Positions 1 through 64,000 of a stretch of DNA of 64,000 bases are shown piece by piece. Where the stretch lies: NCBI RefSeq assembly GCF_026163565.1, contig NZ_JAPDKN010000022.1:62001-126000 (forward strand), read 5' to 3'. The notes under the pieces were generated by a model. It made no database searches. It saw only the letters and a program-made list of their open reading frames with translations, and had not been told where the DNA came from. A program made the translations under genes and the position numbers. Numbering within the stretch: the stretch's first letter is position 1; the number at the start of each line of letters is the position of its first letter. This stretch comes from Chryseobacterium sp. YIM B08800. GTDB lineage: Bacteria; Bacteroidota; Bacteroidia; Flavobacteriales; Weeksellaceae.

Positions 1-352
1 AGGATGGAGGAAATTGGTATAAAAATCCTGAGAGTTTTTCATTTAAATTATTTTGAATGTGTAAGCAGAATTCTGAAATTTCTTCTTTACAATCTTTTAA
101 TCGTTTTTCATGAGAGATTATTTTAGGAATTTTAATGAAAAATCTAAAATTATCAGGAGTTTCGTCAGACCATTTTTGCAACGTTTTTGCAGTTGGCTTT
201 CTGTAAAATGTAGAATTAATTTCTACAGCGTTGAATTCTTTTGAATATAAAATTAAAAAGTCTTTACTTTTGGCGTCTTCAGGGTACAACGAACCTTTCC
301 AATCGTTGTTGTAGAAACCTGAACAGCCAATGTAAAAACTTTCTTTTTTCAT
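1..352 (-). CDS. DUF72 domain-containing protein (partial, 3' end outside the window)
   Basis: The minus-strand reading frame starts with ATG at 352 and runs open to the window edge, giving 117 residues. The start MKKESFYIGCSGFYNNDWKG, followed by a segment containing FNAVEINSTFYRKP and FRFFIKIPK, is typical of the DUF72/YecE family, a TIM-barrel family of unknown biochemical function. Only about half of the usual 240-residue protein is visible. No signal peptide is present, so it should be cytoplasmic. It lies downstream of the copper ATPase on the same strand with a 76-base gap, which contains a short imperfect repeat around AGATTT. The family call is secure; the function is not known. Confidence 0.85.
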   Translation of the reverse strand, partial: MKKESFYIGCSGFYNNDWKGSLYPEDAKSKDFLILYSKEFNAVEINSTFYRKPTAKTLQKWSDETPDNFRFFIKIPKIISHEKRLKDCKEEISEFCLHIQNNLNEKLSGFLYQFPPS

Positions 353-428
353 ATTTTTTATTTTTCTCGCAGATTTAGCGGATCGTGCAGATTTTCAACT
401 AACTAACTTTGCGAGAATTATGTGAAGC

Positions 429-3170
429 TTATTTGATTTCCAAATCCACAGAATTCAGTCGTAATGAATTTAAAATCACCGATAAAGAACTAAGGCTCAT
501 TGCCGCTGCCGCAATCATTGGAGATAATAAAATTCCGAAAAATGGATACAACAATCCTGCCGCAACAGGAATTCCCAAAACATTGTATACAAAAGCAAAG
601 AACAAGTTTTCTTTGATGTTTCTCAGGAGTTTTTCGCTTAAAATTTTTGCTTTTGCAATTCCTAAAATATCCCCTTTCAGTAAAGTAATTTCTGCAGTTT
701 CTATAGCGACATCGGTTCCTGTTCCCATAGCAATTCCGATATTGGATTGTGCTAAAGCAGGAGAGTCGTTGATTCCGTCTCCGGTCATGGCTACGATTTT
801 TCCCTGCTCTTGAAGTTTTTTTACTTCATTCAATTTATCTTCCGGAAGACAGCTGGCTTTGTAGTTTTTAATTCCTAATTCATCTGCAACAGCTTTTGCA
901 GTATTTTCGTTGTCACCGGTCATCATAATTACTTCGATCCCTTCATTCATTAAATGCTGAACAGCTTTTCTGGAACTTTCTTTAATTTTATCACTGAAAC
1001 TTACAAAACCTAAAGTCTTATTTTCCTGAGCAATATAGGAAAGGGTATGTGCTTTTGACTGAACTTCTTTAGCTTTTAATTTTAAATTTTCAGGAATTTG
1101 AATTCCATTGGAAACTAAAAGATTTTCGTTTCCTAAATAAACCGTTTCACCATTAATGATTCCTTTCACGCCTTTACCGGAAATATTTTCGAATTTTTCA
1201 ACTTTTTCTGCTGAAATATTCTCAGTTTTTGCTTTTTTGATTACAGCACTTGATAAAGGATGTTCTGAATTTTGATTTAATGAATACGCTAGTTTTAAAA
1301 TTAAATTTTCAGAAGAATTATTAATAGTTTCGATGTGTTCTAAAGATGGCTTTCCTTCGGTTAAAGTTCCTGTTTTATCTGTAATTAGGACGTTTACTTT
1401 GTGCATTAATTCAAGAGCTTCGGCGTTTTTTATAAGAATTCCATTTTTAGCACCTTTACCAATTCCTACCATCAAAGACATCGGAGTAGCCAATCCTAAA
1501 GCGCAAGGACAAGCGACAATAAGAACCGCAACTGCATTGATAAAAGCAAATAAAGTTTTCTGACCTTCAGGACCAAAAAATTGCCATAAAATAAAAGTAA
1601 GAACAGCAACTAAAATAACTGTCGGAACAAAAACTTTAGCCACTTTATCAGTCAGTTTTTGGATCGGAGCACGGCTTCTGCTTGCATCGTTCACCATTTT
1701 TATAATTTTCGAAAGCAAAGTTTCGTCACCTACTTTTTCTGCTTTCATCAGGAAAACCTGATTTCCGTTGATTGTTCCTGAAGTTACCAGATCATCAATG
1801 TTTTTTTCAACAGGAATCGGTTCTCCGGTGATCATACTTTCGTCAACTACAGAATTTCCTTCGATTATTTTTCCGTCAACAGGAATTTTTTCGCCTGGTT
1901 TTACTTTCAATATATCTCCAATTTCCACCTCAGAAAGCGGAACTCTTTTTTCTTCATTATTTACGATTAAATTGGCTTCATCAGGAGAAAGGTTCATCAA
2001 TTCTTTGATGGCATTTCCTGTTTTTTTATGCGCTAAAGCTTCCATTAACTGGCCTAAAATAACCAAAGTCAGAATAACAGAAACTGCTTCAAAATATAAT
2101 GGTGCTTTTTGATTGTGACCTTGTATCTCATGAGGAAGCAGATCTGGAAAAACTAAAGCAACAATGCTGAAAATAAAAGCTGCAGCAACACCTAAAGCAA
2201 TTAAACTGAACATATTGAGATTCCATGTTTTAAATGAAACCCAACCTCTTTTCATAATAAACCATCCGGAATAAAATAAGACAGGAATGGTTAAAATCAA
2301 TTCAAGAATCCCCTGAAGCTTGTGTGAAAAAGGAAAATCAATCAGCATTCCACCCATTGAAAGAATTAAAACAGGAATAGTGAACGCTAAAGAAATAATG
2401 AATTTTCTTTTTAAAATAAGATAAGTATCATCAGTTTCTTCTTCACCTTTTTCGGGATATTTTACCAGATCCATTCCGCAAACCGGGCAACCAACATTGC
2501 TATCGTAAGTTTTATCACCTTCACAAAACATCGGGCAGTAATATTTTCCTGCCATATCATCTGTAACTTTTGGGATTTCGTGTTGTTGATGATCATGATG
2601 ATGGTGATGTGAATGGGAAGCTGAATTTTTAACCAGATCTTCAGTGATTTCTTCCAAATGCATGTGACAAACCGGGCAATCTGTTTTTTCTTCATACACT
2701 TTATCGCCTTCACAGAACATTAGACAATAAAAACTTCCGATATGGTCTTTGAAATTTTCAGGCAAGTTGTTAGAAGAATACGTCGGTTTATGATTAGGAT
2801 CTTTTGCTAATTTTTCCTCAATCGGAACCAGGTACATATTGCAATCAGGACATCTTTTTCCCTGTTGAAAATATACTTTATCACCCTCACATTCCATCGG
2901 ACAATAATAAACGGAAGAAGGCGAAACACGGTCTTGAGGTTTTACAAAAGTGTTTTCTGGTTTATTGGGATCTTCTAATTTGTAATTTCCAATTTCTGAA
3001 AGTGCTTTATTCAACTCATTCAGATTGATTTCTGCATCAGAATTGATATCAACAGAACTATCTTCAAGATTTACTTTAGCGGAAATCTTATCTAAACTAT
3101 TTAGTTTTTCTGAAATTTTTTTCTGACAACCTGAGCAGGTCATTCCCAAAACTTTATATTGTTGATTCAT
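429..3170 (-). CDS. copA: Heavy-metal (copper) translocating P-type ATPase with three HMBD modules
   Basis: A 913-residue P1B-type ATPase, predicted to export Cu(I) across the inner membrane. Residues 1-65 form an HMA domain with the metal-binding pair C12/C15 (MTCSGC). Three small heavy-metal-binding modules follow at about 88-116, 147-174 and 209-237, each with a YYCPM/FYCLM-type start and a CPxC centre, and a His-rich linker (five His in a row) lies at about 185-197. The ATPase core has TGE at 448-450, the CPC metal-site motif at 554-556, the phosphorylated Asp in DKTGT at 598, the HP motif at 637-638, TGDGIND at 796-802, and YN and MSxSS in the last helices, all fitting a Cu(I) pump. The three tandem modules make it longer than a standard CopA (about 750-800). 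The next gene upstream on this strand encodes an AraC regulator with its own CxxC, suggesting copper control. Confidence 0.95.
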
Positions 3171-3388
3171 AATTCTACTATTTTATGGTACAAATTTCCA
3201 AAATATAGAGAGAAGACTGTTATAGATTTAGGGATAATATTTACATTATTCTGGCAGATTGTGAGTTGGAGGGTTGGAGAGTTTTAGGGTTTTTAGAGTT
3301 GTGAGATTCTAAAATTCTGAAAATTGAATTAAAAAAAGTTCGAGAATTGATCTTAGGTTTAATAATAATTTCGTTCAGACTAAAACTC

Positions 3389-3949
3389 TCAAACCTGATC
3401 AAGTGGTTTTCTGTTATGAACTTTTAGTTTTTTAAATTCAGTAGGTGTAAATCCTGTAGTGTTTTTAAATTGGGATGACAAATGCTGTACGCTTTTGTAA
3501 CCTAATTTTCCGGCAATTTCTGTTAAATTAAACTCATTATAAAGAAGCAATTCTTTTACTTTTTCAATTTTTTGAAGAATAAAAAACTGTTCAACTGTAA
3601 TATTTTCATTTTGTGAAAAGGCTTTTGATAATGAACTATAATCTTTATGAAGTTTTACACTTAAAAATTTTGACAGTAAAAAGTTTTCATCAATATCAAG
3701 TTTTCCGATTTTAATAATGATTAAGTTTTTAATTTTATCGACCAATTGATGCGTTACATCTTTTATTCTTTCAAAACCTGTTTCCTTTAATCTATTTTCA
3801 ATGAATTGAATGTCGGTTTTTGAAATTTCGTCTTCGGTTTCTACTTCGCCTAAACTAATTTGAGTAATCTTTATATTACGTTCGTTAAAAATATTTGAAA
3901 CTGCAGCAATGCATCTTCCACAGACCATATTTTTTATGAAAATTTTCAT
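3389..3949 (-). CDS. AraC-family regulator with N-terminal HMA-like metal motif
   Basis: A 186-residue protein in two parts. The N-terminal 65 residues look like a heavy-metal-associated fold with MVCGRC (C10, C13) in the place of the usual MxCxxC motif. Residues about 115-177 are an AraC-type helix-turn-helix domain (LTEIAGKLGYKSVQHLSSQF, then FTPTEFKKL). Its start overlaps the stop of the thioesterase gene by four bases (ATGA), so the two are translationally coupled. It lies 218 bases upstream of the copA start on the same strand. The HMA-like part suggests that it senses Cu(I) and controls the pump; that role is inferred from the domain and the neighbourhood and is not shown by the sequence. 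Confidence 0.85.
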   Translation of the reverse strand: MKIFIKNMVCGRCIAAVSNIFNERNIKITQISLGEVETEDEISKTDIQFIENRLKETGFERIKDVTHQLVDKIKNLIIIKIGKLDIDENFLLSKFLSVKLHKDYSSLSKAFSQNENITVEQFFILQKIEKVKELLLYNEFNLTEIAGKLGYKSVQHLSSQFKNTTGFTPTEFKKLKVHNRKPLDQV

Positions 3950-4341
3950 AGCGAATTGTTGAGTCTGTCTTTCACAAATTCTACTTTTGTTTTTCCGTGC
4001 GGTGCAGGATTTCCGTTTTCATCGAGGTTTACCATTACAATTTTATCAACGGTGATGATGGTTTGATGAGTCATTTTATTTCTTACATCACATTTCAATG
4101 TAAGAGAAGTGGAGCCAAATGCTGAAACTTCAATTCCAATTTCGATAATATCGCCCTGTTTTGCTGAACTCACAAAATTTATTTCTGAAATAAACTTGGT
4201 AACTACTTTTTTGTTCTCCAGCTGAATCACTGCGTATAATGCGGCTTCTTCATCAATCCATTGTAATAGTTTTCCTCCAAATAATGATTGGTTGGGGTTT
4301 AGGTCTTCTGGTTTTACCCATTTTCGAGTATGATAATTCAT
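3946..4341 (-). CDS. Acyl-CoA thioesterase (hotdog fold, YciA-like)
   Basis: A 131-residue single hotdog-fold protein. The start contains NPNQSLFGGKLLQWIDEEAA, in which the Asn/Gly and the Asp-Glu pair sit where the active site lies in the YciA/BACH-type acyl-CoA thioesterases; FISEINFVSSAKQGDIIEIG follows. It should hydrolyse acyl-CoA to free acid and CoA in the cytoplasm. The reading frame overlaps the downstream AraC gene by four bases. A TAAATTTG element on the minus strand at 4361-4368 fits a -7 promoter for this two-gene unit. Substrate chain length cannot be judged from sequence. Confidence 0.88.
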   Translation of the reverse strand: MNYHTRKWVKPEDLNPNQSLFGGKLLQWIDEEAALYAVIQLENKKVVTKFISEINFVSSAKQGDIIEIGIEVSAFGSTSLTLKCDVRNKMTHQTIITVDKIVMVNLDENGNPAPHGKTKVEFVKDRLNNSL

Positions 4342-4360
4342 TTTATAATTGTTTTCAGCA

Positions 4361-4368
4361 CAAATTTA
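4361..4368 (-). promoter_or_regulatory. Bacteroidota -7 promoter element (TAAATTTG)
   Basis: On the minus strand the octamer TAAATTTG matches the TAnnTTTG consensus and lies about 20 bases upstream of the thioesterase ATG. No clear -33 TTTG box is visible at the expected spacing. Confidence 0.45.
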
Positions 4369-4598
4369 GTTTTAAAAAAAAGCTTTTCAAAAGATTATTT
4401 AATGAAAAATTCATCATTTTTTTGCGATATTATTACAAGTTTTTAATAGAAGTGAATTAAACCTTTAAAAAGTTTTGATTTGAAGTTTTTAATTGTATCT
4501 TGCACCTGTTTATATTTGGAATCAATATCATGTTCATTATTATGTTGCTTTTCTTTTATATACCAATTTTATATATTAATTTTTAATTTTTTTTTAAA

Positions 4599-4973
4599 AT
4601 GAACATTTTTGTTTCAAACATCAATTACGCAACTAAAGAATATGAGTTGCACGATTTATTCGCAGAATTTGGCGATGTATCATCAGCTAAAATTGTAACA
4701 GACAGAGAGACTGGTCGTTCTAGAGGTTTCGGTTTTATCGAAATGGGTGACGAAGAAGGAACTCAAGCTATTGAGGCTCTTAACCAGAAAGAATTTAACG
4801 GAAAAATTCTTAACGTTTCTGAGGCTAAGCCAAGAGAAGAAAAACCAAGAAGAAGTTTTGATAATAACAGAAGCGGTGGTGGAAGTTATGGTAACAACCG
4901 TGGAGGTAACTCTGGAGGTAGTTACGGAAACAACAACCGTGGAGGTAACGGAGGCGGCGGAAGTCGTTGGTAA
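4599..4973 (+). CDS. RNA-binding protein with RRM domain and Gly-rich tail
   Basis: A 124-residue protein. Residues 1-78 form one RNA recognition motif with RNP2 (IFVSNI, 3-8) and RNP1 (RSRGFGFIEM, about 40-49). The C-terminus is a low-complexity Gly/Asn/Arg/Ser tail with repeated YGNNRGG units, like eukaryotic and cyanobacterial glycine-rich RNA-binding proteins that act in cold adaptation. It should bind single-stranded RNA in the cytoplasm. A long T-rich leader with a run of nine T ends just before the ATG, and there is no Shine-Dalgarno sequence, as is common in Bacteroidota. A strong terminator follows within 10 bases, so the gene is probably monocistronic and highly expressed. Confidence 0.93.
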   Translation: MNIFVSNINYATKEYELHDLFAEFGDVSSAKIVTDRETGRSRGFGFIEMGDEEGTQAIEALNQKEFNGKILNVSEAKPREEKPRRSFDNNRSGGGSYGNNRGGNSGGSYGNNNRGGNGGGGSRW

Positions 4974-4980
4974 AAAATTG

Positions 4981-5006
4981 AAGCGGCTTTTAAGCCGCTT
5001 TTTTTA
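4981..5006 (+). terminator. Intrinsic terminator after the RRM gene
   Basis: The arms AAGCGGCTT and AAGCCGCTT form a near-perfect stem with a two-base loop, directly followed by a T tract; it lies a few bases after the RRM stop codon. Confidence 0.9.
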
Positions 5007-5087
5007 TGTCTTTATTTTAAATTATTTGATGGATATTAATAACAATAGTTTTTATTTTACGAACAACTAAAAACCAACAACCATCAA

Positions 5088-5561
5088 CTAATTTTCATTC
5101 TTTTTCTTCTTCTTTTTTTTATCCTTTCCTTTCTTGTCTTTTTTAGGATTTAAGATTTCTTCAGCATATTCCAGTTTAGGTTCTTTTACTTTTACAGGTT
5201 TCATTTCGATTTTCAGATCAAAATAAGTTCTAAGATCATTCTGTGAAATCAAATTTTCATTAAATAAAAATTCCAGAATTTCTTTTCCTGAATCATTAAA
5301 GAAATTATGTGAAAGCTCTTTCAATAAAAACTTTTTATAATCATCAAAAGGTACAATAACTGAGTATTTGAAAATTCTGCCTTCTTTTTCTGTAGACAAA
5401 TAGCCTTTTTCAACCAATATTTTCAGGTAAGTTGAAACAGTATTTTGATGCGGTTTTGGTTCCGGATGTTGCTCCATAACATCCTTTAAATAAAAGCTTT
5501 GGAGCTTCCAGAATAGCTTCATTAAATTTTCTTCGGCAGAAGTAAGATGATTTATTTTCAT
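5088..5561 (-). CDS. BlaI/MecI/CopY-family transcriptional regulator
   Basis: A 157-residue protein with a winged helix at about residues 3-75 (LTSAEENLMKLFWKL, then TVSTYLKILVEKGYLSTEKE), the typical Penicillinase_R fold that dimerises and represses from palindromic operators. The last 25 residues are almost wholly Lys/Asp/Glu/Gly (KDKKGKDKKKKKKK), an odd basic tail that is not part of the family. No BlaR/MecR antirepressor is next to it. It is followed in the transcript direction by the RRM terminator region and preceded by a PAP2 gene nine bases away, so these two may be cotranscribed. Its target is unknown. Confidence 0.9.
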   Translation of the reverse strand: MKINHLTSAEENLMKLFWKLQSFYLKDVMEQHPEPKPHQNTVSTYLKILVEKGYLSTEKEGRIFKYSVIVPFDDYKKFLLKELSHNFFNDSGKEILEFLFNENLISQNDLRTYFDLKIEMKPVKVKEPKLEYAEEILNPKKDKKGKDKKKKKKKNEN

Positions 5562-5570
5562 AAAAAATTC

Positions 5571-6173
5571 TTAGTGTTGAAATTGAATATTGCAATAAAG
5601 ATAAATAAAAGATACCAGAAAAGCTATTCCTGCGCCCATAAATACCTCTTTTACGGTGTGTCTTTTTAAAATAACCCTTGTAATTCCTACCAAAGCTGCA
5701 ATTCCGAACCAAAAAATTCCCGCTTTCCAGTCGAATCCATAAAACAATGCAGCAACAAATATATTGAAGGCAGTATGCATCGAACTTTTAATATATAGAT
5801 TACTGTATTGAAGCGCAAAAAGCAATATTAAAATAAAAAGCATGACAAAATCAAGAAAACCATTCATAACGTAATGGTAAATTTGATAAGCGATAATAAA
5901 GACTGCAATAAAAATATATAAAGATTTTCTCTGTACCCGGTTTGATACATCCATATTCGTATATCTGCCCGTTTTTACATTCCAAACCAACCAGGCAACT
6001 ACAGGAATAATAACCATTAATAATATCGGAAGAAAATGAGAAGCTGCTTGTTTAAAGGTGTAATTCTGAAAACTTAAGTACACAAAATAAATAAACAGAG
6101 AAACCAAAGGATTGAAAAAGTCTGAGATAACTCTCGAAATAATATGCAGTGCCGAAGTCTTTTTTTCTTCCAT
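5571..6173 (-). CDS. PAP2-superfamily membrane protein
   Basis: A 200-residue protein with about six membrane segments. Two PAP2 signatures are visible in modified form: SSMHTAFN in place of PSGH, and TRVILKRHTVKE in place of SRxxxxxHxxxD, with the last Asp replaced by Glu. The first signature (KxxxxxxRP) is weak (NRVQRK). PAP2 enzymes remove phosphate from lipid phosphates such as undecaprenyl pyrophosphate or phosphatidate at the inner membrane. Catalytic His residues are retained, so it may be active, but the changed motifs make the substrate uncertain. It ends nine bases before the BlaI-type gene on the same strand. Confidence 0.82.
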   Translation of the reverse strand: MEEKKTSALHIISRVISDFFNPLVSLFIYFVYLSFQNYTFKQAASHFLPILLMVIIPVVAWLVWNVKTGRYTNMDVSNRVQRKSLYIFIAVFIIAYQIYHYVMNGFLDFVMLFILILLFALQYSNLYIKSSMHTAFNIFVAALFYGFDWKAGIFWFGIAALVGITRVILKRHTVKEVFMGAGIAFLVSFIYLYCNIQFQH

Positions 6174-6299
6174 AAATTAGTTTGAAATGTAAATATAACA
6201 TTATAAGTAAAAAAACAATTGCTGTGCATATAATAAAAACGAAGTTTTTTTTATATTTTTGCTCAACTATTTCATAATAAATAAGCAAGAAGCTCGCAC

Positions 6300-7301
6300 A
6301 TGAAAGAATTTTCTAAAGAGATATACCTAAAGTGGTATGAAGATATGACAATGTGGAGAAGGTTTGAAGACAAATGCCGTTCTCTTTATCTAAAACAAAA
6401 AATCAGAGGTTTTTTACATTTGTACAACGGTCAGGAAGCTATTCCTGCAGGTTTTACGCATGCAATGGATTTAACTAAAGATAGTATGATCACTGCTTAC
6501 AGATGTCACATTCATCCAATGGCAATGGGAGTAGATCCTAAAAGAATCATGGCAGAACTTTGTGGTAAAGCTACAGGTACTTCCGGAGGTATGGGTGGAT
6601 CTATGCACATTTTCAGTAAAGAACACCGTTTTTACGGAGGTCACGGTATTGTAGGAGGTCAGATTCCTTTGGGAGCAGGTATTGCTTTTGCAGATAAATT
6701 TTTCGACAGAAAAGCAGTAAACATCTGTTTCTTCGGAGACGGTGCTGCAAGACAGGGATCTCTTCACGAAACTTTCAACATGGCAATGAACTGGAAACTT
6801 CCTGTAGTATTTGTTGTTGAAAACAATCAGTACGCAATGGGAACTTCTGTAAAAAGAACCGCTAATCACGAAGATATCTATAAACTAGGTTTAGGATACG
6901 AAATGCCGTGTCTTGCTGTAGATGCAATGGATCCTGAGAAAGTAGCTGAAGCTGCTTACGAAGCTATTGAAAGAGCAAGAAGAGGTGATGGACCTACTTT
7001 TATCGAAGCTAGAACTTACCGTTTCAGAGGACACTCAATGTCTGATGCAGAACCATACAGATCTAAAGAAGAAGTTGCTATTCATAAAAAAGATGATCCT
7101 ATTGAATTGATCAAAGAGAGAATCTTGGCAAACAATTGGGCAACAGAAGAAGAATTGGAAACTTTGGACAACAAATCAAGAGATTTTGTAGAAGAATGTA
7201 TCGAGTTTATGGAAAACTCTCCATATCCTGATGCAGAAAAAGTTTATGAGTATGTTTATGCTCAAGAAAACTATCCGTTCTTAGATAAATTAGAAAATTA
7301 A
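6300..7301 (+). CDS. pdhA: Pyruvate dehydrogenase E1 component, alpha subunit
   Basis: A 333-residue thiamine-diphosphate enzyme subunit. The motif GDGAARQGSLHETFNMA through VENNQYAMGT (about residues 147-181) is the ThDP-binding GDG...NN signature, and RGHSMSDAEPYRSKEE (about 243-258) is the conserved loop that carries the regulatory serines in mitochondrial homologues. It decarboxylates pyruvate and passes the acetyl group to the lipoyl arm of E2, whose gene follows 82 bases downstream. The E1 beta gene (pdhB) is not in the window and is presumably elsewhere, as in other Flavobacteriia. A TATTTTTG element at 6254-6261 fits a -7 box. Confidence 0.95.
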   Translation: MKEFSKEIYLKWYEDMTMWRRFEDKCRSLYLKQKIRGFLHLYNGQEAIPAGFTHAMDLTKDSMITAYRCHIHPMAMGVDPKRIMAELCGKATGTSGGMGGSMHIFSKEHRFYGGHGIVGGQIPLGAGIAFADKFFDRKAVNICFFGDGAARQGSLHETFNMAMNWKLPVVFVVENNQYAMGTSVKRTANHEDIYKLGLGYEMPCLAVDAMDPEKVAEAAYEAIERARRGDGPTFIEARTYRFRGHSMSDAEPYRSKEEVAIHKKDDPIELIKERILANNWATEEELETLDNKSRDFVEECIEFMENSPYPDAEKVYEYVYAQENYPFLDKLEN

Positions 7302-7383
7302 AAAATAATAATTAATTTGATATTCGAATTTGAGTTTCCCTAATCTCAAATCTCGAATCTCGAATCTCAAATCAATATAAATT

Positions 7384-8988
7384 ATGGCAGAAGTGATTAC
7401 AATGCCACGTCTTTCCGATACAATGACGGAAGGAAAAGTGGCTAAATGGCATAAAAAAGTAGGAGATAAGGTAAAAGAAGGAGATATTTTAGCCGAAATC
7501 GAAACTGATAAGGCAGTACAGGATTTTGAATCTGAAGTTGAAGGAACTCTTCTTTATGTAGGTGTTGAAGAAGGTTCAGCTGCTGCAGTAGATTTAGTTT
7601 TGGCAATTATCGGAAATGAAGGAGAAGATATTTCAGGATTAACAGGCGGAGCTGCTGCTCCCAATGCTGCTTCTGAAGACAAAAAAGAAGAACCAAAAAC
7701 AGAATCTAATACTACTGCAACTGAAGAAACTTCTGCGGAAGTTCCGGCTGGAGTAGAAGTGATTACAATGCCAAGACTTTCTGATACAATGACAGAAGGT
7801 AAAGTGGCTAAATGGCATAAAAACGTAGGTGACACCGTAAAAGAAGGTGATCTTCTTGCTGAGATCGAAACTGATAAAGCTGTTCAGGATTTTGAATCTG
7901 AATTTAACGGAATTCTTTTGAAGCAAGGTGTTGAAGAAGGTGGTGCTGCTCCTGTTGATACCGTTTTGGCTATCATCGGACCAGAAGGAACTGATGTTTC
8001 TGCGGTTGGAGCTCCAAAAGCTGCTGCAAAATCTACGAATCAACCAGCTGAACAAAAATCTGAAATAAAAACAGAAGAGAAATCGGCTGCATCAACTGCA
8101 AATTCTTCTTCAGACAGAGTAGCAATTTCTCCTTTAGCGAAAAAAATGGCTCAGGAAAAAGGTGTTGATATCAATTCTGTACAAGGTTCAGGAGAAAACG
8201 GAAGAATCGTTAAAAAAGATATTGAAAATTATCAACCATCTGCAAAACCTGCTGCTTCAGCTCCGACCGCAAGTCCAGCTGCACAAGTTGCATTAAGTTT
8301 TGTACAAGGTGAAGATACAGAGACTCCAAATTCTCAGGTTAGAAATATCATTGCAAAACGTCTTTCTGAAAGTAAATTCTCCGCTCCTCATTATTATTTG
8401 ATGGTTGAGATCAACATGGATAAAGCGATTGAGGCTAGAAAAGAGATCAATTCTTTACCAGATACTAAAATTTCTTTCAACGATATGGTGATTAAAGCGA
8501 CTGCAGTTGCTTTAAGAAAACATCCACAGGTAAACTCTAGTTGGGCAGGAGATAAGGTAATTCACAGAGGAAATATCAACGTTGGAGTAGCGGTTGCAAT
8601 TCCTGACGGATTGGTAGTTCCGGTTCTTAAGAATACAGATCAGATGAATTACACTCAGATTTCTGCTGCTGTAAAAGATATGGCTGGAAGAGCAAAATCT
8701 AAAGGTCTTAAAGCTAACGAAATGGAAGGTTCTACATTCTCTATCTCAAACTTGGGAATGTTCGGAATTGAAACTTTCACAAGCATCATTAATCAACCTA
8801 ACGCAGCAATTCTTTCTGTAGGTGCAATTATTGAAAAACCAATCGTTAAGAACGGTCAGATTGTAGTTGGAAACATCATGAAGCTTTCATTAGCTTGTGA
8901 TCACAGAGTTGTAGATGGAGCAACTGGAGCTCAGTTCTTACAAACTTTAAAAACATATTTAGAAAGTCCTTTAACTTTGTTACTGTAA
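7384..8988 (+). CDS. pdhC: Dihydrolipoamide acetyltransferase (pyruvate dehydrogenase E2), two lipoyl domains
   Basis: A 534-residue E2 subunit. Two lipoyl domains are present near residues 1-76 and 125-200, each with the lipoylated Lys in an ETDKAVQDFES motif. Ala/Ser/Glu-rich linkers follow each. A peripheral subunit-binding domain lies at about 246-282 (ISPLAKKMAQEKGVDINSV), and the acetyltransferase domain fills 305-534 and ends with the active-site DHRVVDG. It transfers acetyl groups from lipoyl to CoA and forms the core of the complex. The two lipoyl domains are nearly identical in DNA, which makes this a likely site of unequal recombination. A terminator follows at 9011. Acceptance of branched-chain substrates cannot be excluded, but the order after pdhA argues for pyruvate. 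Confidence 0.95.
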   Translation: MAEVITMPRLSDTMTEGKVAKWHKKVGDKVKEGDILAEIETDKAVQDFESEVEGTLLYVGVEEGSAAAVDLVLAIIGNEGEDISGLTGGAAAPNAASEDKKEEPKTESNTTATEETSAEVPAGVEVITMPRLSDTMTEGKVAKWHKNVGDTVKEGDLLAEIETDKAVQDFESEFNGILLKQGVEEGGAAPVDTVLAIIGPEGTDVSAVGAPKAAAKSTNQPAEQKSEIKTEEKSAASTANSSSDRVAISPLAKKMAQEKGVDINSVQGSGENGRIVKKDIENYQPSAKPAASAPTASPAAQVALSFVQGEDTETPNSQVRNIIAKRLSESKFSAPHYYLMVEINMDKAIEARKEINSLPDTKISFNDMVIKATAVALRKHPQVNSSWAGDKVIHRGNINVGVAVAIPDGLVVPVLKNTDQMNYTQISAAVKDMAGRAKSKGLKANEMEGSTFSISNLGMFGIETFTSIINQPNAAILSVGAIIEKPIVKNGQIVVGNIMKLSLACDHRVVDGATGAQFLQTLKTYLESPLTLLL

Positions 8989-9010
8989 CTTTTTAATATA
9001 TAAATAATTA

Positions 9011-9040
9011 AAACCTCTCATTTCGAGAGGTTTTTTGTTT
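9011..9040 (+). terminator. Intrinsic terminator of the pdhA-pdhC unit
   Basis: Stem AACCTCTC / GAGAGGTT with an ATTTC loop, then TTTTTT, about 25 bases after the E2 stop. Confidence 0.9.
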
Positions 9041-9146
9041 TAGATTTTATATTTAAACGTACTTTTTCTCAAATTTTAATTTTATTTCTAAATTTAAAAA
9101 CTTTGTTGGTAATAAATAAAATTCTATTTTAGTGAAAAATATCTAA

Positions 9147-10013
9147 ATGAAGAGAATTATTATTGGAGTTTTTTCCTTTTTAAGTGTGGCGTTTTTAGCT
9201 CAGAATCAACGTTTTTCTTATGAATATAAGTTTGTAAGAGACTCTACTGAAAAAGATAAGGCTGAAACAGAGGTTATGCTTCTTAATGTGTTTTCTAATG
9301 GATAGCAATTTTACAGTAAAGATGTTTTTGAATCTGACTCAATAATGAACGCTGAATTTGAAAAGCAAGCAAGAGGGGGTAATTATAATGTCGATTTAAA
9401 AGATTTTAAAGCTAAAGGGAGCGTAAGGTACCAGATTGAGAAAAATTATCCTGATTATTCTGTTAATTATTTTACCAACTTGGGATCAACAGAATATATG
9501 GTTCAGGAAAGTAGAAATCAAAACTGGAAAATTCTTTCCGAAAAAGAGAAAGTAGGAGAGTTTGAAGCCCAAAAGGCATCATGTAATTTTGCTGGAAGAA
9601 TCTGGACTGCGTGGTTCGCAACTGATATTCCTATTCAGGATGGTCCTCATAAATTTCATGGTTTACCAGGATTAATTGTAAAATTACAGGATAAAACACA
9701 GTCCCACACTTTCGAACTTAAGGGCGTAAAATCCTTTAATGAAAATAAAGAATGGAAAAGTTTTAAAGATAAAGAACGTTATGAGCAGTTAATTGTTATG
9801 AATGAAAAAAAATATAAAAAAGTTTATATTGATAATCGTACCGATCCAAATAAAAGTATGCGAAATTTATTAGCCAATGGTGGTAAAGTTGAATTTAAAG
9901 ATGCCTCCGGAAATATATTAGATACTAATAAGATGATGAAAGATATGGAAAAAAGAAAACTTGATGCAAATAAGAAAAATAACAATATTCTCGAACTGGA
10001 TTTACTGAAATAA
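9147..10013 (+). pseudogene. GLPGLI-family protein interrupted by an in-frame TAG
   Basis: A frame opens with ATG at 9147 (signal peptide MKRIIIGVFSFLSVAFLAQ), meets TAG at 9303-9305 as codon 53, and then continues in the same frame without a shift to 10013. Translated through, the 288 residues align end to end with the intact paralogue 22 bases downstream: both share NQRFSYEYKF near the start, AGRIWTAWF and FHGLPGLI in the middle, and NNxLELDLLK at the end. At the amber position the paralogue has Ser. Only one base change separates it from an open gene, so the lesion is recent, or it may be a sequencing error. A restart at ATG 9345 would give 222 residues without a signal peptide, which should be non-functional for an exported family. 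Confidence 0.8.
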
Positions 10014-10034
10014 TATTTATTTAAATTTTTTGCA

Positions 10035-10880
10035 ATGAAATTAAGTTTTTTAATGATTACATTACTTGTATCAATAACTATTTTGGCACAAAATCAACGC
10101 TTTTCTTATGAATATAAATTCATAACAGATTCTACTAAAACTAATGAAGTTGGTACAGAAATCATGTATCTCGATGTAGCCAAAAAAGGTTCAAAATTCT
10201 ATAGCCAAAAGAAAAGTATAGCCGATTCAATACATCAGGATAGAATAACGAAACAAACACGAGATTTTACGGGTATTGATTATGGCTCAGTTCCATTTGT
10301 TGTTGAAAAATCTTACCCTGATTTTAAAATAGATTTTTTCAACAATCTCGACATGAATAAATATAAAGTTTCTGATAACAGAACAATGAACTGGGAAATT
10401 CTACCCGGAAAAGAAAAAATTGGCGAGTTTAACGCCCAAAAAGCATCTCTTTATTTTGCTGGTAGAATTTGGACGGCATGGTTTGTTTCTGATATCCCTA
10501 TTCAGGATGGACCTTATAAATTTCATGGCTTGCCAGGATTGATTATTAAAATTGAAGATAAAACAAAATCACACTCTTTTGTTTTAAAAGAAATCAAAAA
10601 AAGAAATTCTGATCAGGAATGGGTAAGTGATAATGAGAAAAAAACTTTTGGAAATACAGTTGTTATTGATCAGGAAAAATACAAAAAACAAGTTATCGAT
10701 TTTAGAAATAATCCTACAAAAGGAATGCGTCAGATGTTATCCGGAAACACAAAAATAATGATGATTGATGAAAACGGAAAACCATTAGATATTGAAAAAA
10801 TGCTGAGAGAACAAGAGAGAGATGCTAAAGCAAATAATGCAAGAAATAATAATTTATTAGAGTTAGATTTGCTGAAGTAA
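10035..10880 (+). CDS. GLPGLI-family secreted protein
   Basis: A 281-residue protein with a signal peptide (residues 1-18, cleaved near ILA-QN) and the family-naming motif HGLPGLI at 164-170, preceded by AGRIWTAWF. The family is restricted to Bacteroidota, is often present as tandem paralogues, and has no assigned biochemical role; some members sit beside TonB-dependent receptors, but none is present here. It is the intact second copy of a tandem duplication; the first copy carries a nonsense codon. A strong bidirectional hairpin follows the stop codon. Confidence 0.9.
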   Translation: MKLSFLMITLLVSITILAQNQRFSYEYKFITDSTKTNEVGTEIMYLDVAKKGSKFYSQKKSIADSIHQDRITKQTRDFTGIDYGSVPFVVEKSYPDFKIDFFNNLDMNKYKVSDNRTMNWEILPGKEKIGEFNAQKASLYFAGRIWTAWFVSDIPIQDGPYKFHGLPGLIIKIEDKTKSHSFVLKEIKKRNSDQEWVSDNEKKTFGNTVVIDQEKYKKQVIDFRNNPTKGMRQMLSGNTKIMMIDENGKPLDIEKMLREQERDAKANNARNNNLLELDLLK

Positions 10881-10904
10881 AATTATAAATCAACGAGTTT
10901 TTTA

Positions 10905-10947
10905 TATAAAAGAAACCTGATATAATCAATATCAGGTTTCTTTTATA
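10905..10947. terminator. Bidirectional terminator between convergent genes
   Basis: A long stem (AAAAGAAACCTGATAT / ATATCAGGTTTCTTTT) with a five-base loop and T-rich ends in both directions, between the GLPGLI gene and the minus-strand lipoprotein gene. Confidence 0.9.
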
Positions 10948-10955
10948 AAGTTTTA

Positions 10956-11303
10956 CTATTCTTTCACTTTCCAGTGCGTGCCATTTTTTGGAGGATCTTT
11001 TGGTTCATCTATAACTGGTGAGAATGAAATTAATGAATCAGTTTTAAGATTATTTATAGGGTTTCTGGGCGGAGTTTTTATGGAATCTCCAGAAACTTTC
11101 CAGTGTGTTCCATTTTTTGGGGGATCAGTTTCTATGCTTTCTACTGATGTTGAATCATTGTTAGTTCTTTGAGATTCTTCAGTTGAATTCTGTTTCGTTG
11201 ATGATCTTAAGGCTTCTTCTGCCATACTTTCGTCATCTTGCCTACAGCTCATTGAGCAGATTCCCGCTGCTATGAGACTGAGTACAATAAATTTTGTTTT
11301 CAT
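10956..11303 (-). CDS. Small lipoprotein with a duplicated PPKNGTHWKV motif
   Basis: A 115-residue protein with a lipoprotein signal peptide; the lipobox ends at C20 (SMSC). The mature part is acidic, Ser/Thr/Asn-rich and probably disordered. An 11-residue unit, DPPKNGTHWKV, occurs twice: at 60-70 and at 103-113, the second copy nearly at the C-terminus. A Pro-rich stretch (KTPPRNPINN) lies between them. No known domain is recognised. The unit may be a binding or recognition tag, since it is repeated exactly while the flanks are not. The -2 rule suggests outer-membrane placement, but this is an inference. The gene faces the GLPGLI pair and has its own 227-base upstream region. Confidence 0.75.
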   Translation of the reverse strand: MKTKFIVLSLIAAGICSMSCRQDDESMAEEALRSSTKQNSTEESQRTNNDSTSVESIETDPPKNGTHWKVSGDSIKTPPRNPINNLKTDSLISFSPVIDEPKDPPKNGTHWKVKE

Positions 11304-11530
11304 TTTATTCTAGGATTAATGATTATATTTGTTCGTAATTTAGTTCTTCGAAAATAGTCAAAAATATATACTATTACAAATACATTGGGGTTCGATTTAT
11401 AAATTTTTACCGTGCAAAAATACACTAATTTAAATAAAAAGAGTGTTAATTAATTAAAGTGATTACTCTATAATAGCTTATAATAAATAGTTTTTGCGTA
11501 CTTTTGAATGAAATTTCTTAGAAATATTTA

Positions 11531-13237
11531 ATGATTAAAAGAATTTTTACACTTAGTTGCTTTTTCATTATAAATATAATGTACTCGCAGGATTATTACT
11601 CGAAACTTAGAGAGAAGTATTGGGCTTACGAAGAAAATGATCCTAAGGCGCTTGTATATGTAAATCAATATATTAAAAAAGCAAAGTTAGAGAAAAATTA
11701 TTCTGAGCTTTTTCAGGCGTATAAAGATGCTATTTTATATTCAGAAAATCAAAAAATGATTTATGCAGATAGTGCTTTAGTTGCTGCAAAGAATTCTGGG
11801 AATAATGATTTAATTGGAGATGGCTATCTTAGTAAAGGAGCAATATATTATTTTAATCAACGTAAATTTCAATATGCTTTAGAAGAATATTTAAAAGCAT
11901 ATGAATATCTAAAAGACTCAAAAAATGAGTTTTTAAAGTATCAAAATATATATCATATAGGCGTTGTAAAAAGTTATCTCGGGTATTACGATGAGGCTCT
12001 TAAGATATTTAATGAATGTATTGATTTTTTTGAAACAAAAATTGATGGTGACATTAAAAAAAATATTATTTTTAATAATACAAAAGGATATTTAAATTCT
12101 CTCCATCAAGCAATTATATGCTATCAGATGTTAGGAAAAGATGAGCAAGCCAACAAGCTACTGAATATAGCAGAGACTAAAATCCCTAAAACAAAAGATT
12201 TTTATCTGGAAACAAGTTATTTCACAAAAAGCTTAGGTGTTTCAGAATTCAAAAAAAAGAATTATAAAAAGGCGATTTATTATTTTGATAAAGCACTTCC
12301 AGAACTTATAAAAGTTAATGATTTTACTTGGGCTTCTTATATTTATTTCTATAAAGGAAAAAGTTACGAGCTTTTAGGGGATTTAAATCTTGAGGTAGAA
12401 AATTACAGAAAAGTAGATTCCATTTTTAAAGAAAATAAATTTATTCTTCCTGAACTGAGAAGTAATTATGAAGAATTGATTGAATATTATCGAAAAGATA
12501 GCAATCATAAAGAAGAATTATATTATACAAATCAGCTTCTTAAAGTGGATAGTGTAATAGCTTCAGATTTTAAACACCTTTCCAGCAGGGTTTATAAGGA
12601 GTATGATACCAAGATGCTTCTGGAAACAAAAGAAAACTTAGAGAAAACAAATTCTTACAGTAAACTGCTCATCTTTATTTGTTTGGCGATTATTACGGCA
12701 TTAGGAATCGTAATGTATTACAGAATCAGAAAGCAAAAAAACATTCAAAAAAATTATGACGATTTATTAATAAAGCTTGAAGAGAGTATTCATACGCAAG
12801 AAATTCCTCCTCTTGTAAAACCTGATATTGTTGATTCGGGGGATAAGAATATCAAGTTTGATAACAGTATTGTAGAAAAGCTCTTAAATGACATTCATAC
12901 ATTCGAAAATAAGCAAGGATATTTAGAGCAAGGGTTAACCCTTAAAAAGCTTGCAGAACAGTTTAAAACAAATACTTCTTATCTTTCTCAGGTAATCAAC
13001 GAATATAAAGGAAGTAATTTTAATACTTACATTAATGTTTTAAGAATCAATTTTGCGACGCAGAAGATTTATCATGATAAAGAATGGAGAAAATATTCTA
13101 TTGAGCATATTGCTTCTGCTGCAGGTTTTAGCAACAGACAAAGCTTCTCAAATATTTTCCTTGAGCAAAATGGTATAAGACCTGCTGATTTTATTAAAAA
13201 GAGAATTAAGGAATTAGAAGACCAGGGTCAGTCTTAA
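11531..13237 (+). CDS. TPR-repeat membrane regulator with cytoplasmic AraC-type DNA-binding domain
   Basis: A 568-residue one-component regulator. A signal peptide (1-19) is followed by about 330 residues of TPR-like helical repeats (for example KYQNIYHIGVVKSYLGYYDE and AIYYFDKALPEL), a transmembrane segment at 379-398, a basic cytoplasmic linker, and an AraC-type helix-turn-helix domain at about 455-560 (LTLKKLAEQFKTNTSYLSQV, then IEHIASAAGFSNRQSFSNIF). It should sense an extracytoplasmic signal through the TPR part and bind DNA directly from the membrane, an arrangement that is frequent in Chryseobacterium. The ligand and target are unknown; its nearest neighbours are the GLPGLI and lipoprotein genes. 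Confidence 0.9.
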   Translation: MIKRIFTLSCFFIINIMYSQDYYSKLREKYWAYEENDPKALVYVNQYIKKAKLEKNYSELFQAYKDAILYSENQKMIYADSALVAAKNSGNNDLIGDGYLSKGAIYYFNQRKFQYALEEYLKAYEYLKDSKNEFLKYQNIYHIGVVKSYLGYYDEALKIFNECIDFFETKIDGDIKKNIIFNNTKGYLNSLHQAIICYQMLGKDEQANKLLNIAETKIPKTKDFYLETSYFTKSLGVSEFKKKNYKKAIYYFDKALPELIKVNDFTWASYIYFYKGKSYELLGDLNLEVENYRKVDSIFKENKFILPELRSNYEELIEYYRKDSNHKEELYYTNQLLKVDSVIASDFKHLSSRVYKEYDTKMLLETKENLEKTNSYSKLLIFICLAIITALGIVMYYRIRKQKNIQKNYDDLLIKLEESIHTQEIPPLVKPDIVDSGDKNIKFDNSIVEKLLNDIHTFENKQGYLEQGLTLKKLAEQFKTNTSYLSQVINEYKGSNFNTYINVLRINFATQKIYHDKEWRKYSIEHIASAAGFSNRQSFSNIFLEQNGIRPADFIKKRIKELEDQGQS

Positions 13238-13260
13238 TTTTGCAAAACATATAAAAAATG

Positions 13261-13292
13261 AAAACCGAACTTCAAAGAAGTTCGGTTTTTCT
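13261..13292 (+). terminator. Intrinsic terminator after the TPR/AraC gene
   Basis: Stem AACCGAACTTC / GAAGTTCGGTT with an AAA loop and a following T tract, 24 bases after the stop codon. Confidence 0.9.
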
Positions 13293-13333
13293 ATTAATAA
13301 AATGTGATGATGGTGTCTAATTTAGAATTGTAG

Positions 13334-13377
13334 AGAACAGGGTTCTTTTTCCTAGATTGTCCGAACCCTGATGTTCT
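13334..13377 (+). other. Structured intergenic hairpin followed by ATGAAAACT
   Basis: Within a 520-base gene-free stretch (13238-13757), CAGGGTTC pairs with GAACCCTG around a 16-base loop, with outer arms GAAC/GTTC. It is followed by ATGAAAACTGAATGATG, which cannot code for more than four residues. The arrangement resembles the hairpin elements at 14241 and 44523. The rest of the gap is AT-rich, and I see no gene in it. Confidence 0.45.
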
Positions 13378-13757
13378 ACATGAAAACTGAATGATGAAAA
13401 GTTATTATATATGAATGATTAAGTGTCTCGTTTTATCTGTAACAAATATATCATCATAAAATTTCATCAACAACTTATTGTTGGAGCTATTTATAAATAG
13501 TTACGTAAAAATTCACAAAAAAACACCGTGTAATACTGTTTTAACTTTCTGATAATTAATTGTTTATTATTTTCGTTTGTATTGTTCGAGAATTTAATTG
13601 AAATACACTCTAATAATTAGATTTTCAATGAAAATTAAATTGAAATTTGAGCTTTAGTGATAATTTATGAATAGGAATTAAATCAATTTTAAAATTTTGA
13701 CATAAAAAAAGCTGAATAATACGATTCAGCTTCTTAAATTTTCTATCACTTTTCTTG

Positions 13758-14740
<983 letters not shown>

Positions 14741-15358
14741 ATGCAGACAAAATTAATGAAGGCAAAAAAAGTTCCGGGAATTCCGTTGCAAGTGAAAGGT
14801 AATTTCCACGATACAGAAAGTATTCAAAAACTTGAAAATGCTCAGGAAGCTGAGTTAAAATATAATTTACTCAAAGAAAGGTTTTTTGAAATAAATAAAT
14901 GGGGAACTTATTCAAAAGAAAATATCGCAGAATTCACACTATGTGATTCTTCAGGAAATAGAATAGATAGATCACCCATGATAGGAGATTATATCAAAAT
15001 ATTACTATCTGAAGTAAAAAATCCTAAGACAAATGATTATCAATGGGTAAGAATCGATATGATTGATAAAACAAACCCTAATCGTATCATGATACAATGC
15101 CGACCTTCAAAATTACCGGGAAATGAATTCGCAGGAAAAACGGTGCATTTTCATTCTGCTGGTACAACTTCCACTTTTGTTATTTCAAAAGGGAATGATT
15201 ATGTTAAAATGGCAATTTACGGGAGAAACGAAAAGCCAAATCAAAACACGGATCTAATAAGCAGTGTAAAGAATATGTTTATTGTTCTTGGTGGGATGGT
15301 CGGTTCATCAAAAATTCAATGGAAACAACTCGCTGATGGTATGGTAAGTCTAAAATAA
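14741..15358 (+). CDS. Hypothetical protein, 205 residues
   Basis: No family is recognised. The protein starts with MQTKLMKAKKVPGIPLQVKG and has no signal peptide or membrane helix, so it should be cytoplasmic. Residues about 20-45 form a likely helix rich in Glu/Leu/Lys; from residue 60 onward the pattern of short alternating hydrophobic stretches (DYIKILLSEV, YQWVRIDMID, TSTFVISKGN) suggests a beta-rich domain. Codon use and base composition are like its neighbours. It follows an 812-base gap and has 134 bases to the next gene, so it is probably transcribed alone. Confidence 0.7.
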   Translation: MQTKLMKAKKVPGIPLQVKGNFHDTESIQKLENAQEAELKYNLLKERFFEINKWGTYSKENIAEFTLCDSSGNRIDRSPMIGDYIKILLSEVKNPKTNDYQWVRIDMIDKTNPNRIMIQCRPSKLPGNEFAGKTVHFHSAGTTSTFVISKGNDYVKMAIYGRNEKPNQNTDLISSVKNMFIVLGGMVGSSKIQWKQLADGMVSLK

Positions 15359-15492
15359 ATACCACATTTATCATTTTGTTGTTCTTTTTTATCATAAAAG
15401 CATACAATTTGCTTCATGTTTTTAAAGAAATAAAGATTCAGTATATTATTTTATGCTGAATTTTTATTTTAAATCATAATCACCAAAAATAT

Positions 15493-16245
15493 ATGAATAG
15501 ATTACAACTTAATGGTAAAACAGTCTTAATTACCGGAGCCGACAGTGGAATAGGAAAATCTGCAGCCTTACTTTTTGCAGAAGAAGGTGCTAATATTGCA
15601 ATTATCTTTCATTCGGATATTGAAGATGCTGAAAAAACAAAAAATGAGATCGAATATTTGGGACGCCAATGCTTGATTTTTAAAGGAGATGTAAATGACA
15701 GTAACTTTTGTCAAAAAACAACAAAAGAAGTGATTGACCAATGGGGAAGCATCGATATTTTGGTAAATAATGCAGGAATTCAGTTTCCAAGTGATGATAT
15801 TACAAATTTAAATGAAGAAAATATTCGTACGACTTTTAATTCAAACATCATCGGAATGATTCTGCTCACAAAAGCGGTTTTTCCTTATTTAAAAGAGGGA
15901 AGTTCTATCATTAATACAACTTCAGCAGTAGCTTATCAAGGTCATGAGGAACTATTAGATTATGCCGCAACTAAAGGAGCGATTGTTTCTTTTACAAGAT
16001 CTTTGGCCTTACAGGCAAAATCGAAAGGAATAAGAGTAAATGCCGTTGCTCCGGGACCGGTTGCAACACCACTTACAGAAGAAACTTTTAACGAAAAAGA
16101 GGAAGATGATAATAAACCACCTTTGCAAAGAAATGCAAATACTGAAGAAATTGCACCGTCTTATCTTTTCTTGGCAACTTCGGCTTCGGCACAAATGACA
16201 GGACAGGTTTTGCATCCCAATGGTGGAATTATTGTTAACGGATAA
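15493..16245 (+). CDS. Short-chain dehydrogenase/reductase (SDR)
   Basis: A 250-residue classical SDR. The nucleotide-binding TGADSGIG is at about 14-21, NNAG at about 91-94, the catalytic Ser in the TSAVAYQG region, and the YxxxK pair in YAATKGA, followed by the conserved IRVNAVAPGPVATPL segment. The C-terminus (MTGQVLHPNGGIIVNG) is typical of the glucose/ribitol dehydrogenase-like SDRs that often belong to the general stress response. It should be an NAD(P)H-dependent cytoplasmic oxidoreductase; the substrate cannot be read from sequence. It is followed ten bases later by the SemiSWEET gene in a likely two-gene operon. Confidence 0.93.
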   Translation: MNRLQLNGKTVLITGADSGIGKSAALLFAEEGANIAIIFHSDIEDAEKTKNEIEYLGRQCLIFKGDVNDSNFCQKTTKEVIDQWGSIDILVNNAGIQFPSDDITNLNEENIRTTFNSNIIGMILLTKAVFPYLKEGSSIINTTSAVAYQGHEELLDYAATKGAIVSFTRSLALQAKSKGIRVNAVAPGPVATPLTEETFNEKEEDDNKPPLQRNANTEEIAPSYLFLATSASAQMTGQVLHPNGGIIVNG

Positions 16246-16255
16246 TTTAGAAAAA

Positions 16256-16516
16256 ATGGACGTACAGATTTTAGGATTAATTGCAGGTGTTTTAACTGCT
16301 ATTGCATCAATGCCACAACTCATCAAAGTAATTAAAACAAAAAATGTAGATGATATTTCCTGGTTGATGCTTGTGATTCTGATTTCCGGACTTTCACTTT
16401 GGGTTTGGTATGGTTTCGAGCAGGATGAATTGCCTATTATTTTATCAAATTCTTTTGCTGCCCTGGTAAATATTACATTATTAGTATGTTATTTTATTTT
16501 TAGAGATAAAAGCTGA
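16256..16516 (+). CDS. SemiSWEET-type transporter (PQ-loop, MtN3/saliva family)
   Basis: An 86-residue protein with three membrane helices and the PQ motif in SMPQ (about residues 22-25), the hallmark of SemiSWEETs, which form dimers that move sugars or other small molecules across the membrane. The start at 16256 gives MDVQILGLIAG and lies ten bases after the SDR stop; an upstream in-frame ATG at 16220 lies inside the SDR gene and would add 12 unconserved residues, so it is rejected. Pairing with an SDR of the sugar dehydrogenase type hints at a small sugar module, but that is an inference. Confidence 0.88.
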   Translation: MDVQILGLIAGVLTAIASMPQLIKVIKTKNVDDISWLMLVILISGLSLWVWYGFEQDELPIILSNSFAALVNITLLVCYFIFRDKS

Positions 16517-16529
16517 TATAAAGAGACAT

Positions 16530-17504
16530 CTAATCTTTCAGATTTTTTACAATTTTCCCTGAATCAGTAATCAACAAATATTGATATTCAGGGAATTTTT
16601 TTATTAACTTCAAACCTTCCTTTTTTCCTAAAACCATTATTGAAGTACTAAAGCCATTTGCCATTGTTGCATTGGGTCCTACAACGGTAACGCTCGTTAA
16701 TCCGGTTGAAGGATAGCCTGTTTTAGGATTCATAATGTGAGAATATCTTTTGCCGTGAATTTCTGCATATTTCTCATAACTTCCGGAAGTTGTCACGGCA
16801 TTTTCTTTTAAATAGAGAACTTCAGCAATTTTATCATCTTTAAAAGGATTATTAATTCCAATTGCCCAAGGTTTTCCATCGGGTTGAGTTCCCCAAGTTG
16901 AAATATCGCCCGAAGCATTGATAATTCCTGCTTTTACTCCAAAACTTTTCATCAATTCTCTGGTTTTATCTGCTGCATAACCCTTTCCTATCGATCCGAA
17001 ACCTATTTTCATTCCTTTGTTTTTCAAAAAAATAGTAGAATTGTTTTCATCTAAAATAATATTTTGATAGCCAACATTTTTTACAGAATTTTTTATAGAT
17101 TCTTCAGACGGTAATTCATTCATAGAATCATCAAACTTCCAGATTTTATCCATCGCAACGATGCTTATGTCGAAAGCTCCGTCAGTCAATTTAGAAAAAT
17201 AAATTCCTTTTTCTGTTAAAGCAAAAACTTCGGGATCAACTTTTAAAGGCTTTATTCCTGCATTTCTGTTAACTTCCGAGATCTGAGTTTCCGGTTTCCA
17301 TTCTGAAATTAAATTTTCAATTCTCGTAATTTCTTCTATAGATTTATCAATGTTTTTTTCTGCCGAAAGAGAATCTTTATCTACCAAAGTAATTTCAAAT
17401 TTACTTCCCATTAAAGTAACCAATCTGCTTCTTTCAACTTGAGCAAACATTGATGAAGAAAGTAAAATCAAAAATAATTGGAAGAAATTTTTCAGGCTTT
17501 TCAT
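16530..17504 (-). CDS. apbE: FAD:protein FMN transferase (ApbE)
   Basis: This exported enzyme transfers FMN from FAD to a Thr or Ser of target proteins. The start at 17504 (MKSLKNFFQLFLILLSSSMF) gives a clear signal peptide; a longer frame starting at 17525 would add seven residues inside the neighbouring gene. Visible family motifs are the FGSIGKGYAADKTRELM segment, NASGDISTWG, AVTTSGSYEKY and HIMNPKTGYP. The length of 324 residues is normal. It is the last gene of a four-gene operon with a PepSY-flavodoxin reductase, a DUF2271 protein and an ankyrin protein, and its likely substrate is the DUF2271 protein or the reductase. Confidence 0.93.
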   Translation of the reverse strand: MKSLKNFFQLFLILLSSSMFAQVERSRLVTLMGSKFEITLVDKDSLSAEKNIDKSIEEITRIENLISEWKPETQISEVNRNAGIKPLKVDPEVFALTEKGIYFSKLTDGAFDISIVAMDKIWKFDDSMNELPSEESIKNSVKNVGYQNIILDENNSTIFLKNKGMKIGFGSIGKGYAADKTRELMKSFGVKAGIINASGDISTWGTQPDGKPWAIGINNPFKDDKIAEVLYLKENAVTTSGSYEKYAEIHGKRYSHIMNPKTGYPSTGLTSVTVVGPNATMANGFSTSIMVLGKKEGLKLIKKFPEYQYLLITDSGKIVKNLKD

Positions 17505-17515
17505 GTGCTTTAAAA

Positions 17516-19711
17516 TTAATAACAATCGGTTAAAATTTGTCCGTTTGCTTTGTAATTTTCGTAATCTTTATTTTTTAAAGCACACAGTTTTCTTAAAGTA
17601 TCTTCCACATCATGTTGCATTTTTAGTGCACCACAAATCATGATGAAAGCTCCGTTTTCCAATGAATTGGCAAACAATTCAGCATCTCTTTCAACCAGAT
17701 CCATTACATATTGAGAATTTTCTTCACGAGAAAAAGCTAAACTGAAAGAACTTAATTTTCCTTTTTGGATATTTTCATGAGCGAAATATTCATAATTTAC
17801 AGTCAATTCATTTGATTTTCTGAAACCACAATACAAATGAGTTTTTGTTTTTCCGGTTTGCTCCTCAATCATTCCTAGAAATGGTGCAATTCCGGTTCCA
17901 TTGGCAATCATAATTACTTCAGAAGCTTTTTTAGGAAAATGGAATTCTGAATTTTTAATAATCCTGGCTTTTATTTCCTGATTTTCTTTTAAACGATGCA
18001 AAAACCCTGATCCGAGACCATTTTCATGAAGTTTTACAACCAATTGAATTGCTCCATTCACTTTTCCGATAGAATAGAATCTCTCTTTATGATCATTCTC
18101 AGGGTAAATCGCAAGTAAATCTCCCGATTTAAATTTTACTAATGAATTTGGTTTTAAAATTACTTTAAAAGTTGTCACTTCATCCACGATTTCACTTCTT
18201 CCGATAACTTTCATTTTCTTTAAAGACGGAACTTTTTCGCTGTATAAAGATGGTGCAGTTGCCAAAGGAATCATGGTTTCATAGCTCCATTTCTTCACCC
18301 ATTCTGTAAATTCTGCGGCTGATTTATCGTTGACTGTAAAAAGTTCAAGATGAGAGTCTGCCCAGTTTTGTTCGGATAATAATTGGTTAACTTCAATTGC
18401 AAAACCGCAAAAATCTTCGTAAGATTTAGAACCAAAACCAACTACAGAATATTTAATCTTTTGATTTTGAGGAAATTCTTTTAAAAGCTTTTTAAAGTTG
18501 GAAGCATTGGTTGGAGCTTCACCTAAACCATAAGTTGAAGTAAAGATGATAAATTGCTCTGCTTTAGGATATAATTTGTATTGATTAAGCTCTGTGATAA
18601 ATGATTTTTTTCCGTCTGATAAAAGTTGAGAATGAATTTTATTGGCAAAACCTAAAGTCGAGCCGTTTTCTGAACCTACAAAGATCACAATCTCTGCATT
18701 TTCAGCTTTGTATTTATTCTTGATTTTATTTCTGGTTCGTTTAAAAGTAATGACAAAACCTGAATAAATAAACATCAAGATCCCAATAGAAGAAAGCCCT
18801 AAAACGATTGACCAAAAAACACTTCCACGACCTGTATGAAAGGTTAAACTTAGGTTTTCATAAATAAGGGTCAACGGATATTTTTCCTCCTTTACAATTT
18901 CACCGTTGATTTGGTTGACGGTAATTTCTCTGTCTTTTAGTTTTAAAACAAAAAATTCTTCAGCATCATCTTCAATAAAAGGAAATTCTATTTTCTTGAC
19001 TTTACTGAGTTTTGTTTCCTTAAAAATAGGGAAGTCTGCTAATTTTATCTGAGTTTCAGAATTGGTGATTTTATGAGCAATCTTTTCATTTTTTCCTTTT
19101 GGTATCAATTCAAAACGATGAAGGAAAAGATAAGTTCCTGTTACAGAAACGACTAAAATTGGAATTAATAAAATTCTTCCTGAAACAACATGCAAATATT
19201 GCGAGAAAAAGTCTTTCTTGATATTGTCGAAAAAATGTCTAATCCCATTTTGTCTTTTGATAATCAGAATAAGCCCTGAAATACTGATGATCATTAATAG
19301 AAAAGAAACAACTCCAACTGCAAATCTTCCGGTTTCTTTTAAAAATAAAGAACGGTGCAGCGAAGTTATCCAATTGATAAATTTACTTTTTTCAACAGGT
19401 TTTCCTAAGATTTTTCCGGTTGTAGGATCGATGTATGCTTTGATGTTTTCACCATTATCGTCTAAACCTTCCAAGGTTACAAACTGATTGTGATCAACAC
19501 TGATCTCCGTAATTTCCGGAAAAACCTTGCGCAGTTCCGGTAAAGACTGGGCAAGGTTTATGTTACTGAAATCGTCAACTCGATAAGGTTGAACTTTTTC
19601 CTGTGCAGCATCGTAAGCTAAAATAATTCCTGTGGTAGAAGCTACGATCAAAAATAGGAATGTAAGTATTGCTAAAGTTAAATGGGCATACCTCCAAATC
19701 GATAAGGTCAT
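17516..19711 (-). CDS. PepSY-domain membrane flavoprotein reductase (flavodoxin plus FAD/NADPH domains)
   Basis: A 731-residue fusion. The N-terminal part has four membrane helices (about 12-34, 131-151, 180-198, 300-322) with PepSY_TM character and conserved His residues near the helices (H10, H119, H174, H292) that could bind heme b. A flavodoxin domain fills about 340-475 (VGSENGSTLGFA, then TSTYGLGEAP), followed by a ferredoxin-reductase-like module with the FAD motif RFYSIG (545-549 region) and the NADPH motif ANGTGIAPF (603-611). Cytoplasmic NADPH electrons would pass through FAD and FMN to the membrane domain and out to the periplasm. Similar proteins are annotated as sulfite reductase flavoprotein or ferric reductase. 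It ends 12 bases before apbE's annotated start region and starts 12 bases after the DUF2271 gene. Confidence 0.9.
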   Translation of the reverse strand: MTLSIWRYAHLTLAILTFLFLIVASTTGIILAYDAAQEKVQPYRVDDFSNINLAQSLPELRKVFPEITEISVDHNQFVTLEGLDDNGENIKAYIDPTTGKILGKPVEKSKFINWITSLHRSLFLKETGRFAVGVVSFLLMIISISGLILIIKRQNGIRHFFDNIKKDFFSQYLHVVSGRILLIPILVVSVTGTYLFLHRFELIPKGKNEKIAHKITNSETQIKLADFPIFKETKLSKVKKIEFPFIEDDAEEFFVLKLKDREITVNQINGEIVKEEKYPLTLIYENLSLTFHTGRGSVFWSIVLGLSSIGILMFIYSGFVITFKRTRNKIKNKYKAENAEIVIFVGSENGSTLGFANKIHSQLLSDGKKSFITELNQYKLYPKAEQFIIFTSTYGLGEAPTNASNFKKLLKEFPQNQKIKYSVVGFGSKSYEDFCGFAIEVNQLLSEQNWADSHLELFTVNDKSAAEFTEWVKKWSYETMIPLATAPSLYSEKVPSLKKMKVIGRSEIVDEVTTFKVILKPNSLVKFKSGDLLAIYPENDHKERFYSIGKVNGAIQLVVKLHENGLGSGFLHRLKENQEIKARIIKNSEFHFPKKASEVIMIANGTGIAPFLGMIEEQTGKTKTHLYCGFRKSNELTVNYEYFAHENIQKGKLSSFSLAFSREENSQYVMDLVERDAELFANSLENGAFIMICGALKMQHDVEDTLRKLCALKNKDYENYKANGQILTDCY

Positions 19712-19723
19712 TTTTGGATTTTT

Positions 19724-20206
19724 TTATAACTTATTAAGTTTTACATATCGAATGTAACCTTTTCCTTCTGTTTTTGCTGTAATACCTTCAGTTGTAAAAG
19801 GTAGTTCTACATCTGAAACGTTGTATTTTTTATCTTCAACAGCAGTTTCAAAACGTACTTTGTAACCTTTGTTCAGATATTTATCTTCAATAGAAAAAGT
19901 AGAGATACTTCTGTCTCCATCTGCTACAGAGGCTCCTGTAATTGCATTTAATTTTACTGGTTTTTTACTCTGAAATTTGTGCCATTCTTTTAATGTATCA
20001 TGCCATTTTGTATCAGGACCCATCACATAAAGCGTCTTTTCATAAGCACCTTTTGGGTTAATTAAAGAAACTACAACATAAGCACCTTCACCGCCATAGC
20101 TGGTCAACTGAAGCATACATTTATATTTTGAAGCCTGTGCATTGGCAAAACCTGCACAAAATAAGGTCATTAAAATTCCTAAAGCCTGAATTTTAAAATA
20201 TTTCAT
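19724..20206 (-). CDS. DUF2271 periplasmic protein with candidate flavinylation site
   Basis: A 160-residue secreted protein with a signal peptide (cleavage near FANA-QA, residue 24). The remainder is a small beta-rich DUF2271 domain. Residues 87-93 read NAITGAS, closely resembling the D-x-[ST]-GA-[TS] acceptor motif to which ApbE attaches FMN in NqrC, RnfG and FMN_bind proteins; S93 would be the acceptor. ApbE is encoded two genes downstream and a PepSY reductase next door, so this protein is a plausible flavinylated periplasmic electron carrier. Seen: motif and operon. Known: such DUF2271, PepSY and ApbE associations have been described. Inferred: that this residue is modified. Confidence 0.85.
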   Translation of the reverse strand: MKYFKIQALGILMTLFCAGFANAQASKYKCMLQLTSYGGEGAYVVVSLINPKGAYEKTLYVMGPDTKWHDTLKEWHKFQSKKPVKLNAITGASVADGDRSISTFSIEDKYLNKGYKVRFETAVEDKKYNVSDVELPFTTEGITAKTEGKGYIRYVKLNKL

Positions 20207-20212
20207 AGTATT

Positions 20213-21691
20213 TTATTTTAAAAAGTCAATTGATACGTTATTATTTTTTAAGCTTTCATTTTCTGAAGCAAGATCGTAAGCAGTTTCGTCAAATTCTGTT
20301 TTGATGGTCTTATTGGCACCCAAAGAAACCAGATATTTTAAAATGGTATCATCTTTTGCAACCAAAGCTGCTTTTTGAAGAGCAGTCATACTTTCTTTGT
20401 TAAGAGAGTTCACATCAATTTTTAGATCGCTTAATTTTTTCAGAAGATCCAAATCATTTTTTGCAATCGCTAGATGGAGTAGTGTATTACCATCTTTTTG
20501 TGAAGCAGTAACATTTACATTATTTGATTGAAGAATATTTAATTTTTCTGAAAATTCATCAGAACCTCTTTGCGGACCAGGTCTGTAAGACTGAATTAAA
20601 TAATATGCTAAATTATTTCCTTTTGCATCAACAATTTTAGCATCAGCTTTATTTGAAATTAAAAATTTAACAATCTCTGCAGAACCACTTTGGATAGCCT
20701 GAGTTAAGGCAGACTCTCCATTAGAATTTACAGCATTGATGTTTTGGGTTTTTGCTGCAATTGCTTTTACATTTTCAATATCTTTTCCGCTTGAAGCAAT
20801 TATTAAAGCATTATTTCCTTCTTTGTCGGTTTTATTCGCATCAACTCCTTTGCCGATTAAATAATCAATAATTTCTTTTTGACCATTTTTTTTAGCAATG
20901 ATCTGTAAAGCATTGGCACCATTTGCATTTACAGCAGAAGGATTTAACTTTACTTCATCAATTAAATATTGATAAACAGGAAGTGTATTCGTAACTGCTC
21001 TTGTTCCTGTTGCAGCATTGACCAAAGCTTTATCCGAAGCTTTTACACCCTGATTTTTTAATGATTTTAAAAGCTCAATATTTCCGAAGCTTGCCGCATA
21101 ATCAAAAGCAGTTGCTCCGGTGTCATCTACATCCTTTATAGAAAGACCTTTTGAAGTGAAAAGTTTTTGTAAAGAACCATCTTTGTCGTTTCCAATCGCC
21201 AATAGCAAAATATTGGCTCCGTTTTTATATTTGTGTTTCGGATTTACACCAGCTTTGAAGAATGTTTCGTACACTTTTGGATCATTTAAACCAAACATTG
21301 CAGCAAAAGCAAGAGGCGTTAAACCTTTTGTATCTAATTTATTAACGTCAGAACCTTTAGAAATAAAATATTCAATGATTTCAGGATTTCCAGCCATTGC
21401 AGCCCAGTGAAGATAAATTCTACCATCATGAGTAAGCTTGTCTACTGCATTTCCTTTTTGCTCTAAAAGAAATTTTACCGTTTCCAGAGGAGCTTTATTG
21501 GTAAGGGCAAGAGAAACAGGATCGAAAGTACTTCCATTAAATTCAGAAGGACTGTTTCCATTGGATATTTCTTGCTTTACTTTTTCTACATTAGGTTTAG
21601 ATTTCCAAAAATCTGCCTGTAATAAAGTGTTTTTTTGAGCACTGATTATTACAGAAAATAATAATAGAGCAGAATATAATATCTTTTTCAT
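20213..21691 (-). CDS. Exported ankyrin-repeat protein
   Basis: A 492-residue protein with a signal peptide (MKKILYSALLLFSVIISAQ) followed by about ten to twelve ankyrin repeats that fill the rest of the chain, recognisable as units such as DGRIYLHWAAMAGNPEIIEYF, KGLTPLAFAAMFG and DGNTLLHLAIAKNDLDLLKKL. It should be periplasmic and act by protein binding. It is the first gene of the operon with the DUF2271, PepSY-reductase and ApbE genes (gaps of 6 and 12 bases), which suggests a scaffold or inhibitor role for that redox system, though no catalytic function is visible. Confidence 0.9.
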   Translation of the reverse strand: MKKILYSALLLFSVIISAQKNTLLQADFWKSKPNVEKVKQEISNGNSPSEFNGSTFDPVSLALTNKAPLETVKFLLEQKGNAVDKLTHDGRIYLHWAAMAGNPEIIEYFISKGSDVNKLDTKGLTPLAFAAMFGLNDPKVYETFFKAGVNPKHKYKNGANILLLAIGNDKDGSLQKLFTSKGLSIKDVDDTGATAFDYAASFGNIELLKSLKNQGVKASDKALVNAATGTRAVTNTLPVYQYLIDEVKLNPSAVNANGANALQIIAKKNGQKEIIDYLIGKGVDANKTDKEGNNALIIASSGKDIENVKAIAAKTQNINAVNSNGESALTQAIQSGSAEIVKFLISNKADAKIVDAKGNNLAYYLIQSYRPGPQRGSDEFSEKLNILQSNNVNVTASQKDGNTLLHLAIAKNDLDLLKKLSDLKIDVNSLNKESMTALQKAALVAKDDTILKYLVSLGANKTIKTEFDETAYDLASENESLKNNNVSIDFLK

Positions 21692-21882
21692 TGTTATTTT
21701 TATTTATTCTAAATACTGAACGCAAAATTAGTGTTTCCTAACGAAGCTGAAAAGGAATCTGTATAGAAATTTGAGCTTTAATTGTTGATTATTATCATTA
21801 AATGAATAAAACCAGGAAGCCTTAAAATAGTTTATGCGTTAGGTCATAAAAAATTATAGCGAAAGTTTATAATTTTGAATGT

Positions 21883-21970
21883 ATAGATAGTATCAATCCA
21901 ATTTTATTTGTCTACGTTTATAACTCAAGTTTTTTAAGACTGTCAATGTTTTTTTGACAGTCTTTTTATT
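21883..21970 (+). ncRNA. Candidate small RNA or orphan leader with its own promoter and terminator
   Basis: In the 353-base divergent gap (21692-22044) a TAATTTTG element at 21870-21877 fits a -7 box, and about 60 bases later stands a good intrinsic terminator (AAGACTGTCAA / TTGACAGTCTT, then a T tract, 21936-21970). No gene ends here: the left neighbour reads away on the minus strand and the right neighbour starts at 22045 and has its own TAATTTTG just upstream. A transcript of roughly 90 bases without coding capacity is the simplest reading. No known RNA family is recognised. Confidence 0.4.
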
Positions 21971-22044
21971 TTAATTATGATTCGGAGATACCACAAATCT
22001 TATGGTTGGCAATAATTTTGTTTTAACTGAAGAAATATTAGTTT

Positions 22045-22365
22045 ATGAAAAATTCAGTGAAAATTGCCTTAGGTATTGTTGCCGGTGGAGTTTTAGTCTT
22101 TTTAAATCAAAAAAGAAAAGGAAGAAACAATAAAAATCACACATTTACGGCTCCTGATGGAAATCAATACAAAGAAAATCAAATGTACCGAACTGCTGAA
22201 GGAGAAGTTTTTAAAAACGGAAAAAAGATTCGTCTCGAAACTCCGGGAAATATTGTTTCAACCCATAATCATGTAGATGTAAATTTTAATAATCAACATC
22301 TGAATGATCATTATAATCCAAATCAGCAGGTTTCTTATCATCAAAAAGGAGACAGACATCGATAA
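22045..22365 (+). CDS. Hypothetical protein with one N-terminal membrane helix
   Basis: A 106-residue protein: a membrane anchor at about residues 5-20 (VKIALGIVAGGVLVFLN), a basic stretch (QKRKGRNNK), then a hydrophilic domain rich in Asn, His and Gln with the pattern FTAPDGNQYKENQMYRTAEG. The DGNxY/AEGxVFKNGK repeats look like a small beta hairpin unit. It ends with a His/Asp/Arg-rich tail. No family is recognised. A TAATTTTG -7 element lies about 25 bases before the ATG. It converges with the next gene with only three bases between the stops. Confidence 0.7.
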   Translation: MKNSVKIALGIVAGGVLVFLNQKRKGRNNKNHTFTAPDGNQYKENQMYRTAEGEVFKNGKKIRLETPGNIVSTHNHVDVNFNNQHLNDHYNPNQQVSYHQKGDRHR

Positions 22366-22368
22366 AAT

Positions 22369-22806
22369 TTAGCAATCATTGGCGCTGTAATTGGCTTTTT
22401 CCAATTCGTCTTCCATTTTTTCAATTTCAGATTTAGATTGTTTTATCTTTTTTAAATCTACCTTTAACTGTTTTTTTCCATCAGGAGAAATCCATAGACC
22501 TTGAAGTGTTTCTGAATTGCGTTTTAAAAGCATAATTCCTGTATTATAATGCTCAACAAAAGTATATTGTTGAGCTTTTTCAGAAAAAGTAGTATCCAGA
22601 AGGATCCAGTTTCCAGTTTTATTATCGGTATATTTATAAATTCCGGAAGCAATAATACTGGGACAACCTGTTTCTTCAATTTTCAGATAAAATGAAATAT
22701 TTATTTTTCCGTCAATAGTTCCTGTATATTTTTCTTGTTTAAGAATTTGCTGAGCATTGATTGCTAAAGATGAAAACGATAAAAGTAGAGTAGTGATAAT
22801 TTTCAT
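22369..22806 (-). CDS. Hypothetical secreted protein
   Basis: A 145-residue protein with a signal peptide (MKIITTLLLSFSSLAINAQ, cleaved near residue 19). The mature chain is a probable beta-sandwich: YTGTIDGKINISFYLKIEE, CPSIIASGIYKY and KRNSETLQGLWISPDGKKQ. Two Cys (near residues 48 and 145) could form a disulfide. The C-terminal 30 residues are a charged helix (SKSEIEKMEDELEKANY). No named family is recognised; the pattern is common among periplasmic Flavobacteriia proteins of unknown role. It overlaps neither neighbour but is tail to tail with the preceding gene. Confidence 0.7.
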   Translation of the reverse strand: MKIITTLLLSFSSLAINAQQILKQEKYTGTIDGKINISFYLKIEETGCPSIIASGIYKYTDNKTGNWILLDTTFSEKAQQYTFVEHYNTGIMLLKRNSETLQGLWISPDGKKQLKVDLKKIKQSKSEIEKMEDELEKANYSANDC

Positions 22807-23005
22807 TTTATTCTTTTTTTTAATAAAAACTTAATTTTTAACTGGTATAATTATTATCACTAAAATATGATTTTCAAAATTAATTATTTTTTATAAATCA
22901 ATTATCAAATATTTGTCGATGAAATGAGGCTTTTGTTGCAAATTTAGATTTATAAATATTCAATTTTATTGGCTTATTTTTTGAATCTTCAAATAAAATT
23001 TCATC

Positions 23006-23713
23006 ATGTTTTTAGCAACTTTTTTAAACTTTACCTGGAAAGAATTATTCTTGGGAACCGAAGATTGGGGATTTCTCTTAGAAATTATACTTCGTACGAT
23101 TATTATGTTTCTTACCATTATTATTAGTCTTCGGGTTTTAGGAAAAAGGGGAGTAAAGCAGCTGTCAATTTTTGAATTGGTGGTCATTATCGGTTTAGGT
23201 TCTGCAGCCGGAGATCCTATGTTTTATAAAGAAGTGGGAATTGTTTCGTCGATGCTTGTTTTTTTGGTCATCATTATTTTGTATTCTTCTATTACAGCAC
23301 TGATAGGAAGGTTCAAAAAAATAGAAAATTTATTTGAAGGAAAAGCCATATATCTTATTGAAAACGGAGTTTTTGCCATTGACAATTTTAAAAAAGAAAA
23401 TTTAGGAAGTGATGAGTTTTTTGCAGAATTAAGAGTGAAAGGAATTTCACATTTAGGTCAAATTGACTGTGCTATTGAAGAAGTTTCCGGTGAAATAAGT
23501 GTTTTCTTTAATGAAGATGAAAAAGTGAAATACGGTCTTCCGATCATGTTAAATTCTTTGGATCATCCAATGAAATATATCCAAAAAGCGGGGCATTATT
23601 CTTGTACTTTTTGTGGTTTTACAGAAAAAAAGGAGGTAGGAAATGCGGGAAGCTGTAAAAATTGTGGCAAAGAAAATTGGGTCGAAGCCAGCAACAAAAC
23701 AAGAGTTACATAA
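23006..23713 (+). CDS. DUF421 (YetF-like) membrane protein with C-terminal zinc ribbon
   Basis: A 235-residue protein. Three N-terminal membrane helices lead into the DUF421 domain (RTIIMFLTIIISLRVLGKRG, then LSIFELVVIIGLGSAAGDPM), continuing with the family's cytoplasmic beta domain (GKAIYLIENGVFAIDNF, SDEFFAELRVKGISHLGQID). The last 40 residues carry two Cys pairs, CTFCGF and CKNCGK, forming a zinc ribbon that is not in the Bacillus YetF. The family is linked to the spore and membrane in Bacillus but has no known role in Bacteroidota. Separate promoter region; no operon partner. Confidence 0.88.
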   Translation: MFLATFLNFTWKELFLGTEDWGFLLEIILRTIIMFLTIIISLRVLGKRGVKQLSIFELVVIIGLGSAAGDPMFYKEVGIVSSMLVFLVIIILYSSITALIGRFKKIENLFEGKAIYLIENGVFAIDNFKKENLGSDEFFAELRVKGISHLGQIDCAIEEVSGEISVFFNEDEKVKYGLPIMLNSLDHPMKYIQKAGHYSCTFCGFTEKKEVGNAGSCKNCGKENWVEASNKTRVT

Positions 23714-23774
23714 AAATCCCCAACCAAAGTCAGGGATAATAATATAAAAATATGAAGTTTAATCGCTTCGTTTT

Positions 23775-24194
23775 TTAAATGGCTGCTTCGTGAAAAGAGC
23801 TTTTCAGAAAAACGGTTGTCTCTTTACCAAAAAGACAAGAGAAAATATTCTGAAATTCGTGGATATATTTACACTTTATCGTATTCCCATAAATTTTTAA
23901 GCCTTCAAAAATCTTTTTTGAATTTAAATCAATATCATATTTAATAAAAGATTCTGGCCTTTCATAGCGAATAATTTGTTGGTCTGAAGCATAAGTTTTT
24001 AAGAAACCAAATTTCTCTAACCAGTCTTCTGTAATCTGAATAGGGCTGATTTTTTCTGCCGGTACAGAAATAGCGTGACTTTCATTTTCAATCTTAACAA
24101 AATAATCGTTTCCATTCTGGAAAATCTCTGTTATCGTAAAAATCTCTGTTTTGTACTCAACAAGATTTTTAATTTTTAAATCTGTAACTTTCAT
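23775..24194 (-). CDS. Hypothetical protein, 139 residues
   Basis: A soluble protein without signal peptide. The first 50 residues form a small beta barrel-like unit (LKIKNLVEYKTEIFTITEIF, YFVKIENESHAISVPAEKI), followed by a segment ending in IKCKYIHEFQNIFSCLFGKE. The last motif, a variant of YIHELQNLYxxLTGxEL, recurs in many short phage- and island-associated proteins of Flavobacteriia. Apart from this resemblance no function can be given, and no other phage gene is near. It stands alone between two gaps. Confidence 0.7.
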   Translation of the reverse strand: MKVTDLKIKNLVEYKTEIFTITEIFQNGNDYFVKIENESHAISVPAEKISPIQITEDWLEKFGFLKTYASDQQIIRYERPESFIKYDIDLNSKKIFEGLKIYGNTIKCKYIHEFQNIFSCLFGKETTVFLKSSFHEAAI

Positions 24195-24314
24195 ATTATT
24201 AGGTGGTGTGGTATTTATTATGTTAAATGGTTAGTTGCAAATACTATGCCTCACATCATTTATGTGGTACCTAATTAATATGAATTTTTAGAATTTTTTT
24301 CAAAAAAATAAAAA

Positions 24315-25604
24315 TTATTCTTTTACTGCTTTTTTATAAGTCTCCAAAGCTCTTTTTCTTGCAACAGTATGTTCCACGATTGGTGTTTTTACGGCGTATT
24401 TCTCAGGATTCCATTGAGTAATATATTTTAAATCTTTATCAAATTTTTTAGTTTGTTCACTCGGATTAAATATTCTGAAATAAGGCGCAGCATCGCAACC
24501 ACAACCTGCTGCCCATTGCCAGTTTCCATTGTTTGAAGAAAGCTCGTAGTCTAAAAGTTTTTCTGCAAAATAAGCTTCGCCCCATCTCCAATCGATGAGA
24601 AGATGTTTGGTTAAAAAACTGGCGACAATCATTCTTACCCGATTATGCATAAATCCGGTCTCATTGAGCTGTCGCATTCCTGCATCTACAATTGGATAGC
24701 CTGTTTTTCCTTCACACCAGAGTTTAAATTCGTCTTCATTATTTCGCCATTTAATGTTTTCATATTTTTCTTTAAAACATTTTGTAACAACTTTTGGAAA
24801 ATGATACAAGACCTGCATAAAAAATTCTCTCCAAATTAATTCATTCAGCCACGTCTCGTTATGTTCTGAAGCATATTTCACACATTTTCTGATTGAAATT
24901 GTACCAAATCGTAAAGCAATTCCCAATCGTGTCGTCTGATCTAAAGCCGGAAAATCTCTGTTTTTGTCATAAGATTCTATAATTTTTTTATCTAAAACAG
25001 GTTCAACGAAAACCATATCCGTTTTTTCAAAACCAATTTCTTTCAAAGTATGAATATTCTTAGTTTTAAATGAATAAAAATTTTTAAAACTAATTTGTGT
25101 TGAATGAATTTCAGTTTGATGAAATTTTTCTTTCCATTTTTTTGAAAATGGCGTGTAAACCGTATAAGGCAAACCATCGTTTTTTACAATTTCATTTTTT
25201 TCAAAGATGACCTGATCTTTAAAATCTTTAAAATTGATCTTGTTTTTATGGAGAAAATCTGAAATTTCCTGATCGCGTTTTATGGCATTTGGTTGATAAT
25301 CGCGGTTGCAGAAAACAGTTTCAACATCAAATTCGTTGATAATTTCTTTAAAAATTTCGAGTGGTTTTCCGTGATAGGTTTTAATTCCTGATTGGTGTTT
25401 TTTTAATTCTTCATTAATTCCTTCTAAAGCCTGATGAATATAATCAACTCTTCGGTCTGACTTATTTTCAAGCTGATCTAAAATTTCGGTATCAAATATA
25501 AAAATTGGCAGTACTTTCTGGTCTGATTGTAATGCAGCATTAAGAGCGGTATTATCAGAAAGCCTCAAATCTCTTCGAAACCAGAATATATTAATTTTGT
25601 TCAT
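24315..25604 (-). CDS. phr: Cryptochrome/deoxyribodipyrimidine photolyase (class I CPD)
   Basis: A 429-residue flavoprotein that repairs cyclobutane pyrimidine dimers with blue or near-UV light. The N-terminal Rossmann domain that binds the antenna starts with INIFWFRRDLRLSDNTAL; the FAD-binding helical domain contains NELIWREFFMQVLY, GYPIVDAGMRQLNETGFMHN, WRWGEAYFAE and SSNNGNWQWAAGCGCDAAPY. The Asn and Trp residues needed for CPD repair are present. It is the last gene of the carotenoid operon and its start overlaps the lycopene cyclase gene by 14 bases, so photoprotection and photorepair are coexpressed under the MarR regulator at the head of the operon. Confidence 0.95.
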   Translation of the reverse strand: MNKINIFWFRRDLRLSDNTALNAALQSDQKVLPIFIFDTEILDQLENKSDRRVDYIHQALEGINEELKKHQSGIKTYHGKPLEIFKEIINEFDVETVFCNRDYQPNAIKRDQEISDFLHKNKINFKDFKDQVIFEKNEIVKNDGLPYTVYTPFSKKWKEKFHQTEIHSTQISFKNFYSFKTKNIHTLKEIGFEKTDMVFVEPVLDKKIIESYDKNRDFPALDQTTRLGIALRFGTISIRKCVKYASEHNETWLNELIWREFFMQVLYHFPKVVTKCFKEKYENIKWRNNEDEFKLWCEGKTGYPIVDAGMRQLNETGFMHNRVRMIVASFLTKHLLIDWRWGEAYFAEKLLDYELSSNNGNWQWAAGCGCDAAPYFRIFNPSEQTKKFDKDLKYITQWNPEKYAVKTPIVEHTVARKRALETYKKAVKE

Positions 25605-26283
25605 CTTTTTTAAATTTATGAAAGAAGAAAAGATTCCACAGAATCATTTCGTAACCATAGACTGTATCTTCAACAGGAATCGTTAAAATTCTGAAACCTA
25701 TAAAATCTTCCGGGTTGTAATTAACAATAGGAGAATCGAGTCCGGTTCCGGTGAGAATTCCGTTGACAGCTAAAAATCCGGGCATTAAGACCAAATAAAT
25801 GAATGATGCTTTTCCAATCCATTTTACTTTTAAAACAAAATAGAGTACCATTAAAGTGATTGCAGCTGTAAGAAAAGTAATAAAAGAATATATTTTATCT
25901 CTAAATAGAATAGCTAAAATCAGGCAAAAAATAATTGAAATAATTACAAAAGCTTTTTCAACAGATGGTTTCCAATTTAGTTTAAAAAATTTATCTAAAC
26001 AGAAATAGGTAAATACACATGAAAATGGAATGCAGATAAAAAACAATAGTTCCTCAATCGGAAGTCCGAAAAGTCGTTTGCCAATTAAATATTTATCTTT
26101 AAACCACCAAACTCCATTTGCGGTGAACCAAACATCCCATGCAATAAAAAATAGAGCAACAATAATTGAAGAAAGCAAAAAAGCTTTAAAATGTCTGTGA
26201 AATTTAATTTTCGGATGAAAAGAAAATATAAAACAGATAATTATTGTAAAAAAATTAATCGCTAAATACGTGTATTGCAACAT
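25591..26283 (-). CDS. Lycopene cyclase domain protein (CrtYcd type)
   Basis: A 230-residue protein with seven predicted membrane helices carrying two lycopene-cyclase-domain halves, similar to the fused CrtYc/CrtYd cyclases of Flavobacteriia and Actinobacteria. Recognisable parts are GLPIEELLFFICIPFSCVFTYF and the C-terminal PVEDTVYGYEMILWNLF, both with the conserved PxExxxF-type pattern. It should cyclise the ends of lycopene to beta-carotene in the inner membrane. It lies between crtZ and phr; its last 14 bases overlap phr. Confidence 0.93.
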   Translation of the reverse strand: MLQYTYLAINFFTIIICFIFSFHPKIKFHRHFKAFLLSSIIVALFFIAWDVWFTANGVWWFKDKYLIGKRLFGLPIEELLFFICIPFSCVFTYFCLDKFFKLNWKPSVEKAFVIISIIFCLILAILFRDKIYSFITFLTAAITLMVLYFVLKVKWIGKASFIYLVLMPGFLAVNGILTGTGLDSPIVNYNPEDFIGFRILTIPVEDTVYGYEMILWNLFFFHKFKKDEQN

Positions 26284-26742
26284 TTACTGTTTATTTTTAT
26301 TAAAATACATTTTAAAAAATCTCACAGGAACCCATAGAAAGCCAAAGCATTCTCCTTGTTCTTTTCCTGTATGCTTGTGATGCTGTTTGTGACCTCTTCG
26401 AATAGCCAGCAAATAAGGATTTTTTGTGTTCTTTAAAATATTGAAACGCTGATGAATAAAAATATCATGTACAAAAAAATAAGCCATTCCGTAGATCGTT
26501 ATTCCAAGAGCGATATAGAAGTAAATATTGAAATCATTTATCGTTCCATAGTACATTAATGCAATAGTTGGAATTGCAAAAATGGCGAAGAAATAATCAT
26601 TTCTTTCCATAGGTCCTTCGTTGCTGTGATCGTGATGATCGCGGTGAAGCGTCCACAAAAAACCATGCATAATGTATTTGTGAACTAACCAGGTAATTCC
26701 TTCCATCGTAAAAAATGTAGCTACAACAATTAAAAAATTCAT
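26284..26742 (-). CDS. crtZ: Beta-carotene hydroxylase (fatty-acid hydroxylase family)
   Basis: A 152-residue di-iron membrane hydroxylase. His boxes are visible as HKYIMHGFLWTLHRDHHD, HDIFIHQRF and HKQHHKH, the classical CrtZ arrangement. It should hydroxylate the beta-ionone rings of beta-carotene to zeaxanthin. It abuts the lycopene cyclase gene with no gap and follows the SRPBCC gene after one base, so the order in the operon is crtI, crtB, SRPBCC, crtZ, cyclase. No GGPP synthase gene is in the cluster. Confidence 0.95.
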   Translation of the reverse strand: MNFLIVVATFFTMEGITWLVHKYIMHGFLWTLHRDHHDHSNEGPMERNDYFFAIFAIPTIALMYYGTINDFNIYFYIALGITIYGMAYFFVHDIFIHQRFNILKNTKNPYLLAIRRGHKQHHKHTGKEQGECFGFLWVPVRFFKMYFNKNKQ

Positions 26743-26743
26743 G

Positions 26744-27205
26744 CTATTTTTTATTAAATGTTTCTTCTAAAATTTTAAATCGGTAATCGAAAATATGTTC
26801 CAATTTTTTCTTTACCATTACGCTGTGTGCAATTTCTCCTAAAAAGCCGAAAGGCAATTCGTAACTTATAGTATCCATCATCAAAACACCTTTATCATTT
26901 ATAATAAATTCATGAAAATGATTCCATAGTTTGAAAGGTCCTTTTTTCTGAAAGTCTGTGAAGCTTTTCTGAAAATTAACTTCCGTAATTTCGGTTTGCC
27001 AGTTTAGTTTAATTCCCAAAAGAGGCGAAACGTAATAATCAATCAACATTCCTTCATAGATTTCGTCATCAGAAAGCTGTGTTCTTACTACAAAATTCAT
27101 GTCTTTCGGGGTGATTTCCGAAAGATTATTTGCCGAAGAGAAAAATTTCCAGGCAGTTTTTATATCGCAGTTAAGTTGTTGTTGACGTTTAAGCTGGTGT
27201 ACCAT
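26744..27205 (-). CDS. SRPBCC-family protein in the carotenoid operon
   Basis: A 153-residue START/Bet v 1-like protein. It starts near MVHQLKRQQQLNCDIKTAWK and keeps the SRPBCC pattern of a long final helix after a seven-stranded sheet (GPFKLWNHFHEFIINDKG, SVMVKKKLEHIFDYRFKIL). Members of this group are often called cell-division inhibitor-like, an inherited annotation without support. The position between crtB and crtZ suggests a role with hydrophobic carotenoid intermediates, for example carrying or presenting them to membrane enzymes; that is an inference from position. No catalytic motif is visible. Confidence 0.85.
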   Translation of the reverse strand: MVHQLKRQQQLNCDIKTAWKFFSSANNLSEITPKDMNFVVRTQLSDDEIYEGMLIDYYVSPLLGIKLNWQTEITEVNFQKSFTDFQKKGPFKLWNHFHEFIINDKGVLMMDTISYELPFGFLGEIAHSVMVKKKLEHIFDYRFKILEETFNKK

Positions 27206-27221
27206 TTTTTTAATTTATATT

Positions 27222-28058
27222 TTATAAAAAAGACATTTTGTATTGCACATAGCTGCTCATCATTAAAGAAAATTTTCTACCGTTTGATATTCTGATTCTT
27301 TGGTTGATGATCTTATTGGCAGAGGTTTTTTTTATTTTTCTGAAAAGAGAAATATAGTATCGATAAGCCAGATAAACTCCAAATCTTGAAGAATTTGGAA
27401 GTTTTCTGATACCTTCAAAGGCTTCATTAAATTCATCGAAAATTTCTTTTTCAATTTGAGACTTTACAACATTATCAAAGTAAGAAATATCGACATTCGG
27501 AAAATAAGTGCGTCCCAAAATCTGATAATCATCTTTCATATCACGTAGAAAGTTTACTTTCTGAAATGCAGAGCCCAATTTCATCGCAGAAGGTTTCAGT
27601 AGATTGTATTTTTCTTTATTTCCGTCAACGAAAATATGAAGGCACATTAAGCCGACAACTTCTGCAGAACCGAGAATATATTCTTTATAAAGTTCAGAGT
27701 CATAATCGATTTTCTGTAAATCCATTTCCATACTTTTAAGAAACTGATTAATCAGCTCTACATCGATCTCATATCGGTGAATCGTCTCCTGAAACGCCTG
27801 CAAGATTGGGTTTAAAGAAATTTTTTCGTCTAAAGCCTGGGTGGTTTGCTCACGAAATCTTGCCAAAAGAGTAGTGCGGTCAAAACCATGAAAGCTGTCG
27901 ACAATTTCATCAGCTAACCTTACATATCCGTAGATGGCGTAAATGGAATTTCTGATCTTTGGTGAAAGTGCCAAAATTCCCAAAGAAAAACTCGTGCTGT
28001 ATTGTTTTGTGGTCTGTTTACTGATCTTATAAGAAAGTTCATCGAAAAGTTTTTTCAT
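27222..28058 (-). CDS. crtB: Phytoene synthase
   Basis: A 278-residue trans-isoprenyl diphosphate synthase of the squalene/phytoene type. Two Asp-rich motifs are present: LADEIVDSFHG and FLRDMKDDYQILGRTYFP, the second being the most diagnostic. It should condense two GGPP to phytoene in the cytoplasm at the membrane. It starts nine bases after the crtI stop and is followed by the SRPBCC gene. The length fits the family. Confidence 0.95.
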   Translation of the reverse strand: MKKLFDELSYKISKQTTKQYSTSFSLGILALSPKIRNSIYAIYGYVRLADEIVDSFHGFDRTTLLARFREQTTQALDEKISLNPILQAFQETIHRYEIDVELINQFLKSMEMDLQKIDYDSELYKEYILGSAEVVGLMCLHIFVDGNKEKYNLLKPSAMKLGSAFQKVNFLRDMKDDYQILGRTYFPNVDISYFDNVVKSQIEKEIFDEFNEAFEGIRKLPNSSRFGVYLAYRYYISLFRKIKKTSANKIINQRIRISNGRKFSLMMSSYVQYKMSFL

Positions 28059-28067
28059 ATTTTTGGG

Positions 28068-29534
28068 TTATTTGGTGGCTTCGGTTGCGGCTATTTTTCC
28101 GGATATAATCGAGGGCGGAACTCCCGGTCCGGGAACGGTGAGTTGCCCTGTATAAAAAAGATTTTTTACTTTTTTATTTCTCAGTGACGGTTTCAGAACT
28201 GCGGTCTGATTCAGCGTGTTGGCCAAACCATAAGCATTTCCTTGGTATGCATTGTAATCGTTTTTGAAATCACTAATGCAATAGCTTTTTTTATAGTCGA
28301 TTTTTGATAAAAGATTTAATGATTTGGTGTGTTTTTCAAGCCTTTCAATCATTTCGAGGAAATATTTTTCTCTGATCTCTTCGTTATCTTCAATTCCTAT
28401 TGCGATTGGCATCAAAAGAAATACATTTTCGCAATTTTCGGGAGCTACATTTTTATCTGTTTTTGATGGACAACAGCTATAAAATAAAGGCTTTGTTGGC
28501 CATTTTTTATCTTCGTAAATTTCAGAAGTATGAAGCTCTAAATCATTTTCAAAAAATAAAGTATGATGTTTCAGATTTTGAATTTTTTCTTTAAATCCTA
28601 AATAATAAATAAGACAGGATGGTGCGAAAGTTTTCTTTTCCCAATAATCTTCGCTGTAATTTTGATATTCTTCCTGAAGTAAATTCTGTTCTGTATGATG
28701 ATAATCAGACGATGCAATTACGCTATCAAACTTAATTTCTGAACCGTTGACAACAATTGATTGCGCTTTGCTATCTTTAATTTTAATTTCTTCAACATTT
28801 GAATTTAAATGAAACTGAGCGCCTTGGTCTTTGGCAATTTCAGACATGGCTTCAATGACTTTATAAAAACCTCCCATCGGATACCAAGTTCCCAATTTAT
28901 AACCTCCATAATTCATCAAACTGTACAAAGCCGGAATATCTTTTGGAGCAGCCCCGAGAAAAATAACCGGAAATTCCATCAGCATAATCAGTTTGGGATG
29001 TGAAAAATATTTTCTTACAAAACGATGAAAATTAGATAATAAATCAAGCTTTAAAGCACTTTTTGCAATTTTTGGAGAAACAAATTCAAACCATGAATGA
29101 CAAGGTTTTGTGACGAAATCTTTCATCCCGACTTCATATTTGTACTTTGCGTCTTCCATGAACTCATCCAGCTTTTTTGCTGCTCCTTTTTCAATAATTT
29201 CAAAAAGATCTCTCATTTCAGAATAATCTTTCGGAACAGCCATAATTCCGTCAGAAAAAACCATTTCGAATTGAGGATTTAACGAAATCAGTTCGTAATA
29301 ATCAGAAGTTTTTTTATTAAATGCATTGAAAAAATCTTCAATAATATCGGGCATCCAATACCAACTTGGGCCCATATCAAAAACATAACCATTATCGGAG
29401 GTAAATTGTCTGGCTCTTCCTCCCAAACTGCTGTTTTTTTCAAAAACGTGAACTTCATGACCAGCTTGTGCAGCATAAGCAGCAGCAGATAATCCTGAAA
29501 ATCCCGAACCGATAATTGCTATTTTTTTAATCAT
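28068..29534 (-). CDS. crtI: Phytoene desaturase
   Basis: A 488-residue FAD-dependent CrtI-type desaturase/isomerase. The N-terminal GxGxxG nucleotide fold (AIIGSGFSGLSAAAYAAQAG) with FEKNSSLGGRAR, and the C-terminal FYTGQLTVPGPGVPPSIISG signature, define the family. It should turn phytoene into lycopene by four desaturations. It lies two bases downstream of the MarR gene and nine upstream of crtB. The pathway in this operon therefore leads from phytoene to zeaxanthin. Confidence 0.96.
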   Translation of the reverse strand: MIKKIAIIGSGFSGLSAAAYAAQAGHEVHVFEKNSSLGGRARQFTSDNGYVFDMGPSWYWMPDIIEDFFNAFNKKTSDYYELISLNPQFEMVFSDGIMAVPKDYSEMRDLFEIIEKGAAKKLDEFMEDAKYKYEVGMKDFVTKPCHSWFEFVSPKIAKSALKLDLLSNFHRFVRKYFSHPKLIMLMEFPVIFLGAAPKDIPALYSLMNYGGYKLGTWYPMGGFYKVIEAMSEIAKDQGAQFHLNSNVEEIKIKDSKAQSIVVNGSEIKFDSVIASSDYHHTEQNLLQEEYQNYSEDYWEKKTFAPSCLIYYLGFKEKIQNLKHHTLFFENDLELHTSEIYEDKKWPTKPLFYSCCPSKTDKNVAPENCENVFLLMPIAIGIEDNEEIREKYFLEMIERLEKHTKSLNLLSKIDYKKSYCISDFKNDYNAYQGNAYGLANTLNQTAVLKPSLRNKKVKNLFYTGQLTVPGPGVPPSIISGKIAATEATK

Positions 29535-29536
29535 AA

Positions 29537-30208
29537 TTAATTATCATTAAATGAATATTCTCTAAAGACCGTATCTAATAAATTTGTACTGTCAATATTT
29601 CTGCCAAAAATAGGATTGTGGAAGTGGTCAAGTTTATGTAGAAGCTCAATTAAAGTATACTTTTCGTCTTCTGTAAGATTTCCACTGACAATTTTGGTAG
29701 CATTTCTTATGTTGGTCATTTGCTTTTCCAACGTTTCCAACCCCTTTTCAGTAATACTCAATACTTTCGATCTTTTATCTGTTTTAGAATCAGATTGTTT
29801 TACCCAGCCTTGTTTAATCAGTCTGTTAATAATTAAGTTTCCTACCGGTTTATCCTGAATATTCTTCTTAATAAGTTCGGTTTTGCTCATATTACCGAAA
29901 GATTTTAGAGTGATCAGGTAGATAAACTCTTCTTGTGTAGAAAATTCTGAACCGGCAATTGCAGACTTTGAATAAGTCTTTGCGTATCTGTTCATGTGAA
30001 CAAGTAGTGTACTAATAACGCTTTCCGGGCTTCTTCCGTTTTCTTTTCCTTCCCAAACAATATTTTTTTGAGTAGGTGTTTTTTTATTTTGATGATGCTG
30101 AACCCAAGTTTTAAATCCTTCAATATCAGAAGTGTATTGTGAATTTGTATTTTCAGAATCGAATTGTTCAAGCAAGTGAATTACATCTTTTGCTAAATTA
30201 TAATTCAT
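29537..30208 (-). CDS. MarR-family regulator heading the carotenoid operon
   Basis: A 223-residue protein: the C-terminal two thirds is a MarR winged helix (EEFIYLITLKSFGNMSKTEL, then PVGNLIINRLIKQGWVKQSDSKTDKRSKVLSITEKG), while the first 70 residues are an extension with MNYNLAKDVIHLLEQFDSEN and MNRYAKTYSKSAI that is longer than usual. It is the first gene of the carotenoid operon; a palindrome overlapping a TATATTTG -7 element lies just upstream, so autoregulation is likely. Ligand unknown. Confidence 0.92.
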   Translation of the reverse strand: MNYNLAKDVIHLLEQFDSENTNSQYTSDIEGFKTWVQHHQNKKTPTQKNIVWEGKENGRSPESVISTLLVHMNRYAKTYSKSAIAGSEFSTQEEFIYLITLKSFGNMSKTELIKKNIQDKPVGNLIINRLIKQGWVKQSDSKTDKRSKVLSITEKGLETLEKQMTNIRNATKIVSGNLTEDEKYTLIELLHKLDHFHNPIFGRNIDSTNLLDTVFREYSFNDN

Positions 30209-30224
30209 AATTAAACTATTTTAG

Positions 30225-30250
30225 TAAACAAATATACTTAATTTGTTTTA
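30225..30250 (-). promoter_or_regulatory. Promoter with overlapping palindromic operator of the MarR-crt operon
   Basis: TAAACAAAT and ATTTGTTTTA form an inverted repeat with a seven-base spacer. On the minus strand the octamer TATATTTG (30229-30236) lies inside it and fits the -7 consensus, about 20 bases before the MarR ATG. A repressor bound to the palindrome would block the promoter. Confidence 0.6.
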
Positions 30251-30288
30251 AATAATTTATTTATAAACTAATTTAAATTTAAATAAAA

Positions 30289-30318
30289 AATAAGACTTTG
30301 ATTTTTCAAAGCCTTATT
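30289..30318 (-). terminator. Hairpin terminator region upstream of the MarR promoter
   Basis: AATAAGaCTTTGA pairs with TCAAAGcCTTATT around a four-base loop, with one mismatch. It lies between the start of the MarR operon and the end of the T9SS gene and probably stops the T9SS transcript from running into the crt genes. Confidence 0.65.
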
Positions 30319-30354
30319 CTCCTAATTCTAATTACGATTAATAATTTATTCCAT

Positions 30355-31716
30355 TTACTTTTTGATTACTTTTTTTATTATCTGCTTCCCTGTTTCTAAA
30401 TTAATTTTAATATAATAAACTCCTTTTAAATAAGGGGTTAAGTCAATCTGTTGTGTTTCATGTTGTGTACTCAAAAGTTGTCCGACAGTATTTGTAATTT
30501 TTACCGATGTTACTTTTGTATTTCCTTTTATTTTGATGATTCCATTAGTTGGATTAGGATAAACTTCAAGGTTGTCTTTTTTAACATCTTGTACAGAAAG
30601 CAATGATGCTAAAGAGATTCTTTTTACCTGTGTATTGCTCTGAGTATATGCAAGGACTAAATAATTATTTACATTATCTACCGCCAGATCATTATAAGTT
30701 GCTTGACCGTCTGAGACAAAATCTCCTCCAAAAGAAGACCAAGTGTTAGAAATATTATCGTATTTATATACTGTATTTTTCAAATGATTCCCATCACTAC
30801 TGTCCCATTGACTTGCAACGACAAACGGGATTCCTGTGGAAGTTACTGCAATAGCAAGATGCTGAACTGCTTTTGCTGAAAAATTTGCATTTCCCACTTG
30901 TGTCCACGATGTACCATCAAACTTTTTTACGTTTATTTTTCTTCCGTTTGCAGAATTAGAAATATAGGCAACATACAGGTTGTTATTAGAATCTATTGCA
31001 ATATCTGAAGTATATTGCTCACCCGAAGATGAAGATGTGTCAACCATTGCTCCGCCAACCAAGCTCCAGTTGTATGAAGAAGTTGCAGTAGTGCTATTTT
31101 CATAAACCCGGATTCCGCTTGAAACATTACAAGTGTACACTTTGTTATTTGTGCCAATTACCATTTCAGCAAATGAAGCTCCATTTGAAAACCCCGAGTT
31201 TCCTACTTGCTCCCAACCGTTATTTATAAAACGTCTTACAGTTCCCGATCCGTCTGATGAATAAGTGAATAGTACATTTGAAGGAGATACTGCTGAAGCA
31301 TGAAAATTAACAGTATTGGTTGTAGCGGTTGCCAAAACAGACCATGTATTGCTGCTGAATTTTCTTACTTCTAATCCCGTTCCTTGATTAGTGTAATAAA
31401 TATTGCCTGAAGTATCTAAACTCAAAGAATTATAAAGTGCAATTCCCGTTGTGATTCCTGCACTTCCGCCGAGATATGACCAGTTATTTCCTTCAAATTT
31501 CTGTACAGAACCTTTTGAAACGGAAGTATCGTAATAAGATAAGTAATATCTTCCAGAACCATCTACGACTAGATTATTATAACTTGATCCACCTGCAGAA
31601 ACATTAGCAGAAGATCCCACGTTTTCCCATTGTTGGGCATTTACAGAAATTAGATTTGCAAATATTCCTATTGTTGCAAATGCTTTCCCAAAATTAAAAG
31701 AAGAAATTTTTACCAT
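30355..31716 (-). CDS. Type IX secretion system cargo protein (beta-propeller-like)
   Basis: A 453-residue secreted protein. It has an N-terminal signal (FNFGKAFATIGIFANLISVNAQ), about 340 residues of repeated beta units with recurring motifs such as VRKFSSNTWSVL, VYKYDNISNTWSSFG and VKKFDGTSWTQVGN that suggest a beta-propeller, and a C-terminal type A sorting domain (LEVYPNPTNGIIKIKGN through GVYYIKINLETGKQIIKKVIKK). The sorting domain sends it through the T9SS to the surface. The signal start could be internal (at about residue 5). No enzyme motif is visible. No partner gene adjoins. Confidence 0.92.
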   Translation of the reverse strand: MVKISSFNFGKAFATIGIFANLISVNAQQWENVGSSANVSAGGSSYNNLVVDGSGRYYLSYYDTSVSKGSVQKFEGNNWSYLGGSAGITTGIALYNSLSLDTSGNIYYTNQGTGLEVRKFSSNTWSVLATATTNTVNFHASAVSPSNVLFTYSSDGSGTVRRFINNGWEQVGNSGFSNGASFAEMVIGTNNKVYTCNVSSGIRVYENSTTATSSYNWSLVGGAMVDTSSSSGEQYTSDIAIDSNNNLYVAYISNSANGRKINVKKFDGTSWTQVGNANFSAKAVQHLAIAVTSTGIPFVVASQWDSSDGNHLKNTVYKYDNISNTWSSFGGDFVSDGQATYNDLAVDNVNNYLVLAYTQSNTQVKRISLASLLSVQDVKKDNLEVYPNPTNGIIKIKGNTKVTSVKITNTVGQLLSTQHETQQIDLTPYLKGVYYIKINLETGKQIIKKVIKK

Positions 31717-32017
31717 AAATATTTGTTAAGAATAATGATATATTTAAATATTTGTAAAAAAAATGATTGATGATTTTGACGAATATTTAAATGTTTTTTA
31801 TGCTGGCAAATATATTATGTGTTGAATTATTTTGAAGGTTTTGTTGCGAAATATTTATCAAAAAGCATACTCATTACATACTTTATTGTGTTTAATCGCA
31901 TTTTTGTTGTGAATTTTAAAAGTGAATGTGTTGATTAAACAGATTTTACAACCTTATTTTAAAAATAGGGATGTGTTTAAATTTTCGGAAAATGACTTAA
32001 AGAATTAATGAAGAAGT
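31717..32017. other. 301-base AT-rich gap
   Basis: Upstream region of the T9SS gene and downstream region of the TPR/LuxR-like regulator. No coding frame, no strong hairpin and no known RNA is visible. Confidence 0.5.
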
Positions 32018-33430
32018 TTAAATTTGATCAATCCATTGATAAATATCGACATTCTGAGGAATATTAAGCTTTTTCCTGATACGATATTTTTTATTTTGTA
32101 CAGTTCTGGTTTCTATAAAGCTTATTCTGGCAATATCTTTGGTTGAAAGTTTCATTTTTAGTAAAGCACAAAACTCAATTTCCGATTGTTGTAAATCTGG
32201 ATTCTTACTGAGAAGCTGATTTGAAAACTCAGGATAGACTTTTTCAAAAGTAAATAAAAATGCAGGATCCTTTTTTTCTAAAAGCTCCATAAGATGATGA
32301 TAGGTTTCCCTGCGATCAATTTCGGGTTTAGTTTCCGGCTCGATTTTATTTTTTTTTCTTTTGAAGGTTAAAAAAGCACCGCAAACGATGGCAGAAATCG
32401 CAGGAATAATCCAATACCAGATAGGATTTTGGGCATTTTCCTGTTCTTTTTTATCCTTGCTGATTACTTCCTGTAAAGAATTGTATTTGCTTTTGAGAGA
32501 TTTTAATTCATATTGCTCAATCTTATTACTGTAAAAATTAGCACTGTCTTTATTATTTAGAATACTGTATATATCTTTTAATGAATGATAAATCTGATTA
32601 TTATTAAGCTCAGTGCCGTTTTTATTGCTTATAAATAATGCTTTATGAAAGTTTTTTATAGAATTTTTATAATCTTTTTTGTCTTTATATACTTTTCCAA
32701 TTACAGAGTAATTATCAATCATTGATTTATCATCGATTACATCCGAAGGTTTTATTAAAATTGATTTTTTTGCATAATGATATGCCGAATCTGAATTAAT
32801 CTGAATGTAAATATTCGCCAGATTAGCGTAATTCAAATACTGAAAATTGGCTTGTTCATTTTTATCCTTAAGGATTTTTCCACTTTCAATTTCCTCATAA
32901 ATCTTTTTTAGAGCTTCTTTTGGCTGATTTTTATCTAAATAAACATTGGCAAAGCTATTCAGCACATTCGATTTCGCGTAAAATATTTTTTTGCTGTTTG
33001 ATTCATCTTTTTGAAGAATTTGATAGGCAGAATTTAAATATGAAATTGCTTTATCAGGAAATTTGTTGATAGAATATATTTCGGCAATATAAATATTAGA
33101 CATCGCTTCAAAATAAATGTCTTTATACAAACTCGATTTTTTTCGAAGATTTTCACTGGTGATAATCAGGCTGTCCATCATATTTTTACTGTAAAAATAC
33201 CTGCACTTCCTGTCGAGAAGCTTCATTTCAGAAATAGAATCTTTCAGAATTACAGTTTGTTTCAAGAGTCCGTTTAATTCTTTGTAGGCCTCGTCAATAT
33301 TATTTTTATAAAGTTTAGAATTGTTGGCGATTTTGGTTTTCAGTTGTGTGGCAGTGAGATTATTCTGTGCTGCTGTCAGAAAACTTATAAGTATAATGTT
33401 GAATAAGAGTATTTTTCTAAACACAAACAT
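32018..33430 (-). CDS. TPR-repeat membrane protein with LuxR-like helix-turn-helix
   Basis: A 470-residue protein. Signal peptide 1-21 (MFVFRKILLFNIILISFLTA), a TPR-like helical region to about 320 (for example NLANIYIQINSDSAYHYAKK and DYKNSIKNFHKALFISNKNG), a membrane helix at about 336-357 (WYWIIPAISAIVCGAFLTF), then a cytoplasmic C-terminus with a LuxR-type helix-turn-helix (LKMKLSTKDIARISFIETR, then VQNKKYRIRKKLNIP). It is a membrane-bound one-component regulator, related in design but not in domain to the AraC-type protein at 11.5 kb. Its targets may include the adjoining T9SS gene or the 612-residue gene. Confidence 0.88.
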   Translation of the reverse strand: MFVFRKILLFNIILISFLTAAQNNLTATQLKTKIANNSKLYKNNIDEAYKELNGLLKQTVILKDSISEMKLLDRKCRYFYSKNMMDSLIITSENLRKKSSLYKDIYFEAMSNIYIAEIYSINKFPDKAISYLNSAYQILQKDESNSKKIFYAKSNVLNSFANVYLDKNQPKEALKKIYEEIESGKILKDKNEQANFQYLNYANLANIYIQINSDSAYHYAKKSILIKPSDVIDDKSMIDNYSVIGKVYKDKKDYKNSIKNFHKALFISNKNGTELNNNQIYHSLKDIYSILNNKDSANFYSNKIEQYELKSLKSKYNSLQEVISKDKKEQENAQNPIWYWIIPAISAIVCGAFLTFKRKKNKIEPETKPEIDRRETYHHLMELLEKKDPAFLFTFEKVYPEFSNQLLSKNPDLQQSEIEFCALLKMKLSTKDIARISFIETRTVQNKKYRIRKKLNIPQNVDIYQWIDQI

Positions 33431-33669
33431 TGTAAATAAATAGATATTTAGAGAATTGAAAGTGTAAATTTAATAAAAATAGAATGGAAATTATATCAAA
33501 TTAACATGATTTTTGACTTTAAAATTAAAAATAAATAATGAATAGAATTGTAGTTGTAACATAATTTAAAATGATTTGTTATTTTTTGCATAGCTTAATC
33601 TTAATTTATACTTTTGTTGAGAATTTTAAAAATTCGCAGGTTTTCAGATCATTATCACTTTCATAAAAC

Positions 33670-35508
33670 ATGAAAGCAAAATATTATTGTTTTAAAATAA
33701 TGATTAATAAACCTTTACACAGTTTTCACATTCCCGTTATGGGATTATCTTACACGATAGACAGCCCGATTCGTGTCGCTCAATACGGAATTTCTTCGGT
33801 TATATCGATTATTGATGACGAAATTGTAGAAAAAATGAAAAATTTCTACAGTAAAAAATTCAATCTTAATTATTTTGGAATTTCTTCAAAAACCGAAGAT
33901 TACAGAGCCAAAAGAATTACAGATTATCTCGATATGATGGACGATATCGTTACAGAAAAATTTGAATCTTTTAAAGAAGAAATTTCTAAAAATACAGATG
34001 CTCTGAAGAATTTTATGACGATGCTTCCGAATACTTCCGAATTAAAAGACGGACTGCAGAATATTCTGAACCAGGGCGATTCCATAGCTTCAAATATTAA
34101 AAACTTTATCGAAAAAAATCTTGTTCCGGGAAATATTGATGTCAATATTATGACCAAGGTTGATAAAGACAATTATCGTAATAATGAACAGCTTCCTGTC
34201 ATTTTCAATGATGCACATGCTTCTCTTCGTGGGTTTGCTCAAAGCAAAATTTCTTCATCAATGGTGCTTTCTGCGGGTATGAATCCTCGTTTGTACAGTT
34301 ATATTGAAGAGTTTGAAGATTTCTTTCCAGATGCTAATAATTTCATAAAAAAGAAGATCATTCTTAAAGTAAGTGATTTCCGTTCTGCAATGATCCAAGG
34401 AAATTTTTTGGCTAAAAAAGGACTTTGGGTTTCAGAATATAGAGTTGAATCGGGGCTGAATTGTGGCGGTCATGCTTTTGCTACGGAAGGTTTGTTATTG
34501 GGACCAATCATGGAAGAATTTAGACTGAGAAAAAATGAATTGATTTCTTCGGCACATTCTCTTATGATTAAAGCTCTCGAGCAAAAAGAAAAATATATTC
34601 CTACTGAACCTTTAGAAATGAAAATTACGGTTCAGGGTGGAGTAGGAACTTCTGAAGAACACGATTTTCTTCTTGAAAATTATCAGGTTGACAGCATTGG
34701 TTGGGGTTCACCATTTTTATTGGTTCCTGAAGCCACATCTGTAGATCGTGAAACGAGGGATCTTTTGGTGAAATCAAAACAGAACGACTATTTTCTGAGC
34801 AATATCTCTCCTTTGGGAGTTCCTTTTAATACTGTTAGAGGAACATCGAATGAGATTTTAAAATATCATAAAGAAGCCAGAAATAAATTCGGAAGTTCAT
34901 GTCCTAAAAAATTACTGGCGTTAAGCAAAGAATATTCTCCACAAGGAATTTGTACGGCTTCCAAAAAATATCAGGATATCAAACTGAAAGATCTTGAAGC
35001 TGTAAAAGGTGAAATTACTCAAAAACAATTTGAACTTAGAAAAAAAGAAATCACAGATAAAGCTTGTCTTTGTGTAGGTTTGGTAAATTCTGCATATTTA
35101 GAACAAGGAATCGAAATAAAAGGTGAGAAGCAAGGAGTTGTTATTTGCCCAGGACCTAATTTGGCGTATTTTGATAAAGAAGTTTCTCTTTCAGAAATGA
35201 TTCAGCATATTTACGGAAATGGAAATATTCTTCCTGAAACCGAGCGACCGAATATGTTCATTAATGAACTGAAAATGTATGTGAATCATTTAAAGAATGA
35301 AATTTCAGATTTTTCAGGAGAACTTACTAATTCCCAAATAAAAAAATGGAAAACTTTTAAATCCAACCTTTTTGAAGGGATTGATTATTATAAAGAACTT
35401 TTCGAGAAAACCTCTTTTTTCTCAACAGAAAAAGACCGAATTAAAAATCAGTTAGAAGGTTTTAAAATGAACTTACATGAACTTATAATTCCAGAATTAC
35501 AAAAATAA
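33670..35508 (+). CDS. Putative flavin-binding TIM-barrel protein, 612 residues (function unknown)
   Basis: A large cytoplasmic protein whose first 400 residues resemble nitronate-monooxygenase/IMPDH-like FMN barrels: MGLSYTIDSPIRVAQYGISS at the start, GLNCGGHAFATEGLLLGP in place of the GxxAGGH motif, and VQGGVGTSEEHDFL followed by SIGWGSPFLLVPEATSVD, matching the GGI...GTRFLxTPEA signature. After residue 400 comes a Cys-containing region (SSCPKKLL, GICTASKKY, ACLCVGLVN, VVICPGPNL) with at least six Cys that could bind metal, and a helical tail. This likeness comes from my reading of motifs and is not proof. Start: ATG at 33670 or at 33700 (MINKPLHSFHI), the latter possibly better. No operon partner is evident. 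Confidence 0.65.
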   Translation: MKAKYYCFKIMINKPLHSFHIPVMGLSYTIDSPIRVAQYGISSVISIIDDEIVEKMKNFYSKKFNLNYFGISSKTEDYRAKRITDYLDMMDDIVTEKFESFKEEISKNTDALKNFMTMLPNTSELKDGLQNILNQGDSIASNIKNFIEKNLVPGNIDVNIMTKVDKDNYRNNEQLPVIFNDAHASLRGFAQSKISSSMVLSAGMNPRLYSYIEEFEDFFPDANNFIKKKIILKVSDFRSAMIQGNFLAKKGLWVSEYRVESGLNCGGHAFATEGLLLGPIMEEFRLRKNELISSAHSLMIKALEQKEKYIPTEPLEMKITVQGGVGTSEEHDFLLENYQVDSIGWGSPFLLVPEATSVDRETRDLLVKSKQNDYFLSNISPLGVPFNTVRGTSNEILKYHKEARNKFGSSCPKKLLALSKEYSPQGICTASKKYQDIKLKDLEAVKGEITQKQFELRKKEITDKACLCVGLVNSAYLEQGIEIKGEKQGVVICPGPNLAYFDKEVSLSEMIQHIYGNGNILPETERPNMFINELKMYVNHLKNEISDFSGELTNSQIKKWKTFKSNLFEGIDYYKELFEKTSFFSTEKDRIKNQLEGFKMNLHELIIPELQK

Positions 35509-35556
35509 AACTTCAATCTAAGACCGGAGATCTTAAGCTTCGGTCTTAGATTTATC

Positions 35557-36849
35557 TTAAAGATATTCATCTCGTTTCCAATATCTTTTATTTTTGGAAC
35601 CAATGATCTGACTTTTATAAATGCTGTTTTGTCCAGAAAAAAAGTAAGAAACAACACAAGCGATAACAACATAAACTCCGCATTCCATCCCAAATAACTC
35701 AAAAGCCATTATGCTGCAAGCAATCGGTGTATTGGTAGCTCCGGCAAAAACTGCCACAAAACCCATTCCCGCCAAAAGTGCTAAAGGTAAAGGGATGAAA
35801 TATCCAAGTGCATTTCCTAAAGTTGCACCAATGAAAAATAACGGAGTCACTTCACCACCTTTAAAACCTGAAGCTAAAGTAATAATCGTAATAGTCATTT
35901 TTAAAGCAAAATCATAAGCTGGAAGCTGTTGCGAAAAAGAATCTAAAATTGTAGGAATTCCTAAACCAAGATATTTTGTGGTTCCCATTAACCCAACTGA
36001 TATTAGCACGATAACTCCTCCAATCAACGGGCGAAGTGGCGGATAAAAAATTTTAGATTTAAAAAAATCTCCTGTTTTATGAATGGTTTTACTAAAAAAG
36101 GCGGCACAAATACCAAAGAAAACACCGGCAATAAGAGCATATAAAATATTCAATAATGATATTCCAGGAACAAAATTGATTACATATTCAGTGTGATGAG
36201 TGTTTAATGATTTTGTAACTGAATCTGCAATAATTGATGCGGAAATTGCCGGAAATAAAGCTTTGTATTTTATTTTTCCAGTAAGAGAAACTTCCAGTCC
36301 GAAAATTGCTCCGGCTATTGGAGTTCCGAACACCGATCCAAATCCTGCCGCAATCGCTGATATAATTAAAATTTTTCTATCATCAGCTGAAAGCCTTAAT
36401 GGTTTTGAAAGCTGATCGGCAATTGATGCCGCCATTTGCAAAGCTGTTCCTTCACGACCTGCAGAACCTCCAAAAAAATGAGTAATTATTGTTCCAAAAT
36501 ACACTAATGGAGCCATTTTAAAAGGGATTGTCTTTTGGGGCTCGTGAATGGTTTCTAATAATAAATTATTTCCGGCTTCAACATCTTTTCCGAAATAGTA
36601 ATATAATAGACCAACCAGAAACCCTGCTAAAGGTAAAAAAGCAATTAACCAAAGATGGTTTTCTCTGAATTGGGTTGCCCATTCTAAGGTCTGTAAGAAA
36701 AAAGCAGAGGCACATCCGATAAAACCTCCAATAATTGCAGTAATGAAAAGCCATTTCACTACAAAAAATACAGAAGGATATTTTCTGAAAAATATTTGAA
36801 TTAAAACACTGAGAATTCTAAAAACTGATCTTTTATTTTTTTTAAACAT
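35557..36849 (-). CDS. CLC-type fluoride/proton antiporter
   Basis: A 430-residue CLC-family protein with ten or more membrane helices. Motifs GSAGREGTALQMAASIADQL (with the gating Glu) and FKGGEVTPLFFIGATLGNAL are those of the fluoride-exporting CLC subgroup rather than the chloride exchangers, which carry GREGP and GxFxP. It should export F- in exchange for protons across the inner membrane and so protect the cell. A fluoride riboswitch stands immediately upstream on the same strand, strongly supporting fluoride as the substrate. The ATG lies just a few bases after the hairpin of the riboswitch. Confidence 0.93.
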   Translation of the reverse strand: MFKKNKRSVFRILSVLIQIFFRKYPSVFFVVKWLFITAIIGGFIGCASAFFLQTLEWATQFRENHLWLIAFLPLAGFLVGLLYYYFGKDVEAGNNLLLETIHEPQKTIPFKMAPLVYFGTIITHFFGGSAGREGTALQMAASIADQLSKPLRLSADDRKILIISAIAAGFGSVFGTPIAGAIFGLEVSLTGKIKYKALFPAISASIIADSVTKSLNTHHTEYVINFVPGISLLNILYALIAGVFFGICAAFFSKTIHKTGDFFKSKIFYPPLRPLIGGVIVLISVGLMGTTKYLGLGIPTILDSFSQQLPAYDFALKMTITIITLASGFKGGEVTPLFFIGATLGNALGYFIPLPLALLAGMGFVAVFAGATNTPIACSIMAFELFGMECGVYVVIACVVSYFFSGQNSIYKSQIIGSKNKRYWKRDEYL

Positions 36850-36934
36850 AAAAACCTGATTAAATGGTAAACATTCAACTAATCAGGCGCCATCAGCTTT
36901 TTTAATGCGGTTGGGTAAGGAAGACACCATTTCC
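36850..36934 (-). promoter_or_regulatory. Fluoride riboswitch (crcB motif)
   Basis: On the minus strand the RNA starts GGAAAUGGUGUCUUCC, with the P1 stem GGAA/UUCC and the AUG of the aptamer; it continues with ACCGC and ends GCUGAUGGCGCCU, the diagnostic 3' part. GGUGUC and GGCGCC can pair fully as the pseudoknot. The 3' end of the aptamer (CCUGAUUA, about 36880-36887) can also pair with UAAUCAGG at about 36853-36860, followed by a U run and the start codon. This gives mutually exclusive structures: bound fluoride would keep the first arm in the aptamer and permit expression. Confidence 0.93.
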
Positions 36935-37123
36935 TTTATTTCGAAAGAACAAATTTAAGACAAATATCTTATTTATAAATAGTTTGACTTCAAGATTTAG
37001 TCTGACTTTTTTCAATCGAAATTTTCTATTGGCTACATTTTTATTAAAACTAAATTCCAGAGCTGTTTTCCAAAGGTTGTTTCATAAATTAGCTTTACTT
37101 TTTAAATAATATAAAATCTGTTT

Positions 37124-38068
37124 ATGGAAAAGATAAAAATAAAAAATACCAATCTTTTGGTAGCGCCGATAAATTTTGGAGGAAATGTTTTTGGTTGGAC
37201 TTTAGATGAGAAAAAATCTTTTGATATTTTAGATCAGTTTACAGCAGGAGGCTTTAATTTTATTGATACAGCCGATACGTATTCTTGGTGGGTAAATGGA
37301 AAAGGCGGCCAGTCGGAAGAAATTATCGGAAACTGGATGAAAAAAAGAAACAACCGAAATGATTTGGTGATTGCAACGAAAGTAGGTTCAGAAACAAAAG
37401 AACATGGTTTCGACATCAGCAAAAAACATATTCTGAAATCGGTAGATGAATCTTTGGCTCGACTTCAAACCGATCATATAGATCTTTATTACACCCATTT
37501 TGATGATCAAAAAACTCCGGTTGAAGAAACTTTAGAAGCGTATGATGAAATTATTAAAGCCGGAAAAGTAAGATATATTGCGGCGTCGAACCTTTCACCC
37601 GAAAGATTGAAAGAATCTTTTGATGTTGCCGAAAAAAATAATCTTCCTAAATATGTTGCCTTACAGCCGCATTATAATCTACTGGAAAGAGAAAAATTTG
37701 AATCTCAATATGCAGATCTGGTGAAAGAATATGATTTGAGTGTTTTTACCTATTGGTCTTTGGCTGCAGGTTTTCTTACCGGAAAATATCGTAATGAAGA
37801 TGATTTAAAGAAAAGTGCAAGAGGAGAAGGAGTAAGGAAATATTTAGATGAAAAAGGTCTGAATGTTTTAAAAGCTTTGGATGAGATCAGCGCAAAACAC
37901 GAAACCACTCAGGCTTCCATTGCATTGGCTTGGCTTCTGGCAAATCCATTAGTGACCGCTCCGATTGTAAGTGCAACGAGCGAGTCTCAATTGAAAACTT
38001 TATTTGCTGCTCTTGAACTCAAATTAAGTTCTGAAGATGTTGAGCTTCTAAACAAAGTAAGTCAATAG
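37124..38068 (+). CDS. Aldo/keto reductase
   Basis: A 314-residue NADPH-dependent reductase. It has the family pattern NFIDTADTYSWWVNGKGGQSE, the catalytic Lys region VIATKVGSE, the HIDLYYTHFDD segment carrying the active-site His, and RYIAASNLSPERL. C-terminal motifs (TQASIALAWLLANPLVTAPIVSATS) fit the AKR family of general aldehyde reductases. Substrate unknown. Monocistronic, with a terminator following the stop codon. Confidence 0.95.
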   Translation: MEKIKIKNTNLLVAPINFGGNVFGWTLDEKKSFDILDQFTAGGFNFIDTADTYSWWVNGKGGQSEEIIGNWMKKRNNRNDLVIATKVGSETKEHGFDISKKHILKSVDESLARLQTDHIDLYYTHFDDQKTPVEETLEAYDEIIKAGKVRYIAASNLSPERLKESFDVAEKNNLPKYVALQPHYNLLEREKFESQYADLVKEYDLSVFTYWSLAAGFLTGKYRNEDDLKKSARGEGVRKYLDEKGLNVLKALDEISAKHETTQASIALAWLLANPLVTAPIVSATSESQLKTLFAALELKLSSEDVELLNKVSQ

Positions 38069-38084
38069 TTTTAAAATTTGACAC

Positions 38085-38124
38085 AAAAAAAACTCCTGTA
38101 AATCTATTTTGCAGGAGTTTTTTT
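38085..38124. terminator. Bidirectional terminator between aldo/keto reductase and MBL gene
   Basis: AAAACTCCTG and CAGGAGTTTT form a stem with a 13-base loop, with A- and T-runs on both sides, between convergent genes. Confidence 0.85.
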
Positions 38125-38135
38125 ATGTATAAAGC

Positions 38136-38861
38136 TTAGAATTGTAAAATACTTTTTTGCAGGTCGTGATAAAGAAGAACTTTCCATTTATTTTCAATAG
38201 CTTCTTTTTGCCATTCTATCCTAAGCTGCATTGCTTTTTTGCCATCAAAATCGCTTTTGTATGCGAGATGATATTTTAAATAAGATTCTTGTGGAAGATC
38301 ATCGGCGCCATAAAAAGCCGTTTCATTATTCTCGGTAATTTTGAAAATTTGCATGAAAGGACTGTGACCACCAACAACTTCATAATAAATTTCATCATTA
38401 ATTTTTCCCTGATCATCATCCATCCAAACAATATTGGGCTGCTGAATGAGCGTTTCTAAAATTTCGAAATCAAATGATGGATTTCCTCGGCTTTCAAAAG
38501 CAAAATCAAGCTCTCTTTTTTGAATATAAATTTTAGCATTCGGAAAATTAGGTTCAAATCCATGATCTGTTTTCACTAAAGTTCCATTGATATGATCCTT
38601 GTGTAAATGAGAAAGAAGAACCTTTGTGATTTGACTGGGCTGAATATTTTCTTTTTTTAAAATTTCATTGATGACCAATTTTCCTTCTTTGTTTTTCCAG
38701 CCTAAACCAGAATCGATAAGAATATGATCATTTTCAGTAATAATTAAAAAAGGCTGAATAGACATTCTGACTCCTTTGGCTTCCGGATTTTCTTCAAGAA
38801 TTTTAAAATTTTTGGATTTGTCGGCAACAAAATTGCCTTCTTTTATAGGAATGATTTTCAT
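38136..38861 (-). CDS. MBL-fold metallohydrolase
   Basis: A 241-residue metallo-beta-lactamase-fold protein with the metal motif HLHKDH in LLSHLHKDHING (about residues 84-95), an earlier ILIDSGLGWK strand with the conserved Asp, GHSPFM carrying a further metal His, and AFYGADDLPQ with the Asp ligand. It should be a cytoplasmic di-metal hydrolase, resembling the lactonase/quorum-quenching-like and glyoxalase-II-like families, but the substrate cannot be named. It lies alone, facing the aldo/keto reductase. Confidence 0.88.
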   Translation of the reverse strand: MKIIPIKEGNFVADKSKNFKILEENPEAKGVRMSIQPFLIITENDHILIDSGLGWKNKEGKLVINEILKKENIQPSQITKVLLSHLHKDHINGTLVKTDHGFEPNFPNAKIYIQKRELDFAFESRGNPSFDFEILETLIQQPNIVWMDDDQGKINDEIYYEVVGGHSPFMQIFKITENNETAFYGADDLPQESYLKYHLAYKSDFDGKKAMQLRIEWQKEAIENKWKVLLYHDLQKSILQF

Positions 38862-39502
38862 GTAAGTTGAATTACATTTTGAATTTTTAATGAGTTCACT
38901 GTATGAATTTGCAAAGATACATTACATAAAATTGATAGTAATAAGGTTAATAGTAACCTTTTTGTTAAAAAAAATAAACTTATAAATGAAATTTTTTTTG
39001 AAAAACAAAGATGGCATCAAACGTGCAACAGTAAAGGGAATACAATGAAAAAACTTTTGTGAATTATTAGTTTGATATTGAAAAAATTTGTAATTTTAAT
39101 TAAGAATGGTGAATTATTTTAATTCATCATATCATTTACCATATCATAGCTTTATTGAGATTATTTATTTTTATTGCTTTTATTTTTGATAATATTTTAG
39201 CCATATTTTGTTTTATTTATTAAGGCTGTATTGTTTTGTGATAAATATTTGATTAGGATGTATTATTTTTGCACTCTTTATTTGAAAAAAAATTAAAGTA
39301 TAAATAATTTGTTTGTTTTTTTTACATTGTAAAAACCGGATGATGAAAAAAATCGTAGTTAATAAAAATATATCTTATACAATTCTCACTTAAGAGATGT
39401 ATATTTGTGAATAGACTTGTTAAGTCTTTTGTAAATAAAACATTAGATGTTGTGTAAGATTTTTAAATATTAAATAATTGCTTTTAGCAAAAAATAGAAA
39501 CG
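38862..39502. other. 641-base AT-rich gap with one promoter-like element
   Basis: No coding frame is recognised. A TATATTTG octamer at 39400-39407 fits a -7 box for the TetR gene, followed by a small hairpin (GACTT/AAGTC at 39414-39426), giving a leader of about 90 bases. The remainder is low in complexity. Confidence 0.5.
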
Positions 39503-40129
39503 ATGCCCAGAAAAGTTGTACAAGGTCCTATTAGGGACAAAGAAAAAACAAAACAAAAACTACTCAATGCAGTAGGAAAGATTTTGAAAACGAAAGGATA
39601 TTCAGGATTAATGGTAAGCAAGATTGCTGCTGTTGCCGGTTTTGACAAAAAACTAATCTATGAATATTTTGGAAGTACAGACAAATTAATTGATGAATAC
39701 ATCAAATCTCAGGATTACTGGAGTAGATTTGAGTTAGGAGAAGACGTCGATTTGTCTGACGGAGGAAGAGAAATGTCTAAATTGGCAATTCTTGACCAGT
39801 TTGAAAACTTGAAGAAAAATAAAGAGCTTCAAAAGATTTTAGTGTGGGAAATGTCTGAAAGTCGTCCTATTCTTAAGAAAATTTTTGATCAGAGAGAAGA
39901 AATTGGTGAAGAATTATTCAAGAATATTACGGATCCTCATTTTGGTGAAGAATCAGACAGATTTAGAGCAATTGCAGCTATTTTAGTAGCCGGAAGTTAT
40001 CATTTAAACATGTTTACTGCACACAATGCTACTAACTTTTGCGGTATTAATATGAAGAGTGAAGAAGGAAGGCAGCAAATAAAGAATGCAATCGAAGATA
40101 TTATCGACTTCGCTTACAATAAAAAATAA
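39503..40129 (+). CDS. TetR/AcrR-family transcriptional regulator
   Basis: A 208-residue protein with an N-terminal TetR helix-turn-helix (TKQKLLNAVGKILKTKGYSG, then MVSKIAAVAGFDKKLIYEYF) and an all-helical ligand domain of the usual size. It has no divergent partner gene that would reveal the target, and the effector is unknown. The 641-base gap upstream holds its promoter. It lies 85 bases before dnaX, which has its own promoter. Confidence 0.93.
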   Translation: MPRKVVQGPIRDKEKTKQKLLNAVGKILKTKGYSGLMVSKIAAVAGFDKKLIYEYFGSTDKLIDEYIKSQDYWSRFELGEDVDLSDGGREMSKLAILDQFENLKKNKELQKILVWEMSESRPILKKIFDQREEIGEELFKNITDPHFGEESDRFRAIAAILVAGSYHLNMFTAHNATNFCGINMKSEEGRQQIKNAIEDIIDFAYNKK

Positions 40130-40202
40130 TTTATTGCCCAAATGTAAAGCGTAGTTTTCTAAAATTTGAAAGCTAAAATTTTCAAATTAAAACTATATTT
40201 CT

Positions 40203-40210
40203 TACTTTTG
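40203..40210 (+). promoter_or_regulatory. -7 element (TACTTTTG) very close to the dnaX start
   Basis: TACTTTTG matches TAnnTTTG and ends only four bases before the dnaX ATG at 40215, so the transcript start should fall on or next to the start codon; a leaderless message is likely. Confidence 0.5.
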
Positions 40211-40214
40211 GGCA

Positions 40215-41300
40215 ATGGAAAATTTTATCGTATCTGCAAGAAAATACCGTCCTCAACAGTTTGACACCGTTGTTGGGCAATCTCATATTACAGATACTTT
40301 AGAACACGCCATTGAAGAAAACCAGTTGGCGCAGGCATTGTTGTTTTGCGGACCTCGTGGTGTTGGTAAAACTACTTGCGCCAGAATTCTGGCAAGAAAA
40401 ATCAACGAAAAAGATGGCTCTGTCTCCGAAGATGGTTTTGCTTATAATATTTATGAGCTCGATGCGGCATCCAATAACTCTGTTGATGATATTCGTGAGC
40501 TGATTGATCAGGTGCGCTTTGCACCGCAGGTTGGTCAGTACAAAGTGTATATTATTGATGAGGTTCACATGTTGTCTTCTGCAGCATTTAATGCTTTTCT
40601 TAAAACTTTAGAAGAGCCACCTGCTCACGCTATTTTTATTTTAGCAACCACTGAAAAGCATAAAATTATTCCAACCATTTTATCACGTTGTCAGATTTAT
40701 GATTTTAAAAGAATCACAATTCTTGATATTCAGAATCATTTAAGAGGGATTGCAGAAAAAGAAAATGTAACGTACGAAGATGATGCGTTGTATCTGATTG
40801 CTCAAAAAGCAGACGGTGCATTAAGAGATGCTCTTTCAATTTTTGACAGGCTTTCTACTTTTTCTCAAAAAAATATTACTCTTGCAAAAGCAGCTGAAGT
40901 TCTCAATATTTTAGATTACGATCAATATCTTAAAATTGTTGATCTAGCTAAAGAAAATAAAATCTCGGAAGTACTTTTTGCTTTTAATGAAATTGTAAAA
41001 AAAGGTTTTGATCCGCACCTATTCATTGCCGGACTTGGAAATCATTTCCGTGATTTGATGATGGCTCAAAATTCTTCAACAATAGATTTAATTGAAGTAG
41101 GAGAGCAGACTAAAATAAAATTTGTTGAGCAAGGGCAAAAGTGGAGTCCGCAAAATCTTATCGATGCAATTGAAATCTGTAATCATGCGGATATCAATTA
41201 TAAAAATTCAAAAAATCCTAGACTTACTGTAGAAATTGCTTTGATGCAATTATCGTCTCTTTCAGCCGCTGGCGAAATAGCTAAAAAAAAAAGTTCTTAA
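40215..41300 (+). CDS. dnaX: DNA polymerase III subunit gamma/tau (frame-0 product, gamma-like)
   Basis: A 361-residue clamp-loader ATPase: Walker A GPRGVGKTTCA, Walker B YIIDEVHMLS, sensor 1 TTEKHKIIPTILSRCQ and an arginine finger region, then domain III. The canonical zinc Cys cluster is absent, as in other Bacteroidota. The frame-0 chain ends at TAA right after a run of ten A (41283-41292), where the gamma-like product would end as EIAKKKSS. A long in-register continuation begins in the -1 frame at the same run, so this is a frameshifted tau gene whose shortened form equals gamma. Confidence 0.93.
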   Translation: MENFIVSARKYRPQQFDTVVGQSHITDTLEHAIEENQLAQALLFCGPRGVGKTTCARILARKINEKDGSVSEDGFAYNIYELDAASNNSVDDIRELIDQVRFAPQVGQYKVYIIDEVHMLSSAAFNAFLKTLEEPPAHAIFILATTEKHKIIPTILSRCQIYDFKRITILDIQNHLRGIAEKENVTYEDDALYLIAQKADGALRDALSIFDRLSTFSQKNITLAKAAEVLNILDYDQYLKIVDLAKENKISEVLFAFNEIVKKGFDPHLFIAGLGNHFRDLMMAQNSSTIDLIEVGEQTKIKFVEQGQKWSPQNLIDAIEICNHADINYKNSKNPRLTVEIALMQLSSLSAAGEIAKKKSS

Positions 41301-41920
41301 TACTGGCTCCGTTTCTTAACGAGAAACAGGAAGTAAAATTACCGACTCAGGTTCAGGAAAAGAAAATAGAAGAAGCAAAAGTTCAGGCTAAAGTTGCTGA
41401 AAATGAGCAAGCTTCACAAGCTGTCGCTAAAGCTTCAAAGCCTTTATCAAAACCAAATATTTCTTCAGGATTCAGCATTAATTCTTTTCTGAATAAGGAG
41501 GAAAAAACTGATGAAAAGGAAAACTCTGCAGTTGTAAATACAGGGAATCTTCCGGAGCATCATTTCACAGATACAGATATTCAGACAGAATGGAATATTC
41601 TTCTAAAAAATCTTCGTACTAAAGATCCTGTAGTTTTTAATGCCATTAAAGCTTTTAAGCTAGCTAAAATTGACGAAAAAACGATTGAGATTTCTTATCC
41701 GTCAGATTCTGCGAAAGGAGAATTTGATAAAATAAGCATTGAATTTTTTAATCATTTTAAACACAAAGTAAATAATCACTCAATCATTTTCGAATTTAAA
41801 AAAGATCATGAAAATTTAAAGATAGAAATCATGACAACCAAGAAAATCTTTGAGAAATTTGTGGAAATGAATCCTTTATTAAAAGATTTAGATGATTTAA
41901 TGAAGTTTGATTTGTCATAA
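41285..41920 (+). CDS. dnaX: DnaX tau C-terminal extension in the -1 frame
   Basis: In the -1 frame a TAA at 41282-41284 is followed by an open frame through KKFLILAPFLNEKQEVKLP to TAA at 41918, about 210 residues. It has a hydrophilic linker (VQEKKIEEAKVQ, then SKPLSKPNISSG) and a final folded domain containing WNILLKNLRTKDPVVFNAIK and LDDLMKFDLS, like the tau domain that contacts other replisome parts in Flavobacteriia. Joined through the A10 run it yields a normal-length tau. Either slippage is programmed or a single base was lost in the run. Confidence 0.8.
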   Translation, partial: KKKFLILAPFLNEKQEVKLPTQVQEKKIEEAKVQAKVAENEQASQAVAKASKPLSKPNISSGFSINSFLNKEEKTDEKENSAVVNTGNLPEHHFTDTDIQTEWNILLKNLRTKDPVVFNAIKAFKLAKIDEKTIEISYPSDSAKGEFDKISIEFFNHFKHKVNNHSIIFEFKKDHENLKIEIMTTKKIFEKFVEMNPLLKDLDDLMKFDLS

Positions 41921-41975
41921 TTTTTTATATATTTGCTAAATATTTACAAAACAAAAGATAAATTATAGTATAAAA

Positions 41976-42122
41976 GTGGAACTTTCTAAAATTCCATATA
42001 CCTCTGATTTTGCTACAAAAATCAATACTACACCTGCTTATTTCTTAAGCAGCTATCTTTCTTTTGACGCTTTTTATTATAGAAATTTTAGAAGTTATTA
42101 TCGATTTTATTGGTATAGCTAA
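41976..42122 (+). CDS. Candidate aromatic-rich leader peptide upstream of DAHP synthase
   Basis: A GTG-started frame of 48 codons lies 151 bases before the DAHP synthase gene. Residues 22-48 contain 14 aromatic residues: YF, Y, F, F, YY, F, YY, F, then YWY just before the stop. Ribosome stalling at such codons when charged aromatic tRNAs are short is the usual attenuation signal. A hairpin of AATTATAAA / TTTATAAT type lies at about 42208-42230. No strong terminator with a T tract is visible, so the mechanism could be translational rather than transcriptional. There is no ATG; the initiation codon is an assumption. Confidence 0.55.
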   Translation: MELSKIPYTSDFATKINTTPAYFLSSYLSFDAFYYRNFRSYYRFYWYS

Positions 42123-42273
42123 TTTAATTTCTTTCTTAAAAAAATATAAGGACTCACTTTTAGATTCCTGATTTCACAACAATTTTGAACGACATTTTTT
42201 TGAAAGAATTATAAATAAATTTTATAATAGATATGCTATTGACTCTAATTTAAAAATATAAATTTACAACAAT

Positions 42274-43353
42274 ATGAACTTAACAGATTTGGAAAACAGC
42301 TGGATTAACCAGTTCCAACAACCACTCATTATCGCAGGACCATGTAGCGCAGAAAGCGAACAGCAAATGCTGGAAACTGCTAAAAGAATTAAAGAAACCA
42401 ATGCACAAGTTCCTATTTTCCGTGCAGGAATCTGGAAGCCAAGAACAAAACCTAATGGTTTTGAAGGAGTTGGTGTAATTGGTTTAAACTGGCTAAAAAA
42501 AGTAAAAGAAGAATATGGCTTCAAAACCGCAACAGAAGTTGCTAATGCCCATCACGTAGATGCTGCGTTGAAAGCAGATGTTGATATTTTATGGATCGGG
42601 GCACGTTCTACAGTGAATCCTTTCACTGTTCAGGAGATTGCGGAAGCTTTAAAAGGAACTGAAAAAATAGTTTTGGTAAAAAATCCGGTAAATCCAGATT
42701 TGGCTTTATGGATTGGTGCTTTGGAAAGGCTTTTAGGACAAGATATCAAAAACTTAGGAGCAATTCACAGAGGGTTTTCTACGTACCAAAAAACTAAATA
42801 CAGAAATAATCCAAACTGGCAGATTGCTTTAGACTTCAAGAGTCAGTTTCCAAATATTCCGATTTTGATCGATCCTTCACATATTTGTGGAAATCGTACC
42901 GGATTGGCGGGAATTACTCAGGAAGCCTTGAATGTTGGTTACCAAGGTGCTATTATTGAATCACATTGTAATCCTGATGAAGCATGGAGCGATGCTTCGC
43001 AACAGATTACTCCTGAAGTTTTGGGCGAAATGATTTCTAATCTTAAAGTTAGAAGTACAGATTTAGCTGGTTTTGATGATGAAATGGGAAGACACAGAAC
43101 TTTAATTTCTGATTTGGATTTTCAAGTGATTGAATTGCTTTCTCAAAGAATGAAAATTTCTGCAAAAATCGGAAAGCTGAAGAAGGAAAACGATATTGCT
43201 ATTTTTCAGCCGGATCGTTGGAAAGTAATTACTGAATACGCTGCACAAAAAGCTACAGAAACAGGAATGTCTCAAGATTTTATTGAAAAAGTCTTCAAAG
43301 CGATTCACGAAGAGTCTATTGAAGTTCAAAACAATATTATGATTAATAGATAA
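42274..43353 (+). CDS. Bifunctional DAHP synthase/chorismate mutase (type II)
   Basis: A 359-residue fusion. Residues 1-265 form a type I-beta DAHP synthase (IAGPCSAESEQQM, FRAGIWKPRTKP, DPSHICGNRTGL), which condenses phosphoenolpyruvate and erythrose 4-phosphate; residues 270-355 form an AroQ-type chorismate mutase (LISDLDFQVIELLSQRMKIS). The order is the reverse of the Bacillus enzyme, where the mutase is N-terminal. It opens the shikimate pathway and also makes prephenate. The upstream 353 bases carry an aromatic-rich leader frame that suggests control by Phe/Tyr/Trp supply. Confidence 0.95.
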   Translation: MNLTDLENSWINQFQQPLIIAGPCSAESEQQMLETAKRIKETNAQVPIFRAGIWKPRTKPNGFEGVGVIGLNWLKKVKEEYGFKTATEVANAHHVDAALKADVDILWIGARSTVNPFTVQEIAEALKGTEKIVLVKNPVNPDLALWIGALERLLGQDIKNLGAIHRGFSTYQKTKYRNNPNWQIALDFKSQFPNIPILIDPSHICGNRTGLAGITQEALNVGYQGAIIESHCNPDEAWSDASQQITPEVLGEMISNLKVRSTDLAGFDDEMGRHRTLISDLDFQVIELLSQRMKISAKIGKLKKENDIAIFQPDRWKVITEYAAQKATETGMSQDFIEKVFKAIHEESIEVQNNIMINR

Positions 43354-43442
43354 ATTGGTTTAAAAAAAGATAATGGGGTTTAGGATTTATATTTCAGCAA
43401 ATCTGGCATAAACTAAATCCTGTTATCTAAAACCTAATTCCT

Positions 43443-43450
43443 TATCTTTG
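43443..43450 (+). promoter_or_regulatory. -7 element (TATCTTTG) next to the rsgA start
   Basis: TATCTTTG fits the consensus and ends ten bases before the rsgA ATG; the 5' leader would be only a few bases. Confidence 0.5.
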
Positions 43451-43460
43451 CAGATATCGT

Positions 43461-44387
43461 ATGAAAGGAAAAATCATTAAATCTACAGGAAGCTGGTATC
43501 AGGTTTTGGAAACAGAAACCGGAAAAATTTTTGAGGCGAGAATTCGTGGAAAATTTAAACTAATAAAAACCAGACTTACAAATCCCTTAGCTGTTGGTGA
43601 TTTTGTAGAATTTCAGCTCGAGCAGGATGATATTGCTTGGATCACAAAAATAGAACCCCGCAGAAATTACCTGATTCGAAAATCTGTAAATCTTTCAAAA
43701 GAAGCACACATTATTGCGTCGAATATTGATTTGGCGTGTTTTATTTTTACATTAAAGCATCCTGAAACTTCTCTCGGTTTTCTTGACCGGTTTCTCGCTT
43801 GTTGTGAAGCTTATAATATAAAGCCGCTTATTTTGTTTAATAAAATGGATGTTCTGTCGGAAGAAGAATCTGAGATTGTAAAAGATATTGAATTTCTATA
43901 CAACGAAATTGGATATGAAACATTGGAGATTTCTTCTTACTCTAAGCTTAATTTGGATACACTGGTTGAAATTCTTAAAGATAAAACTTCCGTATTTTTT
44001 GGACACTCAGGTTGCGGAAAATCTACATTGGTCAATGCAATGCAGCCAAATCTTAATTTAAGAACTTCCGAAATTTCCGATACTCATTTAAAAGGAAAGC
44101 ATACAACTACTTTTGCTCAGATGCATTTTTGGGATTTTGGCGGAAACGTGATCGATACTCCCGGTGTACGAGAATTTGCCATGATTGATATTGAGAAAGA
44201 AGAAGTGCAACATTACTTTCCTGAAATATTTAAGAAAAGGGAAGAGTGTAAATATCATAACTGTATGCATGTGAATGAACCCAAATGTGCTGTTTTAGAA
44301 TCTTTAGAAACTGGAGAAATTCAGCCTACAAGATATTCTACTTACATTAAGCTTATGGACGAGGCGGAAGAAAACACCCGTAAATAA
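43461..44387 (+). CDS. rsgA: Small ribosomal subunit biogenesis GTPase RsgA
   Basis: A 308-residue circularly permuted GTPase. The order of motifs is G4 (LFNKMD), G1 (GHSGCGKST), G3 (DTPGV), preceded by an OB-fold domain (KGKIIKSTGSWYQVLETE) and followed by a zinc motif (CKYHNCMHVNEPKCAV). It acts late in 30S maturation and is stimulated by the ribosome. It is encoded 107 bases after the DAHP synthase and has its own -7 element. Confidence 0.96.
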   Translation: MKGKIIKSTGSWYQVLETETGKIFEARIRGKFKLIKTRLTNPLAVGDFVEFQLEQDDIAWITKIEPRRNYLIRKSVNLSKEAHIIASNIDLACFIFTLKHPETSLGFLDRFLACCEAYNIKPLILFNKMDVLSEEESEIVKDIEFLYNEIGYETLEISSYSKLNLDTLVEILKDKTSVFFGHSGCGKSTLVNAMQPNLNLRTSEISDTHLKGKHTTTFAQMHFWDFGGNVIDTPGVREFAMIDIEKEEVQHYFPEIFKKREECKYHNCMHVNEPKCAVLESLETGEIQPTRYSTYIKLMDEAEENTRK

Positions 44388-44522
44388 GTAATTCTCATCT
44401 TATTTTTTTTAAGTTAATTTATTGCTTTGATTGATTTTGAAGCAAAAGATTATTATATATAATTATGATTACTTGTATAATTGTGAATTTTTTAATTTAT
44501 TGGGTTGTTTTTTATAAATAAA

Positions 44523-44559
44523 AAAACCCAGCCGAAGCTGGGTAAAAACTAATAACCAT
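44523..44559 (+). other. GC-rich hairpin followed by the AAAAACTAATAACCAT motif (copy 1)
   Basis: CCCAGC and GCTGGG pair around a CGAA loop, directly followed by TAAAAACTAATAACCATGAAAAC. The ATG (44558-44560) opens a 25-codon frame (MKTQIKHENRISNYNYCAKN...), too short to trust. The 334-base gap 44388-44721 is otherwise AT-rich and holds the ndk promoter (TAATTTTG at 44690-44697). A second copy of the tail motif lies after ndk at 45475. Confidence 0.5.
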
Positions 44560-44721
44560 GAAAACTCAAATTAAACATGAGAATCGAATTAGTAATTACA
44601 ATTACTGTGCCAAAAATGATTTTAAAATTTCTTAATAAAAGTTATTTTGTGTTAAAATTAATTTAAAACTATAATTTGGATATTTTTTGTAATTTTGCGC
44701 CATTAAAAAAATATTCAAGTT

Positions 44722-45138
44722 ATGTCAAACATTACATTTACAATGATTAAGCCAGATGCAGTTGCTGACGGTCATATTGGAGCAATTTTAGGAAAGATTT
44801 CAGAAGGAGGATTTAAGATCAAAGCTTTGAAATTAACTCAACTTACTGTTGCTGATGCAAAAGAATTCTACGAAGTACATGCAGAAAGACCTTTTTACGG
44901 AGAATTGGTAGATTTTATGAGTTCAGGTCCAATCGTTGCTGCGGTTTTAGAAAAAGACAATGCAGTTGAAGATTTCAGAACTTTAATTGGTGCTACAAAT
45001 CCTGCTGAAGCAGCTGAAGGAACGATCAGAAGAATGTTTGCTAGAAGCATCGGAGAGAATGCTGTACATGGATCAGACTCTGACGAGAATGCTTTAATTG
45101 AAGCTCAATTTCATTTTTCAGGAAGAGAGATTTTTTAA
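44722..45138 (+). CDS. ndk: Nucleoside diphosphate kinase
   Basis: A 138-residue kinase. The active-site His lies in [12 protein letters not shown] (about residues 113-124), preceded by [14 protein letters not shown], and the chain starts with [14 protein letters not shown]. It moves phosphate from nucleoside triphosphates to diphosphates in the cytoplasm. Monocistronic: a -7 element TAATTTTG lies upstream and a strong terminator follows the stop codon. Confidence 0.97.
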
Positions 45139-45156
45139 TTAAAGTCCCATAAAATA

Positions 45157-45188
45157 AAAAATCCGGAAATTATTCCGGATTTTTTTTT
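45157..45188 (+). terminator. Intrinsic terminator of ndk
   Basis: AAAATCCGGAAAT / ATTCCGGATTTT with a short loop and a T8 tract, about 20 bases after the ndk stop. Confidence 0.9.
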
Positions 45189-45443
45189 GTGCTTATATTT
45201 TTTTATCAATTTATCTGCCATTTCGTCCTAAAAATATAGATGAATTATTTTAAATTTTAACTTTAAATATTATTTAGAATTAATCTAATTAAATTTTAAA
45301 AGGCTGATATTTTGTTAATGATTATTCTGGTATGTTTGAATTAAAAACTAAAATAAAGATTTATTAATTAAAAATTCAGTGTTTTTACGGATAGGATGGT
45401 GTTTTTTATTTTACCATCTTTATGTCAGTAAAAAAGAGGTAAT

Positions 45444-45490
45444 CGGTTTCATTAAATCGAAACCCAAAAAAAGAAAAAACTAATAACCAT
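45444..45490 (+). other. Hairpin followed by the AAAAACTAATAACCAT motif (copy 2), in a gene-free stretch
   Basis: GGTTTC and GAAACC pair around ATTAAATC, followed by an A-rich tract and the same 16-base motif AAAAACTAATAACCAT as at 44544. Upstream in the gap 45139-45549 is another hairpin (GATGGT/ACCATC, 45393-45421 region) and downstream the rpe terminator. A structured noncoding transcript is possible, but its ends cannot be fixed from sequence. Confidence 0.45.
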
Positions 45491-45516
45491 ATAATTACTC
45501 AGGGTAGGTAATGAGA

Positions 45517-45547
45517 AGAAAGGCAGTTGATAAAACTGCCTTTTCTT
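45517..45547. terminator. Bidirectional terminator at the end of rpe
   Basis: AAGGCAGTT / AACTGCCTT with a five-base loop and A/T runs on both sides, immediately next to the rpe stop codon. Confidence 0.85.
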
Positions 45548-45549
45548 AT

Positions 45550-46200
45550 TTAAACCTTTAAAAGCTCAATTGTTCTTTCTGGATTTTCTGTTGAGAAAAC
45601 TGCGTTTCCGGCAACTAAAACATCTGCACCTGCTTCAAATAATTTAGATGCATTATCTAGGTTTACACCTCCATCAACTTCAATAAGAGCTGTAGAATTA
45701 TTGCTTAAAATAAGATCTTTAGTCTCTGCAATTTTCTTATAGGTATTTTCAATGAATTTTTGTCCGCCAAAACCTGGGTTTACGCTCATTAATAATACCA
45801 AATCTACATCAGCAATAATGTCTTCCAACATCAAAACCGGAGTTGAAGGATTAAGAACAACTCCAGCTTTTGCGCCTTTGCTTTGGATAAGGTTGATTGT
45901 TCTGTGAAGATGCGTACAAGCTTCGTAATGTACAGAAACCAAATCTGCCCCGTAATCGATAAACTCTTCAACATATTTTTCAGGTTCTACAATCATCAAA
46001 TGTACATCTACAAATTTCTTTGCGTGTTGCTGGATCGTTTTCATCACCGGAAAACCGAACGAAATGTTAGGAACAAATCTTCCGTCCATTACATCAACAT
46101 GTAACCAGTCGGCTTGAGAATTGTTCAGCATTTCAATGTCTCTTTGCAGGTTCCCAAAGTCTGCAGATAAAAGGGAAGGAGCAATAAGCTTCGTTTTCAT
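45550..46200 (-). CDS. rpe: Ribulose-phosphate 3-epimerase
   Basis: A 216-residue TIM-barrel enzyme of the pentose phosphate pathway that interconverts ribulose 5-phosphate and xylulose 5-phosphate. Motifs are SLLSADFGNLQRD, HVDVMDGRFVPNISFG, VHLMIVEPEKYV, HYEACTH, MSVNPGFGGQKF and EVDGGVNLDNA, with the catalytic Asp pair and metal His residues in place. Monocistronic on the minus strand, between two noncoding stretches; upstream lies a block of tandem TTAGATATTAGAA-like words. Confidence 0.97.
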   Translation of the reverse strand: MKTKLIAPSLLSADFGNLQRDIEMLNNSQADWLHVDVMDGRFVPNISFGFPVMKTIQQHAKKFVDVHLMIVEPEKYVEEFIDYGADLVSVHYEACTHLHRTINLIQSKGAKAGVVLNPSTPVLMLEDIIADVDLVLLMSVNPGFGGQKFIENTYKKIAETKDLILSNNSTALIEVDGGVNLDNASKLFEAGADVLVAGNAVFSTENPERTIELLKV

Positions 46201-46307
46201 TTTTACTTTACTTAGATATATTAGATATTAGAAGTCAGATATTAGATATTAGAAATCAATCAATAGTTTTTAAACTAACTTCTAAACTCTAATTTCTAAC
46301 TTATTTT

Positions 46308-47384
46308 TTAATGATATTTCAGTTTCATTTCTGGTTTTATCTTAAGAAGTGTTTCGTAAATCAACTGAATGACATTTCCGACATCTTCTTTAGAGACCAT
46401 TTCTACTGTTGTATGCATGTAGCGCAAAGGTAAGGAAATCAAAGCACTTGGTACACCACCGTTAGAATGAGCGAAAGCATCTGTATCTGTGCCTGTTGCT
46501 CTGCTTGCTGCTGCTCTTTGGAAAGGTATTTTTTTAGTTTTTGCAGTATCAATAATCAGTTCTCTTATTGTATGATGCACACTTGGAGCAAAAAATACAA
46601 CCGGACCATTACCGCATTTTTGGTCGCCTTCTTTCTTCTTTTCAATCATTGGTGTTGTCGTGTCGTGGGTGACATCAGTAACAATTGCAATATTTGGTTT
46701 AATCGTGTCTGCAATCATATCTGCTCCATAAAGACCAACTTCTTCCTGTACTGAATTGGTAATGTATAAACCAAAAGGAATTTGTTTTTTATTTTCTTTT
46801 AAAAGTCTGGCAACTTCTGCAATCATAAATCCTCCGATTCTATTGTCTAAAGCTCTGCAAACAAAATAACGGTCATTCATTTCGAAAAATTCATCAGGAT
46901 AAGTGATCATGCATCCTACAAAAATTCCTAAATCCTCAACCTCCTGTTTTGAGATTGCACCACAGTCGATGAAAATATTGTCAATTTTTGGAGTTGGCTC
47001 ATTTTGGTTAGTGCTTCTTGTGTGGATTGCAGGCCATCCGAAAACTCCTTTTACAATTCCTTTTTCACCGTGAATATGAACGACTTTAGAAGGTGCTATA
47101 GTTTGGTCTGAACCTCCGTTTCTGATTACATAAATTAATCCGTCATCAGTAATATAATTGACGTACCATGAGATTTCGTCAGCATGTGCTTCAATAACTA
47201 CTTTGAATTCTGCTTCAGGATTGATGATTCCGTAGCAGGTGCCGTAATGATCTACTTCTACTTTGTCTACATAAGGTGTGATATAATTCATCCAAACTTT
47301 TTGTCCGTCATGTTCGTAACCAGTTGGTGATGAAGTGTTTAGGTATTTTTCTAAAAATTTCAAAGATTTCTTTTCGAATTTCAT
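46308..47384 (-). CDS. M42-family metallopeptidase (glutamyl aminopeptidase type)
   Basis: A 358-residue di-metal aminopeptidase. The first metal ligands lie in VIEAHADEISWYV; NRIGGFM with the preceding Asp in ALDNR, QEEVGLYGA with the catalytic Glu, VTDVTHDTTTP, and the C-terminal LPLRYMHTTVEMVS complete the M42 set. Members form large tetrahedral complexes that degrade peptides in the cytoplasm. It lies alone on the minus strand. Confidence 0.95.
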   Translation of the reverse strand: MKFEKKSLKFLEKYLNTSSPTGYEHDGQKVWMNYITPYVDKVEVDHYGTCYGIINPEAEFKVVIEAHADEISWYVNYITDDGLIYVIRNGGSDQTIAPSKVVHIHGEKGIVKGVFGWPAIHTRSTNQNEPTPKIDNIFIDCGAISKQEVEDLGIFVGCMITYPDEFFEMNDRYFVCRALDNRIGGFMIAEVARLLKENKKQIPFGLYITNSVQEEVGLYGADMIADTIKPNIAIVTDVTHDTTTPMIEKKKEGDQKCGNGPVVFFAPSVHHTIRELIIDTAKTKKIPFQRAAASRATGTDTDAFAHSNGGVPSALISLPLRYMHTTVEMVSKEDVGNVIQLIYETLLKIKPEMKLKYH

Positions 47385-47436
47385 ATAAAGGGAATGATTT
47401 TTGTTGTCAAATTTTGCTATAATAAGTGTAAAAATA

Positions 47437-48144
47437 ATGAAATTTCATAAAATCGCTTGTCTTTTTCTCCTGTTTTTTGTGATTGGTATTTCTGGACAGA
47501 AGAAAGATTCTATAGCTATAAAACCTCTAAGTCAGTATCCACCTGAAGAGTTGAAGACTGACGAGTTTGGTAATAAATATTATTATGATGTAAGGCAAAA
47601 GGCTAAATTCTACGAAATCAACGGCGAAACTGTAGTAGTGATGGATGAATTAGTTCTTTTAAATAAGCCTAAATTTAATAATCAACTCGATAAAAATTAC
47701 TATTTCTTTTTAAATAAAAAATTATACCGTGTTTATCCTTTGTTTTTAACTGCATTGCAACAATACAGAGATATTCAGGGTGAAATGAATAATCTTGACA
47801 GTGCAGCTAAAAGAAAATATGTAAGAGACAGACAAAATATGCTCGCTGATCAATATGAAAAGCAATTGAGAGATTTAACAACAACAGAAGGTCAGGTTTT
47901 TGCAAAATTAATGAACAGAGCAACCGGAAAAAACGTGTACGAAATCATCAAAGAATTACGTGGTGGATGGAGTGCATTTTGGTGGAATGTAAAAGGGAAA
48001 ATGGCAGATATTGATCTGAAAGAACCTTACAATCCCCATAAGAACAGAACAGATGAGTTTTTAGAATCGCTATTGCAGTCTAATTGGAATTCTGGTTATT
48101 TACAACCATATCCCGGAGCAACAGATTTTAGAGCATCTAGATAA
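47437..48144 (+). CDS. DUF4294 secreted protein
   Basis: A 235-residue protein. The start at 47437 (MKFHKIACLFLLFFVIGISG) gives a clean signal peptide; an upstream TTG start would bury it. The mature part carries the DUF4294 pattern: NGETVVVMDELVLL, YFFLNKKLYRVYPLF and FAKLMNRATGKNVYEIIKEL. The family is restricted to Bacteroidota and functions are unknown. It starts 52 bases from the divergent M42 gene; a shared terminator lies at its end. Confidence 0.92.
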   Translation: MKFHKIACLFLLFFVIGISGQKKDSIAIKPLSQYPPEELKTDEFGNKYYYDVRQKAKFYEINGETVVVMDELVLLNKPKFNNQLDKNYYFFLNKKLYRVYPLFLTALQQYRDIQGEMNNLDSAAKRKYVRDRQNMLADQYEKQLRDLTTTEGQVFAKLMNRATGKNVYEIIKELRGGWSAFWWNVKGKMADIDLKEPYNPHKNRTDEFLESLLQSNWNSGYLQPYPGATDFRASR

Positions 48145-48146
48145 TT

Positions 48147-48178
48147 AAAAATTCCTGTAAATATTTACAGGAATTTTT
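48147..48178. terminator. Bidirectional terminator between DUF4294 and NUDIX genes
   Basis: AAAAATTCCTGTAAA / TTTACAGGAATTTTT, a nearly perfect stem, overlapping the end of the NUDIX frame. Confidence 0.88.
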
Positions 48179-48581
48179 CTTTTAGTATATCGAAAACAAT
48201 TTTATCGATAGGCAGGCTGAAAGGGTTTTCAGTTGAGTCGATAGAAATCCAGTCTATTTTTTCGATGCAAGGATCAAGAATGATAAAATCTTCTTCATTA
48301 ATTATGTTTACCATATAATATATTGTAAGAAGCTGTTCGTTTTCTTTGAAACGCGAAACCAAAAAATCTTCCTGCGTATAAAGATGCTCTACAATTTCTA
48401 TATTTACATTCAGCTCTTCTTCAAACTCACGCTTCAGGCAATCTGTCAATCCTTCTCCGTATTCCAGTCCACCGCCGGGAAATTTCATTAAAGGTTCACC
48501 TGCATATTCTTCAAAAAGCGTAAGAACTTTTTTGTCTTTTACAACGCATGCATAAACTCTTACATTAATATTGTCAATCAT
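48165..48581 (-). CDS. NUDIX hydrolase
   Basis: A 138-residue protein with the NUDIX box GGLEYGEGLTDCLKREFEEE, matching Gx5Ex7REUxEExGU closely. It hydrolyses nucleoside diphosphates linked to other groups; the substrate is not predictable. No signal peptide. It lies alone between the DUF4294 gene and the mnmD gene, with a repeat-like 135-base gap upstream that contains several ACTTATA words. Confidence 0.92.
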   Translation of the reverse strand: MIDNINVRVYACVVKDKKVLTLFEEYAGEPLMKFPGGGLEYGEGLTDCLKREFEEELNVNIEIVEHLYTQEDFLVSRFKENEQLLTIYYMVNIINEEDFIILDPCIEKIDWISIDSTENPFSLPIDKIVFDILKEKFL

Positions 48582-48716
48582 AGATAGTATTTTGCTTAGC
48601 TAAAATAGGGAAAATAGTTAGAAGTTTAGAGTTATGGATTATGAGTTTTAACAAAATTAAAGACTTTCTATATTCAATAACTTATCATTCATCATTTATA
48701 ACTTATAACTTATAGC

Positions 48717-49406
48717 TTATAGCTTCGTTGCATTAATCATTTCTCTTTTTCCGGGAGGTCCTTGTTTTTTTTCAACTTTAAAATTAAGGTCTTGTAAAAT
48801 CCTTCTTACACTCCCTTTGGAAGAATAGGTTGTTAACAGTCCGTTTATATTCATTTTATCGGAAACCATTTCAAATAAAGGCATTTCCCAAAGGTCTGGC
48901 TGCACTCTTGCTCCGAAGCAATCGTAATAGACAAGGTTAATTTTCGGTAAATCAATGTTTTTAAGGTCAAAAAAATCGCATTGAATCTTATGTAAATGAA
49001 AACCTGGAATAATTTCTATTGATTTTTCCCATTCAGATTGATGAATTTTTTGATAAATATTTTTTAATTCAACGTTATCAAAAAGTTCAAAGTAGGCTAA
49101 ACTTTCAATTTCAGACTCATTTATTGGATATTTTTCAAGTGTAAAATAGTTGATGACATGATTTTTGTCAGTTTTTAAATATTCATTAATTGTTACCAAA
49201 ACATTCAAACCTGTCCCAAAACCGAGTTCTAAAATGTTAATTTCGTAATCATTTACTAAATTTAATCCATTTTTGATAAATACGTGTTCGGCTTCCTGAA
49301 GAGCACCATGATGAGAATGGTAGTTTTCATTTAATTCATTGATAAACAATGTTTTACTTCCGTCGTTTGTAGTCTTTATTTCTCTTTCCAAAGTAATTTT
49401 TTTCAA
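48717..49406 (-). CDS. mnmD: tRNA mnm5s2U34 methyltransferase, MnmD type
   Basis: A 229-residue Rossmann-fold methyltransferase of the MnmC-like_methyltransf family, without the oxidoreductase domain fused in E. coli MnmC. SAM-binding motifs INILELGFGTGLNVLVTI and LVYYDCFGARVQPDLWEMP are clear, and the substrate loop YSSKGSVRRILQDLNF with the final GPPGKREMI is typical. It completes wobble-uridine modification in tRNA. The stop codon lies in a block of ATAGCTTATAACTTATA-like words. Confidence 0.92.
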   Translation of the reverse strand: MKKITLEREIKTTNDGSKTLFINELNENYHSHHGALQEAEHVFIKNGLNLVNDYEINILELGFGTGLNVLVTINEYLKTDKNHVINYFTLEKYPINESEIESLAYFELFDNVELKNIYQKIHQSEWEKSIEIIPGFHLHKIQCDFFDLKNIDLPKINLVYYDCFGARVQPDLWEMPLFEMVSDKMNINGLLTTYSSKGSVRRILQDLNFKVEKKQGPPGKREMINATKL

Positions 49407-49475
49407 ATTTAATCTAAAATTTTTATATTTGGAAAATTATGTTAAATTTGTAGAACATCATAAAAATTTTAAGAA

Positions 49476-50546
49476 ATGATAATTCAAAAAACAGAAAACT
49501 CTAGAATTTCTACTTTCGATCCCAATAATTTTTCTTTTGGAGGTACTTTCAGTGATCACATGATTATCTGCGAGTATGAGAACGGAAAATGGGGCGAGGT
49601 AAAATTGGTTCCTTATGGTCCATTATTGTTTACGCCTGCTATGATGGGAGTAAACTATGGGCAAGCTTGTTTTGAGGGTATGAAAGCCTACAAAGATAAA
49701 GACGGACAGGTTTTCCTTTTCAGGCCAGAAAAGAATTTTGAGCGTATCAATACATCTGCAGCTCGTTTGGCAATGCCACAGGTTACAGAAGAAATCTTTT
49801 TGGATGGTTTGAAAGCTTTAATCGATATTGACAGAGAATGGGTTCCTCAAGGAGAAGGTAATTCTCTATATATCAGACCATTGATTTTCGCTACTGAAGA
49901 AGCTTTAAAAGCAAGAGTAGCTAATAAATATATGTTTGCAATTGTAGCTACACCGGCAAAAATGTATTATACAGAGCCTGTGTCTGTGAAAATTTCAGAT
50001 CATTATTCGAGAGCAGCAAATGGTGGAGTAGGTTCAGCTAAAGCTGCAGGAAACTATGCTGCTTCTTTCTACCCGACTCAGTTGGCGATCGAAGAAGGTT
50101 ACGACCAGATTATCTGGACTGATGATGCTACTCACGAATATTTCGAAGAGAGTGGAACAATGAATGTTTTCGTAAGAATCAACGATACTATTTATACGCC
50201 GCCTACTTCAGAGAAGATCTTAGATGGTGTTACAAGAGATAGCTTCCTTCAATTGGCTAAGAGAAGAGGTTTTGAAGTAAAAGTAGAACCTATCAAAGTA
50301 AAAGATGTGGTAGAAGCTCAGAAAAACGGAACTTTGAAAGAAGTTTGGGGTGTAGGAACTGCGGTTGTTACAACTGTTTTCCAAGCTTTAGGGTATAATG
50401 GTGAAAAGCTTGAATTGCCTAGACTTTCAGACGAAGAAAGTTTTGCAGTAATCCTTAAAAATGACTTAGTAGATCTACAAAATAACCTTACTGAAGATCC
50501 TTTCGGATGGAGAGTTTTGGTGGATCATGCATTAGAAACTGTTTAA
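49476..50546 (+). CDS. ilvE: Branched-chain amino acid aminotransferase
   Basis: A 356-residue class IV PLP enzyme. The Schiff-base Lys lies in GSAKAAGNYAASF, and GGVGSAKA, EYFEESGTMNVFV and LDGVTRDSFLQLAK follow the family pattern; YGQACFEGMKAY near residue 70 is the substrate motif. It transfers the amino group to form leucine, isoleucine and valine. It is divergent from mnmD with 69 bases between the ATGs, and a TAAATTTG element lies about 45 bases upstream. A terminator follows. Confidence 0.96.
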   Translation: MIIQKTENSRISTFDPNNFSFGGTFSDHMIICEYENGKWGEVKLVPYGPLLFTPAMMGVNYGQACFEGMKAYKDKDGQVFLFRPEKNFERINTSAARLAMPQVTEEIFLDGLKALIDIDREWVPQGEGNSLYIRPLIFATEEALKARVANKYMFAIVATPAKMYYTEPVSVKISDHYSRAANGGVGSAKAAGNYAASFYPTQLAIEEGYDQIIWTDDATHEYFEESGTMNVFVRINDTIYTPPTSEKILDGVTRDSFLQLAKRRGFEVKVEPIKVKDVVEAQKNGTLKEVWGVGTAVVTTVFQALGYNGEKLELPRLSDEESFAVILKNDLVDLQNNLTEDPFGWRVLVDHALETV

Positions 50547-50567
50547 TTTAAAAATTAAATATCAATA

Positions 50568-50598
50568 CAAAGTCAGGAATTGTTTCCTGACTTTTTTT
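50568..50598 (+). terminator. Intrinsic terminator of ilvE
   Basis: AAAGTCAGGAA / TTCCTGACTTT with a short loop and a T7 tract. Confidence 0.9.
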
Positions 50599-50756
50599 GT
50601 TTAAAATTGTAATGCGAAATAGTAATTGATTTTAATATTAAATTAAAACTATCGTTAACAATCTTAGTCTCTTAATGAAATTTCAGTAGTTTCTAAATAT
50701 AAATTCATCAAGTTTTGTAATTGATTCCCGAAATGCTTATTTTCGCAAAAGTTTTT

Positions 50757-51266
50757 ATGAAAAAAATACTCTTCATATCTCTTCTAAGCTTGTTGAGCTG
50801 CAAAAGAAATAATCCGGTGCATCCACCGGTTGGTGGCGTTTTGAGCCAAAATGATCTGGATGTTTCTAAAAACCGTATGAAAAATCTGAATACGGTGGAA
50901 AGGCAGCAAATTCAGGATTGGATTTCAAGCCAAAATATAAAATTCTTTCCTACACAGCTGAATTATTGGACGACAGTTGATGGTTTTGATAAGCGCGAAA
51001 GAAGACCTGATGAATCTACAGTATCGTATTCATATGATCTTTATGATTTTGATCAGACTAAAATTTATGATAAATCCATAAGCAGGAACGATGCAAGATT
51101 CGGACATTTTGATGAGCTTAAAGCTGTTGAAAATGCACTTCGATACATGCAGAACGGGGAAGAAGTAACACTTCTTGTACCATCATCATTAGCTTACGGA
51201 ACCTACGGAGACGAAAATAAAATTGATAACGATATTCCTTTAATTATAAAATTAAAAGTACTGTAA
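50757..51266 (+). CDS. gldI: GldI-like lipoprotein, FKBP-type peptidyl-prolyl isomerase
   Basis: A 169-residue lipoprotein: lipobox LLSC (C15 region) after MKKILFISLLS. The start at 50757 is chosen because the upstream in-frame ATG at 50721 would hide the signal. The C-terminal half has an FKBP pattern (YSYDLYDFDQTKIY and GEEVTLLVPSSLAYGTYGD, ending IPLIIKLKVL). GldI in gliding Flavobacteriia supports T9SS function; in non-gliding relatives it is kept beside PPIases, as here. It is one base away from the cyclophilin-FKBP gene, so the two are one operon. Confidence 0.75.
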   Translation: MKKILFISLLSLLSCKRNNPVHPPVGGVLSQNDLDVSKNRMKNLNTVERQQIQDWISSQNIKFFPTQLNYWTTVDGFDKRERRPDESTVSYSYDLYDFDQTKIYDKSISRNDARFGHFDELKAVENALRYMQNGEEVTLLVPSSLAYGTYGDENKIDNDIPLIIKLKVL

Positions 51267-51267
51267 A

Positions 51268-52350
51268 ATGAAATTCTTAAACAAAAATATAATCTTAGCA
51301 GCGGCAAGCGTTTCGCTTTTAAGCTGTACTCCAATTTATAAAAAGATGAACGTAGACAAAGAAACTTACGAAGGGCTTAAAGACGGACTTTATGCTAATA
51401 TTCAAACTACAAAAGGTAACCTTATTGTAAAATTTGAAGACAAAAAATCACCGGTAACTGTGGCTAACTTTATTGGTCTTGCAGAAGGAAAGATTGATAA
51501 TAAAGCGAAAGCGAAAGGAGTTCCTTTTTATGACGGAACAATCTTCCACAGAGTAATTAAAGATTTCATGATTCAGGGAGGTGACCCTCAAGGAACAGGA
51601 ATGGGAGATCCTGGATACAAATTTGAAGACGAGAAAAACGACCTTAAACATACGGGAAAAGGTATTCTTTCGATGGCTAATTCAGGACCAAATACCAACG
51701 GTTCTCAGTTTTTCATTACTGAAGTGGCTACACCTTGGTTAGACGGAAGACACACTATTTTTGGTGAAGTTGTAAAAGGAACTGAAACTATCGATGCCAT
51801 TGCTAATGTAGAAAAGGGAGCTCAGGATAAACCAAAAACTGATGTTGTTTTAGAAAAAGTAAGCATTTTCAGCAAAGGAGATGAGTACAAAAACTATGAT
51901 GCTGCAAAAACTTTCAACGAAGGAAAGGGTAAAATTGCTGCTAACAATAAAGCTATGGCTGAAAAAGCTGAAGCTGAAGCAAAAAAAGCTCTTGAAGAAT
52001 TAAAAGCTGGAATGCAGGTTACAGAATCTGGACTTTATTACAAAATCACTAAAAAGACTGAAGGAAAGGCCCCAAAAGCAGGTGATAATGTACAAGTGCA
52101 TTATGCCGGTAAATTGACTAACGGAACAGAGTTCGACTCTTCATTCAAAAGAAATGAGCCTCTTGAATTCCCTGTAGGAACAGGTAGAGTAATCAAAGGA
52201 TGGGACGAAGGAATTTTGTTATTAAAAGAAGGTGAAACCGCTACTTTATTGATTCCACCAGCAATGGGTTACGGAGAAAGAGGTGCAGGAGGAGTTATCC
52301 CACCAAATGCATGGTTGATCTTCGATGTAGAATTGGTAAAAGTTCCTTAA
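51268..52350 (+). CDS. Cyclophilin-FKBP fusion peptidyl-prolyl isomerase (lipoprotein)
   Basis: A 360-residue envelope protein with two different isomerase folds. The N-terminus is a lipoprotein signal (LLSC, C20). Residues about 40-190 are a cyclophilin (FHRVIKDFMIQGGDP, NGSQFFITEVATPWLDGRHTI), then an Ala/Lys/Glu coiled linker, and residues about 255-360 an FKBP domain (GDNVQVHYAGKLTNGTEFDS, GWDEGILLLKEGETATLLIP, YGERGAGGVIPPNAWLIFDV). Two folds in one lipoprotein suggest a periplasmic folding aid for secreted or outer-membrane proteins; the preceding GldI-like gene supports a link to T9SS. Confidence 0.93.
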   Translation: MKFLNKNIILAAASVSLLSCTPIYKKMNVDKETYEGLKDGLYANIQTTKGNLIVKFEDKKSPVTVANFIGLAEGKIDNKAKAKGVPFYDGTIFHRVIKDFMIQGGDPQGTGMGDPGYKFEDEKNDLKHTGKGILSMANSGPNTNGSQFFITEVATPWLDGRHTIFGEVVKGTETIDAIANVEKGAQDKPKTDVVLEKVSIFSKGDEYKNYDAAKTFNEGKGKIAANNKAMAEKAEAEAKKALEELKAGMQVTESGLYYKITKKTEGKAPKAGDNVQVHYAGKLTNGTEFDSSFKRNEPLEFPVGTGRVIKGWDEGILLLKEGETATLLIPPAMGYGERGAGGVIPPNAWLIFDVELVKVP

Positions 52351-52371
52351 TCGAATTTCCATAAAAATATA

Positions 52372-52400
52372 TAAAACCGTCTTATTGAGGCGGTTTTTTT
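52372..52400 (+). terminator. Intrinsic terminator after the PPIase operon
   Basis: AAAACCG / CGGTTTT with a loop of about ten bases and a T7 tract, 22 bases after the stop. Confidence 0.85.
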
Positions 52401-52423
52401 AGTATTTTTAAATCTTCATACTT

Positions 52424-52460
52424 TTAAACCTAACAGGTTTTAAAAACCTGTTAGGTTTAA
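52424..52460. repeat. Perfect 18-base inverted repeat (AACCTAACAGGTTTT type)
   Basis: TTAAACCTAACAGGTTTT (52424-52441) and AAAACCTGTTAGGTTTAA (52443-52460) are exact reverse complements around a single A. Between a terminator and the next gene. I recall this palindrome from other Flavobacteriia intergenic regions; it is probably a dispersed repeat rather than a site for this gene. Confidence 0.8.
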
Positions 52461-52493
52461 TTTTTAATAATTAGATAATATTTTAGATAAATT

Positions 52494-53069
52494 ATGAAAA
52501 CTAAATTAATTACAGCCTTATTTATTTTTGTTTCTCTGTTTTCTTTCGCTCAAACAAAAGTAAATACAGACGATCAGGCCATCAGAAAATCGATGGTCTA
52601 TTTTGCCAATACGATTAAATATAAAAAGCTAGACCAGACGGTTGATGCTATTTATCCAAAATTTTTCACGGTTGCCAACAAGGAGCAGTTCACGCAAATG
52701 CTAAACATGACCTACAATAATCCGTTTGTGAAAATTGATGTTTTGGATATGAAATTTATTTCCGTTGGAAAACCGGAATTGGTAGAGGGTGAAAACTTTT
52801 CAATTACAAGCTATTATTTAAAACTGAAAGCCGATGTAAGCTCGATGAATGAAGAAATGAAAAAATCTATTTCAGAAATGCTTGCCAAAAAATATGGTCA
52901 GGGAACCGTAGAGTATTTGGCTAAAGAAGGGGCTTATGTCATTAACGCACCCATGAAAATGGTTGCTGTATCAAAAGATAAGAAAAACTGGAAAGTAGTT
53001 TTTGCAGATAAAGAATATAAAAAACAACTGGCTAAAGTTCTTCCCAAGAAGATTTTGGATAAATTGTAA
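52494..53069 (+). CDS. Hypothetical secreted protein
   Basis: A 191-residue protein with a signal peptide (MKTKLITALFIFVSLFSFAQ). The mature part has an N-terminal helix (DQAIRKSMVYFANTIKYKKL) followed by an NTF2-like alternation (VKIDVLDMKFISVGKPEL, FSITSYYLKLKADVSS) and ends with a basic helix (KKQLAKVLPKKILDKL). No catalytic residues or family are recognised. Its own terminator follows immediately, so it is monocistronic; the palindrome at 52424 lies just upstream. Confidence 0.75.
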   Translation: MKTKLITALFIFVSLFSFAQTKVNTDDQAIRKSMVYFANTIKYKKLDQTVDAIYPKFFTVANKEQFTQMLNMTYNNPFVKIDVLDMKFISVGKPELVEGENFSITSYYLKLKADVSSMNEEMKKSISEMLAKKYGQGTVEYLAKEGAYVINAPMKMVAVSKDKKNWKVVFADKEYKKQLAKVLPKKILDKL

Positions 53070-53070
53070 A

Positions 53071-53108
53071 AATGTAAAAGCCGATTCATGAGAGTCGGCT
53101 TTTACATT
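53071..53108. terminator. Intrinsic terminator with a 14-base stem
   Basis: AATGTAAAAGCCGA pairs perfectly with TCGGCTTTTACATT around a ten-base loop, immediately after the stop codon of the preceding gene. Works in both directions by sequence. Confidence 0.9.
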
Positions 53109-53194
53109 TATAACCAGTAATTATTTTAGTGATTGAAAATTATAAATTTAATTTGATGTAAAGTTTTAATATTTTTGCTTTTAAACAATAAATA

Positions 53195-55180
53195 ATGGAC
53201 GATTCTTTTGCAATAAAGGATGCTTTGACAATAGCAAGCCCTTTTATAAAAAGTGTTGTAGACACTTTTGTAACTCCTAAACTTGAAAAATTTAGAAATA
53301 GATTAAATGATGAAAAAAATATAAATGCATTGCCTGTAGAATCAAATTTTACAGAGTATTTTCATAGGACATATAAAAGATTGATGGTAGTAAATACTTT
53401 GGTTTTTAATAACTCACAAAGATTTTTAGATGATATTTATGTTCCTTTGACTATCGAGTGTAAAAGTGAAAGAAAAATAAGGTTAAAAATAAAAGGTTTT
53501 CCTGAAAAACTCTCAAATGATTATTCTAATATTCTGATAACAGATACTGCGGGTATGGGCAAATCAACTTTAATGAAAACAATTTTTATTGATTGCATTA
53601 ATCGCCAGCTGGGTATTCCTATATTCATTGAATTGAGACGCTTGTCTAAAGATAAAACTTTAATTGATGAAATTATTGAACAATTAAATTCGATTGATAA
53701 AAACTTTGACAAAGAATTACTTTACGAACTATTGGCTGATGGCGAATTTATATTCATATTAGATGGCTATGATGAAATTACGCTTAAAGATAGAGAAGTG
53801 GTTACAACTGATATTCAGGATTTTATTAATAAAGCAAGTAACAATAAATATTTTATCACTTCTAGGCCAGAAAAGGCATTATTAAGTTTTGGCAGTTTTA
53901 GAGAGTTTTACATAAATCCACTAATTAAAAAAGAAGCATATGAACTACTGAGAAAATATGATAAACAAGGTCATATTTCATCGATGCTTATTAAGAAATT
54001 AGAAGAAGAATACTTACAAAATATTGAGGAGTTTTTAGTGAACCCATTATTAGTTTCATTACTTTTTACAGCTTTTGAACATAAGCAGTCAATACCTTTT
54101 AAAAAGCATTTATTTTATCGTCAAGTTTACGATGCGAATTTTGAAAATCATGATTTAACTAAAGGCGATTCTTATATACATAAAAAGTATAGTAATTTGG
54201 AGATAGATGATTTCCATAGAGTATTACGGCATATTGGTTTTTCATGTTTAAAATCTCAAAAAATAGAGTTTACGAAAGATGAAATATTGAAACTTATATC
54301 AGAAAGTAAGGTATTTTGTGTTGGACTTGAGTTTACAGAATCCAACTTTCTTTCAGATATATTAAAAACAGTTCCTTTATTTAGTGAAGATGGAAATTAT
54401 TATAAATGGTCACATAAATCTCTGCAAGAATATTTTGCGGCTCAATTTATTTTTCTTGACGCTAAAAAGAATCAATCTAAAATTATTGATTTAATTTATA
54501 ATCATGCTGACTTAGATAAGTTTATAAATGTTCTTGATTTATATTATGATATGGATTATAAGACATTTAGATACAGGATTGAGTTTAAAATTTTAGAGGA
54601 ATATCATAATCATCTTCAAAATTATTACCAAAATTTTAAAAGTGATTTAAATCTTCAATTAATTCCGCTACGAGCAGAAATGACTTTTTTAAACGAGACT
54701 GTCATTTTTTATTTGGATGAAGATATAGACGAAGATGAAGAGGCACATAATGATAATATGACAGATATGATAACTCGTATTTCCGAACAAAATAATCTTG
54801 ACGATATATTAGTTAGTGAGATAAGAATTTTTAAATTACAGAAATTAAATTTATTTCAATATGTACACCCAAAAAATAAATTATTTTACATATTCGAGAA
54901 TAAAAAAAATCCAATTGTGAAAAAATTTAGTAGTGAAAAATATGATTTTTCTTCTAATTTTCCATTTGAATTTAATGAGGAAATTAAATTTGCTAGGATT
55001 GATTATGTATATAATGATGGTGTTAATAATGAAAAAAATTTTAGAGAAATAAATAGTTTAATTTCAGACTATGTGGATGAAAGTATAATTATAAATCATT
55101 CAGAGGCAATTAAAAGGTTTAATGAAATAAAGAATGAGATAGATAAAGGTAGTGACGAATTTTTATTGGAGGGTCTTTAA
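53195..55180 (+). CDS. NACHT-domain NTPase (bacterial NLR-like, candidate antiphage protein)
   Basis: A 661-residue STAND NTPase. Residues 1-105 form a helical N-terminal region; the NACHT domain follows with Walker A DTAGMGKST (117-125), an IELRRL strand, Walker B FIFILDGYDE (185-194), the TSRP sensor (222-225), the NPLL winged-helix motif (283-286) and WSHKSLQEYFAAQ (405-417). The last 240 residues are AT-rich, charged and without leucine-rich repeats. It is a stand-alone gene between two terminators with no effector domain that I recognise, matching single-gene bacterial NACHT defence proteins. The A+T content is higher than in its neighbours, suggesting acquisition by transfer. Confidence 0.88.
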   Translation: MDDSFAIKDALTIASPFIKSVVDTFVTPKLEKFRNRLNDEKNINALPVESNFTEYFHRTYKRLMVVNTLVFNNSQRFLDDIYVPLTIECKSERKIRLKIKGFPEKLSNDYSNILITDTAGMGKSTLMKTIFIDCINRQLGIPIFIELRRLSKDKTLIDEIIEQLNSIDKNFDKELLYELLADGEFIFILDGYDEITLKDREVVTTDIQDFINKASNNKYFITSRPEKALLSFGSFREFYINPLIKKEAYELLRKYDKQGHISSMLIKKLEEEYLQNIEEFLVNPLLVSLLFTAFEHKQSIPFKKHLFYRQVYDANFENHDLTKGDSYIHKKYSNLEIDDFHRVLRHIGFSCLKSQKIEFTKDEILKLISESKVFCVGLEFTESNFLSDILKTVPLFSEDGNYYKWSHKSLQEYFAAQFIFLDAKKNQSKIIDLIYNHADLDKFINVLDLYYDMDYKTFRYRIEFKILEEYHNHLQNYYQNFKSDLNLQLIPLRAEMTFLNETVIFYLDEDIDEDEEAHNDNMTDMITRISEQNNLDDILVSEIRIFKLQKLNLFQYVHPKNKLFYIFENKKNPIVKKFSSEKYDFSSNFPFEFNEEIKFARIDYVYNDGVNNEKNFREINSLISDYVDESIIINHSEAIKRFNEIKNEIDKGSDEFLLEGL

Positions 55181-55200
55181 AAGAATATAAATTGAATAAA

Positions 55201-55223
55201 AAGCCGCCCCTCTCAGGGCGGTT
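55201..55223. terminator. Hairpin terminator after the NACHT gene
   Basis: AGCCGCCC / GGGCGGTT, loop CTCTCA, between the NACHT stop and the DUF6261 stop; a T-poor tail makes it a moderate terminator. Confidence 0.7.
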
Positions 55224-55231
55224 ATCTATTA

Positions 55232-55972
55232 CTAAGGCCTCTTCGCATCCTCACTTCCCATTCTTCTTGAAAGAACCACATTCGAGAAATAATTCCTTCC
55301 ATTATTGATAATGGTAAGAATATCTTTGTAATAGGTATCTTCTTTCACAGAAGCCATTGCAGCGATATAGTTGGTCATTGTTTTGTAATCTGAAGCCAGT
55401 GTTTTGCGGAGAGCTTTAACATCTGCTACTACTTTTTGAGAAGTTTTAAAAGACCTTTGTGCAAAAAGTTGATTGAATGCTATGTTGGAATCTGAAAGAT
55501 GATTCACAAACTTTTCAATTCCTAAAGTCGTTACAGCATTGCTAAATTCAGGAGACTGTAATCTTCCAATCAGCGAATTGAGCCTATTGGTTTCAGATTC
55601 GTAAGAATCATCTTCTACATCTTTATATTCTGAAAGCAGAAGCTGTAAAAGATTGTAAGCATCGGCTTCAACTTGTGTTTTTGCATTCCTGTAAGGTTTT
55701 AAGGAAGCCCTCAGTGAAAAAATGTCGGAATCTCTCACTTTGTCGAGTTTAGCAATCTGCTCCGATTCTTCACTGGCTCTGATTTGGTTTAGAGCCGAAT
55801 TATAAACAGGAACTTGCATCTGCAAAGCATCGTAAAGTTTTTTAAAATCTAAATCGACACTAATGTCTAAAGTTGTTGTACTGAAATCTTCAAAGAATCT
55901 TACAATCAACTGTCCAAATTCTGCGTTGTGTAAAGCCGCAATATCAAGCGGAATCAATTTAATTTTACTCAT
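55232..55972 (-). CDS. DUF6261-family protein
   Basis: A 246-residue soluble, mostly helical protein of the DUF6261 family, restricted to Bacteroidota and of unknown function. The start IKLIPLDIAALHNAEFGQLI and the internal LRASLKPYRNAKTQVEADAY are typical. It has several long amphipathic helices, so it may bind another protein or form a bundle. Its upstream region carries two 29-base direct repeats. It converges with the NACHT gene, with only a hairpin between them. Confidence 0.88.
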   Translation of the reverse strand: MSKIKLIPLDIAALHNAEFGQLIVRFFEDFSTTTLDISVDLDFKKLYDALQMQVPVYNSALNQIRASEESEQIAKLDKVRDSDIFSLRASLKPYRNAKTQVEADAYNLLQLLLSEYKDVEDDSYESETNRLNSLIGRLQSPEFSNAVTTLGIEKFVNHLSDSNIAFNQLFAQRSFKTSQKVVADVKALRKTLASDYKTMTNYIAAMASVKEDTYYKDILTIINNGRNYFSNVVLSRRMGSEDAKRP

Positions 55973-56080
55973 TTTTGTGTATTATTTAAGTTAATGTTTT
56001 AATTTATTTTTTGATTGGTCACAGAAAAGTCTCATCCTGAAAATTGGCAAGCTTTCCGGTGACCAATTGGCGTGAAATAA

Positions 56081-56150
56081 TTTGGGTTGTTAAAAAACAG
56101 TTGCCGTTTGAACTGCTATTGTTTGGGTTCTTGTAAAACGGTCGCCGTTT
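56081..56150. repeat. Two 29-base direct repeats upstream of DUF6261
   Basis: The segments at 56081-56109 and 56122-56150 agree at 24 of 29 positions; both begin TTTGGGTT and end GCCGTTT, 41 bases apart. They lie about 110 bases upstream of the DUF6261 start and could be protein-binding sites. Confidence 0.6.
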
Positions 56151-56262
56151 ATAGTTGACGAAGGCGCGGAGAAAGAAATGTGGCATTTTTTTTCATCGTA
56201 ATTATTGTTGTGCTAATCAAATATAGGATAATTTTTAATAAGTTAAAAAAAAGAAATTTCTT

Positions 56263-56397
56263 CCGTCACTTCGAGTAGAGTTTTGTAAAAACTTGTATCA
56301 AGAAGTTTTGGATGAGAAGATAAGTTTTGTCCTTTGGCTCACTAAGTTCTCGATACATTTTTCTCCGCTGCGCTACGAAAAATACTCGAACTGACGG
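56263..56397. repeat. Dispersed intergenic element with imperfect terminal inverted repeats
   Basis: The ends CCGTCACTTCGAGTA (56263-56277) and TACTCGAACTGACGG (56383-56397) are inverted copies with one mismatch; inside them TTGTATCAAGAA and TTCTCGATACA also pair. It contains no frame. Such CCGTCA..TCGAGTATTTTTCGTAGCGCAGCGGAG elements are familiar from other Chryseobacterium intergenic regions and are probably small nonautonomous repeats. Confidence 0.65.
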
Positions 56398-56564
56398 GTG
56401 CTCGAAAAGACGGAAAATATTTCTTAATCAGAATAAATTTTAATGATAAAAAAGTAAAAATTAAATTAAATTCTAAAGTCCCAAATATTACCCATTACCA
56501 ATTACTTATTACCCATATCAGATTCTCTCCCTAATTCCGTATATTTGGGAAAAATTTTTACAAA

Positions 56565-57401
56565 ATGATCGAGTGGAAAACCGTAAAGGAATACGAAGAT
56601 ATTACTTATAAAAAATGCAACGGAGTGGCAAGAATTGCCTTCAACAGACCGGAAATCCGTAATGCTTTCAGACCAAAAACAACTTCAGAATTGTATGATG
56701 CTTTTTATGATGCATCAGAAGATCCGTCAATTGGGGTGGTTTTGCTTTCAGGAGAAGGACCAAGTTCGAAAGACGGAGTTTGGGCATTCTGCAGCGGAGG
56801 CGACCAAAAAGCAAGAGGTCAGCAAGGGTATGTAGGGGAAGATGGAAGACACCGTTTGAATATTCTTGAAGTTCAAAGACTAATCCGTTTTATGCCAAAA
56901 GCTGTGATTGCGGTTGTTCCGGGATGGGCAGTTGGTGGCGGTCACTCGCTTCACGTAGTTTGCGATTTGACGCTTGCGAGTAAGGAGCATGCCATTTTCA
57001 AACAAACTGATGCTGATGTAACGAGCTTTGACGGTGGTTACGGTTCTGCTTATCTGGCTAAAATGGTTGGACAGAAAAAAGCACGTGAAATCTTCTTTTT
57101 AGGAAGAAATTATAATGCTCAGGAAGCTTTTGATATGGGAATGGTGAATGCTGTAATTCCTCACGATGAGCTTGAAGATACTGCTTACGAATGGGCGCAG
57201 GAAATTTTAGCTAAATCTCCGACTTCAATCAGAATGCTGAAGTTTGCCATGAACCTTACAGACGACGGAATGGTTGGTCAGCAGGTTTTTGCGGGCGAAG
57301 CAACACGTTTGGCGTACATGACTGAGGAAGCAAAAGAAGGTAGAAATGCTTTCCTTGAAAAAAGAAAACCGGACTTTGGGAAAGACCAGTGGATCTCTTA
57401 A
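56565..57401 (+). CDS. menB: 1,4-dihydroxy-2-naphthoyl-CoA synthase
   Basis: A 278-residue crotonase-fold enzyme that closes the naphthoate ring of menaquinone. Family motifs are GVARIAFNRPEIRNAFRP, GVWAFCSGGDQKARG, VIAVVPGWAVGGGHSLHVVCD, DADVTSFDGGYGSAYLAK and QKKAREIFFLGRNYNAQEA. The conserved GG...H and DG motifs are all present. A TATATTTG -7 element precedes it. It is followed by a terminator-like hairpin and then a pair of PH-domain genes; menA lies 2.3 kb downstream. Confidence 0.97.
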   Translation: MIEWKTVKEYEDITYKKCNGVARIAFNRPEIRNAFRPKTTSELYDAFYDASEDPSIGVVLLSGEGPSSKDGVWAFCSGGDQKARGQQGYVGEDGRHRLNILEVQRLIRFMPKAVIAVVPGWAVGGGHSLHVVCDLTLASKEHAIFKQTDADVTSFDGGYGSAYLAKMVGQKKAREIFFLGRNYNAQEAFDMGMVNAVIPHDELEDTAYEWAQEILAKSPTSIRMLKFAMNLTDDGMVGQQVFAGEATRLAYMTEEAKEGRNAFLEKRKPDFGKDQWIS

Positions 57402-57418
57402 AATATAAATAATAAGTA

Positions 57419-57448
57419 ATAGGTAATGAGTGATTTCATTACCTATTA
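57419..57448 (+). terminator. Hairpin after menB
   Basis: AATAGGTAATGA pairs with TCATTACCTATT around a six-base loop, with a short T-rich tail, 20 bases after the menB stop. Confidence 0.65.
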
Positions 57449-57606
57449 TTTTGTAATTAATTTTTGGTTTTCTAATGCTGATCTACTGCGCTATGCTCAG
57501 ACCTAAACTGAGTTTTAAAATTTAATTTATTCTTTCGGATGATTTTGCAGACAATAAATAATAAGAATCTGCTTTATGTGGAAAATCTGCGAGAGATTTT
57601 TATAAT

Positions 57607-58152
57607 ATGGAACAAAATTTTCAAAACCCACAGATTTTAGATTTCGAAATTCCTGATTTTGAGGATTTAAAATTGACAGCGGTCTCACCAAAATACCTCA
57701 AGATCATTTTATTTAATCTTGCTTTATTCTCTGTTTTTCTAATCGGAGCGGTTGCTATAGCTTTTTATTTTTTTTATTTCAATTTGAGTCTAATTCAGAT
57801 TTGGGCGATTGTCATTGGAATTTTTCTGATGATCGTTTTTCTTTTTCTGAATACTCTGATTGGTTTTAAGTTCAGAAAATACGCAGTGCGTGAAAAAGAT
57901 TTGGTGTACCAATATGGCTGGCTGAAACGAAGTGTGATTATTGTTCCGTTCAACAGAATTCAGCATATCAAAGTAGAGCAGGGCTGGTTTTCTAAAATGT
58001 TGGGCTTGAAATCGGTTTCTGTTTTCACAGCCGGAGTAAGCGGTGGAGATGTTACTGTAAATGGACTTCCTGAAGATATTGCTGAAGGAATTAACTATCA
58101 TATCAGAGGAACAATTTCGAAAGAAAAAATAGAAAATGGAGGAGAAGCGTAA
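57607..58152 (+). CDS. bPH2 (PH-like) membrane protein, YdbS-type
   Basis: A 181-residue protein with two membrane helices near residues 34-55 and 62-80, then a bPH2 domain (FRKYAVREKDLVYQYGWLKRSVIIVPFNRIQHIKVEQGWFSKMLGL) that is the short partner of the YdbT/YdbS pair. Such pairs are required for membrane function or resistance to antimicrobial peptides in Bacillus. It overlaps the next gene by 17 bases. Confidence 0.88.
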   Translation: MEQNFQNPQILDFEIPDFEDLKLTAVSPKYLKIILFNLALFSVFLIGAVAIAFYFFYFNLSLIQIWAIVIGIFLMIVFLFLNTLIGFKFRKYAVREKDLVYQYGWLKRSVIIVPFNRIQHIKVEQGWFSKMLGLKSVSVFTAGVSGGDVTVNGLPEDIAEGINYHIRGTISKEKIENGGEA

Positions 58153-59629
58153 TTCTTTTTTTCAACCTCAAAGACAGTCGAAAACGGGTATCGTATTGCT
58201 TTTTCTGTACAATATCGGAATGGTGATTAAAAACTTATGGGTTTTCGTCATTCTTTTTTTTGTCAGAAAAGATAAAATGGAATCTTGGATTATTGTTCTT
58301 GCAATTATTACCGGACTCTTAATTCTCATTGTTTCTGCGGTTTTACAATATTATCATTTCAAATATTATATTGATGAAGAAAACGAGGAATTCGTCATTC
58401 ATGAAGGAATCATCAATACATCGGTAACTAAAATTAAAAAAGAAAATATTCAGGAGGTCAATATTTCACAGCCTTTTGTTCATCGATTTTTTAATATCTA
58501 TAAACTCGAAATCGATACTCCTGGAAGTTCTGAAAAAGAAGTGAAAATTTCAGCATTAACGAAACAAAATGCTATTGACCTTAAAAAATATCTTTTAACT
58601 GAAACTCAACTCGAAAATACTTTAATAAAGGATGTAGAAAATAACGAAAACCAAGAAGTTGAAAAACTTCGTTCCATTAAAATATCAACGTTCAGTATTT
58701 TAAAATATGGCATTACGGCAAATTATATTCAAAGCTTTTTTGCACTGGTCAGTTTACTGATTTATGGATTTTCTGAGCTGACTAATTTGCTTAAAAAAGT
58801 AGAATTTGATACGCCATTAGATTACGATACTCTAGAATCGCGGTTTTTGGCATTTTCCATTCCTGTTATTCTTGGGATTGTTGTGATTGTCATTATTGTA
58901 GGAATTCTGATTAATACGGTTCGTACATTGATTAAATTTTTCAACTTTAAAATCAGCGAAAATAATCAGAGTTTTTCTTTTGAGTACGGATTGTTCAACA
59001 CCCGAAATTCAATTGTCAACAAATCAAAAGTTCAGGTGATTACCGAAACGCAAAACTGGATTCAGAAGAAAATGAAAATTTCTTTTGTGAAATTTCTTCA
59101 GATTGGAAAAAATGAAGAAGATGAAAAGAAAGTTGCGGCCGTTCCCGGAATTAATAATGCTGAAAAATCAAAACTGATTTCAACAATTTGGAATGAAAAT
59201 CCGGTTTTTGAAAATGAGTTAAAACCAAATTTCAGATTAATTATCGTCCACACTTTTCAATGGATTGTTCTGCCTTTGCTTCTCGTTTTCTTTATTGAAA
59301 AAGAGTTATTCATAAATTATTGGTTTTTAGCAGTTATCTATGTTGTTCTAGCGGAATTGTTTATTCTGATCTCTTTTAGAAATTTAAAATTGTTTTACAG
59401 CAAAAGATTCATAAGATTAAAATCAGGAATTTGGGACATCGATAACCGAACTTTTGAGGTAGAAAAGCTTCAAACTGTGAAAATTTCTCAGTATTTTTGG
59501 CAAAGAAAAACAAACTTAGGAAGTATCACTTTTTATACCTCTGCAGGACGCTTCAAAATAGTTGCTTTAAACTTTAAAAAGCTTAAAAAACTGTTGAATT
59601 ACTGCATTTATAAAATAGAAACAAATTAA
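58136..59629 (+). CDS. bPH2 (PH-like) membrane protein, YdbT-type
   Basis: A 497-residue protein carrying three bPH2 units: one near residue 70-150 (EEFVIHEGIINTSVTKIKKENIQEVNI), one near 265-360 (FSFEYGLFNTRNSIVNKSKVQVI) and one near 415-497 (KRFIRLKSGIWDIDNRTFEVEKLQTVKI), each after a pair of membrane helices. The start lies inside the end of the preceding gene (overlap 17 bases), so they form a coupled pair. Role in lipid or envelope stress is inferred from the Bacillus YdbST pair. Confidence 0.88.
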   Translation: MEEKRNSFFQPQRQSKTGIVLLFLYNIGMVIKNLWVFVILFFVRKDKMESWIIVLAIITGLLILIVSAVLQYYHFKYYIDEENEEFVIHEGIINTSVTKIKKENIQEVNISQPFVHRFFNIYKLEIDTPGSSEKEVKISALTKQNAIDLKKYLLTETQLENTLIKDVENNENQEVEKLRSIKISTFSILKYGITANYIQSFFALVSLLIYGFSELTNLLKKVEFDTPLDYDTLESRFLAFSIPVILGIVVIVIIVGILINTVRTLIKFFNFKISENNQSFSFEYGLFNTRNSIVNKSKVQVITETQNWIQKKMKISFVKFLQIGKNEEDEKKVAAVPGINNAEKSKLISTIWNENPVFENELKPNFRLIIVHTFQWIVLPLLLVFFIEKELFINYWFLAVIYVVLAELFILISFRNLKLFYSKRFIRLKSGIWDIDNRTFEVEKLQTVKISQYFWQRKTNLGSITFYTSAGRFKIVALNFKKLKKLLNYCIYKIETN

Positions 59630-59702
59630 TATTAGTAATTAGCAATAAGTAATCAGTAATTTTTAAAATTACCTATTGCCCATTACTCATTACTTATAAA
59701 TT

Positions 59703-60632
59703 ATGACTGATTGGATAAAAGCCGCAAGGTTGAGAACATTACCGCTTTCGTTAAGCGGAATTATCATGGGTTCTTTCATTGCAAAATGGAGACTTAATGA
59801 AGATGGAGGAATTTGGGATTGGAAGATCTTTGCTTTGGCGCTTTTGGTGACTTTGCTGTATCAGGTTTTATCAAATTATGCCAATGATTACGGAGACGGC
59901 GTAAAAGGAACCGATGCCAAAAGAGCGAATGAAGCAGAAGCGAGAGCAGTTGCATCGGGAAAAATTACTGCACAACAGATGAAAAATGCAGTGATTTTGT
60001 TCTCTGTTTTGTCTTTTGTAGCAACAGTTGCGCTTTTATATTTGGCTTTTATTCCTGAATTTATGAATGAATTTTATATTTTCATCGGATTGGGAGTGGC
60101 GAGTATTTTGGCAGCAATTGGTTACACAGTTGGTAAAAAACCTTACGGATATATGGGATTGGGCGATGTTTTCGTATTTATATTCTTTGGTTTGGTTTCG
60201 GTTTGCGGAAGTTATTTTCTATTTACAAAAACTTTTTCTTGGGATATTCTTTTACCGGGAACGGCAATCGGAATGATGAGTATGGCGGTTTTGAATCTGA
60301 ATAATATGCGTGACATTGAAAGTGACAGATTATCAGGAAAAAACAGTTTTGCTTTGAGAATTGGTTTTAGAAATGCAATGATTTACGAAATGGTTTTATT
60401 GCAGCTTCCATTGATTTTGATTCTTGTATTTTTAGGGATTAACAATTTTATTCAGATGCAAAATTATTACGTGTTTATTGTAATGATTTTATTAATCCCC
60501 GTTGCGAAACTGAGAAGAAACATAATGGCTGTGAAAGAACCTAAACAACTTGATCCGTTTTTGAAACAGGTAGGAATTCTTACTTTGATGATGGCGGTTT
60601 TAACGGCTGTAGGTCTTAATTATTTTAGCTAA
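59703..60632 (+). CDS. menA: 1,4-dihydroxy-2-naphthoate polyprenyltransferase
   Basis: A 309-residue UbiA-superfamily membrane enzyme that joins the prenyl tail to 1,4-dihydroxy-2-naphthoate. The two Asp-rich motifs are NDYGDGVKGTD (about 60-70) and NMRDIESDRLSGKNSFA (about 200-216); about eight to nine membrane helices. It follows the PH pair and precedes a small SRPBCC gene by 11 bases, likely an operon. The intergenic 73 bases before it carry words like TAATTAGCAATAAGTAATCAGTAAT. Confidence 0.95.
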   Translation: MTDWIKAARLRTLPLSLSGIIMGSFIAKWRLNEDGGIWDWKIFALALLVTLLYQVLSNYANDYGDGVKGTDAKRANEAEARAVASGKITAQQMKNAVILFSVLSFVATVALLYLAFIPEFMNEFYIFIGLGVASILAAIGYTVGKKPYGYMGLGDVFVFIFFGLVSVCGSYFLFTKTFSWDILLPGTAIGMMSMAVLNLNNMRDIESDRLSGKNSFALRIGFRNAMIYEMVLLQLPLILILVFLGINNFIQMQNYYVFIVMILLIPVAKLRRNIMAVKEPKQLDPFLKQVGILTLMMAVLTAVGLNYFS

Positions 60633-60643
60633 AATTTTCTGTT

Positions 60644-61090
60644 ATGGAATCTAAAATATTCGTTGAAGCTCAAATGTTGATCAGAAAACCTATTCAAGAG
60701 GTTTTTGAAGCATTTATTAATCCCGAAATCACCACGAATTTTTGGTTTACAAAATCAACAGGTAAGCTCGAAGAAGGCAAAACAATTACTTGGGAATGGG
60801 AAATGTACGGTGCAAAATCTGAAGTAAAAGTTCTCCAGATTATTCCAAATCATTTGATAAAAACAGAATGGGGATTGTTTTCCAACAATGTAGATTACGA
60901 GTTCAAGGAAATGGAAAAAGGAACTTTAGTTATAATCAAAAGCTACGGATATTCTGAAAAAGGAGACGAGCTTTTATCTGTAATTAATGACAATACGGGC
61001 GGTTTTACAACCGTTTTGGATGGCTGCAAAGCTTATTTAGAACACGGGATTAATTTGAGATTAATTGAAGATAAATTTCCACAGAAATAA
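60644..61090 (+). CDS. SRPBCC (AHSA1-like) domain protein
   Basis: A 148-residue START-like protein of the activator-of-Hsp90-ATPase-1/SRPBCC group, with IFVEAQMLIRKPIQEVFEAF at the start, FWFTKSTGKLEEGKTITWEW and a final helix GGFTTVLDGCKAYLEHGINL. It binds an unknown hydrophobic ligand in the cytoplasm. It follows menA by 11 bases, which suggests cotranscription; a quinone-related role is an inference from context. Confidence 0.88.
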   Translation: MESKIFVEAQMLIRKPIQEVFEAFINPEITTNFWFTKSTGKLEEGKTITWEWEMYGAKSEVKVLQIIPNHLIKTEWGLFSNNVDYEFKEMEKGTLVIIKSYGYSEKGDELLSVINDNTGGFTTVLDGCKAYLEHGINLRLIEDKFPQK

Positions 61091-61091
61091 A

Positions 61092-61172
61092 CCACAAATT
61101 GCGCAAATATTTTTCACTAATAACACAAGTAAATTTTAGTGAGATTTGTGAAAAATATTTGTGTGATTTGTG
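61092..61172. repeat. Long imperfect inverted repeat
   Basis: The 25-base arms at 61092-61116 and 61148-61172 match as reverse complements at 22 positions (cores CAAATATTTTTCAC and GTGAAAAATATTTG). It lies between the SRPBCC and UPF0173 genes and could form a stem of 25 base pairs in RNA or be a dispersed repeat. Confidence 0.65.
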
Positions 61173-61205
61173 TTTAAAAAATAAATATTCAAAAATAAAT
61201 TAAAA

Positions 61206-61892
61206 ATGAAAATACAATACTTAGGACAAAACTGTTTTTTGTTCACATACAAAGACAAAACGATTCTTTGTGACCCTTTTTACAATTACAAAAAAGCAGA
61301 ATCAGGATTTGATATTTCGTCTCAGAAAATCGATTATATCTTGATCACTCATGCTCACGGAGATCATATTGCAGATGTAGAAGAAGTTTTGCAATATCAT
61401 CCTGAAGCTACAATTATCGGCCAACCGGAAATCTGTGCTTATTTCAAAAATGCTAAGAATACGGACGATGTAAACTTAGGAGGGTCGGCAAAAATCGATG
61501 ATCTTAAAATTTCTATGGTTCCGGCTCATCATACAAGTTCGTTTCCTGACGGAACTTACGGTGGTGTTCCTGTAGGTTATATTTTCAGACTTCCTGAAGG
61601 TAAAAATGTATATTTAGCCGGAGATACAGGGGTAATGGCAGATATGGAGCTTTTCCCAAGATTATTCGGGAATTTAGACTTATCAATCCTTCCAATTGGT
61701 GGTCATTATACGATGTGTGCAAGAAAAGCAGCTTTTGCAGCGTCAGAATTATTGAAAACTCCAAAAGTAATAGGATGTCATTTTGATACTTTCCCTGCAA
61801 TTGAAATTAACCATGATAGTGCGGCGAAGCATTTTGCCGATAAGAATGTTGAATTGGTTTTACCAAAATTGGGAGAAAGTTTCGAGATATAA
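61206..61892 (+). CDS. UPF0173 metal-dependent hydrolase
   Basis: A 228-residue metallo-beta-lactamase-fold hydrolase of the UPF0173 family, with THAHGDHIADVEEVL (HxHxDH), VPAHHTSSFPDGTYGGVPVG, NVYLAGDTGVMADMELF and PIGGHYTM, and the late His in GCHFDTFP. Binds two metal ions; substrate unknown. It ends 71 bases before the 3' end of the SRP RNA gene, which runs on the other strand. Confidence 0.93.
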   Translation: MKIQYLGQNCFLFTYKDKTILCDPFYNYKKAESGFDISSQKIDYILITHAHGDHIADVEEVLQYHPEATIIGQPEICAYFKNAKNTDDVNLGGSAKIDDLKISMVPAHHTSSFPDGTYGGVPVGYIFRLPEGKNVYLAGDTGVMADMELFPRLFGNLDLSILPIGGHYTMCARKAAFAASELLKTPKVIGCHFDTFPAIEINHDSAAKHFADKNVELVLPKLGESFEI

Positions 61893-61900
61893 CAAAAAAA

Positions 61901-61944
61901 TTAAGAGATTAAGTAATTTAAATAAAATCATCTTAATCTCTTAA
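61901..61944. repeat. Perfect 13-base inverted repeat between the hydrolase and SRP RNA
   Basis: TTAAGAGATTAAG (61901-61913) and CTTAATCTCTTAA (61932-61944) pair exactly around 18 bases. It could end transcription of the hydrolase, or of the SRP RNA on the other strand, but lacks a clear T tract. Confidence 0.6.
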
Positions 61945-61962
61945 CTTATAAAAATAAAAAAT

Positions 61963-62055
61963 GGCAAGCTACCTAAATCACACCGCTACAACCGATTACC
62001 TTTGCTGCGTTCCCACCCTGGAGGATTCTCAGGAGCTGGTTGTTTAGGACTTGCC
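61963..62055 (-). ncRNA. ffs: Signal recognition particle RNA (small bacterial type)
   Basis: On the minus strand the sequence opens GGCAAGUCC and closes GGUAGCUUGCC, so both ends pair. Between them lies CCUCCAGGGUGGGAACGCAG followed by CAAAGGUAAUCGG, the conserved apical hairpin with the GGGAACGCAG-type internal loop that binds the Ffh M domain. About 93 bases, the small SRP RNA type without Alu domain. A TATCTTTG -7 element stands directly upstream. Confidence 0.9.
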
Positions 62056-62059
62056 GTTG

Positions 62060-62067
62060 CAAAGATA
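62060..62067 (-). promoter_or_regulatory. -7 promoter element of the SRP RNA gene
   Basis: On the minus strand TATCTTTG matches TAnnTTTG, and the first base of the folded RNA follows about five bases later. This helps to set the 5' end. Confidence 0.6.
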
Positions 62068-62188
62068 GGAACTTATTTTAAAATTAAAAATATTATTACA
62101 GAAAAAATCTTTAAAAATCCCTTTATTAGAGCTAAAACGCTGAAATTTAGAGCAATATTTTTTAAGAAATTTTCTAAAAATTAGAATC

Positions 62189-62785
62189 ATGACGAAAAGT
62201 CCACTTACCCTAGGAATTTTATTGTATGCCATTACAATGGCGATCTTTTTTGTAGTCTACACATTTTTTTCTGGTATCGAATATTTTGATACTACGCTGA
62301 AAGTCAATGCTTTTGTTTTGCCGATTGTCTATGTTTTATTTGCTTTTTGGTCTGTAAAATCTTATTGGAATAACCATGAAATGGATTTTAAGGAAGCTTT
62401 TAAAAGAGCATTCGTTCCAATGTTTGTAGGCGGAATTTTATCTATCGTAAGTATCTTTTCTTTCTTAAATTTTATTGATACTGATGCAAAAAAACTGCTA
62501 AATTATCAATATGTACAGCGCCAGAAATCTGAATTGGATAAAGAATATCAGTCTGCAAAAAAGATTTTAAAGCATCAAAAAGATATTGATGAATTAGAAC
62601 AAAAATATAAGGAAGGTCTTCAAAGATTTGATCCTGCGACGATAAAAGATAAAGATATGCTTACAGCGAGTCATTTTTCAGGATATTTTGCCGCAATTCT
62701 TATATTTTACGTAATTTTGTCTGTCTTTTTTGGAGCGTTTTTCAGAAAGAAAACAAACCATCAGGAAGCAATTAATCAAGAATAA
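62189..62785 (+). CDS. DUF4199 membrane protein
   Basis: A 198-residue protein with four membrane helices (two near 10-55, one near 77-95, one near 168-190) and a charged helix-rich segment between the third and fourth (QRQKSELDKEYQSAKKIL). It matches the DUF4199 pattern with the short motif DFKEAFKRAFVPMF. The family is restricted to Bacteroidota and has no known function. It is 16 bases before the glycosyltransferase, so they are likely cotranscribed. Confidence 0.88.
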   Translation: MTKSPLTLGILLYAITMAIFFVVYTFFSGIEYFDTTLKVNAFVLPIVYVLFAFWSVKSYWNNHEMDFKEAFKRAFVPMFVGGILSIVSIFSFLNFIDTDAKKLLNYQYVQRQKSELDKEYQSAKKILKHQKDIDELEQKYKEGLQRFDPATIKDKDMLTASHFSGYFAAILIFYVILSVFFGAFFRKKTNHQEAINQE

Positions 62786-62801
62786 TTTTTATTAAAATTA
62801 A

Positions 62802-63752
62802 ATGAATTTATCTATAGTAATTCCGTTACTCAACGAAGAAGAGTCTCTCGAAGAGTTGTTTACAAGAATCGACAACGTTTGTAAAACCAGTAACTTATCT
62901 TACGAAGTTTGGTTTATCGATGACGGAAGTACAGATTTGTCGTGGAGCATTATTGAGAATTTAAAAGTTCAGCATCCACAAATCAACGGAATAAAATTTT
63001 CCAGAAATTACGGAAAATCTCAGGCTTTACATGCTGCGTTTGAAAGAGCACACGGTGATGTTGTTATCACCATGGATGCAGATTTACAAGACTTCCCGGA
63101 AGAAATTCCTGAGCTTTACAGAATGGTAATTGAAGACAATTACGACATCGTTTCGGGTTGGAAGAAAAAACGTTTTGATAATGTAATGACCAAAAATATT
63201 CCTTCAAAACTCTTCAATGCTGCGGCAAGAAAAGTTTCGGGAGTTTATTTGCACGACTTTAACTGTGGACTGAAAGCTTATAAAAAACAGGTTGTAAAAT
63301 CAATCGATGTTTACGGAGATATGCACCGTTACATCCCGGTTTTAGCTGCCAATGCGGGTTTCAGGAGAATTACAGAAAAAGAAGTTCCGCATCAGGCAAG
63401 ACCTTATGGAACCTCAAAATTCGGGACTGAAAGATTTGTTCGCGGATTTTTAGATTTGGTAACCCTTTGGTTTGTAAGTCGTTTTGGCGGAAGACCGATG
63501 CATTTTTTTGGAGCAGTAGGAACGATTATGTTTATGGTAGGTTTTCTTTCAGCTTTTTGGCTGGGAATTTCTAAGCTAATCGATGTTGCACGAGGAATTT
63601 ACGGACATTTAATTACCAATAATCCTTGGTTTTTTATTGCATTAACCATGATGTTGATGGGAACTTTGCTTTTTATTGCAGGATTTTTGGGAGAAATGAT
63701 TATCAGAACGAATAGGGAACATAAGAATTATAATATTGATGAAGTAATTTAA
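62802..63752 (+). CDS. Family 2 glycosyltransferase, GtrB/dolichol-phosphate-mannosyltransferase-like
   Basis: A 316-residue protein. The GT-A domain contains VIPLLNEEESLEELFTRID, WFIDDGSTDLSWS, and the metal motif in TMDADLQDFPEEIP, with SGWKKKRFDN and RPYGTSKFG after it. Two membrane helices close the chain (about residues 235-258 and 275-297). The pattern is that of GtrB/Dpm1-type enzymes that load sugar on undecaprenyl phosphate. It follows DUF4199 by 16 bases. Confidence 0.94.
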   Translation: MNLSIVIPLLNEEESLEELFTRIDNVCKTSNLSYEVWFIDDGSTDLSWSIIENLKVQHPQINGIKFSRNYGKSQALHAAFERAHGDVVITMDADLQDFPEEIPELYRMVIEDNYDIVSGWKKKRFDNVMTKNIPSKLFNAAARKVSGVYLHDFNCGLKAYKKQVVKSIDVYGDMHRYIPVLAANAGFRRITEKEVPHQARPYGTSKFGTERFVRGFLDLVTLWFVSRFGGRPMHFFGAVGTIMFMVGFLSAFWLGISKLIDVARGIYGHLITNNPWFFIALTMMLMGTLLFIAGFLGEMIIRTNREHKNYNIDEVI

Positions 63753-63762
63753 ATTTAATGAT

Positions 63763-64000
63763 TTGAAAGGTTTATTAAAAATCTCACTTTTTATTTTTCT
63801 CAGCATTTATTTGGTTTCATGTAGTGCAAATAAGCTTGTTGGAAAATGGGTATTTGTTGATATTTATAAAGGTAAAATAACGAATGTAGATTCTTTAGGT
63901 ATAAATAAAAACAATTCTAAGTATGGTGAAGGTGTATTGGTTTTTAAGAAAAATTACACTTTCATATCAAAGAATAGTAAAACCACCGATTTGGGATTTT
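63763..64000 (+). CDS. Lipoprotein (partial, 3' end outside the window)
   Basis: A frame with a TTG start at 63763 (LKGLLKISLFIFLSIYLVSC) gives a lipoprotein signal with lipobox LVSC; ATG at 63758 leads at once to a stop, so TTG or an upstream start is assumed. The visible 79 residues have a lipocalin-like pattern (SANKLVGKWVFVDIYKGKIT, GEGVLVFKKNYTFISKNSK). It lies ten bases after the glycosyltransferase and is likely the next gene of the same operon. Confidence 0.65.
   Translation, partial: MKGLLKISLFIFLSIYLVSCSANKLVGKWVFVDIYKGKITNVDSLGINKNNSKYGEGVLVFKKNYTFISKNSKTTDLGF

Follow-up and report, generated by a model that had tools for sequence, protein, structure and literature searches.

An exported ankyrin-repeat protein as a constant partner in a predicted flavinylated, probably iron-linked electron transfer operon of Bacteroidota

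The closest described relatives of the operon discussed here are the PepSY-like flavinylation clusters of Meheust et al. 2021 (PMC8238504). This survey counts 3220 PepSY-like clusters, 2833 with DUF2271 and 1500 with a secreted DUF4198 protein, and ties PepSY-like/DUF2271/ApbE clusters to iron. It also describes a DUF2271 protein of another species as a demonstrated substrate of ApbE. Statements on this and the other papers cited below refer to their available text.

Some PepSY proteins are known or proposed ferri-siderophore reductases, namely XusC, FoxB and HiuB (PMC13142918, PMC12424826). XusB of Bacteroides is a siderophore-binding DUF4374 protein; the system to which it belongs also includes a TonB transporter and an inner-membrane PepSY protein (PMC13142918). 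The structure 7ABW is a PepSY/FoxB structure with two heme sites (PMC12424826). Another relative is found in Caulobacter, where the genes CCNA_03155-03159 are a Fur target and are needed under EDTA (PMC12004947).

The operon lies in a stretch of 64,000 nucleotides (64 kb) from Chryseobacterium sp. YIM B08800, here called the window. It consists of four minus-strand genes, separated by gaps of 6, 12 and 11 bases, that code for an ankyrin-repeat protein (ANK), a DUF2271 protein, a reductase (RED) and ApbE (Table 1). A first-pass annotation, made from the sequence alone, had described these four tightly linked genes; they are found where it placed them, and Pfam confirms the names it gave them (ankyrin, DUF2271, PepSY-flavodoxin reductase and ApbE). 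The arrangement is not due to chance, since the same order recurs across Bacteroidota. The span given in that annotation leaves out two elements ahead of ANK, a Fur-box-like site and a possible promoter. The length of ApbE is counted from an ATG; the mechanical reading frame begins at a TTG, 21 bases further upstream, and so overlaps RED. Judged by eye, ANK, the DUF2271 protein and ApbE each begin with a signal-peptide-like segment that ends in AQ (near ISAQ in ANK).

Table 1. Features of the operon and its upstream region, in window positions
Feature	Position	Strand	Evidence
Fur-box-like 19-mer ATTTAGAATAAATAAAAAT; its end lies 4 bases ahead of the ANK start codon	21696..21714	(-)	16.1 bits with R. 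anatipestifer matrix
TAATTTTG, possible Bacteroidota-type promoter element	21723..21730	(-)	read from the sequence; putative
ANK, predicted exported ankyrin-repeat solenoid, 492 aa	20213..21691	(-)	Pfam Ank families; Ank_2 1.6e-58
DUF2271 protein, 160 aa, predicted FMN acceptor Ser93 in ITGAS	19724..20206	(-)	PF10029, 125.7 bits, 1.4e-36
RED, 731 aa, PepSY_TM + flavodoxin + FAD/NAD(P) reductase domains	17516..19711	(-)	Pfam
ApbE, FAD:protein FMN transferase, 324 aa	16530..17504	(-)	PF02424, 289 bits, 4.3e-86

The operon belongs with the PepSY-like clusters. These are recognised by PF03929 or PF16357 in a flavinylation cluster; RED has PF03929, and ApbE is encoded in the same cluster. A PepSY_TM protein with a NAD-binding domain, the DUF2271 motif and ApbE are all shared with the published clusters (PMC8238504). 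The association of DUF2271, PepSY and ApbE, which the first-pass annotation had called known, is thus borne out. The operon differs in having ANK, in having no DUF4198 at the locus, and in the extra flavodoxin domain of RED. DUF4198 (PF10670), a frequent but not a defining partner in PMC8238504, has no match in the whole genome of the window. Among 22 genomes searched (20 of the ANK type and 2 of a fusion type), it occurs somewhere in 9 and at the DUF2271 locus in none. In Caulobacter, CCNA_03155-03159 share the PepSY protein, DUF2271 and a flavin-dependent reductase with the operon; they include DUF4198, and the available text of PMC12004947 names no ankyrin protein among them. The electron transfer chain itself is therefore of a published kind. 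The additions are iron as the likely acceptor and ANK as a fixed part.

The electron path can be followed in the domains of RED. Its PepSY_TM domain covers residues 9-325 and is followed by flavodoxin, FAD and NAD(P) domains (Pfam E-values of 5.5e-32 for PepSY_TM, 8.1e-16 for Flavodoxin_1 and 1.3e-9 for NAD_binding_1). Hydrophobic segments lie near residues 13-31, 133-151, 173-198 and 297-315. Near them are His10, His119, His174 and His292, which are invariant in all 57 full-length rows of the alignment; partial rows were dropped, leaving 57 of 59 for RED and 53 of 55 for ApbE. Among PDB sequences, the cytosolic part is closest to cytochrome P450 reductases, then to sulfite reductase flavoprotein and others. 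The profile of the membrane domain has 7ABW as its sole PDB match, a weak one (E 0.31) in which the His119 region is aligned. The four invariant histidines and this match make a two-heme path through the membrane domain of RED plausible. RED would in this respect resemble FoxB and HiuB (7ABW; PMC12424826), with which it has a PepSY membrane domain in common. It differs from them in the weakness of the match, in its extra cytosolic reductase domains and in the flavinylated periplasmic carrier that is predicted to go with it.

The predicted carrier is the DUF2271 protein. Its acceptor motif, ITGAS, occupies residues 89-93 and agrees with the pattern [ST]GA[ST]. When 101 loci were scanned, 93 of the 97 stand-alone DUF2271 proteins had this pattern; it is absent from L053 (TSAS), from L055 (frame broken), and from L098 and L114 (both VGET). 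Proteins in which ApbE and DUF2271 are fused keep the motif only loosely and were left out of the count. In the family of the window organism, 19 of the 20 DUF2271 proteins at the loci examined have it, the exception being L146 (SGET). The predicted structure is beta-rich (pLDDT 77). No fold is claimed for it, because no PDB sequence matched at better than E 1.2 and Foldseek gave nothing under 0.001 for the model, the best two matches being C2 domains.

ApbE has TM1553 (1vrm) as its best PDB sequence match. It is the sole ApbE match in its own genome, which is rated 100% complete and contains no match to FMN_bind. Eight genomes with a DUF2271 locus but no ApbE nearby were searched (G107, G312, G088, G304, G182, G158, G254 and G599), and each has ApbE elsewhere; in total, every genome searched for ApbE has it (18 of 18 and 5 of 5). 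To judge from these sequence features, the DUF2271 protein of this operon would be flavinylated by its ApbE. The chain proposed in the first-pass annotation, from NADPH through the reductase to flavinylated DUF2271, gains support here: it fits the motif, the histidines of RED, the single ApbE and the lack of FMN_bind.

How constant the module is can be seen by comparing genomes. The sets compared overlap in part (L127/L002 and L141/L005), so that their counts are not independent. The named loci (L002-L060) were picked by similarity to ANK. There DUF2271 adjoins ANK in 59 of 59, RED is present in 58 and ApbE in 54; three of the five loci without ApbE run off the contig. A survey started from DUF2271 is less biased. 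In a phylum sample of 395 Bacteroidota genomes, 34 DUF2271 places in 33 genomes exceed the family cut-off. They comprise 27 ANK-DUF2271-RED loci, 4 ApbE-DUF2271 fusions, 1 lone DUF2271, 1 place without a window-protein match, and L115, which has DUF2271 and RED but begins 118 bases from a contig end. ANK is present at all 27 loci that combine DUF2271 with RED and have contig room, and beside none of the four fusions. ApbE is in the locus for 21 of these 27; in the other six, ANK-DUF2271-RED is intact without it.

Of 148 genomes of the family, 47 give a match: the window genome itself and 46 others, one of these weakly. Twenty of the 46 were examined, and the corresponding loci have ANK-DUF2271-RED in 20 of 20 and ApbE in 19. 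Within the genus, DUF2271 is found in 9 of 173 genomes, and ANK (E <= 1e-60) in exactly the same nine; ApbE lies within about 4 kb of DUF2271 in all of them. An apbE unlinked to DUF2271 in relatives, which according to the first-pass annotation would have refuted its chain, is not what the comparison shows: the two are linked at each of these levels. Since DUF2271 is absent from 164 of the 173 congeners, the system is accessory. The flanking genes are mostly those of the window in six of the other eight congeneric loci. They differ in L125 and L130, and the operon therefore has more than one genomic location within the genus.

In the Bacteroidota sampled, the ankyrin protein, predicted to be exported, is a fixed part of the module. 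By these gene counts it is also the most constant partner, one to which the first-pass annotation had given no role. Pairwise distances of ANK and DUF2271 correlate with r = 0.89 (52 rows). Other gene pairs give 0.80 to 0.90; the correlation, being alike for all pairs, indicates joint inheritance and not a special bond between ANK and DUF2271.

ANK is 94% identical to a C. balustinum protein. Its AlphaFold model, made from an alignment of 43 of the 59 relatives (near-duplicates and L055 left out), is an ankyrin solenoid of high confidence (pLDDT 92.9). The Pfam Ank_2 match, the model and the PDB comparison agree on tandem ankyrin repeats that form a solenoid. The closest PDB structures to the model are ankyrin proteins, such as a designed ankyrin protein (Z 27.3, 441 residues, rmsd 16.4) and Espin1 (Z 25.8, 315 residues, rmsd 3.1). 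Over 52 diverse rows the mean identity is 57%, and among many invariant positions there is a run around residues 465-478. Because ankyrin solenoids bind proteins, the most straightforward role to propose for ANK is docking. From its constancy and its fold, ANK may be a scaffold. None of the papers searched mentions both ankyrin and DUF2271, and those with both ankyrin repeats and flavinylation were judged unrelated from titles and the beginnings of abstracts. The word "ankyrin" occurs 0 times in the main text of PMC8238504, and no ankyrin was found in the available text of PMC9478572 or PMC10434189.

The operon is probably under iron control. R. anatipestifer Fur boxes have been predicted, and fragments of four such promoters were gel-shift tested for Fur binding (PMC5609570). 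The 11 boxes of that paper were used to build a scoring matrix, applied with a threshold of 12 bits. The score of ATTTAGAATAAATAAAAAT, which marks a Fur-box-like site at the operon head, is reached by 1 of 1000 dinucleotide shuffles of its own upstream region. The 12-base core has one exact match in the 64 kb, the box itself; with at most one mismatch there are 6 matches against 4.9 expected, no more than chance. The 19-mer is identical in nine of nine congeneric loci and stands 4 or 5 bases before the start, although two of these loci diverge further upstream. The Bacteroidota-type promoter consensus is TAnnTTTG. The upstream alignment of the congeners preserves TAA[AT]TTTG.

Similar boxes recur well outside the genus. 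After heads with fewer than 150 upstream bases had been left out and 115 heads thinned to 88, boxes of at least 12 bits were present in 58 of the 88 non-redundant operon heads, compared with 3.0% of dinucleotide shuffles, and missing at that threshold from the other 30. Boxes occur in 72 of 95 operon heads, whereas the rate in 968 other upstream regions is 4.8%. As an exact match, the 8-mer TTTAGAAT of the R. anatipestifer-type box precedes ANK in 28 of 95 upstream regions and is found in 16 of 969 others; the matrix makes the wider recurrence of the box visible, beyond this 8-mer. An E. coli-like Fur box at about 21785-21809 was considered and dropped, because it is only partly kept in the congeners and the R. 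anatipestifer-type box is both nearer the start and recurrent.

An iron response is reported for genes of matching annotated order in Riemerella anatipestifer CH-1, in which B739_0173-0177 are up under iron limitation by 2,2'-dipyridyl (PMC5429918). Their annotations and log2 changes are TonB receptor CirA (3.31), hypothetical protein (3.64), Ankyrin (2.41), predicted periplasmic protein (3.06) and nitric oxide synthase (1.05). The next gene, B739_0178, is absent from the main text of PMC5429918. The correspondence of these genes to the operon is read from annotation and gene order, and the presumed RED equivalent is barely induced. RAYM_04506, an ApbE gene of strain RA-YM, is among the genes listed as iron-regulated, with values under iron limitation of 1.84 in the wild type and 3.37 in a fur mutant (PMC5609570). 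Since it rises without fur as well, Fur would not be the sole regulator there, provided that this ApbE corresponds to the operon's.

Neighbouring genes in part of the relatives also suggest iron. A TonB receptor and a lipoprotein of about 445 aa adjoin the operon in 17 of 101 loci, directly upstream in 13 of the 17; among the family loci the pair occurs in 4 of 20, one of them divergent. The two queries were themselves taken from loci of the set after neighbour clustering. In three genomes of the window family (L133-L135) the order is TonB receptor, lipoprotein, ANK, DUF2271, RED, ApbE. Most loci searched have no such pair nearby, and phmmer finds no match to the TonB receptor or to the XusB-like lipoprotein among the 60 ORFs of the 64 kb window. 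A profile of the lipoprotein aligns with three DUF4374 proteins (XusB family) over 372 columns with an hhalign probability of 98.7. Pfam gave no match above the cut-off in the four members of one scan or in the first member of another, Pfam DUF4374 matches 1 of 17 members at 0.0045, and the PDB search gave nothing better than E 0.59. With Pfam and PDB matches this weak, the link to DUF4374 is one profile comparison with three proteins.

XusABC (PMC13142918) offers a partial parallel, as its TonB receptor, DUF4374-related lipoprotein and PepSY inner-membrane protein are also found in part of the relatives. The reductase of the operon differs in that it carries an NAD(P)H module of its own as a fusion and is accompanied by DUF2271, ApbE and ANK. 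The window copy has neither a TonB receptor nor a DUF4374-like lipoprotein nearby and in this lacks the Xus-type arrangement.

The first-pass annotation held that the periplasmic electron acceptor was not indicated. The comparison now points to ferric iron as the likely acceptor, on the strength of the Fur-like boxes, the neighbouring genes and the expression in R. anatipestifer. The operon is probably an iron-responsive inner-membrane reductase for periplasmic iron, acting by way of flavinylated DUF2271 and with ANK as a docking scaffold. In this model, electrons would pass from NADPH to FAD and FMN within RED. From the FMN of RED they would cross two hemes in the membrane to the FMN bound to Ser93 of DUF2271. 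This second FMN would then reduce Fe(III), most likely a ferri-siderophore or another ferric chelate imported by a TonB receptor, and the Fe(II) released could be taken up by a ferrous transporter. ANK, as a docking scaffold in the periplasm, would keep the flavinylated carrier close to RED and to the iron complex, filling the place often held by DUF4198 in the clusters of other bacteria.

Alternatively, the chain may feed another acceptor, such as a quinone, oxygen or peroxide, a thiol or methionine-sulfoxide repair enzyme, or copper, with the iron control reflecting the heme and flavin content of the proteins. The roles of PepSY_TM proteins do vary, the CrpH paper being titled as supporting heme-copper oxidoreductase function, and no TonB receptor adjoins the operon in the window. 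This alternative is nevertheless judged unlikely. Fur-like boxes span diverse lineages, part of the loci have the TonB receptor and XusB-like lipoprotein as neighbours, and the genes are co-induced with a TonB receptor under iron limitation (PMC5429918). In addition, no quinone- or sulfoxide-related family was recognised by eye among the recurrent neighbour families.

Even if iron is the acceptor, ANK need not take part in electron transfer. AnkB of Pseudomonas, for instance, is a periplasmic ankyrin linked to catalase. ANK might similarly be an independent protein that protects against Fe(II)/peroxide chemistry, and production of Fe(II) in the periplasm would call for both functions. In 9 of the 59 named loci, a gene resembling by eye a catalase-peroxidase does lie about 3.4 kb downstream, probably through Sphingobacterium synteny. 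In the window, no catalase was noticed among the ORFs next to the operon, ten proteins being covered by Pfam, and ANK tracks DUF2271 and RED (27 of 27, 20 of 20 and 9 of 9), which leaves the protective role improbable. Less probable still is that ANK is a passenger, kept by co-inheritance of the operon and with no functional tie to the chain. The four genes do travel together, as their distance correlations of 0.80-0.90 indicate, and for this reason neighbouring positions in one clade do not count as independent evidence. A mere passenger would fit poorly with the six of 27 loci in which ANK-DUF2271-RED is intact without ApbE, with the conservation of ANK and its many invariant positions, or with its absence beside the ApbE-DUF2271 fusions (0 of 4).

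The reading of ANK as a docking scaffold can be extended to a broader proposal. Across Bacteroidota, a secreted ANK may be an obligate core component of a flavinylated, NADPH-driven transmembrane ferri-siderophore reductase, docking DUF2271 to RED and to iron complexes. This is tentative, with a chance of being correct that falls somewhat short of even. If it is true, ANK would be the first ankyrin protein known to take part in electron transfer outside the cytosol.

The finding bears on how flavinylated carriers in the periplasm are supplied with electrons and pass them on, and on how iron is released reductively from siderophores in Bacteroidota. Both questions become testable with a fixed module that combines a soluble ankyrin protein and candidate heme ligands with a predicted FMN site and an iron-type box. 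It would also assign a function to R. anatipestifer genes whose annotation goes no further than ankyrin, predicted periplasmic protein and nitric oxide synthase.

A second architecture for DUF2271, the predicted flavin mononucleotide acceptor, occurs in Bacteroidota, in which the transferase ApbE and DUF2271 are fused (loci L109, L111, L118 and L121). The exported ankyrin-repeat protein was not found at these four loci. In L121 the fusion is followed by a membrane protein assigned to PepSY_TM_like_2 by Pfam, and proteins resembling it by eye come after the fusion in the other three. The acceptor motif is only loosely conserved in the four fusions (TSAT, AGAT, TSAT and SSAT).

In Flavobacterium bizetiae, a TonB receptor and lipoprotein are flanked by two pairs of ankyrin-repeat and DUF2271 genes. 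Within the tabulated stretch, the PepSY-flavodoxin reductase and ApbE follow the first pair only.

Coordinates of one fusion locus, of related loci in other genomes, and of other genes in the window
Feature	Location	Remarks
ApbE-DUF2271 fusion locus	L109:7281-9423	
Doubled ankyrin-DUF2271 pairs	L008:247-11988	Flavobacterium bizetiae
Thioredoxin-like/ApbE/DUF3570 cluster	L161:4758-7591	congener G408
Carotenoid-type genes	window 25591-29534	lycopene cyclase, squalene/phytoene synthase family, flavin amine oxidoreductase family protein
NACHT protein	window 53195-55180	SNaCT5 domain at C-terminal end
DUF6261 protein	window 55232-55972	adjoins NACHT gene

Elsewhere in the window, the NACHT protein possibly has an anti-phage role; PADLOC gave no match for it, and its CARF_HEPN match for the DUF6261 protein was weak (20 bits).

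ApbE is present in 65 of the 173 congeners, 56 of which lack DUF2271. The single such locus examined holds a cluster of thioredoxin-like, ApbE and DUF3570 genes. Next to DUF2271, DUF3570 is the second substrate published for ApbE (PMC8238504).

At three loci without ApbE (L098, L114 and L146), the DUF2271 protein has VGET or SGET where TGAS is expected, with the final Thr/Ser position retained, and these motifs may represent altered putative flavinylation sites.
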